In this document: piece by piece, positions 1-60,423 of the stretch
How positions within the stretch are numbered: the stretch's first letter is position 1
Layout: every line of letters starts with the position of its first letter
From: a virus
Direction: 5' to 3' (one strand)
Length of the DNA stretch: 60,423 nt
Virus record (IMG/VR): IMGVR_UViG_3300025133_000111
Span: 1 to 60,423 of that record
Notes under the pieces: model-generated
Told to the model about the DNA's origin: nothing
What the model saw: only the letters and a program-made list of their open reading frames with translations
Database searches by the model: none
Made by a program: the position numbers and the translations under genes

Positions 1-106
1 AATGCGGATCTATTGCTTTCTTAATAAGTTTATCCAGAGCATTAGCCTCAGCTGCAAAACCCTTTCTATCAAGAATGTCAGCTAGTGTAATAAGTTCTTT
101 AATCAT
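1..106 (-). CDS. Small helical protein, 3' part outside the window
   Basis: The gene starts at an ATG at 106-104 and stays open for 35 codons to the left edge, so only its N-terminus is present. An AGAGG ribosome binding site lies about 9 bases upstream, right after the stop of the large fibre gene. The visible peptide reads as two amphipathic helices, with the pattern L-x-x-L-A-D-x-L-D-R-K-G-F-x-x-E-A followed by L-D-x-L-I. I cannot assign a function. A short reading frame at 59021-58914 has a related pattern (L-x-x-L-S-K-W-L-N-K-N-G-F-K-E-E-A), so this may be a helix-turn-helix module reused by this phage. Start and frame are well supported; the role is unknown. Confidence 0.6.
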   Translation of the reverse strand, partial: MIKELITLADILDRKGFAAEANALDKLIKKAIDPH

Positions 107-142
107 GATTCAGATCCTCTGGTTAATATTCCCCTGTCACTT

Positions 143-3100
143 TCACGGCAGAAATAGACTGCAAGGAAAAGGACCTTGGACATAGGTGCCAACTGCTGCC
201 CCGTTTGTGCCATTTGCCCCACCTGTTGCTCCAGCGATAAAGTAGCATAGATCCTCTTCGTCAAAGCTGCTGGTATCCTGACACACCCCAATTCCGATCC
301 TAGCGAGATCCTTAATTCCAATCTTTACATCAGCATTCTTAAATCCAGATTTCTTTAGATGTATGCCAAAGCCCAAAGTTGTTCTGCTTGCCTCATTTAA
401 AGCGTCATATAGAATGTTTTTTGTCTTTAGAGTTACAATTCCAGTCATCGCATCTACACTTGCGCCAATTTGGAATATAACTCCAGTTGTGACATCCTCA
501 TAGGATATAAGAAGGGTAAGCTCGTCCGTTATGGATAGTGCCGATGTTGCAGAAGAGCTTGGCTCTATTATAATTGCCTTATAATATCCAGGTATATGTC
601 CCGTTCTGCTCAAGAAATAGATTGCCATTGGAGTTACATCTACAGAGATCGTGTCTCCAGCTGACAACGTGCCAGGAACGAAAGACGAGCGGACAGAAAC
701 TTCTGGTTCAACTGGATAGTCAATAATTGAGCCCAAGTTATCCGCATTTAATATATTATATGGAATAACATTAAAGGAATCTGTAGTGCTAACTGCGCTA
801 GCAAGCTTCATACTTAAAGTTGCAGAAACAATATTTGTCTTTTGAGTCAACTGAGTCGGGAATGTTGCGGTAACTCGATTTATCAAAGAAGTTACATCTC
901 TCGAAATTGCAATAGGACTTTTTGCTTCATCTGAAGTAAGAGAGTGACGAATTGTTAGATCATGAACCTTTGCAGCAAAGATTACTCCAACATTGGGGAA
1001 ATTTCCCTGGCCCATTGCAAATGCCATCTCACTCACATCACCACCACCGGGCTGGAACGGAAGATTAGATCCAATCTTAATATACTGTCCAGATATATTC
1101 TGAGACAGGTCTATTAAGGTTTCATCAAAATACATAGCAAAAACGGCTTCGTCAGTTCTTCTTAATCTAAACTTTAGTTCATCGCCTAAATCATCAGGTG
1201 CCGGAATTGATTCGTAAAAATCACTTATGACTGTGCTTGTTGCAGTATCTTCTATTTCTCCGCTATAATAAAGCTCTAAGTCGGAGCCGGGGTCCTGGGC
1301 CCACCCGACCTGAAGAGTTGTTTTTGTTCCATCTGTATTTGTAATTGCAAGCTGACAGAAGAACCCAACCTCTCCAGTCGTCAGACCTGCACCGCCCCAG
1401 ATTGATCTGGACATTGTAAAATCTATAACAAAGTCACCAGAAATCGGATCGAGTGCCACAGGATATTCAATTCCGCCAATTCTTTCATCTGCAGATATCG
1501 TTTCCAAGATAAAGGTTGCAGGAGAATTTAGAGCCGCTGGTGTACTTATTGTGAAATAAGTACCGCCCGAAGGATCCTGTTTGGGCCATTCTGAAAAACC
1601 ATTGGCGTTAGGATACGTGTAGTCAATAAAAGACTCTGAGATTAGCTCCTCGGCCTCATTGGTTTCGGTTTCATCAGCATATCCATCTACAGCATATCCA
1701 TCTACCAAGGCATCAACGTAAAGACTAGCGATACACTGAGAGATCTTAACCCGATTCTTTGTCAAATCTGTATTTCCGCCAGAATCTTCGCAACCAACGT
1801 AAGTACCGTCGGAGTAAATCATAGCAGGGTAACCAGAGGCTGTCTTGCAAGTCCCGTCCTTAGACTTTATAAAGTTATTATATAGATCGATCTGGCAATC
1901 GTCAATAGTTCCCGGCGGCAACGGAATCAATACATTGGCAAATTCTATATCTCCATGATATGGAACTCCAGGCTCTTTATAAATTTCTCCATTAGGAATA
2001 AATAGGTCATCTGGGATTACCTTCTGAGTCTTGTACTGAGGAGTACATGCTGGAGTTTGCTGACACACGTCTGAAGCACACATACAAGTTATTTCCTCTT
2101 TCTCAATAAAACTTGTTTCGACAAATCTTCTGAGATCACATACGTCAACAAACGCTGACTCATAAGGACTACCAATATAGTTTATTTCCCAATTTTGAGA
2201 AACATAGGGTATGCTTAGTAGATTGAGATTGTCTGCAAACAAGTTTACTCTAGTTCCGCTGACGATTTCTACGTCAAATCCAGTAGATCCAGCGAATACA
2301 ACATCGCTGCCATCAGATTCCACTACAGAAACTGAAACGTCAGTTCCGGTACTACCAACTGTCTTCCCAGCGATCGTATACGTCTTGCTGTCAGGAAATC
2401 CAGAAGAAATACTTATAGTATCTCCAACTCGTATGGCTAGAGCTTCCTCTTCTGTATCTGTTTCAAAACTTATATCATCAGAAGAGCTAACGGTAACCCC
2501 AAGACCAGATTTGGTTGCTGAATTCGCAGAATCAAATAAAGTTGGAAAGTCATCCTCTTCTAGAATGTTTTCTAGCTTCAAAGTTAGAACATTAAAAGAT
2601 ACATCAGCTGTAAAGTTTACATATCCGTCGATTGCATCTTCGATGATTTCGATATCTGATCCATCGATTGTGCCATCCTCATTGAGATCTGCCTTAATAA
2701 AGTCTAGAACATCAAGCTCTCCACCTTGAATCTTTCTCTGAGTAGTCTCTGTGATTAGAGTGTTTCCCACAATGTTGACAAGGCTTAATAGGTCAGAATT
2801 TGTGATTTCTCCATCGTCATCGAAGTCTCCAGAATATACCTTAGAACAACTTGCGGCTATAATTCTATATCTAGCATTACACTGACAGTCTATATCTGGC
2901 GTAAAAACTCTATTAATCAAATTAGCCGTCAAAAGCTCTGTGCTTGGGGCTATAAAAACTACCCCATCAGGCTCTAAGAGGCCAGCTTTGTCAAAGGTTC
3001 CCTCTATAGTCTGGGCGTCTCTGACGTTGTTATCTGTAATTCTAGCCAGAAGAATTGGAGGATTATCTGGATCTACTTCTGCCAAAGATCCTAGCAGATC

Positions 3101-4735
3101 AGAATTCATCATCGTCGCAGTTGGTGCGTCTTCAATTTTTGAATGAACAAAATTTCCAGTTCTAGGATGAACATTTGGATCGACAAAGTTGTCCTTTCGG
3201 TCTAAAGAAAGATAATTAAAAGTACCTTCAGCAACGGTCTTCAGTGGTATGTCTCTCAAGAAGAACGGTATCTTTGTTGCTCCAACATAATCTACAGTCT
3301 TCGCTAGAGAAATTGGAAAGCCGTCAGAAGAATAGGCGAGGCCATCTGTTATCTCTACAGTATCAGAGTGAACGATGAACCACAGAGAAGCGCTAGAATC
3401 ATTTACAAAAATGAGATTATTCGCATCGAATTCGATAAACTGCTGAGTTTGTCTTCCAAAATTTTCTTCTGGATTAAGAGTTTGCCCATTTCTTCTTTTC
3501 TGAGAAGGCTTATAGAAGCCTTTTGATAAAGCAATTGTTCCCTGAGTATTATTTCCACGTCTGCTAATTAAAACTGCGTAATATTTATCAATTTCGATTA
3601 AAGGCGCCAGATTGGGGTCAGCGACAAGAGTTGTTGACAAATCAATGCTGACAATCTGTGGAGTTCCAGAAAGTTTAACCCCAAGGTTTAACAAGTCGTC
3701 TTGAGAATACGATACCTCAACAACTGGGGCTGGATTTGGGTCAAACTCTAGCCAATTGGATGGATTGGGATCCGAAATACAATCAGTATCAGTCTGAAGT
3801 TCATGTAGAGAAACTACAATATCACCCGAAAAATCATGCTCTTCTCCGAGCGCCGCCGAAAGATCAGTAACTACGTGAAATAGTAAGTCAATTTTCTGAA
3901 TATTATCAGATTTAGATAAAAACTTCTGCCCATACGATACAATCTGACTTGAGTTTTTCTCAAAAGTCAAAACCTCGGAAGGATCTAATTCATAATAAAG
4001 ATCATTAAAGTTGTTTGAAGGTCCTATTCCAGCTGTGATTTCAGCCTCTAAGGTTAAGCTGGGATTTGAAGTAATAAAGCTACCCAATGCAATATTCGGA
4101 GACTCTACTTCGAAAGCTGACTTTGTTCTTGCAAAAGCCTTTAGAGGCTCAGACTCTCGGAAGATTATATGTCCACCTGTTCCGAGAGTATTGATGCTTT
4201 CTTTGCTTGCTTCATAATGAGTTGCTCCGATTCCTCCGGAGAAATTATTAAAAAATACACACAATACTTTTTTATAATAAAACTCAGTAAGCTTTGTCGT
4301 GTTCTTTTCGAATTCTACAACTTCTGCTATTAACTCACCAGAGCTGTTAACAGCCGAAAACGTCCTTCCTACAATTAGAACTTTTGCCTTGATTCTTCCA
4401 CCAACAGTCAGGCCCAAAGCCTCTATCTCAAGTCTGTTACCAAATTCAGAGTCTGTTGGCTGTAGATCTAAAGAAATAGATCTTCCATCATATCTTCCAG
4501 AATCTATAACCAATTCTGATAAGTTAATCCCAAGACCACCTGGGTCTGCTGTATCAAATAGGATTTTGCTCTCAAAAAGCCTATCCCTAACAATTCCGTT
4601 TCCATGGAAGTCTAATGTTGAATTTGAGATTAAACCTCTATTGTGGATCTGTTCTGAGTCTAAATCAGATTCAGTAACCCTTTGTCCGTCAAAAAAATTA
4701 ACTCTTGGCAGAACCGTTCTATTAGCTCTTGACAT
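143..4735 (-). CDS. Giant tail fibre / adhesin-like virion protein with dockerin-like calcium loops (1530 aa)
   Basis: I place the start at the ATG at 4735-4733, because AGGAG sits 6 bases upstream; a TTG codon one triplet earlier has no better signal. The N-terminus (SRANRTVLPRVNFFDGQR) looks like a fibre attachment segment. Most of the protein is beta-rich and low in lysine. Around residues 630-700 are two perfect EF-hand-like loops, DFDDDGEITNSD and DLNEDGTIDGSD, spaced as in type I dockerins. Several Cys-rich stretches follow, including CMCASDVCQQTPAC near residue 885. A DGYAVDGYAD motif lies near residue 1010. It follows the 3201-aa baseplate protein, the usual place for lower fibres. 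Virion adhesin is inferred from size, composition and position. An enzymatic role is not excluded. Confidence 0.6.
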   Translation of the reverse strand: MSRANRTVLPRVNFFDGQRVTESDLDSEQIHNRGLISNSTLDFHGNGIVRDRLFESKILFDTADPGGLGINLSELVIDSGRYDGRSISLDLQPTDSEFGNRLEIEALGLTVGGRIKAKVLIVGRTFSAVNSSGELIAEVVEFEKNTTKLTEFYYKKVLCVFFNNFSGGIGATHYEASKESINTLGTGGHIIFRESEPLKAFARTKSAFEVESPNIALGSFITSNPSLTLEAEITAGIGPSNNFNDLYYELDPSEVLTFEKNSSQIVSYGQKFLSKSDNIQKIDLLFHVVTDLSAALGEEHDFSGDIVVSLHELQTDTDCISDPNPSNWLEFDPNPAPVVEVSYSQDDLLNLGVKLSGTPQIVSIDLSTTLVADPNLAPLIEIDKYYAVLISRRGNNTQGTIALSKGFYKPSQKRRNGQTLNPEENFGRQTQQFIEFDANNLIFVNDSSASLWFIVHSDTVEITDGLAYSSDGFPISLAKTVDYVGATKIPFFLRDIPLKTVAEGTFNYLSLDRKDNFVDPNVHPRTGNFVHSKIEDAPTATMMNSDLLGSLAEVDPDNPPILLARITDNNVRDAQTIEGTFDKAGLLEPDGVVFIAPSTELLTANLINRVFTPDIDCQCNARYRIIAASCSKVYSGDFDDDGEITNSDLLSLVNIVGNTLITETTQRKIQGGELDVLDFIKADLNEDGTIDGSDIEIIEDAIDGYVNFTADVSFNVLTLKLENILEEDDFPTLFDSANSATKSGLGVTVSSSDDISFETDTEEEALAIRVGDTISISSGFPDSKTYTIAGKTVGSTGTDVSVSVVESDGSDVVFAGSTGFDVEIVSGTRVNLFADNLNLLSIPYVSQNWEINYIGSPYESAFVDVCDLRRFVETSFIEKEEITCMCASDVCQQTPACTPQYKTQKVIPDDLFIPNGEIYKEPGVPYHGDIEFANVLIPLPPGTIDDCQIDLYNNFIKSKDGTCKTASGYPAMIYSDGTYVGCEDSGGNTDLTKNRVKISQCIASLYVDALVDGYAVDGYADETETNEAEELISESFIDYTYPNANGFSEWPKQDPSGGTYFTISTPAALNSPATFILETISADERIGGIEYPVALDPISGDFVIDFTMSRSIWGGAGLTTGEVGFFCQLAITNTDGTKTTLQVGWAQDPGSDLELYYSGEIEDTATSTVISDFYESIPAPDDLGDELKFRLRRTDEAVFAMYFDETLIDLSQNISGQYIKIGSNLPFQPGGGDVSEMAFAMGQGNFPNVGVIFAAKVHDLTIRHSLTSDEAKSPIAISRDVTSLINRVTATFPTQLTQKTNIVSATLSMKLASAVSTTDSFNVIPYNILNADNLGSIIDYPVEPEVSVRSSFVPGTLSAGDTISVDVTPMAIYFLSRTGHIPGYYKAIIIEPSSSATSALSITDELTLLISYEDVTTGVIFQIGASVDAMTGIVTLKTKNILYDALNEASRTTLGFGIHLKKSGFKNADVKIGIKDLARIGIGVCQDTSSFDEEDLCYFIAGATGGANGTNGAAVGTYVQGPFPCSLFLP

Positions 4736-4789
4736 CAAATTCTCCTAGAAAGCGTGCTTCGATAGATTCCCCATTATTAATAGAGCTTA

Positions 4790-7700
4790 TTAACATGATT
4801 CTCTTGGAAATTTAACCAAGGCATTCGTATGTGAAGGCTTTAGGGTGTTTACCAGCTCAGTTATAAGGTCTTCTACTTCATCTTCACTGATTTTACCAAA
4901 ATCATCAATTACGTCAATGTCAAAATTAAATATTCCATTTTCAGGATCAATTATTGCTGCGTACCTCTCCTCAACGTCTTCTTGATTGAAATCAAGTAGT
5001 AGAGTTGTTGTGCTATCCTCTACAACAGGAAAGATTGTTTCTAAGTTTGAAGAATAATTTAAGTCAACCTTGTTTCCACTCGGATCATTGACCTCTTCTC
5101 TTATTTCTCTACTAAACCTAATATTATCCATTCTTGCCAATGCGCCATCTCTAGTATTTGATTCTCCGCCTATCAATATTAGTCTAAAATCATCTACCAA
5201 TCGTATTCTTTTGTTTTCAATAGGATCTGGGCTACTGGGACCTCCACCGGGGCCTCCACCACCGCCTCCTGAGCCTCCGGAAGAGCCATATTCTAATCCG
5301 TTTTTCCCATAAACGAATCCAGCTTGGTCTTTCCCGTCAATAAAAATCCTCATCATATCACTAGAGGTTCCTGTCTTATAATCGCAGCGGATTCTATGCC
5401 AGGAATTTCTACGCCAATCTATAGACCCAGATACTCGATGCTCTTCTGTCGCAGTTCTTATTGAGAAGACAATCTCAGGCCCATCTTCGCCAGAATCCTT
5501 ATAGATAGAGATAAAATCTCCCTGCGAATCTACAGGAATATATGTTACGATAACCTCTGTTTCTGATCCTGGCAGTGCATCTTTCAGAGTTACAAATCTT
5601 CCGTCAGGGCTTAACTCTGATCCAAGTGAGAAGTCCTTTTTAACGCCAGTTCCTCCGGTTAGCCTTCCTGTTATTTCACTTCTATAGATTTCATCAAACA
5701 AAATTTCATCAACTTCTGACTGAGGGTAGAAGGAAGAAAATTCTTTTGTATTTTCAAGTAATTTGATGCTAATTATTTTTCCAGCAGAAGTAGGCAGACG
5801 AAGCCTTGTCGGAGTAAATGAGCGTACTCTCTTTCTGTTGATCGATGCTATACTTATGTAAATCCTTTCCGCTGAATCATTTGCCGTCATAAGCAATGGT
5901 GATACCCAAAATTCAATACTACCCTTATCTTTTCTGAAGTAAGATAGGTTGTTTTGAATCACCATAGGCTTCGTGTCAAAAAATCTTGCAGACTGGCCAA
6001 AAGATTCGTTGACACTACCAAAGCTTACAAGCATATCATCTGACCTCATTAGTTTTGCCTCATTAAATACGGGGCCTCCTTGAGCCTTATGGCACTCAAA
6101 GAACGTCCTAGTTGCTTGATCTTTTGAGAAGCCCATTCTCATCATCTTTGACTCAAATGACTCCTGATCATTTATTGAGGTTAGCAAAGCTTCTCTATCG
6201 GCAAGATCTAGTTTGAATTTATAATTATTATCGGTATTCAAAAACACTTTCTGTCTAAGCCTTCTTGACTGCAATTTAATTGGATCATCAAAATGAACAA
6301 GCATAGTTGTTTGGTTGTCTGAGCAATTTGGATTTGGATTCAAATACTCCCTAGTAACACTTCTCGTTCCCGAGGTTACATTCTCTGTGGGTCTAGTATC
6401 ACTAGACATTTCTGTTACAATCTTATATTCATCAATGATTCCATTAAATTGATTCTTGCCATTCAAATCAGATCCTAAGAAGATCTTATGTCCAACCTGT
6501 GGAAGTCTTATATTTAAGAATGCAGGAAACTCTACCCTATAACTTCCGGGTGGTATTTCGAAGGGATCACGCGTTTCGCCTGTTCTCAATACAAGAGATC
6601 CATTCACGTAGGTAGTTACCTTCGCATACTCTCCCTGGTTATTTGATACAGTCACTGAGTCTTTCTCTAAAACCTCTAAAACACATGATTCGTATGAAGG
6701 ATCTGCAATAATTAATTCTCCTCGGATTAACCTTACAGAGGTGAAGAATTTGCTTCCCTCAAAAGTGCCATTCCCAGTGATAAAGAATTCTTCAAAGTCA
6801 GAACCATCAATTGTTTCTCCAAAAATAGTTATCTTACTATCTGTAGATCCTGCGTATCCATCTTCTGCTTCTTCGCAGAATCTTATATTATCTGAGTCTA
6901 CGAATATAGATAGCTGCCTACCCTGGTTCGATTTTGGCAATCGTCCTGGCTCAGAAGTTAACTTATAAGTTCCAACTGGATCCTGCAAAGAAGTTTCAAA
7001 AGATCCGTAGAAGAAATTACCAGAAGGTTGAATTGCGCTGAATTCTGGAATATATTTCGTTTTAATAATCTTCTGAATTGACACATCAGAAAGAGAGACC
7101 GGCTCAACAGTATGTGAAGATAGCAGACTGCCAGCACTAGGAGGTCTGCGGGAGGAGTAGGATGAGGCAGGCAGACTTATATCAACCTTAATTTTCTTGA
7201 AAAGTAATCCGAATGTTTTTATATGAACATCTAAATCTGAGAAGTCTATGGTGGCAACATTATTACAATAACTATCCTTTCCGACAAATTCAATAAGTCT
7301 TGAGGTCATATTTGCTCTAAAGCTCGGGTTGATTGCCACTCCTTTATTCTCTATAACGATTGAACCACTTTTTATGCTATATTCTACTCCGCCAAGCTCT
7401 GTTGTGATATTCTCGCAATCTGTTTTAAAGATAGCGTAAGTTCCGTTATTAATATCAGTAACAATAGACTCTTCTATTCCAGCTGTAGGTGCCAAAGAGA
7501 AGGTTATATCAGAGGCTGAAGTATTAAATATAACTGGATCCAAAGTTTGTGAATTAAGGATAGTTGCTCCAGAGCCAACCATCTCTCCAATTAAGAATTC
7601 TCCTCCGACATATGCTTCTGCTATAGCAGAAGACTTGAATATTAAAGATCTACCGAGCAAATGGGGGCCCAAACCAAGACTACTTGAGAAGAAAGTCGAG

Positions 7701-10700
7701 GAATTAGCCAATATGGTCCCATCTATATGATCATCATAGTACGTGATCTTATCCTCTACAAAGCCCTGTAAGATTTCTTTACTAACATCTGAGAACTTAT
7801 CGTTAACCCTAGCCCTGACTGCACCGCCGAAGCGATATAGGCTTGGAGCTTCCAATCCATCAACAAACAGGTGCATTTCATCTTTTTCATAGATGGTATT
7901 AAGCCTCCAACTTGCTGCGATATGATGAAGCTCATTTGCTTTAAAATATTTAATGTTTGTAGCGATGTTATACATCCTTACTTCATTGATCTTGTCAGCA
8001 GAGTTGTCAAAAATACGGAAATTCAAGAATCCTTTTCCATCCTTAAAAATAGAGATTCTGTTTAAAGATTCACTCTCGCCAGTATCAAACAAATATCTTA
8101 GCTTATCTGACGTGAAGGTAATTTCATCAACATCGTAAATTACGCTAGAAGCGTATCCATCATAGCCGTCATAGCCATCAGAATATCCGTCTGAATACCC
8201 ATCGGCCTCGGTTTGTGTTGTGTTAAAAGAGAACTCTATTTTTGAATCAGTAGATATGAAGACATCATCACTTTCAAGGAGGCCAAGGCCCTCTTCTCTT
8301 CGTCCTTCATACTCGATTAGAGATATATCAACAATATTGCCAGAAAAGGCCTGATGAAAAGAGGGAGAGTGAACTACAGAGCCATCAAGCAAGTGGACCG
8401 CAATAAAAGGCTCACTGAGTAAATCACAGGGGTTTACTGATGCGTCTTCAAAGTCGCTTGCCGATATTATGCTTAAAACTTCAGACTCAGTCTCTATAGA
8501 GATTATGTCATTTTCATTTTTTATAATTAGTTCCTTATACTCTCCGTCACGCCAGTTTAAGAATGATATATCTAGAATGTCTCCCGAATGTCCATCCAAG
8601 ACCAGAAGGACAGGCTGAGAAGCGTCAGAAATACCTAATAATAATTTAATATTGATTTTACTATCAAAGATATGAAGCGGAGAAATGCCAGTTAAGTTTC
8701 CAGAGACAGATCCTATAAATCTGCCCAAAAGAGAACCTTCTATTCTGGGATCTGTTTCTAAAACTCGGAAGTTAACTGTAGCTGACCAATCTCCGTCAGA
8801 GCATGGGATTCTTCCAAATAAGGTGTTTCTATTTGTAGGTCCCAGATCTCCACTGCCCGGAACGGAATCAGAAGTTGACGGTCCGATACGATAAACACCT
8901 CCATCTGCCGAGGTGTTAAACGCTCCAGACTTTGACCAAAAGGCAACATCATTCTCTGATCCACCTAGCAAAAGATTTATAACATTAGAGCTGGTTTCGT
9001 TTATTTTCTTCCAGCCACTCTCTTCGAGCAATCCATCTCCACAATATCGATAATTTGCAGAGCAAATTAAACCTTCAGCACACGAGTCATCGTCCTCTTG
9101 CCGATAAGCTCTCATTACTGATGAGAACTCGCCATCTGTTAATATTCTTCCGGTAAATGTGTGCTCAAGCAGAATATCTTCTCTTCCGAAGGTATAGTCG
9201 GAGCCATCAATAATGACCGACGTTGGTAGATTTACAGTTTCAGCGGCACGAGTTCTAAAGATCCACTGACCTGAGTCATCAGATACTGTAGACTGGCATA
9301 GATCATCAAAGCCTATGAAAATTCCCTCTGATGATTCATAATTAAAAGGAATTCCAACAGAGGTGTCTGGGGAATCATATCTGCTCACTGTGAATGGAAT
9401 ATCCCTGGGGTTTCTTCCAAATTTTCCGATGTATATATCATTCAAATCAAATCTGTTGTAGATTTTGTAATCTAAATCATTAATATTTATAACAGAATAA
9501 CAAGCCTTATCCAATGTTCCTATTGCAATTTTATCTTTAATACTATCAGGGCTTATCGCTGAAGGGATGCCCGGATTAAACATGTCAAATCTTGAAAGGA
9601 TATAATCCTCATCTGCCGTATTAATCAAGTCAGTATAAAATAGGTTTATAGTCTTTTTCCCACTGAAAGTTTCTGACTCCAGATCTATTTTTACAACGTT
9701 TCTAGCGGGATCTCTAACTATATCAATATCTAGATATTCTGTGCTCCAATCTACAACAAATCCCTGTTCCTTATATCCGAGGACTCTTGCCGAATCAGTA
9801 TTTTCTTCAGTCAGTATTGATACGACCTGATAGCTCAGAGTTAAGTCTCCAACCGGATTATAGTCGTTAAAGAACTCAGAACCCTTGGCCGTAATCTCTT
9901 CATGATTTTGAGGAATCTTATTTAGTAAGAATCCAGTTATAATATCTGGAATTGAGTCATAAACATCAGTTCCGCTTATATCAAGAAATCCATAAACCTG
10001 ATATATGGACCCAATAGAGTCAGCTACTTTAAAGGCGGAAGGGTTATCAGTGTAAACGACATTAAAATCTCGAATATGAGCAATGCTTATTGGGCCACTG
10101 AACTCAGCCTTAATTGTCTGAGTATCTTTGTCTCTAAACTTAGAAAGAGTAGAGACAGTATCTGTTATAGTGCATTTACAACTGGGAGTTGGGTGCAGTC
10201 TGTCATATTTTGGGAAATCATTAGTGGAAAGCTTATTGGAAGCAATATTAATGACAAGAGGACTTCCGCTTGAGGCGTCAGTAACAACTCTCATCGCAAG
10301 TTGCAAAAATAAAAGCTTGTTGTTATCGCCAATAGATATAAACCCAGGACTAGTATATCCTATTGTTTCATTGGAAGGTGTGGATCCAATGAGGTATCCC
10401 GGAATATTAACGAGAGACTCATATAGTCCAACAACTCCGTTGACCAAAGCTGGCGGAGACATTAAGCCTCCCCTAAGTGTTCTTGGAATGCTAAAGTTAT
10501 CTATTTTAATAGATATATTCAAGTCCATATTCGTGGCTCTGGTTAAAGCATCTTCCTCCTTAACTAAAGCTTTTGCTCCCGTCACAAGAAGCTCCTCATC
10601 TTCATCATTTTCAACTTCAATTAGCGCAATAACTCCGTTATGAAGAGTGATGCTAGGAATAGAACAATCAACCCCTCCAATTGAGCCACCATTTGGGATC

Positions 10701-13700
10701 AAGTCAAAATTATTTTCATAATCAAATACATCAGTTCCCAATGTATATTTATATACTTGGGTTCCAATATCATCTATTTCTATTGTAATATCTGCATCAT
10801 TATCTATGCCAGCCCAATGTGGAGTGACCCAAGAGGAGATGGTGCCCTCCTCAAGGCTTATATTTGAAATTGCAGGAGTAGTTACGGTAGTGTCACCCTT
10901 AACATCCAATCCTTCTTTAAACTTTGAGCTTAAGAAGTTAATTGGACCAGATATCTCCACCTCTTCGGGCTGCAAGTAATCTCTTCCCAAGATCCAGCTT
11001 CCAAATGCCGACTCAGTTATTTCCGGCTCTATATCCGTAAAGGACTCAATTAAAGTATTAAATGATGATTTAATTGGACCGTTAGTGAACGCCTGCATGG
11101 CGCCCTGGAGAGCACTTCTGTATAGCTCGCGATCTATATTTAGACCAAACTTCTGGAAGAATGGAATCTTGGTTAAAATTCCAAAGTTTCTTCTGAGAGC
11201 CTCTCTTAGTGCTCCATATTTGTAAGAGACGAAATACTCCTCCCCTTCGCTTATAGCGCTTCCAATAGCCCAATCGATTTGATTGTCTCCATACTCATAA
11301 GAGAGGAAAACATCATCATAAGAGTATGTGTAATCGAAGTAAATTCTTCCGTATCTATAATCTATAGCAAGCTTTGTTCCTACCGTAGGAATTCCCCTAG
11401 TTATATATTTAATAGAAACTAAGTCGAGAGCAGCTATAGATGAATCGTTTGGAACAACAATCACGGCTCCAGATGGAGTAGTTGTGACTTGGCCGCTGGT
11501 GATAACCAGATCTGTAGTAACATTTTTGATTTCAAAAACTGACTCAAAATTAGAATCTGAGATAACAAAGGTAAAAACGCCATCTTTCAGAACTGCTCTA
11601 GTCTGGAATAGTTTTTTCAAATCAATTACATTTTCTTCGAATGAAACATAAGAAGAATCGTAGATATTTCTACCACCATCTGAAAGCTTTGCATTAGCCT
11701 CCTCGGAAGTTACCTCAGGAATCCTGCTTGCAGGATCTTTCGTCTCCAAGCCGGTCCCTTCTAAAAACTTTTCATCTAGAATTGTCTTGATTGATGAAAT
11801 TTTATGCTCAACAACAACTGTAAAGTCAGAAAGAACCACGTTCATCTCTTTAGATGCGCCAAGTAAGTTGATTGCAGATGCCCCAGTATTTCTTAAGAGG
11901 CTGGCCTCCAAATCATCTATTCTTATTGAGCTATTAGTGTGAATTATAGTCTCATAATTTATAGCAGAATCAAATACTGTATCAGATGGAAGAAGCTGCT
12001 TAGATGCTTGCGGAACAGCTATGATATTTGCATTATTTGTTAAAGATGAGTTATACTTATAGCCTACAACTCCAGCCTCATATGCCTGATCTTTAGCTAC
12101 AGCTAAGTATACCTTTCCATTATCATAGTCAATGCAGTAATCGCCCCGCTTTCTTAATCGGGAAATATTCTCGACAGTTGTATCGACATCTTCCGTTATA
12201 AAGGTGCTCTTTAAAGACCCCTTTGTGGCAAATTTGAGAGATGGAGCTACCAAAGAAGGCTTAAAGTACTTTTCATTTGCAAAAATCGATTCATCAGAGA
12301 ATGAAACAGAACTATTAGAAAATGATCCAATAGAATCTTCAGACTTACTAACAATCTGTATATTATCTAGATTGAAAACATATCCCATAGGACCAAGCGT
12401 AACAGATTCTCCCAAGCTAGGGGCCTGCGCCGTTATAGAGATCCCGAAGGAGTTAATAAGTCCATTTGCATCTGGATTTCCAAAGAAGTTAATTTGTATA
12501 TCTTCAAGTGGATCAGTTCCGCTTAACCCAGTGCTTCTAATGAAATAATCTTGAGAATTTAGATTAATCAGCTCAGAAGGTATGCCGGGTGTAAATCCAA
12601 TATTAGAATTAGACAAAGCTGTTCTAATCTCAATGTTAAATGCGGGACAGACAAACTCTCCGACTGCCGATAGGTCTTCCAGCTCAACTATATCGAAGTT
12701 TGCCCCCTCTATTCCTGATGATTTAAATTCAGGAGATCTTCGTCCAGAGAAGAAAACCTCATCATCAGTGTGATAAAGCGGAGAATAAACCTCTCCAGTC
12801 GTTTGGTTGAAAATTCTAAAAACATTTGTGACCGGTGTGTTCTTTGGACTTATCGAGAATGAAGTGAGAAAATTATTCTCAACGGGCTCGTTTAGGATTT
12901 CCGTATGGCAAGGAGCTTCGTAATCAATACCCTCTGAGAAAACTTTTTCGTAAGTAAACTCCACAGTAACCTTGGACTCTTCTAGAGATCTGGTTTTTGA
13001 AGCAACAACTTCATTATTGTCTATATAGTAGTCTAGATTCTCCGTAAAAGAATTTCTATAAAGATAAGAGGCAACTATTGCGCGACTTCCAGTTCCAGCT
13101 CCTATATTTTCTGATCCAACAACAATGACTTCGCCCGTGCTATAATTTATAGCATATTCACCCAGTTTTGACGGGAGTTTAGACGCATTAAAAACTAATT
13201 CTCGTCTAAACTCTGTAGGAATGCCAGGAGACGCCTGTCCGTAAACGAAGGTTACGCCACCTCTTTCTGGAAGTTCATTATTAGAGTCTACAATGGGAGC
13301 ATTATTTAAGAAGAATCGGCTAATATTAGATGGAAGAAATTCTTGTTGAATCTTTTCTAAATTAAATATCTCTAGAGAACCCTCATTTAGCCTGATACCA
13401 AAGTCTCGATACAAATAGGATATAACTATTTTATCACCGACTCTTGGCTTATCTATGTTTCCAAATTCTGATAGCAAAACCTGATTAGAATCAAGTCCTA
13501 TATCTCCAAAGGCAAGTTCTGGGTCATATCGATTATTTAAGATAGAATACTTATAGACAGAAAGACCATATTCTGTTCCGAGACTTCCGTCACAGTCTTC
13601 AAGCTCACCAGCTTTAATGAGAATTACCTTATTAACCTTGATAACATTTTTATTTGGAAGATTTATCAAAAAGCCGTCAAATGAGGCTCCCTCTGTTCCT

Positions 13701-14395
13701 ATGGTAATCTCCTTTGACTCAACAGCGGTCTCCTGTATAGAGATGGGGTATTTTGGAAACTCAGAATGCCTAGGGATCTGGGAAGTTGAGTTATAATCAA
13801 TCTCTCTAAAGATTGATAAACCACCAGTTACTCTTGGAGAGACCCTGTCTATCACAAATGCATTTTCATTGGAAAGTCGGTCCGTAGCTCCAGAGCTTCT
13901 AACTCGTCTCTCGTCAATAACTGACTCTGATATATAGTTATCACTTAAAAGCTCACCGATATGCTTCTGTGCCTTATAAAGCTCTTCGGCCTGATTATCA
14001 ATCAAGCTTGTTAAGTTGGAATTCTCCAACTTATAAAGAGATGGCATGTTCTGAACAAGCCTGTCCCTAACAGGGTTGAAATTTTTCAGTCCAAGAAAAT
14101 ATAGCTCTCGACTAACGTCGTCATTAATTAATGCAACACCATCAAATGAGGTAAATTTTGTCTCAGAGCTATCACCCAGCTTTAGTATATAGTAATTTCC
14201 AGATACCTGAGGCTTTGTCGTTATTATAACTTGATTTTTAGATACGGTTACCCTGGTAATCTCTAAATCACTAACATTTCCACTTACAGAGGTTACGCTA
14301 AAGTTATCAATACCTAGAGTCTCGGATAAATCCTTATTAAATGTTACTTTTAATTCTGTGCTAGATGGTATTGAAAATAATGTTGGTCGAAGCAT
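4790..14395 (-). CDS. Giant baseplate/adhesin protein with LamG-like domains (3201 aa)
   Basis: This is the largest gene in the window, starting at the ATG at 14395-14393 with AGG about 9 bases upstream, 8 bases after the J-like gene. Residues 1-95 resemble a bacterial Ig-like domain (Big_5 type). Jelly-roll, LamG/concanavalin-like segments are recognisable by patterns such as GTISSWVTPHW (about residue 1165), ELHHIAASW (about 2150) and GSIEFWVSP with SWHRIRCDY and MRIFIDGK (about 2810-3030). A DGY tandem repeat lies near residue 2064, and a Gly/Pro-rich linker at about 3035-3056. Its position right after gp25-like and gp6-like genes matches the large wedge protein gp7 of T4, but I see no direct sequence sign of gp7. 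The LamG-like domains suggest surface glycan binding. Virion role likely; precise role inferred. Confidence 0.65.
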   Translation of the reverse strand: MLRPTLFSIPSSTELKVTFNKDLSETLGIDNFSVTSVSGNVSDLEITRVTVSKNQVIITTKPQVSGNYYILKLGDSSETKFTSFDGVALINDDVSRELYFLGLKNFNPVRDRLVQNMPSLYKLENSNLTSLIDNQAEELYKAQKHIGELLSDNYISESVIDERRVRSSGATDRLSNENAFVIDRVSPRVTGGLSIFREIDYNSTSQIPRHSEFPKYPISIQETAVESKEITIGTEGASFDGFLINLPNKNVIKVNKVILIKAGELEDCDGSLGTEYGLSVYKYSILNNRYDPELAFGDIGLDSNQVLLSEFGNIDKPRVGDKIVISYLYRDFGIRLNEGSLEIFNLEKIQQEFLPSNISRFFLNNAPIVDSNNELPERGGVTFVYGQASPGIPTEFRRELVFNASKLPSKLGEYAINYSTGEVIVVGSENIGAGTGSRAIVASYLYRNSFTENLDYYIDNNEVVASKTRSLEESKVTVEFTYEKVFSEGIDYEAPCHTEILNEPVENNFLTSFSISPKNTPVTNVFRIFNQTTGEVYSPLYHTDDEVFFSGRRSPEFKSSGIEGANFDIVELEDLSAVGEFVCPAFNIEIRTALSNSNIGFTPGIPSELINLNSQDYFIRSTGLSGTDPLEDIQINFFGNPDANGLINSFGISITAQAPSLGESVTLGPMGYVFNLDNIQIVSKSEDSIGSFSNSSVSFSDESIFANEKYFKPSLVAPSLKFATKGSLKSTFITEDVDTTVENISRLRKRGDYCIDYDNGKVYLAVAKDQAYEAGVVGYKYNSSLTNNANIIAVPQASKQLLPSDTVFDSAINYETIIHTNSSIRIDDLEASLLRNTGASAINLLGASKEMNVVLSDFTVVVEHKISSIKTILDEKFLEGTGLETKDPASRIPEVTSEEANAKLSDGGRNIYDSSYVSFEENVIDLKKLFQTRAVLKDGVFTFVISDSNFESVFEIKNVTTDLVITSGQVTTTPSGAVIVVPNDSSIAALDLVSIKYITRGIPTVGTKLAIDYRYGRIYFDYTYSYDDVFLSYEYGDNQIDWAIGSAISEGEEYFVSYKYGALREALRRNFGILTKIPFFQKFGLNIDRELYRSALQGAMQAFTNGPIKSSFNTLIESFTDIEPEITESAFGSWILGRDYLQPEEVEISGPINFLSSKFKEGLDVKGDTTVTTPAISNISLEEGTISSWVTPHWAGIDNDADITIEIDDIGTQVYKYTLGTDVFDYENNFDLIPNGGSIGGVDCSIPSITLHNGVIALIEVENDEDEELLVTGAKALVKEEDALTRATNMDLNISIKIDNFSIPRTLRGGLMSPPALVNGVVGLYESLVNIPGYLIGSTPSNETIGYTSPGFISIGDNNKLLFLQLAMRVVTDASSGSPLVINIASNKLSTNDFPKYDRLHPTPSCKCTITDTVSTLSKFRDKDTQTIKAEFSGPISIAHIRDFNVVYTDNPSAFKVADSIGSIYQVYGFLDISGTDVYDSIPDIITGFLLNKIPQNHEEITAKGSEFFNDYNPVGDLTLSYQVVSILTEENTDSARVLGYKEQGFVVDWSTEYLDIDIVRDPARNVVKIDLESETFSGKKTINLFYTDLINTADEDYILSRFDMFNPGIPSAISPDSIKDKIAIGTLDKACYSVININDLDYKIYNRFDLNDIYIGKFGRNPRDIPFTVSRYDSPDTSVGIPFNYESSEGIFIGFDDLCQSTVSDDSGQWIFRTRAAETVNLPTSVIIDGSDYTFGREDILLEHTFTGRILTDGEFSSVMRAYRQEDDDSCAEGLICSANYRYCGDGLLEESGWKKINETSSNVINLLLGGSENDVAFWSKSGAFNTSADGGVYRIGPSTSDSVPGSGDLGPTNRNTLFGRIPCSDGDWSATVNFRVLETDPRIEGSLLGRFIGSVSGNLTGISPLHIFDSKINIKLLLGISDASQPVLLVLDGHSGDILDISFLNWRDGEYKELIIKNENDIISIETESEVLSIISASDFEDASVNPCDLLSEPFIAVHLLDGSVVHSPSFHQAFSGNIVDISLIEYEGRREEGLGLLESDDVFISTDSKIEFSFNTTQTEADGYSDGYSDGYDGYDGYASSVIYDVDEITFTSDKLRYLFDTGESESLNRISIFKDGKGFLNFRIFDNSADKINEVRMYNIATNIKYFKANELHHIAASWRLNTIYEKDEMHLFVDGLEAPSLYRFGGAVRARVNDKFSDVSKEILQGFVEDKITYYDDHIDGTILANSSTFFSSSLGLGPHLLGRSLIFKSSAIAEAYVGGEFLIGEMVGSGATILNSQTLDPVIFNTSASDITFSLAPTAGIEESIVTDINNGTYAIFKTDCENITTELGGVEYSIKSGSIVIENKGVAINPSFRANMTSRLIEFVGKDSYCNNVATIDFSDLDVHIKTFGLLFKKIKVDISLPASSYSSRRPPSAGSLLSSHTVEPVSLSDVSIQKIIKTKYIPEFSAIQPSGNFFYGSFETSLQDPVGTYKLTSEPGRLPKSNQGRQLSIFVDSDNIRFCEEAEDGYAGSTDSKITIFGETIDGSDFEEFFITGNGTFEGSKFFTSVRLIRGELIIADPSYESCVLEVLEKDSVTVSNNQGEYAKVTTYVNGSLVLRTGETRDPFEIPPGSYRVEFPAFLNIRLPQVGHKIFLGSDLNGKNQFNGIIDEYKIVTEMSSDTRPTENVTSGTRSVTREYLNPNPNCSDNQTTMLVHFDDPIKLQSRRLRQKVFLNTDNNYKFKLDLADREALLTSINDQESFESKMMRMGFSKDQATRTFFECHKAQGGPVFNEAKLMRSDDMLVSFGSVNESFGQSARFFDTKPMVIQNNLSYFRKDKGSIEFWVSPLLMTANDSAERIYISIASINRKRVRSFTPTRLRLPTSAGKIISIKLLENTKEFSSFYPQSEVDEILFDEIYRSEITGRLTGGTGVKKDFSLGSELSPDGRFVTLKDALPGSETEVIVTYIPVDSQGDFISIYKDSGEDGPEIVFSIRTATEEHRVSGSIDWRRNSWHRIRCDYKTGTSSDMMRIFIDGKDQAGFVYGKNGLEYGSSGGSGGGGGGPGGGPSSPDPIENKRIRLVDDFRLILIGGESNTRDGALARMDNIRFSREIREEVNDPSGNKVDLNYSSNLETIFPVVEDSTTTLLLDFNQEDVEERYAAIIDPENGIFNFDIDVIDDFGKISEDEVEDLITELVNTLKPSHTNALVKFPRESC
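8153..8203 (-). repeat. DGY tandem peptide repeat inside the 3201-aa protein
   Basis: Seventeen codons read DGYSDGYSDGYDGYDGY, five DGY units in all. The codons differ among units (GAT GGG TAT, GAC GGA TAT, GAT GGC TAT, GAC GGC TAT, GAT GGA TAC), so the repeat is conserved as peptide more than as DNA. It joins two beta-rich segments and is probably an acidic, aromatic linker or metal-binding spacer. Confidence 0.8.
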
Positions 14396-14403
14396 ACTCT
14401 TAC

Positions 14404-17400
14404 CTAGTTGATTCTAAATTTATTCCTCGAAACAGCCTCAAACAAAATTTCGCCGGGAGAGATAAACTGATTATCGAGAGCCTTAATGAACGGAGTTCTT
14501 CCCGTTTTTTCTGTCTCATTAAAGATAGAAATATTAACAGAGTCAACTCCATCTACTGCAGCGGCAGTAGCAATAATATCAGAATAATCAACAGTGCCGC
14601 CTAATACAGAGGTATTAAGAGCATTTGATACAGAATTTATAACATTTTCAACAATTTTATCAGTATTCGTCAAAGAATTATCATTTATAAGCAATGTACC
14701 TTGAACATCTACAAGAATATCTTCTGCCTCTTTTACAAGAACATCTGCAGTTACAGGCCTAACTCTTTCTACCTCTAGAGTAGAATCGATAATAAGCTTA
14801 TTCACATTATACGATATACTCAATCTTTCGCCTTCTTTCGGGGCCAAAAAGTTATAATCAACGCTATAGGTGTCGCCAGAGTTTGGCTGGCTATCGGCGT
14901 CTAGTTTAATTGAGCCAATTAGATTTCCAGTGCTGGACCTGAACCCGGAAGATACGGAAACTCTTTCAATGAGTCCAAATCTATTTTTTGTAGATTTCTT
15001 AGAAGAGCCAGAAAAGAATATTTCTTCAGCTCCATCTGTATTGTAAAGCAAAAACTCTATCCGAACCAGATCTCCAGCAAAAAGTACAATAGACGAGTTA
15101 TTGGGAGTAGACGGAATTACGAAAGTATAATTGTCTAACGAAGAGTCTGTTGATGCAGTTCCGACAGAAAAAGAAGAATCATTTAATCTTATACCAAGAA
15201 TGTCAAATGCAGATTCCTCATCTCCATTGCTACTCAAGAGGGTGACTGCATCCACCTTTGCTATTCCAATATTGGAAGGCAGAGACGAAAGTCCCAAAGC
15301 AGTTTTGATTTCATTTTGTAAATCAAAAATTTGACCACTAATTGAGACTCCAGCTGTGATATCCAGGCTATACCTATTAAGAGTTGTTCCTGCTACCTTT
15401 ATCTTGCCAGCGCCAGTAACTCCTGATACCTCAACCGCTACTGGTGTCGGCCCAAATCTATATATCGGAATAGGGCTAGAGCTAACGCTGTAATCATAAA
15501 AAACTGGCTGATTTGAGCTGCTAGATCCATCCCCATTTAGCGAAATAAGTTTATTCGACAGGTCAATGCTGGTTATTGGCAAATTAGACAAGCTTATCTT
15601 TGGATAAACAACATTTGTATCTATAACATATTTGACATAAATATCTTCTTGTGCAAAAAAGATCTCCTCGATAGAGTCAAAAATATCATTTTCACGCAGC
15701 ACACCTTCGGATGGAAGCACTACTATGTTATTGAAAATAGATCCGTCAGAATCTTTAATATCAAAGCCTTCCCCTTTGTTGTAATGAACAGTAACAGCAT
15801 CACCTATAACTGCTGCAGAATCTGATGGGAAGTAAATAACTCTAGAAGAAAAAGAACCGTCATCTTCTTCGGTTTTATAAACCTCTAATAAATCTGCATC
15901 TCGCTTTATCGAGATAATACTCTCACTAGAGCTAACGGACTCATCTGATCCGGAAAGAACGACTCCAATGGCCCCTGTTTGATCAACAATTGCAACTGTA
16001 GCTGTAGCTATAGTTTTTACAAAAACCGAAATAACTTTACTTGCGTTATAATCTAAAGTCACCTGAAAATTTAGACCATCGTCTGTTTTTTCGATAACAG
16101 TTTTCTCTTCAGAGATCCCACCGCTCTGGGACCAATCAACCACATCAACTACAGATGGAATCTTAAACTGAAAAGAATTCCCTCCAGAAAAATCAATATG
16201 TTTGTCAAAGAATTTCCTCCAAGTATAGTTTACACTTAGAGTGTCCGAAGATCTTGGAAGCGATCTTCCTGAAATCTTAACTACACCGGTTCTGTTTAGG
16301 TTATCTGAATCTAAATTCTGATTAACCACAGAATACACCTCTCCGGTAGTCTTATTTTGAACTCTAGAGACCCTAACCACTGGAGTTTGACGTAGCTGAA
16401 GGAATTCTGAACCAGCGATGCTTACTTCGGAATTTTCAGATAGCTCATTTAGATCTACATAGACACCGTCAAGACTGCTGATGTCCGAAAACTCTAGCGA
16501 GTCTAGTCCGTAAAGATCGCCTTTAGCGAGAGCTTCTGCCTCAACTTCTTTTTTACTTGATATAAAATGAATCTTATCAAAACCGAATGGGCTGCCACCC
16601 GTCTCTGGGTTTAAGTCCTTTTGAAGCTCAAAACTTCCCTGCTTAACTCCATTTTCATCTAAAAATGATTCTGTTAAAGTTCCAGAGGAGCTACCTACAA
16701 CAGCAATCATGGAATCTGCAGGCTGCGCCGGCAAAATGCCAAGCTTAAAAGCCTGAACTCGCCTCTCTTCGGAAGTTCTTGTTAGGTCCTGATTTGACTG
16801 GCCTAGTATAAAGTCATTTCTTTCATCAGCTATATCCCCAGAGCCAGATAGGTCTGTAAAGATATATGATTCAGAGACTGCTTCAACCTTCCTTCCTAAA
16901 ATATAAAGGTCAACCTTTCCTCCGGTTCCTGAGTTTAAAATTCTACTAGTTCCGTCATCAAGCTCTATTGTCTCCGTTCCATCTCTAAGCATTAAAGAGT
17001 TTCCCGGCTCAACCACCAGTGCGTCGAGGACTCCAGTTACACCTAATACTGAATTTCTATATCCAGCTGAAGTTCCGATGTTTGCCCCACTAAATATAGC
17101 CAAAATCCGAGCGCGGAAAGAATCATCACTTTCTTGATTGGTTCCACCAGTAGTAGAGGTCAGGTTTACAACTGAAGCAACACCCTGTAGGTCTGAGTTA
17201 ACTATCTGTAGTGAGCCAACATTTCCCGCCGAACCAACTCTTACTGCTCGAATGGGAACCTCTATAGCATAGGTACTATTGAGCCCTGCAATATTCAGAG
17301 ACTTTCTCAACCTAGTTGCGTTGGCGGCTAAACGATTCTTATCCGCCGAAGACATTACATAGTTACCAACAGTTCGGAACCCAATTCCGCTTCTTGAGGT

Positions 17401-17727
17401 GCCGATGCTTCCATTTGGAATTGGAATATCAGAAGCAAGACTGTTTGTTGCGTAAATGAGAATTCCACTAGCTGCTGAACCAGTATTTTTAGTTACACCA
17501 AAGTTGGCGGCCAATCGCTCCAAGTCTTTTCCTACAGCATTACCAAGGGACTGTTTATCTGAGACTAAATTTAAAACAGAATATAGTCTTGCAAGTTCGT
17601 CAGCCGGGAGATCCACGAAGAGGTCTCTGGGGACAGATCCCGGTTTAGTATCTAAGTTCGGTTGGGAAAATCCCAGCCTCTGAAGCATTGTAGATACTAT
17701 TTCACTAAATGATCTAAATGTAGCCAT
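14404..17727 (-). CDS. Baseplate wedge protein, J / gp6-like (1107 aa)
   Basis: This is a Baseplate_J family protein, the wedge component that links the wedges into the dodecameric iris around the hub in contractile tails. Diagnostic features are the N-terminal helical segment ending in LARLYSVLNLVSDKQSL, the G-K-DLERLAANFGV segment typical of J proteins, and the region SDDSFRARILAIFSGANIGT, which matches the conserved part of the family. At 1107 residues it is far longer than P2 J (about 300) and longer than T4 gp6 (660); the extra length is beta-rich material from about residue 270 onward. The start ATG at 17727 has an excellent AGGGGA ribosome binding site. The gp25-like gene lies immediately upstream, the usual gp25-gp6 order. 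Confidence 0.88.
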   Translation of the reverse strand: MATFRSFSEIVSTMLQRLGFSQPNLDTKPGSVPRDLFVDLPADELARLYSVLNLVSDKQSLGNAVGKDLERLAANFGVTKNTGSAASGILIYATNSLASDIPIPNGSIGTSRSGIGFRTVGNYVMSSADKNRLAANATRLRKSLNIAGLNSTYAIEVPIRAVRVGSAGNVGSLQIVNSDLQGVASVVNLTSTTGGTNQESDDSFRARILAIFSGANIGTSAGYRNSVLGVTGVLDALVVEPGNSLMLRDGTETIELDDGTSRILNSGTGGKVDLYILGRKVEAVSESYIFTDLSGSGDIADERNDFILGQSNQDLTRTSEERRVQAFKLGILPAQPADSMIAVVGSSSGTLTESFLDENGVKQGSFELQKDLNPETGGSPFGFDKIHFISSKKEVEAEALAKGDLYGLDSLEFSDISSLDGVYVDLNELSENSEVSIAGSEFLQLRQTPVVRVSRVQNKTTGEVYSVVNQNLDSDNLNRTGVVKISGRSLPRSSDTLSVNYTWRKFFDKHIDFSGGNSFQFKIPSVVDVVDWSQSGGISEEKTVIEKTDDGLNFQVTLDYNASKVISVFVKTIATATVAIVDQTGAIGVVLSGSDESVSSSESIISIKRDADLLEVYKTEEDDGSFSSRVIYFPSDSAAVIGDAVTVHYNKGEGFDIKDSDGSIFNNIVVLPSEGVLRENDIFDSIEEIFFAQEDIYVKYVIDTNVVYPKISLSNLPITSIDLSNKLISLNGDGSSSSNQPVFYDYSVSSSPIPIYRFGPTPVAVEVSGVTGAGKIKVAGTTLNRYSLDITAGVSISGQIFDLQNEIKTALGLSSLPSNIGIAKVDAVTLLSSNGDEESAFDILGIRLNDSSFSVGTASTDSSLDNYTFVIPSTPNNSSIVLFAGDLVRIEFLLYNTDGAEEIFFSGSSKKSTKNRFGLIERVSVSSGFRSSTGNLIGSIKLDADSQPNSGDTYSVDYNFLAPKEGERLSISYNVNKLIIDSTLEVERVRPVTADVLVKEAEDILVDVQGTLLINDNSLTNTDKIVENVINSVSNALNTSVLGGTVDYSDIIATAAAVDGVDSVNISIFNETEKTGRTPFIKALDNQFISPGEILFEAVSRNKFRIN

Positions 17728-17735
17728 TCTTTCCC

Positions 17736-18167
17736 CTAAGCTATCCTTACCGTCACAGAGCTTTCTACCCTATCCAGTGACTGAGTTAATACGGAAACAA
17801 ATATATTATACAATCTAGGGTCAACTTTATCCCTAGTAACTTCTAGATTTAAAATATCTATAATAATTTCCCCAGGAGTTAAAGCCTGCCTTCTAGATTG
17901 AGATCTCTGAAGAGACATAAGATTTCTGAGCGCGGCTCGTGCAGATGACTCTATATCTAAAGATGCAATCTTTTCGTCGGCGTGAGTTCCGATTTGGAGC
18001 TTTCCAACATGACTTCCATATTTTGGATGAAACTTATTGTCTCCAAGGTCAGTGAGTAATATCTTTAGAATATCTTGTCTTAATTTTGAATTTCCAGTAA
18101 CCGTAGATAGAGTACCATCTGCGTTTATTTTCAAATCTCCATTTTCTAACCTTAAATCAAAAGACAT
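17736..18167 (-). CDS. Baseplate wedge protein, gp25/lysozyme-like fold family (143 aa)
   Basis: This is a gpW/gp25 family protein, part of the baseplate wedge core. In T4, gp25 clamps the first sheath ring to the wedge. The sequence shows the family layout: a short beta hairpin (LRLENGDLKINADGTL), the segment KLRQDILKILLTDLGDNKF, the H-P-K-Y-G-S motif, and a helical part ending in a strand with LEVTRDKVDPRLYNIFVSV. Length is typical for the family. Despite the historical name there is no reason to expect lysozyme activity. The start ATG at 18167 has AAGGAAG upstream. The 80 bases before it (18168-18247) are AT-rich and hold no gene I can see; they may contain a promoter, but I could not identify one with confidence. 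Confidence 0.9.
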   Translation of the reverse strand: MSFDLRLENGDLKINADGTLSTVTGNSKLRQDILKILLTDLGDNKFHPKYGSHVGKLQIGTHADEKIASLDIESSARAALRNLMSLQRSQSRRQALTPGEIIIDILNLEVTRDKVDPRLYNIFVSVLTQSLDRVESSVTVRIA

Positions 18168-18247
18168 ATTACTTCCTTAAGCTCCCTATTTTGTTATAAA
18201 AATAATAGAAATATTTAAACGGAGAGGGGTCTCACAACAAGGAAACA

Positions 18248-20221
18248 TTAGTCGCTATAGATAAATAACCCTGAATCTTCACTGGAAATAACAAGCCTAA
18301 CAAGTTCGTATGCATCGAAGGCAGCATCTGCAACCTTTTGTACGGCATCAGAGATATTCAGCTCTAATTCAAACCCATCAAAGAATCCATCGGGGAAATC
18401 TGCCTTCATGTAGTCAAATTGTTGGTTATTTAACAAAGATAACAAAGTATCTTCCGGCACAGAAAAGAACGCAATAATAAAGGCCAAAACATCTATAGCT
18501 CCAACTCCTTTTGTAATCCCAAGCTTACTGGCCACTGCCGCCCTTGATGCATCACCTTTGTCTGCAGCCCTAGCGTTACGGGTATCTATATCTGCTATTT
18601 TTGATGAAGCCCATCTTCTCGGAATATCTACAGCCGCCAAAACTGCGCTCATAAGATGTGCGTCTCTTATCGCAGAAGATCTCGATGTCCCTTCTTGCAA
18701 ATCTAGAACCTCAGGAGAAGTATTCTCGCCCAATAGCAAGAATATGGAGTCCTCTACAGTCTTAATCAGTCTAAATTGAGCCCTATCATCACTTTCGACC
18801 TCTACCTCTATTTGGGTTGCCGCTATTGTTTCTGTCTCTTCCTGGGGGCTCGGTGTCATACCGACTTTTGACTGTACAATATGCATAGACTTTACTTTGC
18901 TCTTAATATCTAGCGCCATTCCGTACAATGCTGTAAACAATCTGGCAATTAGTAGAGCCTCAAGAAGTCCAAGTTGATTTTTTATACCCTCATAGGTGAT
19001 GTTCTTAGATAAAGAGCCAATAGAAATTGGAGCTTGAGATAAATCGCTAGGATAGGTGGCGGTTGTGCCGGAAATTACATCTAACCTAATCCTTATAACA
19101 GCCTCCAATAGTGTTGACTTCATTTCATCTGTATTAATAGTTCTTAGGGCTTTCGGCAGAAATGGCTCTGCGACTATCTTTCCACTTTCATTGATACATT
19201 TTTCAATTCTCTCGTCCTGTATTGGTGGAAACAGCAAATAATGATATTTCCAGAAATTATCTGCCAAATCTAGTCGTCTCACGCTTAGATCTATCTGGCC
19301 TAGAATTTCACTATTATAAAGAGTAGATAGAACATCTTCAGTTATAGGGATTGATGGCTCTAGAGATAAGAGAACTTCTCTCAACATTTCCTTTATAATA
19401 AGATCTATATTAATAATCTTTCCACCAATAACGGCGGCTACTGGGCCAAAGTTTGATGCCAGCTCAGAAAGAAGATCAATATGATCTTGGCCAGAATCAT
19501 CTTTTTCCTTAGAACTTTGACTTGTTTTTGCAACAATTACTTGAGCCAAGCCACTAGCCTCAACTGTTGAAGGATTATCTGTATTTTTTAAAGTTTTCAA
19601 ATCGAGAATAATCTCTTTTAATATGTCGAGATCCTCAAATCCTGAATTGATTAAACTTAAGTAAGGATCACTAGCCTTTGTGAGATTATAAACCTCATCA
19701 CCGTTAACCACCGGCCTACTAGCTCGATCAAGCTGCCTTGCATCTAAAATGCTAAATGTATATTGGTCTTTATCTAATCCGGTCTTATTTTTAATTCCAC
19801 CAGTTGTAACATAGGTTAGTTTGGCATTATCCTGAATATTTAGAGAAGAAGGCATTCCTAACATTCTAAAAAAAGCATTCTCATATGACTCTAATACTGA
19901 TTCTGAATCAACTATTTCGTTGAAACTAATATTGTTTCCAGCTTGATCTGGAACTTCTTTTGCTAGCTCAAAAGGAAGAAAAGATGATCTGATTCTATTT
20001 AGCTCGGCAAATAAAGTTCCAAAGTTTTCATTTATTTCAGAAAACATCTTTAGATACTCATCACCTTTTGCCTCCTGAAGAAATGAGCTTACATTATATC
20101 TTCCTTCTAACGCTCCGATAGCACTATTCAGGGCTTCCCCCAGGAATGTTCCATCGCTTATTCTTCCATCAGAAGTAGCGGTATTGATTAGGTCCTGAAT
20201 TGTTCTTAAGGCATCTGACAT
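18248..20221 (-). CDS. Putative baseplate-associated virion protein (657 aa)
   Basis: I do not recognise this family. The protein is mostly helical, with heptad-like stretches around residues 225-260 (ILKEIILDLKTLKN) and a long central helical region. A hydrophobic helical stretch near residues 420-440 (LLEALLIARLFTALYG) is not clearly a membrane segment. No catalytic motif is visible. The gene starts one base after the stop of the 2523-aa gene and sits directly before the gp25-like gene. It is therefore co-transcribed with baseplate genes and probably encodes a baseplate or hub-associated structural protein. The ribosome binding site is weak, suggesting translational coupling to the gene upstream. 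The function is inferred from position only. Confidence 0.55.
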   Translation of the reverse strand: MSDALRTIQDLINTATSDGRISDGTFLGEALNSAIGALEGRYNVSSFLQEAKGDEYLKMFSEINENFGTLFAELNRIRSSFLPFELAKEVPDQAGNNISFNEIVDSESVLESYENAFFRMLGMPSSLNIQDNAKLTYVTTGGIKNKTGLDKDQYTFSILDARQLDRASRPVVNGDEVYNLTKASDPYLSLINSGFEDLDILKEIILDLKTLKNTDNPSTVEASGLAQVIVAKTSQSSKEKDDSGQDHIDLLSELASNFGPVAAVIGGKIINIDLIIKEMLREVLLSLEPSIPITEDVLSTLYNSEILGQIDLSVRRLDLADNFWKYHYLLFPPIQDERIEKCINESGKIVAEPFLPKALRTINTDEMKSTLLEAVIRIRLDVISGTTATYPSDLSQAPISIGSLSKNITYEGIKNQLGLLEALLIARLFTALYGMALDIKSKVKSMHIVQSKVGMTPSPQEETETIAATQIEVEVESDDRAQFRLIKTVEDSIFLLLGENTSPEVLDLQEGTSRSSAIRDAHLMSAVLAAVDIPRRWASSKIADIDTRNARAADKGDASRAAVASKLGITKGVGAIDVLAFIIAFFSVPEDTLLSLLNNQQFDYMKADFPDGFFDGFELELNISDAVQKVADAAFDAYELVRLVISSEDSGLFIYSD

Positions 20222-20222
20222 T

Positions 20223-23200
20223 TTAATTCTCTAACTTCGTTCCGAAGGTTTGCGGAGAAGGCTTAGCTGACTTAGCGCTATTATCTCGATCTTCATCTCC
20301 ATACCCAGAAGTATTAATTGCTGGAACAAAGAGAATGGTCAAGATTCTGTCAACCTTCGATAACGCACCGGGAGCAAATATTTCGGTATCATCCACTACA
20401 GTTGCTGCCGCATCGTCTACACAATCCACTTCTACCGCCTTAGAATCTACTCTTGGATCAACTATTCCGCGATCAGTAACGGCCTGAACAATCGTTGTAC
20501 AAATAGTTGCTCTAATCTGGACTTTTCCTGCGGCAGGAGCTACCACTGCGAAAGTATATTCTCCACCAATCTTTTCAAAGATTTCAGAGGGGTCTTCGGA
20601 GGTTGCGGCAACCAATTCGGCTCCACCTGTTTCGTCTTTTAAGAAGTCTATTTTAATAGATTCGGTAAGATCAAGAGCCGGAGAAAGAATATCGTCGTAA
20701 CAATCTCTTGGGATTATTCTTACAATGGCCTTGCTTCCAACTTCTACTATAGCAGAGTCTCCTATTCCAGACGCATACTCCATAGCTCCAGTAATCTTTG
20801 GGAATCCAGCAAGTTCTTCATCAAATTCTAGCTCATCAACTATATCGAATCCGATCAGGTCAGAAAGGCCTTCTTGTTCTGGATCTACAAATTCTGCCAG
20901 CGGAGTTTCATCATCATCATTTTCAATTTTAAAAGAAGTATTTAGAGGATTAATCACGAAACCGCAGACATTATCTATTTCTCCCTCATAACACTCTTTC
21001 AGAGTGTTATATTGAGCTATAACATCCTGAACCGGAATTTGAGCTGGAACATTGCCAAGCTCTAGTGACTGTCTGATGCTTGGAATTATGCCAACTGGAA
21101 CTCCACTGGCGTCTACCGCTGTGCTATTGAAATAATTCAAAAATGCCTCAAGACAGTCAGTAAGCGTATCGATGCTATCTTCTATTTTATCTGGCTCCAC
21201 AAACCCTGGGAGATCAAGAAGAAGTTCCGTAGGCCCTGAGGCTCCACACGCTGCGGCAATATCATCTGACAATTGTCGCATGTCTACGATATAGAGCCTT
21301 GGGAAATCAAAAACGTTAATTACATTAGCGGCTTTTGATATATCATCTATATCGCCCGGCGTGCCACCAACATAGTCGTGGGCACCAACTGCATCAGTTG
21401 TTCCTGGGTAAAATTCAAATGGATGAGGAGTCCCTGCAACATCTGCATTTTCATTGGCCTGTTGCCAAACTATTATTTGTCCAGCCGGAACGCCATACGT
21501 TGTCTCTAAGCCCGCCAAGACCCCAGCTTGTGTTCCCGTTGGAAGCAATTCAGAGAATGATCTATAGGTTTCTTTATTTTCTTTTGAAAACTTTTTCTTT
21601 GGAGCAGTTGGGAAGTTCATCATCTTTGCATGAATAGAGGTTATCACGGGAATTCCGTTTCTTTCCTCAACGACAATGCCGCCCTGCCCGCCGCCGGCCT
21701 CTTCGACAAAATAGATATTAAACTCATCATCTATCAAAGCAATCATGGGAATCGATCCAAATGTTTTGGTTACTTCAATTGGAGTAAATTCTGCGGTCAA
21801 CGTATCGGGATTTATCCCAGGCTCTTGTAGCTCAAAAGTGACAGTCAAAGGCTTCGGCTGATAAGTCTTTGCGCCCCCAATGGCATCTGCTCCTTGGCTT
21901 AAAAAGAATCCCCCAGTTAAGCCAATGTCAGAAGCGCCGTCAATTGGTGATGTAAATCCGACAGAAGCTATATCATCTGATATAACCAGACTCTTTCCGT
22001 CTGGGATTAAGAATCCGGGAGGAGAATCAAGCGTCTGCAGCTCATCTATATTCTTCTTATTAAAGAATGGAGCTAAAAATGGAATAAATGCAAGTGGATC
22101 AGTCTTTCCTCTTTCATTAAATTGGAATCTGACCATTCTAGGATCTGGTCCAGTAAATATAGCAAATTCTTTTGTAGACCTAGTAAATGAAAGGCCAAAT
22201 GTACCATCAAAATCGCCACCAGTAAATCTTAAATTTCTATAGTCAACATTCTCGTGTTGGCCATTATCATCTAAATCTCCCTCAAAATAGCCTCCCTCTT
22301 CAATTAAGATACTCTCTCCAGTAAGGCTATTTCTTATGCCAGGAAGAGGTCTTCCTCCGAATCCAGTATTGTCCGAAACAACCTCAGTAGAAGACGACTG
22401 CTCTGTTACTTCTTTGAGAATATCTGAGCCAGCCGGTTGTCCAAGGTTATTTGTTATAAAGAGTCCATTGTCATTTGAGGTAGGAGGAGTATTTCCGAAG
22501 GAACCAACTTCATCAATCGGAAGAATTGTATATGTCTGAGCCATAGGAAGCAGTGCGTCCGGAACTATCTGCCCAGCAGGAACAACCTTGCTCATAATTA
22601 ATCCAGCGAGCTGCGAGGGATCAATACAGGACTCTTCGTCATCGTCCGTCTTAATCTGACACGGGAATGCAAAAGTCATCTGCAAAAGCTCTAAGAACAA
22701 AGCCAATACGTTGAGAATTGGATCCAAAACTGTCAAATCAGCTTCAAGACTGGCCAAATGCTCGTTGATCGTTTCTTCCAGAGTTATGATTGCAGCATAA
22801 TTCTTCTGCTCTATAGCTCCCTGGATCGCAGTAGATACTTCGTTTATAGCATTAACGATGCTAAGCACCTTTATTATAATACAAAGAAGCAGCTCGATAA
22901 CATGCAAGACCAAAGCCAACAGCATTGCTGGGACCGAGAGCTGAGGAAGTAGTAGAATCAAGTCATATAAGCATAAGAAAAGTCTGATTATTGCAAAAAC
23001 AAGAGCTACCGGATTTAGCAAGGCACATATAACATCTATGATGCAGAAGATTACCTTAATTGGAACAAGTAGAACTTTAAAATTTCTAAGCTGAAGAGTC
23101 AACTCTGCAGTTAGGTGGAATGACATATCGCAAAAGCTTTGAATCATTTCTTTTGGAACATTTGCCTTATCTAAAGTTACAGATGTAAATTTCAAATATC

Positions 23201-26200
23201 TTTCTTCAAGTTTTTCCTTAAGATCAGCAGGGGAACCCCTTTTGTTTCTCGCACCACCCTCGATGCTGTTGTCAACCTTGCCTTCCAAGTCTATAGCGAC
23301 ATCATTCCCCAACTGTCTAGCGATCTGCATATAATTATCATTAGAATTTGTTAATGACAGCGAAATACACGGATCTGCACCATAAGTGGAGGTTTTTGAT
23401 AGCTCTGGGGCCTTTACTTTGAACTTTAAGTATATACTCTCCGGAACAATATTGAGAATCTTTATTCTTCTACCACCAAGCTCCACCTTTGTGTCTCGTG
23501 TCGAGCCTCCAGCGACAATATAGAATACCTGTCCAGATTTCACTGAGAAGTCAGAAAATGAAGAATCTTCGCCGGGGCCATACTTCTTATTGTTAGAGTC
23601 TATTCTTATAATCTCTGGAACATTAAATTTAATTGAAGAAGTTTGACCAAACTTAAACGTAAGAACCAGTTTAGAACTTGTATTGTCATCTGTTATATCT
23701 ATAAAAGAAGTCGGAATAGAAGACTCTTTGTCTATAAAGATATTCTTAATATTAACTCTATTAAAATCGCTTTCTCTCTGGCCCATAGCTGACGCACTCT
23801 GCGTGGCACCACTTGCAATCTGCCCCGCAAGACCAGCGAGACTTGAGAGCTTGTCAGTCAGGGTCTGTATTAGAGCTAGCCCGTCTTCCAGCAACCCGAG
23901 AGCCGTATTTGCAGCCTCTGTAGCCTCGCCTACGCCCCCGAGCACCACCTCTCCGGCGCCACTGGCAGCAGCAGCCGCCGCGTCCTCTTGCTCCGCCTCC
24001 GTGCCGCTCTGGACGGCTTCGTCAGCAGCGACAAGAGCATCATTATATGCCTGCTCTTTCTCCTCTATGGCTTGGATTTCTTCGTTAATCTCCTGAAGCC
24101 GATCTGGGGTTAAATCTTCAGGATTATCCTTAAGATCTTGAAGTTCTGTTTTTTGCTCATTTAGCGCAGCAAGTTGCTTCTCGCCCTGCTCTCTTATCCT
24201 GTCCACACCATTGGCCACATCTGAAACAGACAGAAGAGCTTCCGAAGTACCGCTCGTATTTATCTTTACTATCTCTCCAAACTGGTTCAACTCTTCAGAA
24301 TTGGGACCATAGTCTGAAAGAAACATTCCATAGACTTGATCTTCTATGCTGGCTCCAAAGATTAGGTCAACACTTGGGAAGATCTTTATTGGATTTGGAA
24401 ACTTAAGATAAGATAATGGATCAGAAGCCTCTATCTCATCGGAATAAGATCCAGCTCTCAAAGGAATCTGTGACAATCCAATATTTGCTGGAAAAATATT
24501 AGGAAGAGGAACTATTCTATTGTCATTAATCCTTGGAATAAGCTTATTTGCCTTACTTGCCAAAGTTCCCTCTTCAGGAGATGAGTCGTCAACGTTGACA
24601 ATAGAGCCATCAACTATCTCATCTCCTGCAAAATCAACAGTGAGACGATTATATACAACAGAATCATAAGTAACATTAAATCTTCTGTCTTTTTTCGTAA
24701 CTACAATATCAAGAAATCCAGTATCTGTAATTCCGGTTATATTTCTGTAATTTGCAACAAGCCTATTGTCGTCCCCTCGGATAAGTCCGAATCTTTTATT
24801 TCGTATCTTCTCAGAACCTATAGAAAGGCTATACGATCTTGATATTCTTGGCTCATCACTAAATCCTTCGAATATTACTGCTAGGCGAGCAATCCTATCA
24901 TTTGTTCTGAGTTCATATTCGTCTTCAAATTCATCACTAATATCTATTTCGTTTATATACTCTTCAAGGGGTTTAATGGCTGAGCGACTCACATTTGAGA
25001 ATGACTTACTGTTTCCAACCCCAGGATTAGTCAGCTTCATTGCCAACCCACTCACGTAAGGAGGGTTGATGAACGCGGGCTTGCTCCCTTTAGCTCCACT
25101 TGATCCAAGCGGAATTATAGCATAATTATCTGGCAACAGAAAGCTGGTACCATCATCTATTTTGTGGTTAGTTAAAACTATATAAGCTTTATGCTTTCCA
25201 TCTTCACCAACTAATTGGTTGAATCTACTTATATTTAGTTTTGATCCGGGCCCAGGAAACTTAAGTTTTACCTTTCTGTTGTTAATTTTGGCAAAATCAT
25301 CTGTTCCAAGCACGTATTCAAATTTTGTGGGAACAATAAGATTTAAATCAGGATTGGGCAGGCTAACTCTTACAAGAGAAGATGTTGAAGGTGTTTCAAC
25401 TTCCCAGCCTATATCCTCTTTTAATATATCCAGGTTATCATTGTTGTCATCGCCACTGTTTTCAAGTATCGCAATATATCCATATAAAGGCAGGCTATCT
25501 CTAAAAACCGGCTCGTTATACTTTAATATTATTTCAGCGTTTGTTTGCCCATCCATTAACAATGGAATTGAGTCTATTTCTGCTCCAAAACGAGGAGCTT
25601 TTAATCCTAGGGGATCTGTGAATTCTATTTTATCTTCAGGTCCTTCAATAAGTTCAGAAATAGTAACGCTATCATCTGATATTCTTATTGGTAAAAGATT
25701 GCTGCTGCCCGCTCCGGTACTTGTAATAACTTGAAGATAGAAAGTGCCAATAAGAGTTCCAAATAGATTCTTAATTAACGTATCAGCGTTAGAAGAGCTA
25801 AGTATAACATTTGGCCCCTGGGAATCTACTGTTATGTTTGCAAATGATATTTCAGAAGCAGCTTCTTCATCAGAAAAAATCCTTATTGAAGCGCCTGAAA
25901 TTTCATCGCCCATATTGATAGTAATGTTCTCTATATCTGAAGATATAGATAAAACCTCCCTACTATCAAAAAACCCATCTGGAGTTATACTCTTAAGTAT
26001 ACTAACCTGCGGAGAGACTACAATGTTTTCTCCAGATACTCTAACTATTTGCCCATATCTGTCTACGGCATAAAGCGCAAATTGATGTTCTACGCTTGGG
26101 CTGTATCCACTCAGTCCTCGCTTCTCTAATCCGGCAAAATTAAATGGGATAAATAAATCAATAAAATTATTTTCGCCTACCGATTCGGTAGCCTCCAGTG

Positions 26201-27794
26201 GAATCCAATTATCTGGAATTTGCTTGTCAATATCTAATAGTATATTGGGACAAACAAATGACATTAAATTTTTTGCTGAACAAATTTTGTCATTAAACCA
26301 TTTTCTATCATTTATAACATAGGTTGCTTTGGATGATGATCTGGAGCCCATTATCATCTCTGGTCTGTTTTTTTCTCCAAGAAAATCTGCGAGGTTTGCT
26401 GTTCCAATAGAATATGATGCTACAGATAGCGGAATGCCAAGCTCTTTCTTTGAGAAAATAGAAGTTGGGTTTACAAATGGAATAGTGGAGAAAGAGCTAA
26501 GATAAGAATTTAAATCATCAAATATGCTATCTATTTCTTCTTCTTTCTTATCAAAATCTATGATGGGTTTAAGACTCGAACTTTCCGGATTAAAATATGG
26601 ATAAGAAAGAATTGGAGCAGTAAACATCTCTATTGCATCTAAGGTTTTTACAAACCCCTTTGGAGCAGAGGAGTCTTGTTGTGGAACAATAATTGGAGAT
26701 AAAAAATATTTATATGAAGAATCATGTCCATCCTTATCTAGGGAGATAGAAATAGGAGCTTCAAAAAGAGAATAGCTTACTTCGGCTTCGGCCACCCTAA
26801 CATCAGGCGGAGCAGCATATTCGAATGCAATAGCCTTATAATCCTTCGTTTGTTTGTTAACAAGCTCTAGACAGAAGTGAAGCTTATTGCCATCGTCGTC
26901 TACGCCTAACTCAAACAAACCTGAACTATTTCTTCCAGATAAATCGGGCGTTTTAATATATAAATCTTCGCCTATCGCTGTGCAATATCCGATTACTCCC
27001 TGTGATTTCTTTCCTTCTAAAAACTTTTCTTCAACATGGAAGATGGGAAGCAAGTCTAGTAAGATTTGAGAAATTCCTTCATTATCAGCCGGGAGATTCT
27101 TACTTAGAATTCTAAGCTCTCTAAAGGTTAATCCAGATAATCCAACATAATTACTTAGCCCAAAATCTTCGTTCTCAAAGTCTGACTCATCAAAGGTTAG
27201 TGCATTTAAAATAGACTGAATTTTTTCAAATGGAATAAATTTCAATCCACCAACCTTTGAGATTGAAGAAAGTCGAGCTTTCCCGCTTCTATCAATAGAT
27301 TTGTTGATATCCGAAGTAGTGCTAATTGAGCTTCTTAGGCTACTAAAATAAACAGTCGGAATTCCATTAGAATTAAGAGCCGTTGTTATATTCGGCATAT
27401 TCTCAAGAGTTTTATTTATATTAACTCTAGCTGCAACTAACTCTGTTAATTTCTGTGTTCCGCTATCACGAGCTACAACACTAATTCCTTTTACATATTT
27501 AGCTAGCGTCTTAATTGACGCATCATATCGTCCTAATTTTGCTGGCTCTAATGCAGTTATTTCACTTCCAAGAGAAACCTTTAGAATAGAACCGCCTATA
27601 AGAGGGACTACATCTCCTGCTCCCGCAGTTGACTGTGAAGCCTTTGGGAACAAAACATTATACGAAGCAGACTCTAATCCCGCCTTATTTGTTGAGTCAT
27701 CTTCCTCTAAGCAATTAATGCTTATTTTTGCAGAATCTTCTGCCTCATTTATAGGGCCGATTAGGTCAATTAAAATTTTTGAAGAGTTAGCCAT
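20223..27794 (-). CDS. Giant baseplate-region virion protein with coiled coil and hydrophobic block (2523 aa)
   Basis: I do not recognise a named family over the full length. The N-terminal half is beta-rich, with Ig/TIG-like segments at about residues 560-780. Residues about 1185-1261 form a charged coiled coil (REQGEKQLAALNEQKTELQD), followed by an Ala/Gly-rich helical tract to about 1338 that is encoded by strikingly GC-rich DNA. Residues about 1571-1647 are almost entirely hydrophobic (for example VIFCIIDVICALLNPVALVF), long enough for about three membrane-spanning helices. The C-terminus has more beta domains; one near 2330-2480 is Ig-like (VEVGSKAIVRIIPRDCYDD). The gene lies between the spike gene and the gp25-like gene, so a baseplate or hub-attached role is likely. 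The hydrophobic block could contact or penetrate a host membrane; that is speculation. Confidence 0.6.
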   Translation of the reverse strand: MANSSKILIDLIGPINEAEDSAKISINCLEEDDSTNKAGLESASYNVLFPKASQSTAGAGDVVPLIGGSILKVSLGSEITALEPAKLGRYDASIKTLAKYVKGISVVARDSGTQKLTELVAARVNINKTLENMPNITTALNSNGIPTVYFSSLRSSISTTSDINKSIDRSGKARLSSISKVGGLKFIPFEKIQSILNALTFDESDFENEDFGLSNYVGLSGLTFRELRILSKNLPADNEGISQILLDLLPIFHVEEKFLEGKKSQGVIGYCTAIGEDLYIKTPDLSGRNSSGLFELGVDDDGNKLHFCLELVNKQTKDYKAIAFEYAAPPDVRVAEAEVSYSLFEAPISISLDKDGHDSSYKYFLSPIIVPQQDSSAPKGFVKTLDAIEMFTAPILSYPYFNPESSSLKPIIDFDKKEEEIDSIFDDLNSYLSSFSTIPFVNPTSIFSKKELGIPLSVASYSIGTANLADFLGEKNRPEMIMGSRSSSKATYVINDRKWFNDKICSAKNLMSFVCPNILLDIDKQIPDNWIPLEATESVGENNFIDLFIPFNFAGLEKRGLSGYSPSVEHQFALYAVDRYGQIVRVSGENIVVSPQVSILKSITPDGFFDSREVLSISSDIENITINMGDEISGASIRIFSDEEAASEISFANITVDSQGPNVILSSSNADTLIKNLFGTLIGTFYLQVITSTGAGSSNLLPIRISDDSVTISELIEGPEDKIEFTDPLGLKAPRFGAEIDSIPLLMDGQTNAEIILKYNEPVFRDSLPLYGYIAILENSGDDNNDNLDILKEDIGWEVETPSTSSLVRVSLPNPDLNLIVPTKFEYVLGTDDFAKINNRKVKLKFPGPGSKLNISRFNQLVGEDGKHKAYIVLTNHKIDDGTSFLLPDNYAIIPLGSSGAKGSKPAFINPPYVSGLAMKLTNPGVGNSKSFSNVSRSAIKPLEEYINEIDISDEFEDEYELRTNDRIARLAVIFEGFSDEPRISRSYSLSIGSEKIRNKRFGLIRGDDNRLVANYRNITGITDTGFLDIVVTKKDRRFNVTYDSVVYNRLTVDFAGDEIVDGSIVNVDDSSPEEGTLASKANKLIPRINDNRIVPLPNIFPANIGLSQIPLRAGSYSDEIEASDPLSYLKFPNPIKIFPSVDLIFGASIEDQVYGMFLSDYGPNSEELNQFGEIVKINTSGTSEALLSVSDVANGVDRIREQGEKQLAALNEQKTELQDLKDNPEDLTPDRLQEINEEIQAIEEKEQAYNDALVAADEAVQSGTEAEQEDAAAAAASGAGEVVLGGVGEATEAANTALGLLEDGLALIQTLTDKLSSLAGLAGQIASGATQSASAMGQRESDFNRVNIKNIFIDKESSIPTSFIDITDDNTSSKLVLTFKFGQTSSIKFNVPEIIRIDSNNKKYGPGEDSSFSDFSVKSGQVFYIVAGGSTRDTKVELGGRRIKILNIVPESIYLKFKVKAPELSKTSTYGADPCISLSLTNSNDNYMQIARQLGNDVAIDLEGKVDNSIEGGARNKRGSPADLKEKLEERYLKFTSVTLDKANVPKEMIQSFCDMSFHLTAELTLQLRNFKVLLVPIKVIFCIIDVICALLNPVALVFAIIRLFLCLYDLILLLPQLSVPAMLLALVLHVIELLLCIIIKVLSIVNAINEVSTAIQGAIEQKNYAAIITLEETINEHLASLEADLTVLDPILNVLALFLELLQMTFAFPCQIKTDDDEESCIDPSQLAGLIMSKVVPAGQIVPDALLPMAQTYTILPIDEVGSFGNTPPTSNDNGLFITNNLGQPAGSDILKEVTEQSSSTEVVSDNTGFGGRPLPGIRNSLTGESILIEEGGYFEGDLDDNGQHENVDYRNLRFTGGDFDGTFGLSFTRSTKEFAIFTGPDPRMVRFQFNERGKTDPLAFIPFLAPFFNKKNIDELQTLDSPPGFLIPDGKSLVISDDIASVGFTSPIDGASDIGLTGGFFLSQGADAIGGAKTYQPKPLTVTFELQEPGINPDTLTAEFTPIEVTKTFGSIPMIALIDDEFNIYFVEEAGGGQGGIVVEERNGIPVITSIHAKMMNFPTAPKKKFSKENKETYRSFSELLPTGTQAGVLAGLETTYGVPAGQIIVWQQANENADVAGTPHPFEFYPGTTDAVGAHDYVGGTPGDIDDISKAANVINVFDFPRLYIVDMRQLSDDIAAACGASGPTELLLDLPGFVEPDKIEDSIDTLTDCLEAFLNYFNSTAVDASGVPVGIIPSIRQSLELGNVPAQIPVQDVIAQYNTLKECYEGEIDNVCGFVINPLNTSFKIENDDDETPLAEFVDPEQEGLSDLIGFDIVDELEFDEELAGFPKITGAMEYASGIGDSAIVEVGSKAIVRIIPRDCYDDILSPALDLTESIKIDFLKDETGGAELVAATSEDPSEIFEKIGGEYTFAVVAPAAGKVQIRATICTTIVQAVTDRGIVDPRVDSKAVEVDCVDDAAATVVDDTEIFAPGALSKVDRILTILFVPAINTSGYGDEDRDNSAKSAKPSPQTFGTKLEN
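23780..24060 (-). other. GC-rich island inside the 2523-aa gene
   Basis: By hand count 23881-23940 is 39/60 G+C and 23941-24000 is 44/60. A typical nearby stretch such as 26461-26520 is 19/60. The island encodes the Ala/Gly-rich helical tract that follows the coiled coil, so part of the rise comes from GCN and GGN codons. The third positions are also unusually G or C rich. It may be a recently acquired linker. Confidence 0.75.
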
Positions 27795-27830
27795 TATAAT
27801 CCTAAGTCTATGATACTTTTAATAATATAT

Positions 27831-30233
27831 TTACTCATCAAGAGAATCTAAAAGGCACTGAATTTGGCTCGGAACTCCCTCTATTGTTGCGTCTGGAGTA
27901 TCTGAGGATACCGGATCCTTATAAGTCTTTCTTGGAGGCATATTTCCCTCTCTAACCTCAACGCTCTGGCCTGCTAAAATCAACTTAGAGGTACTTTCGA
28001 GAGCTATATCTCCATCATTTCTAATTACCATAGGACTTCCGGTATTCATTCCGGCAATAACCAGCCCTTTTTTGCTTATAGAAATTATATAGTCCGAAGC
28101 ATTTGTTTCATCCGTGTCTTCCCCTAAGAATCCTTTGTGGTTTACGTTTACTCTTAGTTCGAATCGTCCTTCATTAAACTGATCGCCACTGGTACCTCCA
28201 ATGTTGAATAAAGCATCACCATCTGTCTGCACAACTAGACTTCTGTTATTTTTATCCTTCCCAAACCAAGCAATCATACTTCCTGCGGCATCCAAGAGAA
28301 TGCTTTTGCGATCATTATTGTCTGCACCTACAGAAACTTCCATTGAGCCTTCAAAATTTAAGTTTGCGCTCTTTCCGCCTGGAGCCTTTCTTTCCTCTCC
28401 CGAACTGTCAATATTCGTTGAAACAAACTCTCCTTGCTCGTTCTTACTTACAGAAAACGAGTTAGTATATGGAATATTTACCCTATCATCATTCTCATTA
28501 AATTCTTGTGTAAAATCTTGTCCCGCAACGAAGACTCCACCGCCAGGATCTACGGCTGGAGGGCCAGGAGACACTCCTACTGCCGCCATATAATTAACCT
28601 GTGTCGAGTCCTCTCCGTCTAAATCAAACGTCTCTGAGACTCGCTCAAAGGATTTATTAATCGAGTTTCCAGGAATATATCCAGTGCATTTTGCATTCTG
28701 AAATGGAATCAGAACCTCATTTATAGTATTGGCAATGAGCATTTCTGCAGCAGCATAGATATTATGATGTTTTGTCGGATTTACGCGTATACTTTCGGGC
28801 TCTGCAGCAGTCTGAGAGCCTAATCCTTGGAAATAATCATCATCGTTGGAATATCTAATTCCAGTAAATCTAGTTATTCCGTCTTCTTCTCCCGAGATTG
28901 CGTCAGCTGCAGATTCAGCTGGCAAAAGAACTCCGCTCTCTGCATCTCTAAGCGTAATTGGAATTTTTTCTTCTTTTCTGAACTCATATGTTGTTTCTAT
29001 TTTATCAGAAGAATCAGAGTAAAACTCTGCGAAGTTAGGATACGGAATATTTCCGGTATCTGAAGTTGCAGGAACATTTACCTTTAAAGTGCCTTCTTTA
29101 TCAATCGAAAAGATAAAGTTATCTTGATTATTTGAAATTTCATCAGAAAGAGTGTTTGTTGACATCTGGAAATGATATCCAAGTCCTCGTCTGGACTTAA
29201 GCCTTCCCTCTTCGTATGCTAGGGCAAAATTAGATCCGCCAGGATGGCCAGTAGAGTTTCCAATTACAACCCGACCATAGTTTGGATCCAAAGATTCTCC
29301 TCTTGCATTAACAACGTTTCCTGCAATCACCTCTATAAGCTGGTGAGGAGCCAAATGAAGAGCATTTTCTTGAGAAATAGATCTAATCTCTTTGTCAGAT
29401 GAGAACTTAGAAACCTTATCAGCTCTGACGAGCCCCGCCTCTACATCCCAACCTCTAAAAAAGTCTAGCTCAGATATTTCGTTAATGACAAGCCGATATT
29501 CAGATAACGCAGGATTCCTTTTTCCGCCAAATAAGCTGACTGGAGACGCCCTAAACCCTGGATAGATTCCTTTGGTCATTCCGTAATCTAAATTGTAGGT
29601 TAAGAGATCACTTCCAACATCGGCAACGCCACTTTTTTGAGTAAATCCAGATGGAACCCTAACTACGTCTCTTGAGGATATTCTGTGAGCAGTGCTGACT
29701 AGCTGAATAGAGTCAGATACCATTGTCGTGTTCGTTTTAGTAGAGTCTGTCTTCTGTACGAATAAGCCATTGCTGAGTTCGTTTCCTAAGAATATTCCAG
29801 ACCCAGAACCTCCAGACCCCATAAGATATATCTCAGAACCACCACCACCGATGACTTTAATCTCACCAGTTTTCATGTTTTTAATTGGATAGTCTGATCT
29901 TCCGGCAAGCGCATTGCGAGATGGCTGCCTGCCGGACGAAGCTGCATCTCTATCTACCTTCGGAATGACCCTTAGAGCTTGAATAATCCCCTTTCCGCCA
30001 GGGTAAACCCTGGTACATAGGACGGTATCTCCTATCTCAGGATGCTGGTATATGCCGGCATCACTGATTCCTCCATAATAAACAGGAGGAATAACGTAAG
30101 GATCGACACTATTTGTTGGATCCGTACTGATGATAAGATCACCAGTTATCAAATCAATATCTTTAATAAGAGCTTCAAATACTTTGAAGTTTGTAAGCTG
30201 GCCTTCGACGGCCTCTACGGATATACCACTCAT
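27831..30233 (-). CDS. Baseplate central spike, gp5 / gpV-like (800 aa)
   Basis: This is probably the trimeric spike below the hub that punctures the host envelope. The N-terminal 100 residues fit an OB-fold spike base (PEIGDTVLCTRVYPGGKGI). Gly-rich beta repeats follow (GGGGSEIYLMGSGGSGSGIF), as expected for a spike stem. Near the C-terminus, alternating short strands with GDA, GDI and ISKKGLVI patterns resemble a beta-prism (about residues 640-760). No lysozyme domain is apparent, unlike T4 gp5. It starts one base after the stop of the 1714-aa hub gene, and the hub-then-spike order is standard. It is longer than most spikes, with inserted beta domains. Family assignment comes from layout and position and is fairly secure. 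Confidence 0.72.
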   Translation of the reverse strand: MSGISVEAVEGQLTNFKVFEALIKDIDLITGDLIISTDPTNSVDPYVIPPVYYGGISDAGIYQHPEIGDTVLCTRVYPGGKGIIQALRVIPKVDRDAASSGRQPSRNALAGRSDYPIKNMKTGEIKVIGGGGSEIYLMGSGGSGSGIFLGNELSNGLFVQKTDSTKTNTTMVSDSIQLVSTAHRISSRDVVRVPSGFTQKSGVADVGSDLLTYNLDYGMTKGIYPGFRASPVSLFGGKRNPALSEYRLVINEISELDFFRGWDVEAGLVRADKVSKFSSDKEIRSISQENALHLAPHQLIEVIAGNVVNARGESLDPNYGRVVIGNSTGHPGGSNFALAYEEGRLKSRRGLGYHFQMSTNTLSDEISNNQDNFIFSIDKEGTLKVNVPATSDTGNIPYPNFAEFYSDSSDKIETTYEFRKEEKIPITLRDAESGVLLPAESAADAISGEEDGITRFTGIRYSNDDDYFQGLGSQTAAEPESIRVNPTKHHNIYAAAEMLIANTINEVLIPFQNAKCTGYIPGNSINKSFERVSETFDLDGEDSTQVNYMAAVGVSPGPPAVDPGGGVFVAGQDFTQEFNENDDRVNIPYTNSFSVSKNEQGEFVSTNIDSSGEERKAPGGKSANLNFEGSMEVSVGADNNDRKSILLDAAGSMIAWFGKDKNNRSLVVQTDGDALFNIGGTSGDQFNEGRFELRVNVNHKGFLGEDTDETNASDYIISISKKGLVIAGMNTGSPMVIRNDGDIALESTSKLILAGQSVEVREGNMPPRKTYKDPVSSDTPDATIEGVPSQIQCLLDSLDE

Positions 30234-30234
30234 A

Positions 30235-33200
30235 TTATATAACCGGCTTATTAAGCAAATTTGATGGAATATTTATTATTCCAACCTCTACGATACTGGT
30301 CTTATACTCTCTTGTAAAACTAAAAGCAGTAACCTCTTCTCTAATATCTAGCCAGCCACCCTGACTCGGGCCTCCCTTCGGAAAAATTCCTATCGCTTGA
30401 TCATCAGATAGTGTATCCAGCTGCTGGTCATGCTTGAGAGCAGAAAGGAGGTGTCTGTCTAAGCATTGAATTTGTCCAATTGAATTCTTATCCGTCTTCT
30501 TAAAGAAGGAGACTTGCTCAATAATCTTTTTTGGAGAAATCTTTGTAACAGGAATGCTGTTGGGAAGAACCATAGGCTTGGTAGTTCTCGTTCCCTCAAG
30601 TAGATCATCTCCTCCGGAAAATGGATTACTTTGTGCAATTTGAGCGGGGGATTCAAGCAAGGCTCTTATCGTCGCCATCTTCTGCTTAGCCTCTTCTATA
30701 CCAGCCGAGTCTTCTTCGTCCAAGGCAAAGCCTCTAATCAAAACATAATTGCTTCCAGACAAGCCTCCGGTCAAATCAAGCATCATATTTGTAAATCTGA
30801 CCTGATTATCATTAAATGCCAACAATTTAGCCTTGCTTGCATCGCTAGATGGAAACACAATTGACGAATCTGGATTTAACGGACGATAATTATCATCAGT
30901 CTCACTAGATCTGTATATCAAGGAGGGATCTTCTAAGAAATTAGAAACCATTTGTTGCCCAATGATGTCTAGCGGGCCAGGAATATAGTCTCCAGCTGGA
31001 TGACCATACTCTAGGTCTAATTTGGTCGAAAAAGAACTTCCAAAATTAAAGGTATGGGAAACACTCTTCACATAATAAAGAAGCCCCTTGCTTGGAACAA
31101 ATACTGTGTCGCCCGGCTGATAAAATTCATTTCCAGCAATGGTTACAGAGCCCATATTGATAGCAAACTTTTGCATTCCAAGCTTTAATATGGCATACGG
31201 CTTTGCCTGCCCTTTCGCATCACTTATGAAGGGGAGAGATTGCAGCGAAGGCTTGTATCCATACTGTCTCCACAAATCAAAGTCTGTTGCTCCAGCCCAA
31301 AAGTATAAGCCTTCAAATCCTCTGTTTAAACCGTCTCCGATAAGCGGTGCATCGCCCTTGATATCAAGCCTTGTAAACTCCGGAGGATTTTCAGAGAAGT
31401 TTGCGCTTATAATATATTCATCTTTCAGTATGAATCTCTTACCAGAGCCATATCCCAAGAGATTCCGCGTATCGTCTTCTATTAGATGATCATAGATGGA
31501 GCCCTCTGACATCTTTCCTGTCAAAATATCAGAACTTGTCTGAAGAGCATTTGCGCTTCGTTCCAAGAAGTCTACAACCTTGTCATTTATGTTAAGTTCG
31601 ATATCTCCAGGCTCTTCCCCAGTCTGCAAGAAGGTTTCTATCTCGCCAAGCTCACGCTGCTTCGCCAAATTTGCCTGGAGCATAGAGACAAAACTATCTC
31701 TATTGGAGATAGCACTTTTAAGCTTTGCAAGTAGTCCGTCATTTGAGAATATAGCTCCGCTTCTTTCTGATGACTCAGAAATGTTGTATGTAAAATGCTT
31801 ATCTTCAAAAGAATCACCAGCGGCAATAATACCTGTTGCTGGATCACGACCAAATTGCTTTTTAAACGAGTTTCTAATATTATTTAAATCAGATGCGGTA
31901 AATTGTACGGCGGGTGAGCCAGAGTTACCACCAACCTGAGTTTGTAGGTCATTTACTATGTTTAGCTGCTCCTGAACTATCGGATCAAAAATTCCTAAAA
32001 TCTTATCTGTATTGCCGCCTAAAACGTCTCCCTTCTGCTGAAAACTTGCGCCTAATTCTAGTCCATTTTCGTTTGGATCTCGCGTACTAAGCGGCCCAGC
32101 AGTGGGGCTGTTTGTTGAAAAGAGAGAAAGGGCCTTTGTTTGTGCAGAACCTTTTCCTGATTCAGGCCGGTTGGCCTGATTAAATACGCCAGAGGGGGCA
32201 TTGGGATCATTTTTAATGATCCCAAAGAATGGAAGAGACGCTGCGCCTCCAAGTTTCATATTGGGAATCAGATTTCTATCAGGATATTTACCAAGAAGAA
32301 GGGAAATTAGCGCTATCTTCAGATTTAAAGTATGAATCTGGAGATAGATTCCTTCAATTCTGGTTTGAAATAAATCAGTTACAAACCTTGGAATCATATT
32401 CTTATTTTCTTTCGTCTGCTTTTTAATAGACTCCTTCAATATGCTAAGAGGGATTCTATTCCACGGCGGCGGCCGAAACTCTAGATGTCCCTGAGAATTA
32501 CAGAAGAATTCTAAGTCTAGATAATTAGAGGCTTCGTTGCAAAGCTGCCAAGAATCCTTAAAGAGTCCATCAAACAGGTTCCATCCGCTTGTGTTTAGAC
32601 TCAAAATGAAGGGCCTAATGTCTGCAGAATCGTACTGATCAGATACCATAAAGAGGTTTCTGTCCCTGTTTAATCTTACATCTTCTATTTTTCTCTGAGA
32701 CCCAACAAGCATCATGGCTCTAGTCACATCATTATTCTCTTCGTCATCACCAGAAAGTGGAAGATTTGTCGCCCCAGATAGACTTATTTGGATGCCAACC
32801 TTATCTTTTGTAGTCACGGCGTTTGGAGAGGTCGTTCCAACCTTAATTTGGTTCCGAATAGCTCCGTCAATGGCCTCTATTTCCGAAGAAAGAGTCGATA
32901 TGAAAACATTTTCCTGAGGGGTCACTGCAGCGTTTCCTGATATATCTGCTATCTTCTTTCTTAAGAGAACTTTTCTATCCTGTAAGCTTCTGATGTTATT
33001 ATTCGCTATATCTCTACGTCCAGCGTTATTAAGCATCTGCTCTGTTGTGGCAGAACTCATAGTTAGCATTCGATAAGGCTGAAAATTGCCATAATAATTG
33101 TTCTGCTTTCTAACAGTATCTAGAACACCAGTGAGAGGATCTAGCGGGCTAAGCCTAGTAGACTTGTCTCTCTTGTTGTGAGCCACCAGCGCCTGCTCAA

Positions 33201-35379
33201 TAAAGCTCTCTATGTTATATGGCTGGCCCACAATTAATATGCTTAAAATATTTGGAATATCCAAGTTGTTTAGAACATTATTAGTTACAGTTACCTGATA
33301 TCTTTGAGCTGAATCAATATTATCTTGTCTCTCTCCGGTGGAATCTGCAGCCTGGAATCCGGCAGTAGCCGTTATAATTCCGGTTTTCCATCTATAAATG
33401 AATCCACTCGGATGCTGCATTACCTTCTTGCCACGAAGGGAACCCACTCCGTTATACTGTCCCTGCAGCAAGTTCCCCTCAGAAGCATTCTGTCCAGCAA
33501 ATAGTCCAGAGTCATAGCTTAACATTCCAGTCTGAAGAAGTTGTTTGTTTTCGTATAGAAGCTCTCTAGACCCTGGGATTATAGCGCCTTGATCATCTCT
33601 TGAGAAATCATAAGGGGTTAGCGGATCTTCCAAAACGCCTTTCGGATCGCTTAGGGCGGGCTGAACTGCGAATCTGCTCCATTTTAACCAAGACATATTA
33701 TCTGTACAAGATACGTTTAGATTGTGGAAGCCTCCAGAATAACTCTCTGAAACAGAAGTTACAAATCCACCGAAAACATGAATCATTCCGAATGAATTGT
33801 CCTGTCTGCGGCGCAACTCTCGATACTGATCCATCGACATCTTTTGATTTGTGTAAAGAAGATACTCGGCCTTTAAAATAGAATTATCTATATCTAAAAA
33901 TTCATCATCAAATGGTGATTCACTTATCTCCTCAGAGTAAGCTGACCCAGATTCCGTGTAATCAGAGAACGTTCTATTTCCCCTTATATAGAAGTGAACA
34001 GGGTCTGATGCATTAATAAAATTCTTTCCCAGATAAAAGGTTCTGAGTCTTTCTCTAATATAATCTGTATCTAGAGATCCATCTGCAGAGCCAAGACCGC
34101 CAAGCTCAAGGGCCGAAGAGATAGCGGATGATGCATCAAGCTGTGGCAAGGTTCCGGACATTCCCTCAGACCCAAGTCCTCCACTTAACAGCTCTGACAT
34201 AATCCCTAATGTTCCATACAAAGCCTCTTGTACAGCAGCTTCGATGTCAGCCTCCAATATCGTTCCGACTCTATACGGATACACCAAATTAAAGCTTGCG
34301 TTAGACGGATTAGAGTCATAATTAACATTTGTAGAAAAGCTATTAAACAAAGCCAACTCAATAACTCCAGTTCCAGGCCCAAGAGTGTAATTGTCCGGAC
34401 TATCAGGATCTACAATCCATCTAGTCAGCTGGCTATCTGTAGAAAAAGCATTTCGCTTAAGAACAGACGCAATATCCTCATTTATCTTATCATAGTTTTC
34501 AGAAGCCGATCCATAAGAGACTAAATCTCCCAGGTCGTTAAAGAAATCCTTGAGGGGATCTCCAGACAATCCACCTTGAGGCGATAAGGAATCCCTAAGT
34601 GCTTCGTTTGCACTTCCGGAGATAGAAGATGAGCCTGAGTAACCATCATAGTCTGCTCCAAATTCTGATCGCTTACTTGATAGTATCGCCCGAGCTTGAG
34701 AAGATGGAATATTTTTTAAATACTCGCCATTGGTGATGATTCTGTTTTTGTCTGGGTCAGTTACAAAGGATCCAGAGGCAATATCGAATGTGGCCAAGGA
34801 CTCACTTCCGGCAGAAAAGTCTTCAAAATTTTGTGTCGTGGTATCGAAAGACGTGGGGGACATATCCCTTCCTAGCCAAACCTCTAATCTCTCTGATATA
34901 TATTCTTCTTTAGTTTTTCCAAGCTTATCTGTGTCAAGAAAGGCTCCCTCTTTCAAAAGAGAAGAAAGAAGGTTCACGCTGTACATGTGGTTATCAGAGA
35001 AAAAGTTTTCGAACTTAGTCAGGCTCTCATATGCCCTTATCTGCTGAACCTTGTATGCAAAAAGAGCTTTTGTCGCTCGGAGCAACATCTTTTCTGTTTT
35101 ATCAATATACCTGATATCATTGATCCCGCTAAATGATGAAAAAACCTTCTTCTTAACCAAAATAGTGGCATCGGGGGACATTGCTATAATGTTTCGTGTG
35201 TCTGGGGTTATTGATGCGGAGTGATCTTGATCAAAAAAGATAGAAGCACCAGTATTCACAAGAGACGGATTATTCCCGCCGCTCAAGTCCACATGAGCAG
35301 GGTGAGTTCCTCCCATAATATCGGAAGCAGCCTTCAATAAGGTAGCTGATATATTTGCCTTTAATGTTTTATGAGCCAT
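30235..35379 (-). CDS. Baseplate hub protein, gp27 / gpD-like, expanded (1714 aa)
   Basis: This is the likely hub that adapts the six-fold tube to the three-fold spike. Two stretches look hub-like: FHNLNVSCTDNMSWLKW near residue 560, and a C-proximal segment at about residues 1415-1460. The second contains GDTVFVPSKGLLYYVKSVSH followed by SFSTKLDLEYGHPAGDY, a pattern typical of hub tail-tube domains that carry the phrase 'sVsHtf.fG..f.T.L.L.yG'. T4 gp27 has 391 residues, so this protein carries very large insertions. Helical and coiled regions dominate residues 830-900 and 1180-1300. It is flanked by the tube-initiator candidate and the spike, the conserved order. The start ATG at 35379 is 23 bases after the previous stop. 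Insert functions are unknown. Confidence 0.7.
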   Translation of the reverse strand: MAHKTLKANISATLLKAASDIMGGTHPAHVDLSGGNNPSLVNTGASIFFDQDHSASITPDTRNIIAMSPDATILVKKKVFSSFSGINDIRYIDKTEKMLLRATKALFAYKVQQIRAYESLTKFENFFSDNHMYSVNLLSSLLKEGAFLDTDKLGKTKEEYISERLEVWLGRDMSPTSFDTTTQNFEDFSAGSESLATFDIASGSFVTDPDKNRIITNGEYLKNIPSSQARAILSSKRSEFGADYDGYSGSSSISGSANEALRDSLSPQGGLSGDPLKDFFNDLGDLVSYGSASENYDKINEDIASVLKRNAFSTDSQLTRWIVDPDSPDNYTLGPGTGVIELALFNSFSTNVNYDSNPSNASFNLVYPYRVGTILEADIEAAVQEALYGTLGIMSELLSGGLGSEGMSGTLPQLDASSAISSALELGGLGSADGSLDTDYIRERLRTFYLGKNFINASDPVHFYIRGNRTFSDYTESGSAYSEEISESPFDDEFLDIDNSILKAEYLLYTNQKMSMDQYRELRRRQDNSFGMIHVFGGFVTSVSESYSGGFHNLNVSCTDNMSWLKWSRFAVQPALSDPKGVLEDPLTPYDFSRDDQGAIIPGSRELLYENKQLLQTGMLSYDSGLFAGQNASEGNLLQGQYNGVGSLRGKKVMQHPSGFIYRWKTGIITATAGFQAADSTGERQDNIDSAQRYQVTVTNNVLNNLDIPNILSILIVGQPYNIESFIEQALVAHNKRDKSTRLSPLDPLTGVLDTVRKQNNYYGNFQPYRMLTMSSATTEQMLNNAGRRDIANNNIRSLQDRKVLLRKKIADISGNAAVTPQENVFISTLSSEIEAIDGAIRNQIKVGTTSPNAVTTKDKVGIQISLSGATNLPLSGDDEENNDVTRAMMLVGSQRKIEDVRLNRDRNLFMVSDQYDSADIRPFILSLNTSGWNLFDGLFKDSWQLCNEASNYLDLEFFCNSQGHLEFRPPPWNRIPLSILKESIKKQTKENKNMIPRFVTDLFQTRIEGIYLQIHTLNLKIALISLLLGKYPDRNLIPNMKLGGAASLPFFGIIKNDPNAPSGVFNQANRPESGKGSAQTKALSLFSTNSPTAGPLSTRDPNENGLELGASFQQKGDVLGGNTDKILGIFDPIVQEQLNIVNDLQTQVGGNSGSPAVQFTASDLNNIRNSFKKQFGRDPATGIIAAGDSFEDKHFTYNISESSERSGAIFSNDGLLAKLKSAISNRDSFVSMLQANLAKQRELGEIETFLQTGEEPGDIELNINDKVVDFLERSANALQTSSDILTGKMSEGSIYDHLIEDDTRNLLGYGSGKRFILKDEYIISANFSENPPEFTRLDIKGDAPLIGDGLNRGFEGLYFWAGATDFDLWRQYGYKPSLQSLPFISDAKGQAKPYAILKLGMQKFAINMGSVTIAGNEFYQPGDTVFVPSKGLLYYVKSVSHTFNFGSSFSTKLDLEYGHPAGDYIPGPLDIIGQQMVSNFLEDPSLIYRSSETDDNYRPLNPDSSIVFPSSDASKAKLLAFNDNQVRFTNMMLDLTGGLSGSNYVLIRGFALDEEDSAGIEEAKQKMATIRALLESPAQIAQSNPFSGGDDLLEGTRTTKPMVLPNSIPVTKISPKKIIEQVSFFKKTDKNSIGQIQCLDRHLLSALKHDQQLDTLSDDQAIGIFPKGGPSQGGWLDIREEVTAFSFTREYKTSIVEVGIINIPSNLLNKPVI

Positions 35380-35402
35380 AATAGTATTTTACTAATTCCG
35401 CC

Positions 35403-36404
35403 TTAGAAAGAGCCTCTTCTTTTGATCGGAACAGAGTTCGGAGCCTCCTCCACTACAGGTTGATCGTCAAAGCTTGAAGAGGTATGTCCCGCAGGGCCTA
35501 CTGAGTTATTTTCATCAATGACAAGGTTTCCGCCTCCTATATTATTACCAGAATCTATAGGAGGAAAAGATAGTCCTTCAACTCCGGAGCCTTGTCCTTT
35601 GGATTCTGTTGTGCCCAAACTTATTGTTGTTTCGTTATCAAATCCGGTAGGACTTCTATGCCAGGGCATGAAGTTAGACCTCTTGCCGGTTCTTCTTGTG
35701 ATTGTAAATCCAAAAGTATAATCAAATAGTCCAGGCTGAGTAGCAGATTCTGTCGTTGTAAAATTAGAGAAATATCCTCTAAAAAATTCTCCCTGATAAT
35801 ACATATCTATATTCGTAGCGAAAGCAGCAAGAGTCGCCACACTCTCAAATACGCCGGGCCTTCCAAGTCTGGCACCGACTTCTGTTCCGAAAATCAAGTC
35901 TATAGAGTTAGAAACTCCATCAACAATCTGCGTAAAGGCTCCACCTGTTAATAAATCTGATACATTAGAAAAAGATCCGAATGCATCGTCTCTTTTTGTC
36001 AAACTATTGGCGGCGTCTTTTGCGTCTTGTGCTGCAGCCTCTGCCATTTCTCGCTGTCGTCGTAACAGAATCCTTCTAAACTGTATTTGCTCGTGTCGAT
36101 AAATATCTCTAAGAACATTTATCCCCTCTATGCCAGCAGAGCCCGTAGTTCCATTGACCTGAACTGTAGGAAGCTCTTCTCCCCAATATTGAACAACATA
36201 GCCACCCTTTGTAAGGTCTGCCTTAACAAGCTTTTTCTCGTTAACAACGAAAGATTGGGGATTGATGTACATTTGTTTCTTATCCCAAAAAACCTCTCCA
36301 TCTTTTGACGCGGAATAAGGGTTTTGATCATTAACAAATGCATCCATCTCTAGTGGAAGAAAGAAGATTATAGTTTGTCTTCCGATTCTGTGTTGGTCTG
36401 CCAT
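35403..36404 (-). CDS. Baseplate / tail-tube initiator-like protein (333 aa)
   Basis: The gene follows the tape measure and precedes the hub, where contractile-tail phages encode tube-initiator or tube-cap proteins (gp48/gp54-like or LysM-linked proteins). The N-terminal part contains MYINPQSFVVNEKKLVKADL and GGYVVQYWGEELPTVQVNGT. The combination of a strand pair, a K-x-G-G-x-x-V-Q-Y-W-G-E motif and a G-x-x-G-I-E-G-I-N segment recalls tail proteins that extend the tube fold. A helical stretch rich in Arg and Ala covers about residues 105-140. The C-terminus is Gly/Ser/Asn rich and probably flexible. A strong AGGAG precedes the ATG at 36404. The role is inferred from position and the tube-like N-terminal motifs. 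Confidence 0.6.
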   Translation of the reverse strand: MADQHRIGRQTIIFFLPLEMDAFVNDQNPYSASKDGEVFWDKKQMYINPQSFVVNEKKLVKADLTKGGYVVQYWGEELPTVQVNGTTGSAGIEGINVLRDIYRHEQIQFRRILLRRQREMAEAAAQDAKDAANSLTKRDDAFGSFSNVSDLLTGGAFTQIVDGVSNSIDLIFGTEVGARLGRPGVFESVATLAAFATNIDMYYQGEFFRGYFSNFTTTESATQPGLFDYTFGFTITRRTGKRSNFMPWHRSPTGFDNETTISLGTTESKGQGSGVEGLSFPPIDSGNNIGGGNLVIDENNSVGPAGHTSSSFDDQPVVEEAPNSVPIKRRGSF

Positions 36405-36413
36405 TATAAGCTC

Positions 36414-38318
36414 CTATTGAATTTGTTTCTGAAGACTAGCAACGACCGCAACCTGTTGCTTGGCATCTTCCGTTAGAGAGACTTTTATAGACAAGTTGTC
36501 GTTTAAACTCTGTGTCATAGCCGCTGCTAATGCTGCGACAAAATCATCCTTATTTACAAACCCAGCCTCATTGATTGCAGCAATGCTAGCCGCTGTGGCT
36601 GCCGTTTCCGCCGCCAACACAACGATATCAGTATTCGCAGACAATGAAGCTGTGCCTGCCCTGGGTGATTTTGCTCCTGCGGCTGCTGGTGAGGTTTTTG
36701 GATCTGTGCCAGGATCTGTCATACCAAATTTATCTGCTCCAGCTCCAGCCAATGCAAGAACCTTTGTAAGCTGTCTATCATACGCTGCTACGCCATCCTC
36801 TGCATACTTAGCTGCCCTATCAATTGACGGATCTACAAAGCTTTCTCTAAGCAACTCTGCTCCGCCTCTTTGTTTCATTAGAGTTGGTCTGGCAATAACG
36901 GCCAATAGGTTTGAATGTGCAGCCAAATGCCTATTTGCTTTCTCAAATTCATCAAGAGTTAAATCTCTTCCCTCTTTCTCGTGCGTTAGCTGCTTTTCCA
37001 AGGAGGCTTTTGCATCAAGATCTCCAGCTCTAGTTGCATCATCAATCTGGGCTAATAATTCAAGCGTTCTATTTGCAGATGCAGCATCTTTTATTCCAAA
37101 CTGATTCTGCAATAACTGCTGCTGTGTATAAAACTGAGTCTGTAGCTCAGGACTCTTATCTGCCTGTTCAACTGTAACTATATTTCCGCCAGTAAAGGAT
37201 GCGAGAGTATCTCTCATTCCTTTTGCTAACTGTGTAGCCAAACTGGATTGGTCACCCGTTCTATCTGCTTTCAAAACTTCTGCCTGCAAGCCGATAGATG
37301 CGCCCAAAGCTCCACCACCGCCGCTTCCCCCCATCTCCAAACCACCTCTTTGGAACATAATATATGCATTTGCATAATCAGTGGTAAGGCTGGCTAAAGC
37401 ACTAGATAAGCCGGTAGTTAAATCCGTTGCATTTTCAATGCCGAGCCCCATATCCATCATAACTCTGGCAAATCCCTGCAAAAGTGGGACTCCGAAGTCG
37501 GCAGATATGCCAAGCTTAGTGAAGTTGCCAACGGCGCTGTTTAGATTAGAAGAAACATCATCAATGCTAAGGCCGGTCTCTCTGGCTACTCCAGTAAATA
37601 ATCCCATTATTTCCAAAGCATCTTGAGCACTTTTGCCCTGCTTATTTAAAGCTGTGTTTAGAAGGCCAGCGCCTTCCGTTACGGTAAGGCTACTCGCTGA
37701 AGCCAATGCCATCGTAGCAGCCAATAAATTGGTCCTACCAATGCCTGTATCTACAATCTTTCCCTGCTGTTCCAAGGTTATGTTTGTTCTGCCGGTTGCA
37801 TTCGCAAATGCAATCATTTCATCACGAGTTAAATGAAGTGCCCTAGCAAATGGGCTCATGGTTTCGGCTTTCATTACATCTGCAAATACAAATGCCTGTT
37901 CAATGGTGCCTCCGAACCTCTTATTTAAATCGAAAACTCCATCAGCGAAGCTTCTCACATCTCGCGAGGGAGCGTCGAAGAGATTAAAAGCCAGCTCTAA
38001 AGCATCACTGGCAACTCCTATGAATGTATCTAGAACATCTACGCTAAACCCTATATTCTTACCAAGGCCCTCAAAGAGTGGGCCTAGTGCGGGAGTCGCA
38101 GATAATATTGAAGTTACCGCAGTAACTCCACCTTTAAGTGCCGAGGTCAGTCTTAGGGCAGACGTTTCAAGGTCCCCAAAAGCATTAGTTATGCCACCTA
38201 CTTCTTTTGTAGTTTGTGATCCTAAGCGAGACAGACGCTCGATAGAGGAGGCAGCTTCAGTTAGTGCTTTAGACGTAGCATCAGCATCCGCTGTAATCTC
38301 TTTTAATTTATCGCCCAT
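36414..38318 (-). CDS. Tail tape measure protein candidate (634 aa)
   Basis: The gene immediately follows the frameshifted tail assembly chaperone, where the tape measure protein is nearly always found. The N-terminal 60 residues are helical with heptads (ATSKALTEAASSIERLSRL), and the rest is rich in Ala, Gly, Thr and Leu with tape-measure-like helical segments, including MSPFARALHLTRDEMIAFAN and DDVSSNLNSAVGNFTKLGIS. At 634 residues it would specify a tail of roughly 95 nm if the usual 1.5 angstrom per residue applies, short next to the giant baseplate genes. No strong transmembrane segment is visible, unlike many tape measures. It starts 3 bases after the chaperone stop without a clear ribosome binding site, suggesting coupling. 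Assignment rests mainly on position and composition. Confidence 0.68.
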   Translation of the reverse strand: MGDKLKEITADADATSKALTEAASSIERLSRLGSQTTKEVGGITNAFGDLETSALRLTSALKGGVTAVTSILSATPALGPLFEGLGKNIGFSVDVLDTFIGVASDALELAFNLFDAPSRDVRSFADGVFDLNKRFGGTIEQAFVFADVMKAETMSPFARALHLTRDEMIAFANATGRTNITLEQQGKIVDTGIGRTNLLAATMALASASSLTVTEGAGLLNTALNKQGKSAQDALEIMGLFTGVARETGLSIDDVSSNLNSAVGNFTKLGISADFGVPLLQGFARVMMDMGLGIENATDLTTGLSSALASLTTDYANAYIMFQRGGLEMGGSGGGGALGASIGLQAEVLKADRTGDQSSLATQLAKGMRDTLASFTGGNIVTVEQADKSPELQTQFYTQQQLLQNQFGIKDAASANRTLELLAQIDDATRAGDLDAKASLEKQLTHEKEGRDLTLDEFEKANRHLAAHSNLLAVIARPTLMKQRGGAELLRESFVDPSIDRAAKYAEDGVAAYDRQLTKVLALAGAGADKFGMTDPGTDPKTSPAAAGAKSPRAGTASLSANTDIVVLAAETAATAASIAAINEAGFVNKDDFVAALAAAMTQSLNDNLSIKVSLTEDAKQQVAVVASLQKQIQ

Positions 38319-38321
38319 AAC

Positions 38322-39253
38322 TTAATCTATATTCTCTTTCGCGATGTTAAGAAGCCCAGCCAAATTCTTTGGCAGACGGACGCTTCTTCCGTCTCTAGCT
38401 CTTTCATTATCATATAAATTAGTATTTTTGTACTTTTCTTTAATAGCCTGAACTATGTGGTCATCCTTGAAGGTTCTGTTCAATATTTGCTTCTCGAATT
38501 CCTCATCGTCCATGAATCTCGGATCTTCAGCTGCCTCTCTAGAATCTCGGACCTTCTTAACGGCTTCTGCATTCCAGAATGAAGCAAGATACTCCGTTAT
38601 ACCCAGATCGTAGTCATACTGATCCATCTCATCCTGATAAAGCATTTGAGCATACCAAGACCATTGGTCTTTTGTTATTTCAAGGAACCTTGGGTCGTCT
38701 GACCTGCAGTTCCAGATTTTGCAGAGTTTCCAACGAAGCCTATTTACAGGCTCCGCCGCTATTTTTTTAGTTCTTCGAGCCCAACCTCCTTGCTGGACTC
38801 TGCAACAAGCTCTTCATGAATTCGGTGCAATCTTTCCACCAAAGATATCTGCATATTTAGGACTACATTTAACCTTCTCTGCTCAACTGGCAAATCTTCA
38901 TTATCACTTAGGTCTTCGAGTGGCACTCCATTGATAGTTCTAAGTGCATAAGACATGGTTAATGGCTTAATATCCAGAAGTCTATCAACCTCTTCAGACT
39001 TCATTATATTCTTCATGATTAGTTTCTGCTCGCTAATACTTAAGGTAGATACTTCAAACAAAAATCCATTAATCAATTCCTTTTTGGTTAATTTTCCAAG
39101 AAAGATTAAATCTTTTAAAGAAGAAAGCTTTAGCTTTTTGGGAGCATCCTCAGATTCCTCTTGAGAGCCTGCTGCCAGCTTCTCCATTTCGCTCATTCTC
39201 TCTGCAGCTAAACCTGCTTCCGTTCCCAATACCTTGCCTGATCTTTTTGCCAT
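38322..39253 (-). CDS. Tail assembly chaperone, long form made by -1 frameshift (gpGT-like, about 310 aa)
   Basis: This product is read by ribosomes that slip back one base on the A AAA AAA run at 38768-38762 and continue from ATA at 38762-38760 to the stop at 38322. It joins the 164-residue short form to 146 further residues. The extension begins IAAEPVNRLRWKLCKIW and has a typical chaperone pattern (DPRFLEITKDQWSWYAQML, then YLASFWNAEAV). The coding pattern continues unbroken upstream of the first ATG in this frame (38645), which has no ribosome binding site. This argues that the C-terminal part is made only as a fusion. As in lambda gpG/gpGT, the two forms are expected to bind the tape measure and recruit tube subunits. 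Confidence 0.85.
38734..38770 (-). promoter_or_regulatory. Programmed -1 ribosomal frameshift element
   Basis: On the minus strand the zero frame reads CTA AAA AAA TAG, so the heptamer A AAA AAA (38768-38762) is in the correct register for simultaneous tRNA slippage. Six bases later (TAGCGG) a hairpin begins. The arm CGGAGCCT (38755-38748) pairs with AGGCTTCG (38741-38734) around the loop GTAAAT, giving eight pairs with one G-U. The slippery run, 6-base spacer and stem fit the known architecture, and the zero-frame stop lies directly after the run. Confidence 0.88.
38759..39253 (-). CDS. Tail assembly chaperone, short form (gpG-like, 164 aa)
   Basis: This is the unshifted product, ending LEELKK with a TAG directly behind the slippery run. 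It is helical and highly charged, with no enzyme motif. The start ATG at 39253-39251 has GGAG about 9 bases upstream. The gene lies between the tail tube and the tape measure, the standard place for this chaperone. A strong terminator separates it from the tube gene, so expression should be lower than that of tube and sheath, in line with a catalytic assembly factor absent from the finished virion. Assignment rests on position and the frameshift signal; the sequence itself is not one I recognise. Confidence 0.82.
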   Translation of the reverse strand: MAKRSGKVLGTEAGLAAERMSEMEKLAAGSQEESEDAPKKLKLSSLKDLIFLGKLTKKELINGFLFEVSTLSISEQKLIMKNIMKSEEVDRLLDIKPLTMSYALRTINGVPLEDLSDNEDLPVEQRRLNVVLNMQISLVERLHRIHEELVAESSKEVGLEELKK

Positions 39254-39310
39254 ATTTAAACTCCACTTATGCTGATATAATACTTAATATCTTTTGAACA
39301 TCACCCACAA

Positions 39311-39345
39311 AAAGAAACGCCGCCCAAAAAGAGCGGCGTTTCTTT
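39311..39345 (-). terminator. Rho-independent terminator after the tail tube gene
   Basis: A perfect 13-base inverted repeat (AAAGAAACGCCGC at 39311-39323, GCGGCGTTTCTTT at 39333-39345) surrounds a 9-base loop. On the minus strand the stem is followed by a T-rich tail (TTTCTTTTTG). It lies about 16 bases after the tube stop. Because the stem has a mirror A/T tract it could also act on the plus strand, where no gene needs it. It probably reduces transcription from sheath and tube into the chaperone and tape measure genes. Confidence 0.9.
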
Positions 39346-39360
39346 TAAGATTAAATAATT

Positions 39361-39993
39361 CTAGTAAGCTGCGGAGATTAGTCCCGGGAAATCCAAGGTT
39401 CCTCTTCGCTCGCCAGAATCTGCCGCAGTTTCAACACTATCAATATTCCTACCCGGAATCTCTCTAGCGCCCTGTGTGCCCTGACTTAGAGCAATCGCCT
39501 CACCGGCTCTCGTAGTAGATACATGCTCACAGTTTACGGTTGCATTTTCTGTAATTGTATAGTCAGTTGTAGTATAGCTCTTTCCTAAAGCTGCAAACCA
39601 GCAATTATGGTAAGTCGTTACCACAGCACTGTTTCCATCTCCAGTAAACTTATCAATGACAACTATGTCGAACGGCATTCTCTGTGACTGAATGTTTCTG
39701 AATCCTCTAGAAAAGGCCTCAGGAAGAGATAGTCCATCGAAAACTATTCGGTTAATTGTCAGGCTGAACGTAGCAGAAGACTGAGGAACTATCTCAATTA
39801 ATCCATCAGTTCCGACCTCAGATAGCTGCTTGAGCGATCTTGTCTGACTCTCTTGGAAACTCTGAATCGCGCCAACAGGCTCATTGTTTACATAAACAAT
39901 AATCTGTGTCGATAATCCGGCGCGAGTCCTTCCGCCCGTCTCTGGGGGAGGACTTCCGTCGAATAGAGTTCCTGTACTTGGGTAATCTGCCAT
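39361..39993 (-). CDS. Tail tube protein (gp19-like, 210 aa)
   Basis: This is the major inner tube subunit through which DNA passes. The fold pattern is typical: an N-terminal strand with IIVYVNNEPVGAIQSFQESQ, then RSLKQLSEVGTDGLIEIVP, a short helix at DGLSLPEAFSRGF, and later strands with TYHNCWFAALGKSYTTTDY and an N-A-T-V-N-C motif. Length is close to T4 gp19 (163) with a small extension. It follows the sheath gene by 13 bases with a strong AGGAG before its ATG at 39993, and a terminator follows it. Sheath then tube is a conserved order. Expression is expected to be very high. Confidence is high because order and motif agree. Confidence 0.86.
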   Translation of the reverse strand: MADYPSTGTLFDGSPPPETGGRTRAGLSTQIIVYVNNEPVGAIQSFQESQTRSLKQLSEVGTDGLIEIVPQSSATFSLTINRIVFDGLSLPEAFSRGFRNIQSQRMPFDIVVIDKFTGDGNSAVVTTYHNCWFAALGKSYTTTDYTITENATVNCEHVSTTRAGEAIALSQGTQGAREIPGRNIDSVETAADSGERRGTLDFPGLISAAY

Positions 39994-40006
39994 TACGTTC
40001 TCCTAA

Positions 40007-43000
40007 TTAAATGACGCCAACTTCGATATCTATAAAGATATAATTAATGGGGTAAGCCGGAGCAAACTGAAGGAAGACATTGATCTGTCTTGGGTCAACC
40101 TTATCCTGCTCTACTCTAATGTTTTTAAAGCTTGTAACCAAACCTTGACCGACCAGCCCATTCATAATGGTTCTTACTCTTGCGCTCATAAGAATATTCG
40201 TATCTGCGCTCTGAACTCCACCGATAAATGGTCTTAATGAATTTCTGAGAGTCCTCTTTACTGCGTCTCGTATAAAGATGATAGAAATCTCTTCATCCTC
40301 GATAAATCCGGAGGTACTTGTCGTTCTTCCGGCCAAGACTCTTCCTCCTCCAGTAATCGGCTGAAGCAACGTCGCTCCAACTCCACCGAGCTGATTCTGA
40401 ATCGTCGGACTATAGACCTTATCTCTTGTTAGCGAGAATCCAGATAGAGCCTTATCGGTTAGTGGAATTGCCACATTCTGCTTCGCGGATAAGAATCCAG
40501 CAGCTGCTGCTCCCTGATAGAAGCCATGTAAATTGACATTCGTTCCATTCACGTTTCTTACGATAGTGTCTGGATAGAAATAAACTGCACGATTGCTGGT
40601 GTAATTATCACTTAACTTGAAGTTGACAAGATCCTCTACATCTCCGTCTAGGATTTCTTCTGCGTCATCTCCCTGGATTCCTTCGATAATTCCAATATCT
40701 TCAACTGCTATTAAGCTTGTTCCGATAAGTGCTGCTGGAGTAACTCCCATCTGGGCTCCGATGAATGCAACCCTTTCCTTTCGGTTAGCGACCGAACTCA
40801 TATTTTCGCAGTGATTTACAGTCGCTCTAAAGATTGAGGAAATTGCCTGATTCGGAAGCGGAACAATGATCTGTGCCTCAGCAGCCTCTAGTGACTCAAG
40901 AGCATTAAACCAATTCGTATCGAAGAAGTCTGCATCATTCTCATCAATGTAGGAAATCTTGAGACCATCACCAGCCTGTATGACTCCACTAGAAACCAAG
41001 TCACTATGTAGAAGCAGAAGCGCATCATCCGCATTTGAATCAGTCGGATCCTTTATGAAGAACTGAACATCAGCATAAGATCCCTGGAGACTTAGAGGCG
41101 AACCATTCTCTGCTTCAACTAGAACCAAGGAATCATCAGTTATTGATGTTATGCTTAACTCAACAGACGGCGTTGGTAGGACGGATCCAAACAACTGGAA
41201 CGAAATATCCGCTACAGAGGTATAGACTGTGCCAGAAGTGGCATTTTCCATGCTTGATATAACAATTACGTTTCCTACATCTTCTCCATCAAAATCTATT
41301 TCCGGAGTTGAGAAGTATTCGTCTCCCGATTCGGTATCGAGAATTCCTTCGTCTCCATTTCCGACCACCTCTAATGCGGCGTCAACAATGGTGTAGGCAA
41401 AAGCGTTATCAGAACTATCAATCCACTGACCCTGCTGAATATCAGTCGAAAGCTGTGAATTATAGAAATCAACCTTGTTCGGGAAGACCTGAGTTTCGTC
41501 TCCATCTCTTATTATGAAGATATTAACTCTGGTATCAGCATCAGGCTTTCCGTTTCTGAGACCAGTTATCGGCCTTGGGATGGTAAATCTGAGATCATCA
41601 ACCTCACATGCATCAGTGGATAGAGATCCAGAATCGAAGCAGGCAGAGAATCCACCAACGCCCAGTGAATTTCTTTCCTCAAGCAATGTAACAGAGGTTC
41701 TTCGCGGAACCGGAGGCTTACACTGTAAAGCTAAGATTCCCGGCGCACCGTTCTCTAGAACCATCTGAGTTCCCAGAGATAATGTATTAGTTTCGCTTGG
41801 AAGACCATGCTTCTGGAATAAGTCCGAAGCCTCAATGAAGAACTCTGGATCTTCCAAGTCAATAGTAGCTATATACTTGGCTTCGAGAGTATCTCCCGTT
41901 CCAAGAGCACTAGAGCTGACATCAACAAAGAACTTATCACCAACTTCAAAGCTGGTTCCACCCTCTTGAATTCCAAGAAGAAGAATTCCGTTGTTCTCCA
42001 GCAAGTGGAAGGTTAGACCTTCTGCTGCCAGACCCGGCACAGAGGCTCCAGAAGCTTCCTCTAGGTCTTGGAAACCTACAGTTGAATCCTCTAGGTCATA
42101 AAGTCGTACGCGTCTCGTAGACGTGACGCTGCTGATTACGAAGAGCCCACCATCGAAGTCTCCACCGTTGCATATCAATACAGTCTTTCCTACATCCGCG
42201 CTTGAGAAGTTGCCTTCGGAAGCCGGGGCGCCAGTCAAACCATTATGAATAACAGATGGATCATCAATTAAGATATTGGTCGCTCTAATGTCCCAATCGT
42301 AAGTATCATTCTCATCCCAGGCCGGTGAAGCCGGTCCGAGGCTGTCCGTTGTGACGGTAATTGTAGTATCAGTTCCGTCATATGTTATTGTTTCGATCTC
42401 ATGACCGACATATCCATCTATGCACAAGAAGTCGCCCGCCAGAGCCTGTCCCTGACTGACTAAGTCTGCGCCTGGAACGGTGAAGGTATCACTTGTGGTT
42501 AATGTGGCATCACCAGTTCTTAATTCAATATTTCCCTGGGGGAAGTCTGCGACAGAAGCGCTTCCGCTTGCAACAACAACTCCGTCACTGCATTCTGCAA
42601 TGTTTCCGGAGATAGCTCCAGAACCACTTGTGAAATAAGCACTTGAGAATGTAAGAGGATTTCCAAAACTATCATAAAGCTGACCAGAGGTATCTCCGGT
42701 TGCGGTGAATGTTGCCAAACCGGGAATCGGATCTCCGTTTGAATCTCTTACGACACTGACACATCGTATCGTCCAGCGTTCGCTGGAGGCAGAATCGTCA
42801 AGAATATCTAGAGTTAAAAGCGGATCACAAGTAGTGTTTTCAACTAAAACACCAGTTCCTATGTTTCCGGAACCAGCAGAGTAGCCCTTTCCGTCCTGAT
42901 CTCCAATTGAAGCTCCGCGTAATTCAATACGGCCATTAGAGATGTCAAGTCTATAATCGAAAGGAGAAGCAACACCTGAAGCGTCAATAACTTCCTGCTT

Positions 43001-43288
43001 TCCAAATAGTAATGTTCCGTTCAGCCTAAGCTCTGTTCTTCCGCTTATGACGGGAACATTAGATAGTTCAAAAAATCGGCCATCGCCGGACCCAGTCGGG
43101 CTCCAACTTGACTCTCCGTCAGCGCCGTTTCCTGCAGCGGATTGAACGATTGTTTCTTCTCTCAGGCCCTCGCCCAATACAGAAACGACCCTTATTCCGC
43201 CCGGAATAGAAACGCTACGAGATATAACCCTATCTCTTGCAAATGCTCCAGGCTGTATAAAACCCGTAATTCCTGGTATGTTAGCCAT
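40007..43288 (-). CDS. Tail sheath protein with Ig-like inserts (1093 aa)
   Basis: This is the contractile sheath. The N-terminus (GITGFIQPGAFARDRVISRS) and the C-terminal domain (about residues 805-1093) are characteristic: an IFRATVNHCENMSSVANRKE region, PLTDKALSGFSLTRDKVYSP, the helix AVKRTLRNSLRPFIGG, and the closing strands QDKVDPRQINVFLQFAPAYP and YIFIDIEVGVI used for interlocking subunits. T4 gp18 has 659 residues. The extra length lies in the N-terminal half and includes an Ig-like segment near residues 163-270 (DSNGDPIPGLATFTATGDTS), so the contracted sheath should display extra surface domains. GGAG precedes the ATG at 43288. Upstream 43289-43348 is AT-rich and may hold a late promoter, which I could not confirm. 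Confidence 0.9.
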   Translation of the reverse strand: MANIPGITGFIQPGAFARDRVISRSVSIPGGIRVVSVLGEGLREETIVQSAAGNGADGESSWSPTGSGDGRFFELSNVPVISGRTELRLNGTLLFGKQEVIDASGVASPFDYRLDISNGRIELRGASIGDQDGKGYSAGSGNIGTGVLVENTTCDPLLTLDILDDSASSERWTIRCVSVVRDSNGDPIPGLATFTATGDTSGQLYDSFGNPLTFSSAYFTSGSGAISGNIAECSDGVVVASGSASVADFPQGNIELRTGDATLTTSDTFTVPGADLVSQGQALAGDFLCIDGYVGHEIETITYDGTDTTITVTTDSLGPASPAWDENDTYDWDIRATNILIDDPSVIHNGLTGAPASEGNFSSADVGKTVLICNGGDFDGGLFVISSVTSTRRVRLYDLEDSTVGFQDLEEASGASVPGLAAEGLTFHLLENNGILLLGIQEGGTSFEVGDKFFVDVSSSALGTGDTLEAKYIATIDLEDPEFFIEASDLFQKHGLPSETNTLSLGTQMVLENGAPGILALQCKPPVPRRTSVTLLEERNSLGVGGFSACFDSGSLSTDACEVDDLRFTIPRPITGLRNGKPDADTRVNIFIIRDGDETQVFPNKVDFYNSQLSTDIQQGQWIDSSDNAFAYTIVDAALEVVGNGDEGILDTESGDEYFSTPEIDFDGEDVGNVIVISSMENATSGTVYTSVADISFQLFGSVLPTPSVELSITSITDDSLVLVEAENGSPLSLQGSYADVQFFIKDPTDSNADDALLLLHSDLVSSGVIQAGDGLKISYIDENDADFFDTNWFNALESLEAAEAQIIVPLPNQAISSIFRATVNHCENMSSVANRKERVAFIGAQMGVTPAALIGTSLIAVEDIGIIEGIQGDDAEEILDGDVEDLVNFKLSDNYTSNRAVYFYPDTIVRNVNGTNVNLHGFYQGAAAAGFLSAKQNVAIPLTDKALSGFSLTRDKVYSPTIQNQLGGVGATLLQPITGGGRVLAGRTTSTSGFIEDEEISIIFIRDAVKRTLRNSLRPFIGGVQSADTNILMSARVRTIMNGLVGQGLVTSFKNIRVEQDKVDPRQINVFLQFAPAYPINYIFIDIEVGVI

Positions 43289-43348
43289 CTAAGATTCTCC
43301 GTTTGTTAGCAATAACTCATCAAATTATTTATTATTAGTAGTTTCATT

Positions 43349-44158
43349 TTAATCTATTTCTGTCAAATCAATTAAGTCATCAAATCTTCTTGTAAGCATA
43401 TCAGCCTCTGTTTTTATGCCCGGAATAGGATGCCAAGTCGGCTCCATTGTGAAGACTATTTTTTCAACAATATTTTCAATAGGAACTTCCACCCTCCACT
43501 CCGAATAAGTAGAGAGTGATATCGCTGTATTATATACATAATCATTAGCATAGGGCTCTGCATTTTCTGGCCCAATTGACAACTGATGAATAAATAATCC
43601 ATTTGCTCTCAACTCATTCCATAGGGAATATTGTAACGCTAAAGATACAATGTCTGTTAACTCTTGAAGCTCTGCTTGGCTTTCAGAATAAATTCCAACG
43701 TCAAATCTAAGGTCCCACCTTCCGGCATATACTCTATGGGTTGGGGTACTTATGATCTTTCTTGAGCCATAATCTGTTTCTAATAAATCGGTTCTATACT
43801 TATAAGTCATATTCTGATTAAAAGATATAGGCTTGTAAGAACCTCCATTTGACTTGATTACAATGGCTGGAAAAAACTTAACCTCATAGCGATAAGTATC
43901 ACTAATCAGTATTTTCGTAGTAAGAGCGGAGTCGATATCGATTCCGGTATGATCTGGAGTTAATGGGTATCCATATTCATCAGATCTATATGTAAATATA
44001 CTATCATTCTTAAAGATTTTTCTAAGAGAATCTATAAGAAGAGATTTAGGATGAACAATGGCAGACTGCTGAACCACATTATGGTCCGAGAAGAAACTTG
44101 AATATACGATGTGATCGCCATTCAAGCCTGTTCCTGATAAATTTTGCTCATCTATCAT
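43349..44158 (-). CDS. Tail terminator / tail completion candidate (269 aa)
   Basis: The gene lies immediately before the sheath gene, where contractile phages often encode the tail terminator (gp15-like) or another neck-tail joining protein. The sequence has a helix-strand pattern compatible with a terminator fold: TYKYRTDLLETDYGSRKI, a strand HRVYAGRWDLRFDVGIYSES, a helix ELQELTDIVSLALQYSLWNE, then strands with SLSTYSEWRVEVPI. The R-W-D-L-x-F strand followed by a helix resembles tail completion proteins of the Tail-terminator type. No catalytic residues are visible. A weak TAGGC element precedes the ATG at 44158. It may act as a cap that ends tube and sheath polymerisation, but this is inference from position and pattern. 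Confidence 0.5.
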   Translation of the reverse strand: MIDEQNLSGTGLNGDHIVYSSFFSDHNVVQQSAIVHPKSLLIDSLRKIFKNDSIFTYRSDEYGYPLTPDHTGIDIDSALTTKILISDTYRYEVKFFPAIVIKSNGGSYKPISFNQNMTYKYRTDLLETDYGSRKIISTPTHRVYAGRWDLRFDVGIYSESQAELQELTDIVSLALQYSLWNELRANGLFIHQLSIGPENAEPYANDYVYNTAISLSTYSEWRVEVPIENIVEKIVFTMEPTWHPIPGIKTEADMLTRRFDDLIDLTEID

Positions 44159-44172
44159 TTGAAAGCCTATCG

Positions 44173-44514
44173 TTATCTATAATTAATTGGAAGATATTTC
44201 AATTCTTTTATTTCAGCTGATTGTTCACAGAAATGAGCTATTTCCTTAACCAACTTATCAAGCCTTTGTTTATCAAGCAAATCATCCTCTTTCAGAACGA
44301 TTGCTTTTTTAATCGTTAGCTCAACGATAATATCATTATCATCGTTACTACTACTAGATAAATTACCAGAAACCATCTCAACAGAAGTTCTGTCTCGGAT
44401 TAATGATAGTTCTGATTCTCCATCTTTTTTTAAAAGATCTGATAGCTTCAGAATCATTTTTTTAAGAATAGTATTTTCTTTAATTTTATTATTGACAATC
44501 TTTATAACGAGCAC
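44173..44514 (-). CDS. Hypothetical protein (113 aa)
   Basis: I do not recognise this protein. The proposed start is a GTG at 44514-44512 that overlaps the stop of the upstream gene, with GAGG about 9 bases before it. An ATG 19 codons later is the alternative, with no visible binding site. The protein is lysine-rich at its N-terminus with a hydrophobic helical stretch, then a Ser/Asn/Asp-rich loop (SSSSNDDND), then a strand IIVELTIKKAIV and a C-terminal helix. It sits between fibre accessory and terminator-like genes and ends 14 bases before the next start. It may be a small neck or tail accessory protein. Confidence 0.5.
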   Translation of the reverse strand: MLVIKIVNNKIKENTILKKMILKLSDLLKKDGESELSLIRDRTSVEMVSGNLSSSSNDDNDIIVELTIKKAIVLKEDDLLDKQRLDKLVKEIAHFCEQSAEIKELKYLPINYR

Positions 44515-45006
44515 TCACTTGACCTCATATTCACGATCTGTTTGGTTTAGCACAATAGTCCTATTTATTGGCTTAAAGTTTTTGTGAATATATTCTACCC
44601 CATATCTGCCCGCAGGCAACCTTACCTCCCAATATCCGTCAACATTTGTGTGGTGGTCTTTTACTATTTCGTTTTTATCGCTATAGACTTTTATCGACAC
44701 CTCATTTAGAGGCCGCTTTTCCTTATTAACGATGTAGCCAAAGACTTTAATGTTTCCAAGGAGAAGTTTTTTAACTTTCTGTTGACTAGAAGAATTTCGT
44801 GGACTATTATCCTTAACAACGGGTGTAACGGCATGAACCTCGGATTCCACTGCAGTAGGAACAGAGGTTCTGATGAACTTAGAGACCTTGTTGCTCAATA
44901 TTTTAACATTATCATCAATAACATGGAGGCGCTTCTCCATGACATCGATTTTGTCAAGAATTTGATATATGGCGTCGATGGCCGAAATTTCTTTTTCGTC
45001 TGACAT
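44515..45006 (-). CDS. Virion accessory protein with carboxypeptidase-regulatory-like domain (163 aa)
   Basis: I choose the ATG at 45006, which begins one base after the stop of the fibre gene; an ATG five codons upstream would lie inside the fibre gene. The first 60 residues are helical and coiled (AIDAIYQILDKIDVMEKRLH). After a Ser/Pro-rich linker, residues about 90-163 form a small beta sandwich of the carboxypeptidase regulatory-like type. This carries the patterns VFGYIVNKEKRPLNEVSIKV and TNVDGYWEVRLPAGRYGVEY. Such domains are common surface modules in phage structural proteins. The coiled stalk plus sandwich next to two tail fibres suggests a trimeric fibre accessory, a link or a tip. 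The partner is unknown. Confidence 0.6.
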   Translation of the reverse strand: MSDEKEISAIDAIYQILDKIDVMEKRLHVIDDNVKILSNKVSKFIRTSVPTAVESEVHAVTPVVKDNSPRNSSSQQKVKKLLLGNIKVFGYIVNKEKRPLNEVSIKVYSDKNEIVKDHHTNVDGYWEVRLPAGRYGVEYIHKNFKPINRTIVLNQTDREYEVK

Positions 45007-45007
45007 A

Positions 45008-48000
45008 TTATATGGTTTCAATGATATTATTTACTTCTAAGATTCCCGACAGAGTGTTCAACGCGCCATTTTCTTGCATCAAGGAGAAGCCTCCGGGCAG
45101 ATCAATAGATCTCTGACTAATATTTCCAGTAATCAAGATATTCTTGAATGTATTAGTTGTATCGAAATAAATCACTCCTTGCTGATATCCTACTCCATCA
45201 AAGTAACAATCTTGGATTGTAATATTCTGATATGTTCCACCACTATTGTTTCCTATGAAAAAGGGCATCTCATTGATTGCGCCGGTCGCTGCTGCTCCAG
45301 AAACATAATCTGCCGCTGCAATAAAGCGTAGTCCGCTAAACCTAAAGCGAGCCTTTGTAGCTCCCGTCGCAGTTATGTTGTTTGTGACTCGGAACACAGT
45401 TCCTGACTGACCAGCAGCCTGTCCTAAAATTCCTTCAAAAGTTAGATCACTTACGTCTATTCCATAAGTGATTGTGCTGCTTCCGGAGTCAGCTCCGATG
45501 AGAATCATCTCATGCCCCTGGGTGGTTATGGCCGCATTATCAAGAGGAAAAGAGCTGGCTCGTTTAATTATCGAGGTAGGACCTGTTCCGCGTAACTTTA
45601 GATCGAATGTCAACACTAACTTTTCTGTTAACTCATAAGTTCCTTCTTTTACAAATATACCCGGGGTTCCAACGTCAGGAAACATTTTCGAAAACATCTC
45701 TACATACTTCACTGCCTTCTGAACAGTTGTGAAATGTCCAAATCTTGAATCCTTAGAGACCGTTACATCTGATATAAATTTATAATCAAGATGATCAACA
45801 AATAATCTTAAATCTGTAATTTCTAAAGTTGATAATTCTACATATGCTAGGTGGGCAATGTTCTGAGTATAAAATGGAGAAATATAATTTACTCCAGCAT
45901 CTGGGTCAATTTCATTTCCAATTACGATGCAGCCTTCGGCATTTAAGCCTATGTAGAAATTGGTTGTAGGACCATTGGTATGTCTATAAACTAACCCTGT
46001 ATCTCCGAGATATTCTATTCTGATTCCATTTACAAGACCAACTCCTGGGTCGATACTTAGAGTTGAAGTTCCATCTCCATTATCTACAACGGATTCTACA
46101 CTAATTCCTCTGATTAAACCACTTCCTCGTAACTCATTTCTTGGCCCTTGAATATATCTCTCTATAAAGGATGATGATATAATTGTGTCATCAGTTGTGC
46201 CGGTAGACCTCTTATCGGTTGTATTTAGCGCGCCTTCTCCTCCAAGTCCAGCGTCTGGGTCCTCAATTACAATTCCAAATTCCGGAGAAAATATTGTCCT
46301 ACAAAGATGAAGGGCAGAGGATGGAAGCTCTCCAAATCCGAATATTGAAGATGTCAGATCACTTATGCTAATTGCAGGAATAGACTCATTTGGAACAAAT
46401 ACACTTAAAATAATGTAGTTCATTCCATCATTTGAGAAAATTTTATACTCACCGGTACTTCCGACAAAGACTTCTGGGCTTGCAATCCCTGTGGGCTCCT
46501 GTTTTATTGTTGCCATCCCAGAGGTGTCAACCTTTAGGGTAAACTCTTGACCATCACTAATAAATCCTCGGGAAACATCTTTAACTACTGCATAGAAGTT
46601 CGCAATAGACATGTGCCCGATTATGTCAAGCCTTCTCTTAAAGTGTATATTCGCATCTTCATCGGCAAACACATCAAGAACCATAAGGCCATCAAGCGTT
46701 ACGAAGTTTAGCTCTGATATCGGGGCCCCAGATCTCAAGATGAAGATCCTAGAAGTGCTCGACAGAGTTCCTTGAAGAGTTGTTGTAAAGTCTAGAGTCA
46801 GTCTAGCTGCCTCAACAGTTCTGATCGAGTAGGTTCCATCGTCAGAGGAGGAAGAGGAGCCATCAATTACGACCAAGTCTCCTGCTCTAATTCCGCTAGT
46901 AATAAAGTTAGTTGTTCCCTTGGAATTTAACTCTAAAGTTCCAGATCCAATTGATATAGCTTCTGAATTATAGGTAATTACTTTTCCAAAATCATCTATG
47001 AGTTTTCCATTAATATGGATAGAGTTACCAAAAGAGCCCTTGACTAGTCTATCCTGAATGTATGACAAGCCCATTGCTGCCGCTGCGTCTCCAGATGATG
47101 CAGCAACTATCTTTAGACTTCTAGCTCTTATATCATCAGCATGATTTGGAACATTATGTGATAATGCTAGCTCATAACAGTTTAGTGCTTTCAGTTTGTA
47201 TGCAAAAAAGTTTAATTTATTTTCCGCACAATACTGGTTGATCGTGGCGATGACAATATCGAGAGACTGTACTGCATAGCTAGAGTTTATAATATCGATT
47301 TCATAAGTAGAGCCTTCATCTACTTGGATAGCTAATGTATCTGCTGTTCCACTTGCTATATTTTCAGGTCTAGCTCCGGAAGAAATAATTGTAGCAGAGT
47401 TTGGAAGACACACTTGGATAGTTGGTGAATTGCTAAATCCGAATCTTGGCCGAACAGCGCAATTAAGAGCATTCTCATTATATGTTGAGTATATACTCTT
47501 TTTTATCCTACCATTAGTTCCAACAGTTAAAGCATTCTTTGGGCCACCATATATTTCAATCTGACTAAGATTTCCAGAGAGATCAAGAGTAACTGAGGAT
47601 ATAAGATAGTCAGCATTATCTGAATCATTGGGAGCATTTAAGATTTCTAATACATCAAATTCTTTTATTTCAGAAATAACGGCGGGAGAGCCGCCAAAGG
47701 AGATGATCATCTTTGACTCACCAGTCGGCGGAGAAAAGGAGATTGCCGAAGAATTAACCAATATAGAGCCAGAATCTATTCCCTCATAGGCATCAACAGT
47801 ATCTCCGGTTCGAATAATTCCATTTGAATTTAAATTCAAAGTAGACTTTCTTAGTCCAACTCCCGCAATGTTCCCCAAATCATCTATAGCTCCCTGTACA
47901 TCATCAGATAGAACAATATCAGAAGTCTCAGAATTGTCATAATAAAGCTGATCAGCCTTATGAGCGTTATTAGATGAGGATACATTTGCTCCGGTAAAGT

Positions 48001-48562
48001 TTATGTGAGCATTATATAAAAGCTCCAAGGCAGCCTGAACCGTTCCCGAGCTTAATGACAAAGTTGCAACAGCTGAAGCAACAGAGTCAGCAGAAACAAC
48101 CGAAATCGCCTGCGCTTTATGTCTATTTATTGCTTGCGGATGAATATGAGCTGCTAAAATTTGGTTTAGCTCATCGAGCGCATCTATAAATAGCCCTATC
48201 TTGTTATCTAAGACAGAAATTTCATTCTGAAGAAGCTGAGTTGGATAATTAAGGCGAAGTTTTGTCTCGGCTATAGCTGCTGTTTTCGAAACATCTTCAT
48301 TCGTTATTGGACCAGATAAGATTCCAGCCCTATCAAGAGCTGATCCAATAATGTTTCCATTCTCATCTAATAGGTTTCCAAGTCTTGCCGCAACGGTATT
48401 CCCAACAGCTCCCTGAGGGTTTATTCCGAGAGTTCTTTCTATGTTGAAAACTGCAGATCTAATGCTATTTAAAACATCAGAACCAATTTCCGTTATATTA
48501 TCTCTTATGGTAGGGATTTCTACAGAGGTATCAAGCTTCCCTGGATAATTTGATTTAGCCAT
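45008..48562 (-). CDS. Tail fibre, shorter paralogue without chaperone (1184 aa)
   Basis: The first 130 residues closely match the 1753-aa fibre gene upstream, with a shared start (MAKSNYPGKLDTSVEIP) and shared KTAAIAETKLRLNYPTQLLQ. This is presumably the baseplate attachment domain. A second matching region (about residues 830-1000) has SGLIRGISVESVVDNGDGTS and RFGHFTTVQKAVKYVEMFSK. The C-terminal about 180 residues look like right-handed parallel beta helix (repeated N-I-T-I-x-D and F-R-x-S-G-L-x-F rungs). Unlike the paralogue there is no S74 chaperone signature; the end is NTLSGILEVNNIIETI. AGGAA lies before the ATG at 48562. Probably a second fibre or branch with different specificity. 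Confidence 0.72.
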   Translation of the reverse strand: MAKSNYPGKLDTSVEIPTIRDNITEIGSDVLNSIRSAVFNIERTLGINPQGAVGNTVAARLGNLLDENGNIIGSALDRAGILSGPITNEDVSKTAAIAETKLRLNYPTQLLQNEISVLDNKIGLFIDALDELNQILAAHIHPQAINRHKAQAISVVSADSVASAVATLSLSSGTVQAALELLYNAHINFTGANVSSSNNAHKADQLYYDNSETSDIVLSDDVQGAIDDLGNIAGVGLRKSTLNLNSNGIIRTGDTVDAYEGIDSGSILVNSSAISFSPPTGESKMIISFGGSPAVISEIKEFDVLEILNAPNDSDNADYLISSVTLDLSGNLSQIEIYGGPKNALTVGTNGRIKKSIYSTYNENALNCAVRPRFGFSNSPTIQVCLPNSATIISSGARPENIASGTADTLAIQVDEGSTYEIDIINSSYAVQSLDIVIATINQYCAENKLNFFAYKLKALNCYELALSHNVPNHADDIRARSLKIVAASSGDAAAAMGLSYIQDRLVKGSFGNSIHINGKLIDDFGKVITYNSEAISIGSGTLELNSKGTTNFITSGIRAGDLVVIDGSSSSSDDGTYSIRTVEAARLTLDFTTTLQGTLSSTSRIFILRSGAPISELNFVTLDGLMVLDVFADEDANIHFKRRLDIIGHMSIANFYAVVKDVSRGFISDGQEFTLKVDTSGMATIKQEPTGIASPEVFVGSTGEYKIFSNDGMNYIILSVFVPNESIPAISISDLTSSIFGFGELPSSALHLCRTIFSPEFGIVIEDPDAGLGGEGALNTTDKRSTGTTDDTIISSSFIERYIQGPRNELRGSGLIRGISVESVVDNGDGTSTLSIDPGVGLVNGIRIEYLGDTGLVYRHTNGPTTNFYIGLNAEGCIVIGNEIDPDAGVNYISPFYTQNIAHLAYVELSTLEITDLRLFVDHLDYKFISDVTVSKDSRFGHFTTVQKAVKYVEMFSKMFPDVGTPGIFVKEGTYELTEKLVLTFDLKLRGTGPTSIIKRASSFPLDNAAITTQGHEMILIGADSGSSTITYGIDVSDLTFEGILGQAAGQSGTVFRVTNNITATGATKARFRFSGLRFIAAADYVSGAAATGAINEMPFFIGNNSGGTYQNITIQDCYFDGVGYQQGVIYFDTTNTFKNILITGNISQRSIDLPGGFSLMQENGALNTLSGILEVNNIIETI

Positions 48563-48571
48563 TCTTTATTC

Positions 48572-51500
48572 CTATCCGCAATGATATGTGCATCCTACAA
48601 ATGCTTTTCTATAAGTTTGGCCATCATGTTCAAACTCTAAACAATTATACGATTTATTATCTAATTCAAAGTTGCAATCACAAGTTATCTTTGCAACAGT
48701 ATAATTATGGAGCAAACCTCCATCTTGCTTCATTCCGTATCCTGGAATTTCACAGGTTGTAATAAAGTCTCCATTTTCAAGATTTCCATTAATATTAGAT
48801 ATCCAAATTCCGCCTTCACCAACTGCATTGATAATGAGTCTATTATCTTTTTTATCAAAACCAGAAACAAAGGCTCCAACCGAATACTTTCTTGTATCCC
48901 CATCATCCTCTATATCAGAGATAACTCCATAGACCTTCTTGTCGTATCTATCTCTGGACAAATCAACCATCGGCAAGGCTTCATTTATTGATGCCTTCTG
49001 AGAGCCTTTTAGGTTTTTATAAATTCCTAACGATGAAACAATAAGTCCTATATTTTTTGGGTCCTTAAGTCTTTCGTCTGAATCAGATCTATGTTGCCCG
49101 GTAAAGTCTAGGTCATCAACGCCAGCTCCTGTGGCGAGAATCCAAGCCTTAGGAGTGTAGGTTGTTGGCGCACCAGTCTCTCTGTTGGCGGTAAACTCAA
49201 AATATAAAGCATCGACGCCAGAGCCACGATAATAAATGGAACAACCCTTTTCGGCTGAGGCCGGCAAGACATCGACCAATTCTAATCCGACTCCCCTTGG
49301 CTCTGCGCCCGGAAGTAACAGAATCGGATCCTGCATTATAACGAATTTAGATTTAGGCTGAGCTTCTCCGATGCCAATACTGCCATCATAACCTATAGAT
49401 AGTCTTGTGGCAGCAACTAACGATGGAGCCGGATATCCCGTTGAAGTTGGGGCTGCTGCATCTTTCGTTTTAAAATGAAGGTTGCCCTTGTCAGCATCTA
49501 CTCTTTCGAGAGTAATCGCTGCCGCTGGCCCATCTATAAAAGTAAAGCTTCCCTTAACTATGAATCCTATACCTACTTCTGTTCCGTTGGTATCTCCGTT
49601 TTGTCCTAATAGCAAATGATGATTGGCGATAGTAGAGCCGTCAGCTGCATCTGCTGTTCCGGAGGCCGTCTGTACTAGCAGAGGATTTCCGGGGAATTGG
49701 CTTCCAATTCCAACGTATTGAGTTATCGGAGCAACAGTAAGGCCCGCTATTCCATTTGTAATAATATCTACTCTGTGATTAGAGCTAGAGCCTATGATGG
49801 TATTTGCATTGACGCCGTCATCTGTTGCTTGGAAGCGACCAATAACTTTATTAGAATTCGCGTTTGAGCCAACAGATACGACTGAATACTCAATAACACT
49901 GGTATCGAAGTCAGTTATCGCTAATGTCTTTGGAATATCTCCAAAGTGTGCAATAGAGGTTGTCGCAGTAGTGCCCTCTCTGAAAACTGTAAGATCTGGG
50001 TAACTAGGCTTAACCGAAAGACCAACGCCGATTCTTCCACCTACAGAAAGAGATCTACTTATTCTATCTCCCCACTCATAAACGCCGCCTCCATCAGGAC
50101 TTGGGTCAGATATCGAATCACTACTGTCAGAAGCTGTATTTCCTCTAAATTCAATATTATTATAAAAGGCAGAGCCAACGATATCAAATATATCTCCAGT
50201 TCCAGAAGTATAGATGGCATAATGATTTTCTCCATCAACTACTCCGTCTCCCGACCCACGATATCTGTTGTTAGAAATACTTATATTAAAATGATCTATT
50301 GCGTTATAAGTATTTGTCTTAATGTGAGAGTTTAAAAACTCACAATTAGTTATGCTTATGTTTCCGACCTTAGACCCAGCGGCGGTATCTCGTCCTTGGA
50401 TTAAAACTCCATAATTAAATTCATCAAATCCAGCTTTACCAGATTCATCAAATACAACATTATCGATGTTGATCGAGTTATTTAACTTGGCCGCTCCCGC
50501 CTCAATTGTCGGATCAAGTATCATGATGCCGGATAAATTGAGCTTTAAATCTCGAATATTGATTATTCCAGAAGTCAAAACATCTGCATCACCGTCTGGA
50601 GTAGATGCTACGAGTCCCGCTCCAGCAACATATATCCAGTTGCTCATTTTGGATACGCCAGCGTTATCTCTGCTATCAACAGTTATATCTGCGTCAGTAA
50701 ATGTTCTGACTAGGTCGATAACCGTAGAAGGCCCCTCTCCGACCAAATTTACAGGGAAGTTTAACCAGATTCCGCCATCATAAGCTGGCTGAATATCTGC
50801 AGTTCCCAATGGCGTATATGCAGCAATGGTTGTGCTCATCTCTGTAATGATCTGATGCGTTCCAGACTTTAAGTGTACCGTTGGTACCCCCGCCTTTGGG
50901 AACGCCTGAGAGAACCGCTTGGCGTACTTCAGAGCCTTATTTATATCGGTGAAGTGGCCCATTCCGGGTTGCGGGCTTACCGTAATTGAATTCAGAATTC
51001 TTAGATCTAGATTATCAATAAATAATCTAAAATCAATTATATCAATTGTTACTCCATCATTTTCTGCAGATGCCAAAATAGCATAGTCATATGGACTAAA
51101 AGGACAATCACACGCGGCAGGATCAGGCGCTCGGAATATAACCTCTCCCCATTGGTTTATTCCAACATAAAATTTATCTACAACAACTGGTGGGCCGCCA
51201 GTTTCTATATCTGTTATATAACTGGATACTTCATCTAGCTCAAATCGCTTACCATGCACATAGCAAACTCCAGAAGATATGGATACAGTATATGTTGTGC
51301 CGTTATCTATAACTTGAGTTACCTCTAAGCCTCTAATAACACCATTTGATCTCGTTTCTAAGAGCGGAACTTGACAAAGTCCAGAAAGAACGTCTGTACC
51401 TATATCTTTTATTCCAATAGAACCCTTTCTTAGTTTTCCAAACGGCCTAGGATAATCTTGTCCAGCTCCAGCAATTCTGGAATTACCAGCCTCATACAAA

Positions 51501-53833
51501 ACTCTTCCTAATAGAAGGTTTTCTTCTTCATTGGGCCCGGAATAGCCAAACAGACTTATCGAGAACCCGGTTCCGTCTGCAACAATTTTTGATGCAATTT
51601 GATCAGAATCTTTAATGAAAACAGTTATTCCTAAATTATATTTTCCAGAATAAAGAGTTACATATTCCGACTTAACATTTATAAGGCTAAAAACCTCTCC
51701 AGAGTCAAGGGATAATCCAATTTCTAGGTCAGTTGGATCTGGTGATATCTTTTGAACGGATAAAGTTCCGGTATTAGTACTCGTATAAGGAGTTACATCT
51801 CCTTTAAAATCTGAAACCGCAACCAAGCTCTCTGAGCCAAAATAGGTTTCATATCCATACGTCAATCTTTCCTTATAAAATATTGAACGATTCGTTAAGT
51901 CCATAAAAACATCTACAATAGAAGCAGATGATGCACCGCCAGGAAGAACTTGGAATGCCATTTCATTTAGAGATACTGAATTTCTATATATTGTGAATTC
52001 GGTGCTATCGCTAGTCACACTTGCCCACTGATTACTTGGAAGTTGCGTTCTGTCCACGGTAAAGGAGGATGAGTTTACATCCAAAATAACATAAGTTCCG
52101 TCATCACCAACTGACTCTGTTATTACAAGAATATCTCCATCTCTCACCCCAAGCTCTTCAAAGTTTACAGTGCCTGAAGAGACAGTTGCCGTGCCAGACA
52201 GGAGGGTTAAGCCTAGCGCAGAAAGTTTGGTGCCCAATCCTGCAAATGCTTTCCCCTGAATGAGGTATTGCGATCCTATTTCCGCTGTTACGGTTATATC
52301 TTCAAAGTTTGCAAATCCAACAGAGTCTAGTGCTCCATCTGATCCTCTTGAGATTTTAATTGTGTATTCTTTTGAAGAAGAACTAGGCACAGAATGTACA
52401 AGCGCTATTTCAGAAGAATTTTTCTCATCAAAATCCACTCGGTAAGCGGTTACGCTTAATCTATTTTCTGCAAACTGTTCATTGAAAGCTTTTATAATAG
52501 AATCAATAGTCTGACTTCCGCCAGCCAAGTTTAACAATCCATCATAAAGATCTATTTGGACATTGGTAGCTCCGTCTATAGATATATTTACAAACCTATT
52601 GGTTAGGCTGATTTCAGATGGGCGAATTCCGGTAGAAATTATATTTGCAGAATCTGGGTTGGAAATCTGTATGACATCTGCATTACTAAAGGAAATAGCA
52701 CCAGAAGATTCATATTCTCTTGCGGCCAAGAGCAGACCAACAGGCTCTGATTCTCTATTTTTATTTCTAAAAATCTGGGCAGTAGTTCCGCTTTCAGATG
52801 TAGCAGGGAGGAATCCATATATATCAACACTTTCTAGTGTTGCTCCTCCAACAGCTAAATTTGCTCTTAAGATCTGAAAAGAAAGAGTTTCGCTCGAAGT
52901 TGTTATCTCTAGAATATCAGAAGTCTCTACCGACAAAGCTGGTGCCGCCGGAGAGTCTAAGAATAATACATTAGATATAAAGCTATCAGCGTCAGTGCTT
53001 GATTTCAAGTATGAAACATCACCAGCGGGCAAAAGGGAGATTCCCTTTGTCAACACCGAAGGTCCGGTGAGCAGATTTGACCTCAAAATTGAATTTGCAT
53101 GATGCAAGTTCTGATGTCCATCAACCTGTCCGACAACTAGGTCTAAAACTTCTTCGATTACCTCTTGGACATCATCGCCATCAATAAGGGCGGCAACATT
53201 TTCATTATCAAAATAAATCTGCTCGCTAGTGTGCGAGCGGTTTGTTTCTGAAATATCAGACCCATCAAAATTTATGTGAGAATCATATATTTGTTCAAAA
53301 GCTTTTTGAGCAGTCACCTCTACAGAGGATGTAATTCCGATGGGAGATGGGGCGTTTAGAATTTCAGCAATAGTTACCGCTATCCCTCTGTGCCGATTTT
53401 TGGCAGACGGATGAACGTGGGCGGCAAACAAAGCTGACAGCTCAGACACAACTTTCTCTATCAAGTCTAGCTGAGAAATTAATTGAGAGATTTCATCCTG
53501 AAGAAGCTGAGTGGGATAGTTAAGGCGAAGCTTTGTCTCAGCTATAGCGGCCGTTTTTGATACATCTTCATTGGAAATGGGTCCAGATAGCAACCCAGCT
53601 TTGGATAAAGCTTCAGATAAGATATTTCCATTTCCATCAAGAGCTTTTCCGATTCTTCCGGCAACAGAATTGCCTACAGCGCCCTGCGGATTAATACCAA
53701 GGGTTCGTTCAATCTGAAAGACAGCAGATCGAAGGCTGTTAAGCACATCCGATCCAATCTCTACAATATTATCTCTAACAGCAGGGATTTCTACAGACGT
53801 ATCTAATTTATTTGGATAATTTGACTTTGCCAT
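48572..53833 (-). CDS. Tail fibre with S74-type intramolecular chaperone signature (1753 aa)
   Basis: The N-terminal attachment domain (residues 1-135) matches the next gene. A long beta-rich shaft follows. A conserved block (residues about 829-1000) has NGVIRGLEVTQVIDNG and GMGHFTDINKALKYAKRFSQ. Near residue 1583 the sequence SDERLKDPKNIGLIV resembles the start of the Peptidase_S74 chaperone of endosialidases, which trimerises fibres and usually cleaves itself off. After it, residues about 1630-1753 form another module with VYGVISDIEDDGDTRKYSVG and NGDFITTCEIPGYGMKQ, ending in a Cys-rich tip (CTYHCG). I suspect this module also works in folding or autocleavage, but it is not standard S74. 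GGAA precedes the ATG at 53833. Confidence 0.78.
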   Translation of the reverse strand: MAKSNYPNKLDTSVEIPAVRDNIVEIGSDVLNSLRSAVFQIERTLGINPQGAVGNSVAGRIGKALDGNGNILSEALSKAGLLSGPISNEDVSKTAAIAETKLRLNYPTQLLQDEISQLISQLDLIEKVVSELSALFAAHVHPSAKNRHRGIAVTIAEILNAPSPIGITSSVEVTAQKAFEQIYDSHINFDGSDISETNRSHTSEQIYFDNENVAALIDGDDVQEVIEEVLDLVVGQVDGHQNLHHANSILRSNLLTGPSVLTKGISLLPAGDVSYLKSSTDADSFISNVLFLDSPAAPALSVETSDILEITTSSETLSFQILRANLAVGGATLESVDIYGFLPATSESGTTAQIFRNKNRESEPVGLLLAAREYESSGAISFSNADVIQISNPDSANIISTGIRPSEISLTNRFVNISIDGATNVQIDLYDGLLNLAGGSQTIDSIIKAFNEQFAENRLSVTAYRVDFDEKNSSEIALVHSVPSSSSKEYTIKISRGSDGALDSVGFANFEDITVTAEIGSQYLIQGKAFAGLGTKLSALGLTLLSGTATVSSGTVNFEELGVRDGDILVITESVGDDGTYVILDVNSSSFTVDRTQLPSNQWASVTSDSTEFTIYRNSVSLNEMAFQVLPGGASSASIVDVFMDLTNRSIFYKERLTYGYETYFGSESLVAVSDFKGDVTPYTSTNTGTLSVQKISPDPTDLEIGLSLDSGEVFSLINVKSEYVTLYSGKYNLGITVFIKDSDQIASKIVADGTGFSISLFGYSGPNEEENLLLGRVLYEAGNSRIAGAGQDYPRPFGKLRKGSIGIKDIGTDVLSGLCQVPLLETRSNGVIRGLEVTQVIDNGTTYTVSISSGVCYVHGKRFELDEVSSYITDIETGGPPVVVDKFYVGINQWGEVIFRAPDPAACDCPFSPYDYAILASAENDGVTIDIIDFRLFIDNLDLRILNSITVSPQPGMGHFTDINKALKYAKRFSQAFPKAGVPTVHLKSGTHQIITEMSTTIAAYTPLGTADIQPAYDGGIWLNFPVNLVGEGPSTVIDLVRTFTDADITVDSRDNAGVSKMSNWIYVAGAGLVASTPDGDADVLTSGIINIRDLKLNLSGIMILDPTIEAGAAKLNNSINIDNVVFDESGKAGFDEFNYGVLIQGRDTAAGSKVGNISITNCEFLNSHIKTNTYNAIDHFNISISNNRYRGSGDGVVDGENHYAIYTSGTGDIFDIVGSAFYNNIEFRGNTASDSSDSISDPSPDGGGVYEWGDRISRSLSVGGRIGVGLSVKPSYPDLTVFREGTTATTSIAHFGDIPKTLAITDFDTSVIEYSVVSVGSNANSNKVIGRFQATDDGVNANTIIGSSSNHRVDIITNGIAGLTVAPITQYVGIGSQFPGNPLLVQTASGTADAADGSTIANHHLLLGQNGDTNGTEVGIGFIVKGSFTFIDGPAAAITLERVDADKGNLHFKTKDAAAPTSTGYPAPSLVAATRLSIGYDGSIGIGEAQPKSKFVIMQDPILLLPGAEPRGVGLELVDVLPASAEKGCSIYYRGSGVDALYFEFTANRETGAPTTYTPKAWILATGAGVDDLDFTGQHRSDSDERLKDPKNIGLIVSSLGIYKNLKGSQKASINEALPMVDLSRDRYDKKVYGVISDIEDDGDTRKYSVGAFVSGFDKKDNRLIINAVGEGGIWISNINGNLENGDFITTCEIPGYGMKQDGGLLHNYTVAKITCDCNFELDNKSYNCLEFEHDGQTYRKAFVGCTYHCG

Positions 53834-53904
53834 TAATTTATTCCGCTTAATATCAACATATATTATTACATGTTATTATGTTTAATTAGTATTAAACCCT
53901 ACGA

Positions 53905-54369
53905 TTATGGAGACGTAATGATTGCAAGATCAGTTGCTGAATCTGCAAGCAGGAACGATCCGATGGTTAAGCCAATTCCTAAAGATAAAAACCCTATATT
54001 CTCAAGAGTCTGAAGCTTGTCTCTTTTTCGATACTTATTGAGAAGATCTCTATCTAAAAGCTGAAGCTCTTTATACCCACTTATCTGTAGCTGATAATAT
54101 CCCTCATTCAATTTATAGAAGTCTATTTGCTGAGATCTAACAGTTTCTAGCTCCTTATACTTTGCAAGCTCTAAGGTTAGAGACGCCAAGTTCTTTTCCA
54201 GCCCTTCAATTTGGTTCTTTAGGCCAGTAGCTTCCTCGATTGTAAAAACGTAAGACTCTTGTTCTAGAATCGTCCCCGCAGGAAGTATGTCTCCAGCATA
54301 AGCATTTCCGGCTGGAAAAAACAAAGAGAGGGCGATCACACAAATGAATAAGATGATACCTTTCCTCAT
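53905..54369 (-). CDS. Exported protein with coiled coil and C-terminal membrane helix, spanin-like (154 aa)
   Basis: The first 25 residues are a typical signal peptide: charged MRKG, hydrophobic IILFICVIALSLFF, then AYA before the cleavage site at residue 26. Residues about 43-118 are a coiled coil. Residues about 125-143 (GFLSLGIGLTIGSFLLADS) are a membrane helix. This topology, export plus coil plus C-terminal anchor, recalls a spanin, but there is no lipobox and the start is not lipoprotein-like. With its three small neighbours it could act in host lysis, or it could be an envelope protein. The start overlaps the stop of the 63-aa gene by 4 bases (ATGA). Confidence 0.6.
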   Translation of the reverse strand: MRKGIILFICVIALSLFFPAGNAYAGDILPAGTILEQESYVFTIEEATGLKNQIEGLEKNLASLTLELAKYKELETVRSQQIDFYKLNEGYYQLQISGYKELQLLDRDLLNKYRKRDKLQTLENIGFLSLGIGLTIGSFLLADSATDLAIITSP

Positions 54370-54557
54370 AATTGTATCTCAACCTCACCAAGGAGAAGTA
54401 CAGGCTCAACTAAATTAGGATCTATTAGGCCTGAAAACTCCCTTATATCAATTAAAAGATGATCTTTCGGCCGAACATTTTCAGCTAAAACAATAAGCTT
54501 ATCTTTAATCTCTCCGTCCTGAATAGATTCAATCAGAGAGGTTAGCTTTTTCAACAT
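54366..54557 (-). CDS. Small hypothetical protein (63 aa)
   Basis: I do not recognise it. It is an acidic small protein with a helix LTSLIESIQDGEIKDKLIVL followed by strands and a hydrophobic C-terminal segment (VEPVLLLGEVEIQL). No membrane helix is clear. Its start follows the stop of the 122-aa gene at once and it overlaps the next gene by ATGA, so it is translationally coupled to two membrane-associated proteins and probably works with them. The ribosome binding site is weak. Confidence 0.5.
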   Translation of the reverse strand: MLKKLTSLIESIQDGEIKDKLIVLAENVRPKDHLLIDIREFSGLIDPNLVEPVLLLGEVEIQL

Positions 54558-54926
54558 TTAAAGACCCCTATTGTCGAAAAAATCATCCAGTTCTTCATTT
54601 GATATATCTTTTGGAATTTCTTCGTCTTCCGCTTTGGCTATTGCGGCTATCTCTTCTTTTATCTTAGCAGCCCTTTCTTCTAGGCCTAATAATTTTTCGT
54701 TGTTTTTCTCAACTTCAGTTGCAGCATTTTCTATTTTGATTTCTTCTCTAACCTTTTTTAGTTCTAACTTTAAAATGTCTTTTGTATTTACTTTTTTGTT
54801 TATAACAAAAAATAAAATGGTTCCAACAATTCCGAATAAAGCTACGAAAAAGATCTTAATTTTAATACCAAGACCCTTAATCCACTCAATAAAAGAGTTT
54901 TTCTTTTTTCCTTCTTCGTTACTCAT
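54558..54926 (-). CDS. Small membrane protein with coiled coil (122 aa)
   Basis: A short basic N-terminus (GKKKN) precedes one strong membrane helix at about residues 24-43 (KIFFVALFGIVGTILFFVIN). A long charged coiled coil fills most of the rest (about residues 50-100) and the tail is acidic. The charge pattern suggests the N-terminus inside and the helix as an anchor with the coil on one membrane face. The layout resembles i-spanin or holin-associated proteins, but single-helix coiled proteins of this kind are common in phages. A strong GGAG precedes the ATG at 54926, and it overlaps the stop of the upstream 85-aa gene by 8 bases. The function is inferred from the cassette. Confidence 0.55.
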   Translation of the reverse strand: MSNEEGKKKNSFIEWIKGLGIKIKIFFVALFGIVGTILFFVINKKVNTKDILKLELKKVREEIKIENAATEVEKNNEKLLGLEERAAKIKEEIAAIAKAEDEEIPKDISNEELDDFFDNRGL

Positions 54927-55176
54927 CTTTCTCCTCTAGAGGTTTTGGCTCAAACTTTTTATCTGTCCATCGTCTTGTTACATAAGCAGAAAAGGTTGCA
55001 GCTAAGTAAGCTGTCATAGCTCCTGCATCCATAGACTCAAAAGTAATCTCAAAGGAATTATACGTTATATTCCCAAATGTAGCCAACAGAATGTTGATAG
55101 TAACCACTAAAAATGCGAAAAAAGCGAAGGTAAGCATTGCGTCTTCACGACCTGATGTGTTTTTAATCCATTTCAT
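54919..55176 (-). CDS. Two-helix small membrane protein, holin candidate (85 aa)
   Basis: Two hydrophobic segments are visible: residues about 14-34 (MLTFAFFAFLVVTINILLA) and about 50-66 (DAGAMTAYLAATFSAYV), the second followed by RRWTDKK. Small size, two membrane segments and a basic charged tail are the properties of a class II holin, but no sequence family is evident. It is the first gene of the four-gene cassette after the HNH gene, with AGGAG 8 bases before its ATG at 55176. No endolysin is present in this window, so the lysis idea is unproven; it could equally be an envelope protein affecting superinfection. Confidence 0.5.
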   Translation of the reverse strand: MKWIKNTSGREDAMLTFAFFAFLVVTINILLATFGNITYNSFEITFESMDAGAMTAYLAATFSAYVTRRWTDKKFEPKPLEEKDE

Positions 55177-55191
55177 CTTGATTCTCCTTAA

Positions 55192-55815
55192 TTATAAATT
55201 TAAATAATTATTTATTTTGTTTATATGAGCCTTAAACTGTTTGATATTTAAGTCAGACTTCATCCAGTTACACGTCTTACAGCAGGGTACACAATTTCCT
55301 TCGACATAGCCAATCTTATTATCAACTCTGTCTATCCCAACTCCACCCATTTTAATTCCACAATAGAAGCAGTCTTTTTTCCAAAAACTAAAAAATTGAA
55401 GTTTACTTAAAAGAAAATCTCTTTTATATTTCTTTGAAGTATACTTGTAAATTTTATATCTAGAATTAGACTCTCTAAGCTTATTGGAATCTGGGTATCT
55501 AGGCAGAACAATGGCCTTTTTAATTAAATTTAAATCTTTTGCGTTTTTCTTAATATTAGAAACTAGCTTATAAAATAATTTTTCACTTAAATTAGACTTA
55601 AATCTATTACATTCAGCACAGCAAGATCTTATATTTTCTAAAGAATATCCTAGCAAGCTATCAATTCTATCTAATCCTATGGTCTCTATTTTCTCTCCAC
55701 AATAAAAGCATGACTTTCCCCAAAATAATATAAATTCATCAAATGAAATATCAAAAGAAAGATTGCGCTTCTTAGCTCCGGCTAGATAATGAGAATATCT
55801 TCTCTTAGGAGTCAT
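55192..55815 (-). CDS. HNH endonuclease with two HNH modules, C-terminal part of a split homing endonuclease (207 aa)
   Basis: Two similar zinc/HNH modules are visible. The first has CFYC (36-39), G-L-D-R-I-D (47-52), G-Y, N61 and CCAECN (65-70). The second repeats this as CFYC (149-152), G-I-D-R-V-D (160-165), N174 and CCKTCN (178-183). The usual histidine of the DH motif is Arg in both, a variant I associate with phage homing HNH proteins. The start overlaps the stop of the upstream frame by ATGA. The frame stays open above the ATG with continuous coding-like sequence (GGRKYNEKYKMTPKRRY). It therefore looks like the second half of a gene broken by a -1 shift near 55850. It interrupts the virion operon, as homing genes do. 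Confidence 0.75.
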   Translation of the reverse strand: MTPKRRYSHYLAGAKKRNLSFDISFDEFILFWGKSCFYCGEKIETIGLDRIDSLLGYSLENIRSCCAECNRFKSNLSEKLFYKLVSNIKKNAKDLNLIKKAIVLPRYPDSNKLRESNSRYKIYKYTSKKYKRDFLLSKLQFFSFWKKDCFYCGIKMGGVGIDRVDNKIGYVEGNCVPCCKTCNWMKSDLNIKQFKAHINKINNYLNL

Positions 55816-56132
55816 TTTGTATTTTTCGTTATATTTCCTCCCACCTCTGATCTTCTCTTCTTGACGGTTGGTCTTGAATGATACTCTTTCGTCTGAAGAA
55901 GCCTCTCTTCTCTATTTTTATAATAATTTTCTAAATTCTTTTTGTTCTTTTTGTTTTTATTTTGCTTATACCATTCTTTGTGGTAAGCAGAATGTTTGGA
56001 TTTTGTTTCAATTCTATCTTCTTTAATGCAGAGCTTGCTTCTGGACTCAAGTCCAAAGGGCTTTCTTTTGTTTTTGTAAAACTCAGAAAATTTCTTTTCT
56101 TCATAACATTTCGTACATTTTTTAACGGTCAT
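55812..56132 (-). CDS. N-terminal part of a frameshift-split homing endonuclease (106 aa)
   Basis: I choose the ATG at 56132; the upstream ATG at 56165 would lie inside the preceding gene. The start (VKKCTKCYEEKKFSEFYKNK) is the zinc-ribbon opening common in phage HNH homing endonucleases: C-x-x-C, then a Phe-Tyr motif. The following second Cys pair is degenerate (only one Cys at SKLC). A basic, Tyr-rich linker follows. Near the end, RPTVKKRR runs into VGGNITKNTK. The -1 frame instead continues GGRKYNEKYKM and then the HNH domain, which reads like the natural continuation. So this is likely the front half of one gene with a frameshift (a mutation or a sequencing error), not an independent gene. 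No ribosome binding site is seen. Confidence 0.6.
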   Translation of the reverse strand: MTVKKCTKCYEEKKFSEFYKNKRKPFGLESRSKLCIKEDRIETKSKHSAYHKEWYKQNKNKKNKKNLENYYKNREERLLQTKEYHSRPTVKKRRSEVGGNITKNTK

Positions 56133-56134
56133 AA

Positions 56135-58123
56135 TTATAGAAGAACCAAGGGGAATGTGTAGCAAATATCAGTTTTGTCTAATCGCTTTAAAGATATACG
56201 CTGTCTAGTATAATGCCTAAAAAACAGCTTATCTTTTGTTGTGTTTAAAACTTCATATATAAATTCAACATCATTATCGAAGTCGAACCTAACAATAATA
56301 TCTCGATCTCTAATAGCCGGGCTTGGAAGAGTCCAGCATATTGGTTCATACATCTGTTCCAGATGGGCATGAGGAGTGAGCTTTAAGTCTTCTTGTGTGT
56401 CCCCAAACATAAGCATTATTCTTCCATCTGATCTTCTTCTGAAGTTATACTGAGTATAGCCTCCATCATAACCTGTTCCGAAACAAGTTTTACAGCCCTT
56501 AACTTTCGGGTGCATTCTTCTGGCATCTGAGCAGCTACAAATATCTCCATCCCAAATTCTCTTCAGCAAGATTACCGGTTCGCCAACCTGATCTAAAAGA
56601 ACCTCTTCTCTGCTGAGCATTCTGTCAAACAAATTCATGCCTCGGAATCCGTTAAATTCACCACCGAGATAGCTTCCACAGTCACCAGTTCCTTGCAAAA
56701 TATTCTGAGGGATGGCCTTGTGGTATCCGCAGAAATCAAATCCTTGAAAAAACTTATTATCATTATCTGAATAATCAGTTACAACAAGACCTGTTCCGTC
56801 TATCTCTCTTCCGCTAGAATATCCATCAACATACGTTGGGGTTCCCATAACAATCGAGGTGTTTTTATCTTGACACTCAAAGAACATCCTAACAGTATCT
56901 CCGGAAACAAAGATTCCCTTGCTTGTTCCGTTCAGTCCCCGCCCGTTTGTCGGTAGAAGGAATGAGGTGGGGGTCTTTCCGGTATATCTTATAACTTCTA
57001 AGTCATTCAGAACTAAGATTCCAGAAGAAGGATAGCCCGAAGTGGTAGCAACATTAATGATCGTATCAGCAGATAAGACTTGAGAAGCAATGGTAGTGTT
57101 ATCTGGGATAGCGTAAACTCCAGATGACTTCTGATCCATACCACTTAACTGGAGAGTATCTTTAAATGTCTCTAGAGATCTAACTGCATATGATAATGTT
57201 ACGCCCGGTGTTAATCCGGATACGTCAAAAAATGTTGCTGTATTATCAGCGATATATTTCGGATTAGAATCAAAAATATCCAACCTAGACTCATCTTCAT
57301 AAATTACAACAAACGAATCGCCTTTATAGGATCTGGAAATAGCTTGATTCCAGCTTACACGAAGCATATCGCCTCGCCCCATATTTGTAAGCTTTCGAAT
57401 TCCTTGAGCATAACCAAGAAAGCTTGTCTGAGGAAAAACAGATGGCAGAATTACAACTGGAAGATCCACAGAGTAAGAGATTCTGCCACTTAAAGTATTT
57501 CCGCTTAAATCTGACACATCATACCTAACAATATATGCGCCATTTCGAAAAGATTCGGTGGGCTCGATCCTTACGGAGGCTCTATTAGTTGTTTTGGTAA
57601 TTATAGATGAGCTTCCTGCAAATAATGACTGAAAAACTCCGCTTAATACTGCTGGTAAATCATTGATATATACGTTTATAGAATTCTGATCTATATCATC
57701 TATTTCATCTTGAAACTGAAGAAACAGGACTTGGTCAGACTGAACTAAATCTCCAGAAATTGGAGAGCTTAGTTCAAGCTCAGGCTCAGCAGGAATTGTT
57801 TTAAAGCTATATTCGAAATTATAATATTGATCTTCTAGGTTCTGAATCTGAACCTTAACCAGTACAACTTGACCTTGATCAAAGTTGCTTATCGGATCTA
57901 TAACAAGGTAGGCTCCAGCAGCATCGCTAGTTATTTCAGAAAAGGTTCCGTCATAAGCATCGGTGAAGTCTAGCTCTTGAAATGCTCTATCTCCACCAAC
58001 CTCGATGACTAATGAGGATAGATTTAGACCTGTTCCGTCATCTAAAATGCTAAACTCTACCAAAGAGCTTAGGGCGACAGAGCTGTCCCCTTCGTTTGGT
58101 GATTTTCCAGATAAAGTTAACAT
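56135..58123 (-). CDS. Virion protein with Ig-like domains and a C-terminal Cys cluster (662 aa)
   Basis: An AGAGG lies 7 bases before the ATG at 58123. Residues about 1-240 are beta-rich and look like two or three Ig-like domains (VEFSILDDGTGLNLSSLVIE and VLFLQFQDEIDDIDQNSINV repeat the same pattern). A jelly-roll-like part follows. At about residues 521-554 there is CSCSDARRMHPKVKGCKTCF and then GTGYDGGY: a CxC...CxxC zinc ribbon with a DnaJ-like GTG-x-GG tail. The C-terminal about 110 residues have strands such as IIVRFDFDNDVEFIYEVLNT. Zinc-ribbon plus C-terminal beta barrel recalls head-tail joining proteins, but I cannot name the family. Neighbours are virion genes. Confidence 0.55.
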   Translation of the reverse strand: MLTLSGKSPNEGDSSVALSSLVEFSILDDGTGLNLSSLVIEVGGDRAFQELDFTDAYDGTFSEITSDAAGAYLVIDPISNFDQGQVVLVKVQIQNLEDQYYNFEYSFKTIPAEPELELSSPISGDLVQSDQVLFLQFQDEIDDIDQNSINVYINDLPAVLSGVFQSLFAGSSSIITKTTNRASVRIEPTESFRNGAYIVRYDVSDLSGNTLSGRISYSVDLPVVILPSVFPQTSFLGYAQGIRKLTNMGRGDMLRVSWNQAISRSYKGDSFVVIYEDESRLDIFDSNPKYIADNTATFFDVSGLTPGVTLSYAVRSLETFKDTLQLSGMDQKSSGVYAIPDNTTIASQVLSADTIINVATTSGYPSSGILVLNDLEVIRYTGKTPTSFLLPTNGRGLNGTSKGIFVSGDTVRMFFECQDKNTSIVMGTPTYVDGYSSGREIDGTGLVVTDYSDNDNKFFQGFDFCGYHKAIPQNILQGTGDCGSYLGGEFNGFRGMNLFDRMLSREEVLLDQVGEPVILLKRIWDGDICSCSDARRMHPKVKGCKTCFGTGYDGGYTQYNFRRRSDGRIMLMFGDTQEDLKLTPHAHLEQMYEPICWTLPSPAIRDRDIIVRFDFDNDVEFIYEVLNTTKDKLFFRHYTRQRISLKRLDKTDICYTFPLVLL

Positions 58124-58170
58124 AGATACCTCTTAAATATCCCGGTCTATTAGTAGAGGCACTTTTATGT

Positions 58171-58680
58171 TTAGATTACCTCTTTTAAAAGCTCATTACG
58201 CTTTTCGTCTTTGTCAGCCGCAGGAATCTCGTGATGATCAAGAAGGCTTTCTACATACTCCTCGACCTTTGCCTCGCCTCGCTCTTCGGCATCGTATTTA
58301 TTTTGAGCCTGGAAGGCTTCAATTTCATCTGGTCGATCAAGATAATCCTGTGCTTTATCGTCCTTGTTTTTTCCGTAATCTTTTGTATGCTGCATAGCAT
58401 GAACGAGTTCATGAATAACATACCTCATTCTAATCTCCGGAGGTTTGTTTAATAATTTTCGACTCAAAATAATACTTCCATCGGATGTTTTTGCCGCAAC
58501 ATCTAATTCTTCAAATGAAATGGGGACGGAGGCCAAAAACCAAGTACCAAATCCCTTTTCTTTACAAATCTCTTTTGCAATTTCATCATTTATAAGCGAG
58601 GTACGGATCTCTGACAATATCCGCATCTGCTTCATGAGTTTATTTTCATCTGTTTGTTCTTTTGCAAAAATAGTAAACAT
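58171..58680 (-). CDS. Zinc metallopeptidase (zincin-type, 169 aa)
   Basis: The sequence contains a zincin motif, IHELVHAMQH, with H90, E91 and H94 as predicted zinc and catalytic residues. About 24 residues later RPDEIEAFQAQ provides a glutamate candidate for the third ligand (E119 or E121). This layout is seen in small phage metallopeptidases. No signal peptide or membrane helix is visible, so the protein should act in the cytoplasm or inside the virion. It sits between a small connector-region gene and the 662-aa virion protein, suggesting a role in virion maturation; host or prohead processing is possible but unshown. The ribosome binding site before the ATG at 58680 is weak. Confidence 0.72.
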   Translation of the reverse strand: MFTIFAKEQTDENKLMKQMRILSEIRTSLINDEIAKEICKEKGFGTWFLASVPISFEELDVAAKTSDGSIILSRKLLNKPPEIRMRYVIHELVHAMQHTKDYGKNKDDKAQDYLDRPDEIEAFQAQNKYDAEERGEAKVEEYVESLLDHHEIPAADKDEKRNELLKEVI

Positions 58681-58682
58681 AT

Positions 58683-58892
58683 TTATTCTTTCTCGAAAAG
58701 ATCCTCTAAGTTTTCTGATTCAGCATTTATCGCCAAACCGGCAAGAAATGAAGTTTGCTTTAGAGAAGATATTCTCTCTTCAGCACGTTTTATTAAATTT
58801 TCAAGTCCTAAGATTTCAAAGTCAATTTCAGTAGGGCTTATTGGTTTAAAAAATCCGCAGTATTTCAATTCGCAATTTTGTGGCTCTCTCAT
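58683..58892 (-). CDS. Small hypothetical protein (69 aa)
   Basis: I do not recognise this protein. It starts at the ATG at 58892 with AAGGA about 7 bases upstream and ends two bases before the metallopeptidase start. It has two Cys near the N-terminus (CELKYC), then a helix ENLIKRAEERISSLKQTSF and an acidic tail. It may be a small partner of the metallopeptidase, or a virion accessory. Only its coding status and its place in the operon are supported. Confidence 0.5.
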   Translation of the reverse strand: MREPQNCELKYCGFFKPISPTEIDFEILGLENLIKRAEERISSLKQTSFLAGLAINAESENLEDLFEKE

Positions 58893-58913
58893 ATTAAATC
58901 CTTGTTCATCATA

Positions 58914-59021
58914 TTATGAAATGATATTAATATTTATACTTATCGCCTCTTCTTTGAAGCCATTTTTATTAAGCCATTTTGAAAGGCTGGCGAGCTTTTT
59001 ATCTGCAGCTCCTTGTGTCAA
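58914..59021 (-). CDS. Possible very small helical protein (35 aa)
   Basis: Between two supported genes (58893-59040) the minus strand holds a short open frame with a TTG at 59021 as the only reasonable start and a stop at 58914. The peptide has an amphipathic pattern L-A-S-L-S-K-W-L-N-K-N-G-F-K-E-E-A that resembles the partial gene at 106-1. The frame stays open to AAT at about 59057, but I find no ATG or GTG. A weak AGAGA lies before the TTG. It could also be a remnant of a once longer gene. Confidence 0.35.
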   Translation of the reverse strand: MTQGAADKKLASLSKWLNKNGFKEEAISININIIS

Positions 59022-59040
59022 AGAAAGGTTTTCTCTACTA

Positions 59041-59631
59041 TTAAATGATACGCCTCGATTTCAGGTGTCGTAATCTTACGAAACTTGGCGCTCCACTCGA
59101 CAAATTGGTGAATGTTCCGTATCCCTGCGGTCCGGGGCGAATAGAATTCTTAATAAACTTTAGCCTCTCGCGATAAGAAGTCATAAAGGTTTGATAGTTG
59201 GTTGCTAAAAAATCGCCCAACGTGGGAGGCTGGTATGAGATACCTCCATCACTGATGGTGAAATCTCTGCCCTTTTCCACCAGTGCCTGCGAAGATAGGG
59301 CTAAAATTAACGCCCCCTCTACTATAGCATGAGAGAATGTCTTATAAATTATCTGCTCTCCAAAGGAAAATGAAGTGAAAAAAGGAATCATATTAAATTC
59401 TGACAAAGATGACGCTAAGAAGCAGGCCAAGATTTCATCGGAAAATACATTACAATCCTCCATGACCATTGCACCGTAACCATCAAGAATAAATGCTCCG
59501 AACTGATCTCTAGACGGCTTTTTGCCATCAGACTGAAGTCTTGCTTTTAGATACTTAAGCAACACATTTAGCCCCGTTAGCTCTGCGTCGGAAAAGTCGA
59601 AGTCTACATCATCGCCTAGCGCTATTGCCAT
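59041..59631 (-). CDS. Probable virion connector/neck-region protein (196 aa)
   Basis: The ATG at 59631 has a clear AAGGAG. The protein is helical in its first half (ELTGLNVLLKYLKARLQSDG), with a hydrophobic central region (SHAIVEGALILALSSQALVE). A conserved-looking end includes SDGGISYQPPTLGDFL, SYRERLKFIKNSIRP and a C-terminal basic HLKSRRII. I have seen similar G-G-I-S-x-Q-P-P and R-x-R-L-K-F-I-K-N patterns in uncharacterised large-phage virion proteins, but cannot name the family. Its place above the metallopeptidase and the 662-aa protein suggests a head-tail joining or neck role. This is inferred; no enzyme motif is present. Confidence 0.5.
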   Translation of the reverse strand: MAIALGDDVDFDFSDAELTGLNVLLKYLKARLQSDGKKPSRDQFGAFILDGYGAMVMEDCNVFSDEILACFLASSLSEFNMIPFFTSFSFGEQIIYKTFSHAIVEGALILALSSQALVEKGRDFTISDGGISYQPPTLGDFLATNYQTFMTSYRERLKFIKNSIRPGPQGYGTFTNLSSGAPSFVRLRHLKSRRII

Positions 59632-59642
59632 AGCATATCTCC

Positions 59643-59867
59643 TTATGATTTTGAATACAGAATTTTCTTTAGCGATCTAATTTTGTTATCATACTCACAA
59701 AACTCGCTACCAAAGAACTCTATAGATAAGGACTCAGCTTCTTCATCCGAGTCTTCTAAAATAAACTGAAATCTTCCAGACTCCAATCTTTTGGCGCTAA
59801 GAAGCCTTAAGCCTTTGAGGGTTAAGTAAGCTGCAAGAGCCAAGTCTGGTGTTTCATACTGTGTCAT
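59643..59867 (-). CDS. DUF5659-like small protein (74 aa)
   Basis: I choose the ATG at 59867, because AAGGGG lies 7 bases before it; an ATG two codons upstream would be too close to that site. The protein matches the pattern of the DUF5659 family: a start of the type T-P-D-L-A-L-A-A-Y-L, then LRLLSAKRLESGRFQFILED, a mid segment with F-F-G-S-E-F, and a closing KIRSLKKILY. DUF5659 proteins are small, of unknown function and are found in phages and bacteria. Nothing about a catalytic role is visible. It lies between the zinc-motif protein and the connector candidate in one operon. Confidence 0.55.
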   Translation of the reverse strand: MTQYETPDLALAAYLTLKGLRLLSAKRLESGRFQFILEDSDEEAESLSIEFFGSEFCEYDNKIRSLKKILYSKS

Positions 59868-59914
59868 TATCATTCCCCTTCTAAAAGTTGACTATAAAGT
59901 AGTAGAATAAATCA

Positions 59915-60385
59915 TTATCTATTTTTTTGCTTCTCTAAATATTTTCGGTGAGAAGAGCATAGTGTAGAATTTTTTGGAGCCTGTCGCTTGCACCTATTTC
60001 CATCTTTTTTTTCAAATTCACATTGAATAAAGTTAAAGGGCGTGATGCTTTTCGCCTCACTATTGCTACTAGTTTTTAAATTTGACTTAAGCACTTCACT
60101 GTCTTCTTCCATTACTACTGGATCAGAAGGAGTTTTTAAGTCTGCATCTTCTAACATAATATAAGGCTCTGCATTAATCATCTCGGTATATTGCTCAGAA
60201 GACGGCCTCAGCTCGGCTAGATCATCTTCATAATCAAAAAATGTATCAAATTTTTCGTTGCCCTCTTCCTCTTGCATAGATACAGCACTAATCTCCCTTC
60301 TTGAGAACGTCTTGGCCTGGGCTCGATCTTTTAGTGGAGTAGCTTTTATTGTCTTTAGTCTAGACTGAAGTCTTTTTGGAATCAT
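59915..60385 (-). CDS. Hypothetical protein with C-terminal zinc motif (156 aa)
   Basis: The ATG at 60385 has AGAGAG about 9 bases upstream. The first 100 residues are basic at the start, then acidic and Ser-rich, and probably disordered. The C-terminal 36 residues hold C122, C132, C143 and H146 in the pattern C-x9-C-x10-C-x2-H, with basic residues around it (NRCKRQAPK, SSHRKYLEKQ). Small Cys/His domains of this kind are common in phages and could bind DNA, RNA or a protein partner. Upstream 60386-60423 is short and cut by the window edge. I cannot give a role beyond the zinc motif. Confidence 0.55.
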   Translation of the reverse strand: MIPKRLQSRLKTIKATPLKDRAQAKTFSRREISAVSMQEEEGNEKFDTFFDYEDDLAELRPSSEQYTEMINAEPYIMLEDADLKTPSDPVVMEEDSEVLKSNLKTSSNSEAKSITPFNFIQCEFEKKDGNRCKRQAPKNSTLCSSHRKYLEKQKNR

Positions 60386-60423
60386 AATATGTCTCTCTAT
60401 ATTGGGAATTATTAATAGCAGAG

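Follow-up and report, generated by a model that had tools for sequence, protein, structure and literature searches.

A tail assembly chaperone pair with a probable programmed −1 frameshift in an uncultivated phage related to Bacillus phage G

Introduction

The tail assembly chaperone of phage lambda is made in a short form, gpG, and a long form, gpGT, by a −1 frameshift late in the chaperone gene, which sits between the genes for the tube and the tape measure protein (PMC5009743). In Bacillus phage G, the frameshift of the chaperone gene has been termed a "signature frameshift", and the products, gp181 and gp182, were not detected by mass spectrometry of the virion (PMC8570332). Both are annotated as tail assembly chaperones, with gp182 entered as a joined coding sequence, and the site reads GAA TTA AAA AAC TAG. 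A description of the frameshift in the clade related to phage G was not found in the open-licence literature.

Here, we show a slippery site, a downstream stem, an open −1 frame and chaperone homology in a viral DNA of 60,423 nucleotides (IMG/VR record IMGVR_UViG_3300025133_000111; this whole stretch is hereafter referred to as the window), and the conservation of these features among relatives. Based on sequence comparison, we put the probability that the locus is a tail assembly chaperone pair with a programmed −1 frameshift at about 95%. Since the lambda-type frameshift has long been known and that of phage G is already annotated, the locus adds a case to a known phenomenon. It places this phenomenon in a broad, uncultivated phage clade, with contigs of up to 340 kb, whose chaperones are missed by most database profiles and are now linked to phage G.

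Results and Discussion

Reading frames and slippery site

The zero frame (38759..39253, minus strand, as are all features described here around the junction) encodes a putative short chaperone of 164 amino acids, comparable to lambda gpG, and its 3' end reads GAA CTA AAA AAA TAG. The heptamer A AAA AAA (38762..38768) lies in the X XXY YYZ register, as a previous reading of the sequence alone had it, and the UAG stop (38759..38761) follows it directly. The −1 frame is uninterrupted through the slippery site and reaches its stop at 38322, so that a single −1 slip would give a fusion protein of 310 amino acids. The extension entered after slippage (38322..38762), which begins ATA GCG GCG GAG and would be the counterpart of lambda T, consists of 146 codons and a stop. 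Its first ATG, GTG or TTG codon is the ATG at 38645, well within a conserved domain. The sequence-only reading, which had described the −1 frame as open to 38322 and without an independent start near its beginning, was correct on both points.

Comparison with phage G and lambda

Both halves of the window protein are homologous to phage G gp181/gp182. Phage G also shifts by −1 and has its stop directly past the heptamer (A AAA AAC TAG), and it has the same neighbours, namely the sheath gp178, the tube-like gp180 and the tape measure protein gp183. The heptamer is A AAA AAA in the window and A AAA AAC in phage G, where the N-terminal part is shorter (115-116 amino acids) and the extension longer (about 250 amino acids). 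The tape measure protein gp183 is far longer than the candidate in the window, and hhalign found no homology between this candidate and the first 1143 amino acids of gp183. Lambda gpG/gpGT and the window share a late −1 frameshift, a position between the tube and tape measure genes, and short and long forms. The lambda heptamer is G GGA AAG and thus differs from that of the window, where, in addition, the stop abuts the slippery site and a stable hairpin comes next. No sequence similarity between the window chaperone and lambda gpG/gpGT was detected.

Identity of the two halves

The predicted structure of the zero-frame product (AF2, pLDDT 81) has its best solved match in the tail assembly chaperone gp13 of HK97 (2OB9), with a Z score of 8.1 over 99 residues, followed by YqbN (3KLU), with 7.4 over 106 residues; the next row stands at 3.9. 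Judged from this model, HK97 gp13 and YqbN appear to share the fold of the zero-frame domain, well above unrelated rows, at sequence identities of 15% and 5%, respectively. The window protein differs from both in having about 40 extra N-terminal residues, which are modelled with low confidence. Its best viral fold matches are phage G gp181 (E 3e-7) and gp182 (E 5e-7), and that of the extension is gp182 (E 2e-3). Profile comparison by hhalign aligned the zero-frame half with gp181 (E 3e-11) and the −1 half with the extension of gp182 (E 1e-8), the latter from the second residue of each. Moreover, of 40 relatives, 17 and 16 have matches to PHROG tail assembly chaperone families; the window's own copy has no PHROG chaperone match. 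A Pfam search of both halves returned no chaperone family, and the extension domain was not found in the bacterial and archaeal genomes searched. The sequence-only reading had doubted that the two proteins resemble known chaperones. Profile and fold comparison resolve this doubt, as they show kinship with chaperones. Gene position, PHROG matches, fold matches and profile homology to phage G, taken together, support the assignment as a tail assembly chaperone.

Gene neighbourhood

The genes are arranged in the order sheath, tube, chaperone and tape measure candidate, so that the chaperone lies between a tube homologue and a tape-measure-like gene. The sheath gene (40007..43288, minus strand; 1093 amino acids) matches phrog_2839, tail sheath, with an E value of 1e-14. 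This similarity is confined to the C-terminal ~180 of the 1093 residues, and the ORF at this place in one relative (L012) is shorter, with 765 amino acids. The upstream neighbour of the chaperone, the tube-position gene (39361..39993, minus strand; 210 amino acids), matches phrog_985, virion structural protein, and is a homologue of phage G gp180 (E 3e-19). The downstream neighbour (36414..38318, minus strand) encodes a candidate tape measure protein of 634 amino acids. Relatives have a gene of the same family at the same position, coding for 589-840 amino acids where complete. Pfam TMP_3 matches four of nine members of this family, with a best E value of 6e-4, and does not match the copy in the window. 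As this match is weak and the assignment partly positional, the product is likely, but not firmly, a tape measure protein. A match to the PHROG 167 tape measure family in the window's record (E 3e-7) was discarded because all 14 of 14 control genomes matched as well.

Upstream of the chaperone gene, in the gap that separates it from the tube-position gene, is a terminator-like hairpin, AAAAGAAACGCCGC / GCGGCGTTTCTTTT (about 39307-39344, minus strand). Of 21 relatives checked, 17 have T-tailed hairpins of varied sequence in this gap; a consensus terminator scanner did not list the hairpin at 39307-39344. Such a hairpin would possibly lower expression of the chaperone and tape measure genes relative to that of the tube.

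Conservation of the site

Viral contigs were searched with the extension and its alignment, which yielded 80 loci. The distinct junctions among them number 54 and are not fully independent: over the match, one locus (L019) does not differ from the window, and some others are closely related. A canonical heptamer, in register and within the overlap of the frames, was found in all 54 distinct junctions as well as in the window, and only A AAA AAA, A AAA AAC, A AAA AAG and U UUA AAA are used. It precedes the reference point by 9 or 12 nt in every junction; where U UUA AAA is the only heptamer, the site is one codon further upstream. The same four heptamers occur in register at only 9 of 7418 upstream codon positions of the same zero frames, which argues that their presence at the site is not due to chance. 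The zero-frame stop is always 0 or 1 codon past the heptamer, and conservation of the −1 peptide begins at the junction. The sequence-only reading had named comparison of the site in related phages as a check, and the loss of both the A run and the open −1 frame in relatives as evidence against itself; no such loss was seen among the 54 junctions. Comparison with relatives thus supports a programmed −1 frameshift, and chaperone homology and gene order uphold its earlier placement in a tail assembly chaperone. As judged from these contigs, the frameshift signal has been kept throughout a large group of uncultivated phages, often of large size, that are relatives of Bacillus phage G. What is less usual is that heptamers and stems interchange within one family and that the zero-frame stop is fixed at the slippery site.

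Stimulatory hairpin

The putative stimulatory hairpin, CGGCGGAGCCUG-UAAA-UAGGCUUCGUUG (38731..38758, minus strand), was assessed by minimum free energy, shuffling, synonymous recoding and covariation. In the minimum-energy fold, the arms 38758-38747 and 38742-38731 form a stem of 12 pairs, of which four are G-U. The eight-pair hairpin with a 6-nt spacer described in the sequence-only reading is present and corresponds to the core of this stem. The 12-pair stem begins 3 nt past the heptamer and the core stem 6-7 nt past it, the latter within the spacing of roughly 5-9 nt expected of a stimulatory structure. Folding of the RNA, a check that the reading had also named, gave −17.4 kcal/mol, compared with a mean of −8.6 for shuffled sequences (z −4.1), and none of 200 shuffles folded as well.

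The stem overlaps the conserved −1 peptide EPxxRLRW, and protein conservation alone could therefore mimic a conserved stem. As a control, the −1 peptide was recoded with synonymous codons using the codon usage of each locus itself. The real stems fold better than their recodings, with a mean z of −3.0 and p<=0.05 in 78% of loci; the z for the window stem is −4.0. For the Glu of EP, whose codon is part of the 5' arm, GAG is used 40 times and GAA a single time. Covariation, scored on 50 junctions aligned without gaps, came to 0.204, compared with 0.153 for shuffled alignments, with none of 500 shuffles reaching the real score; 75.5% of cells pair, against at most 53.5% when slid. Pairs changed on both sides give a less clear signal, the observed number being reached by 40 of 500 shuffles. 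Two relatives (L077 and L083) lack GGAGCC/GGCTCC and have another strong stem instead, in which AGCTCCC pairs with GGGAGCT. This substitute (L077:2992-3030 and L083:2992-3030) has a larger loop and lies at nearly the same distance from the heptamer. A significant stem was not found in L057, L059, L062, L092 and some other relatives, so that a strong hairpin is common rather than universal.

An internal Shine-Dalgarno sequence was considered as a further stimulator and rejected. Across 53 loci, anti-Shine-Dalgarno pairing is no stronger than in synonymous recodings (mean z −0.03), and it does not qualify as a conserved element. The window has a perfect Shine-Dalgarno-like AAGGAGGT at 38784-38791 (minus strand), ~15-16 nt upstream of the heptamer.

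Proposed mechanism and alternatives

In the mechanism that we propose, most ribosomes would read CUA AAA AAA and stop at UAG, releasing the short chaperone of 164 amino acids. A minority would pause at the hairpin while two tRNA-Lys slip one base back on A AAA AAA, and translation would continue in the −1 frame to give the rarer long form of 310 amino acids. We infer slippage at this heptamer from sequence conservation and a minority long product by analogy with lambda. By analogy with lambda, many short copies would coat the tape measure protein, as gpG does, and the extra domain of the long form would recruit tube subunits, as gpGT does; this division of labour is carried over from the lambda pair.

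The two frames could also be joined by transcriptional slippage, in which RNA polymerase stutters on the A run and produces mRNAs of altered length. The A7 run of the window is uninterrupted and a run of this length is within the range that permits polymerase slippage. However, the arrangement persists in relatives with U UUA AAA G, which hold only four A, and in those with A AAA AAC, which hold six, and the four-A sites in particular disfavour this explanation. Furthermore, polymerase slippage needs neither codon register nor a synonymously constrained downstream stem, both of which are conserved, and we regard it as very improbable. Less probable still is that the frames are two separate genes, the downstream one being translated through reinitiation or an internal start codon. 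The −1 frame does have an ATG at 38645, but this codon is about 113 nt past the stop and inside EPxxRLRW...QWxWYA, so that a protein started there would lose its most conserved domain, and the −1 frame lacks any ATG, GTG or TTG before residue 15 in 35 of the 54 junctions. An assembly or sequencing indel splitting one continuous gene, which the error-prone nature of homopolymers such as this A run might suggest, can be practically dismissed, as 54 distinct junctions from many metagenomes, and the isolate phage G as well, show this split, with no continuous-frame relative among those junctions.

Stop codon coupling

A programmed −1 frameshift remains the preferred reading, and the position of the stop may bear on how it is regulated. 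TAG is the stop at 24 of 54 junctions, compared with 39 of 210 other ORFs, and is thus over-represented; TGA is never used at the junctions. The fixed position of the stop 0-1 codons past the heptamer, phage G included, together with the excess of TAG, raises the idea that competition with release factor may tune frameshifting. We hold it only tentatively, as a rather unlikely explanation, that frameshifting is so tuned and that the chaperone ratio depends on host termination efficiency; if true, tail assembly itself would depend on that efficiency. The TAG bias could instead come from the coding needs of the −1 frame. The tight, invariant coupling of stop and heptamer, with its excess of TAG, is the one feature that may repay experiment. 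Among the relatives, heptamer, stop and stem vary while the function is conserved, and comparison across this set can serve both annotation and the study of how frameshift signals evolve.

Elsewhere in the window, two adjacent large ORFs (45008-48562, 1184 amino acids, and 48572-53833, 1753 amino acids) share the near-identical N-terminus MAKSNYP(G/N)KLDTSVEIP...RDNI.EIGSDVLNS and are apparently a tandem duplication of which the remainder has diverged.
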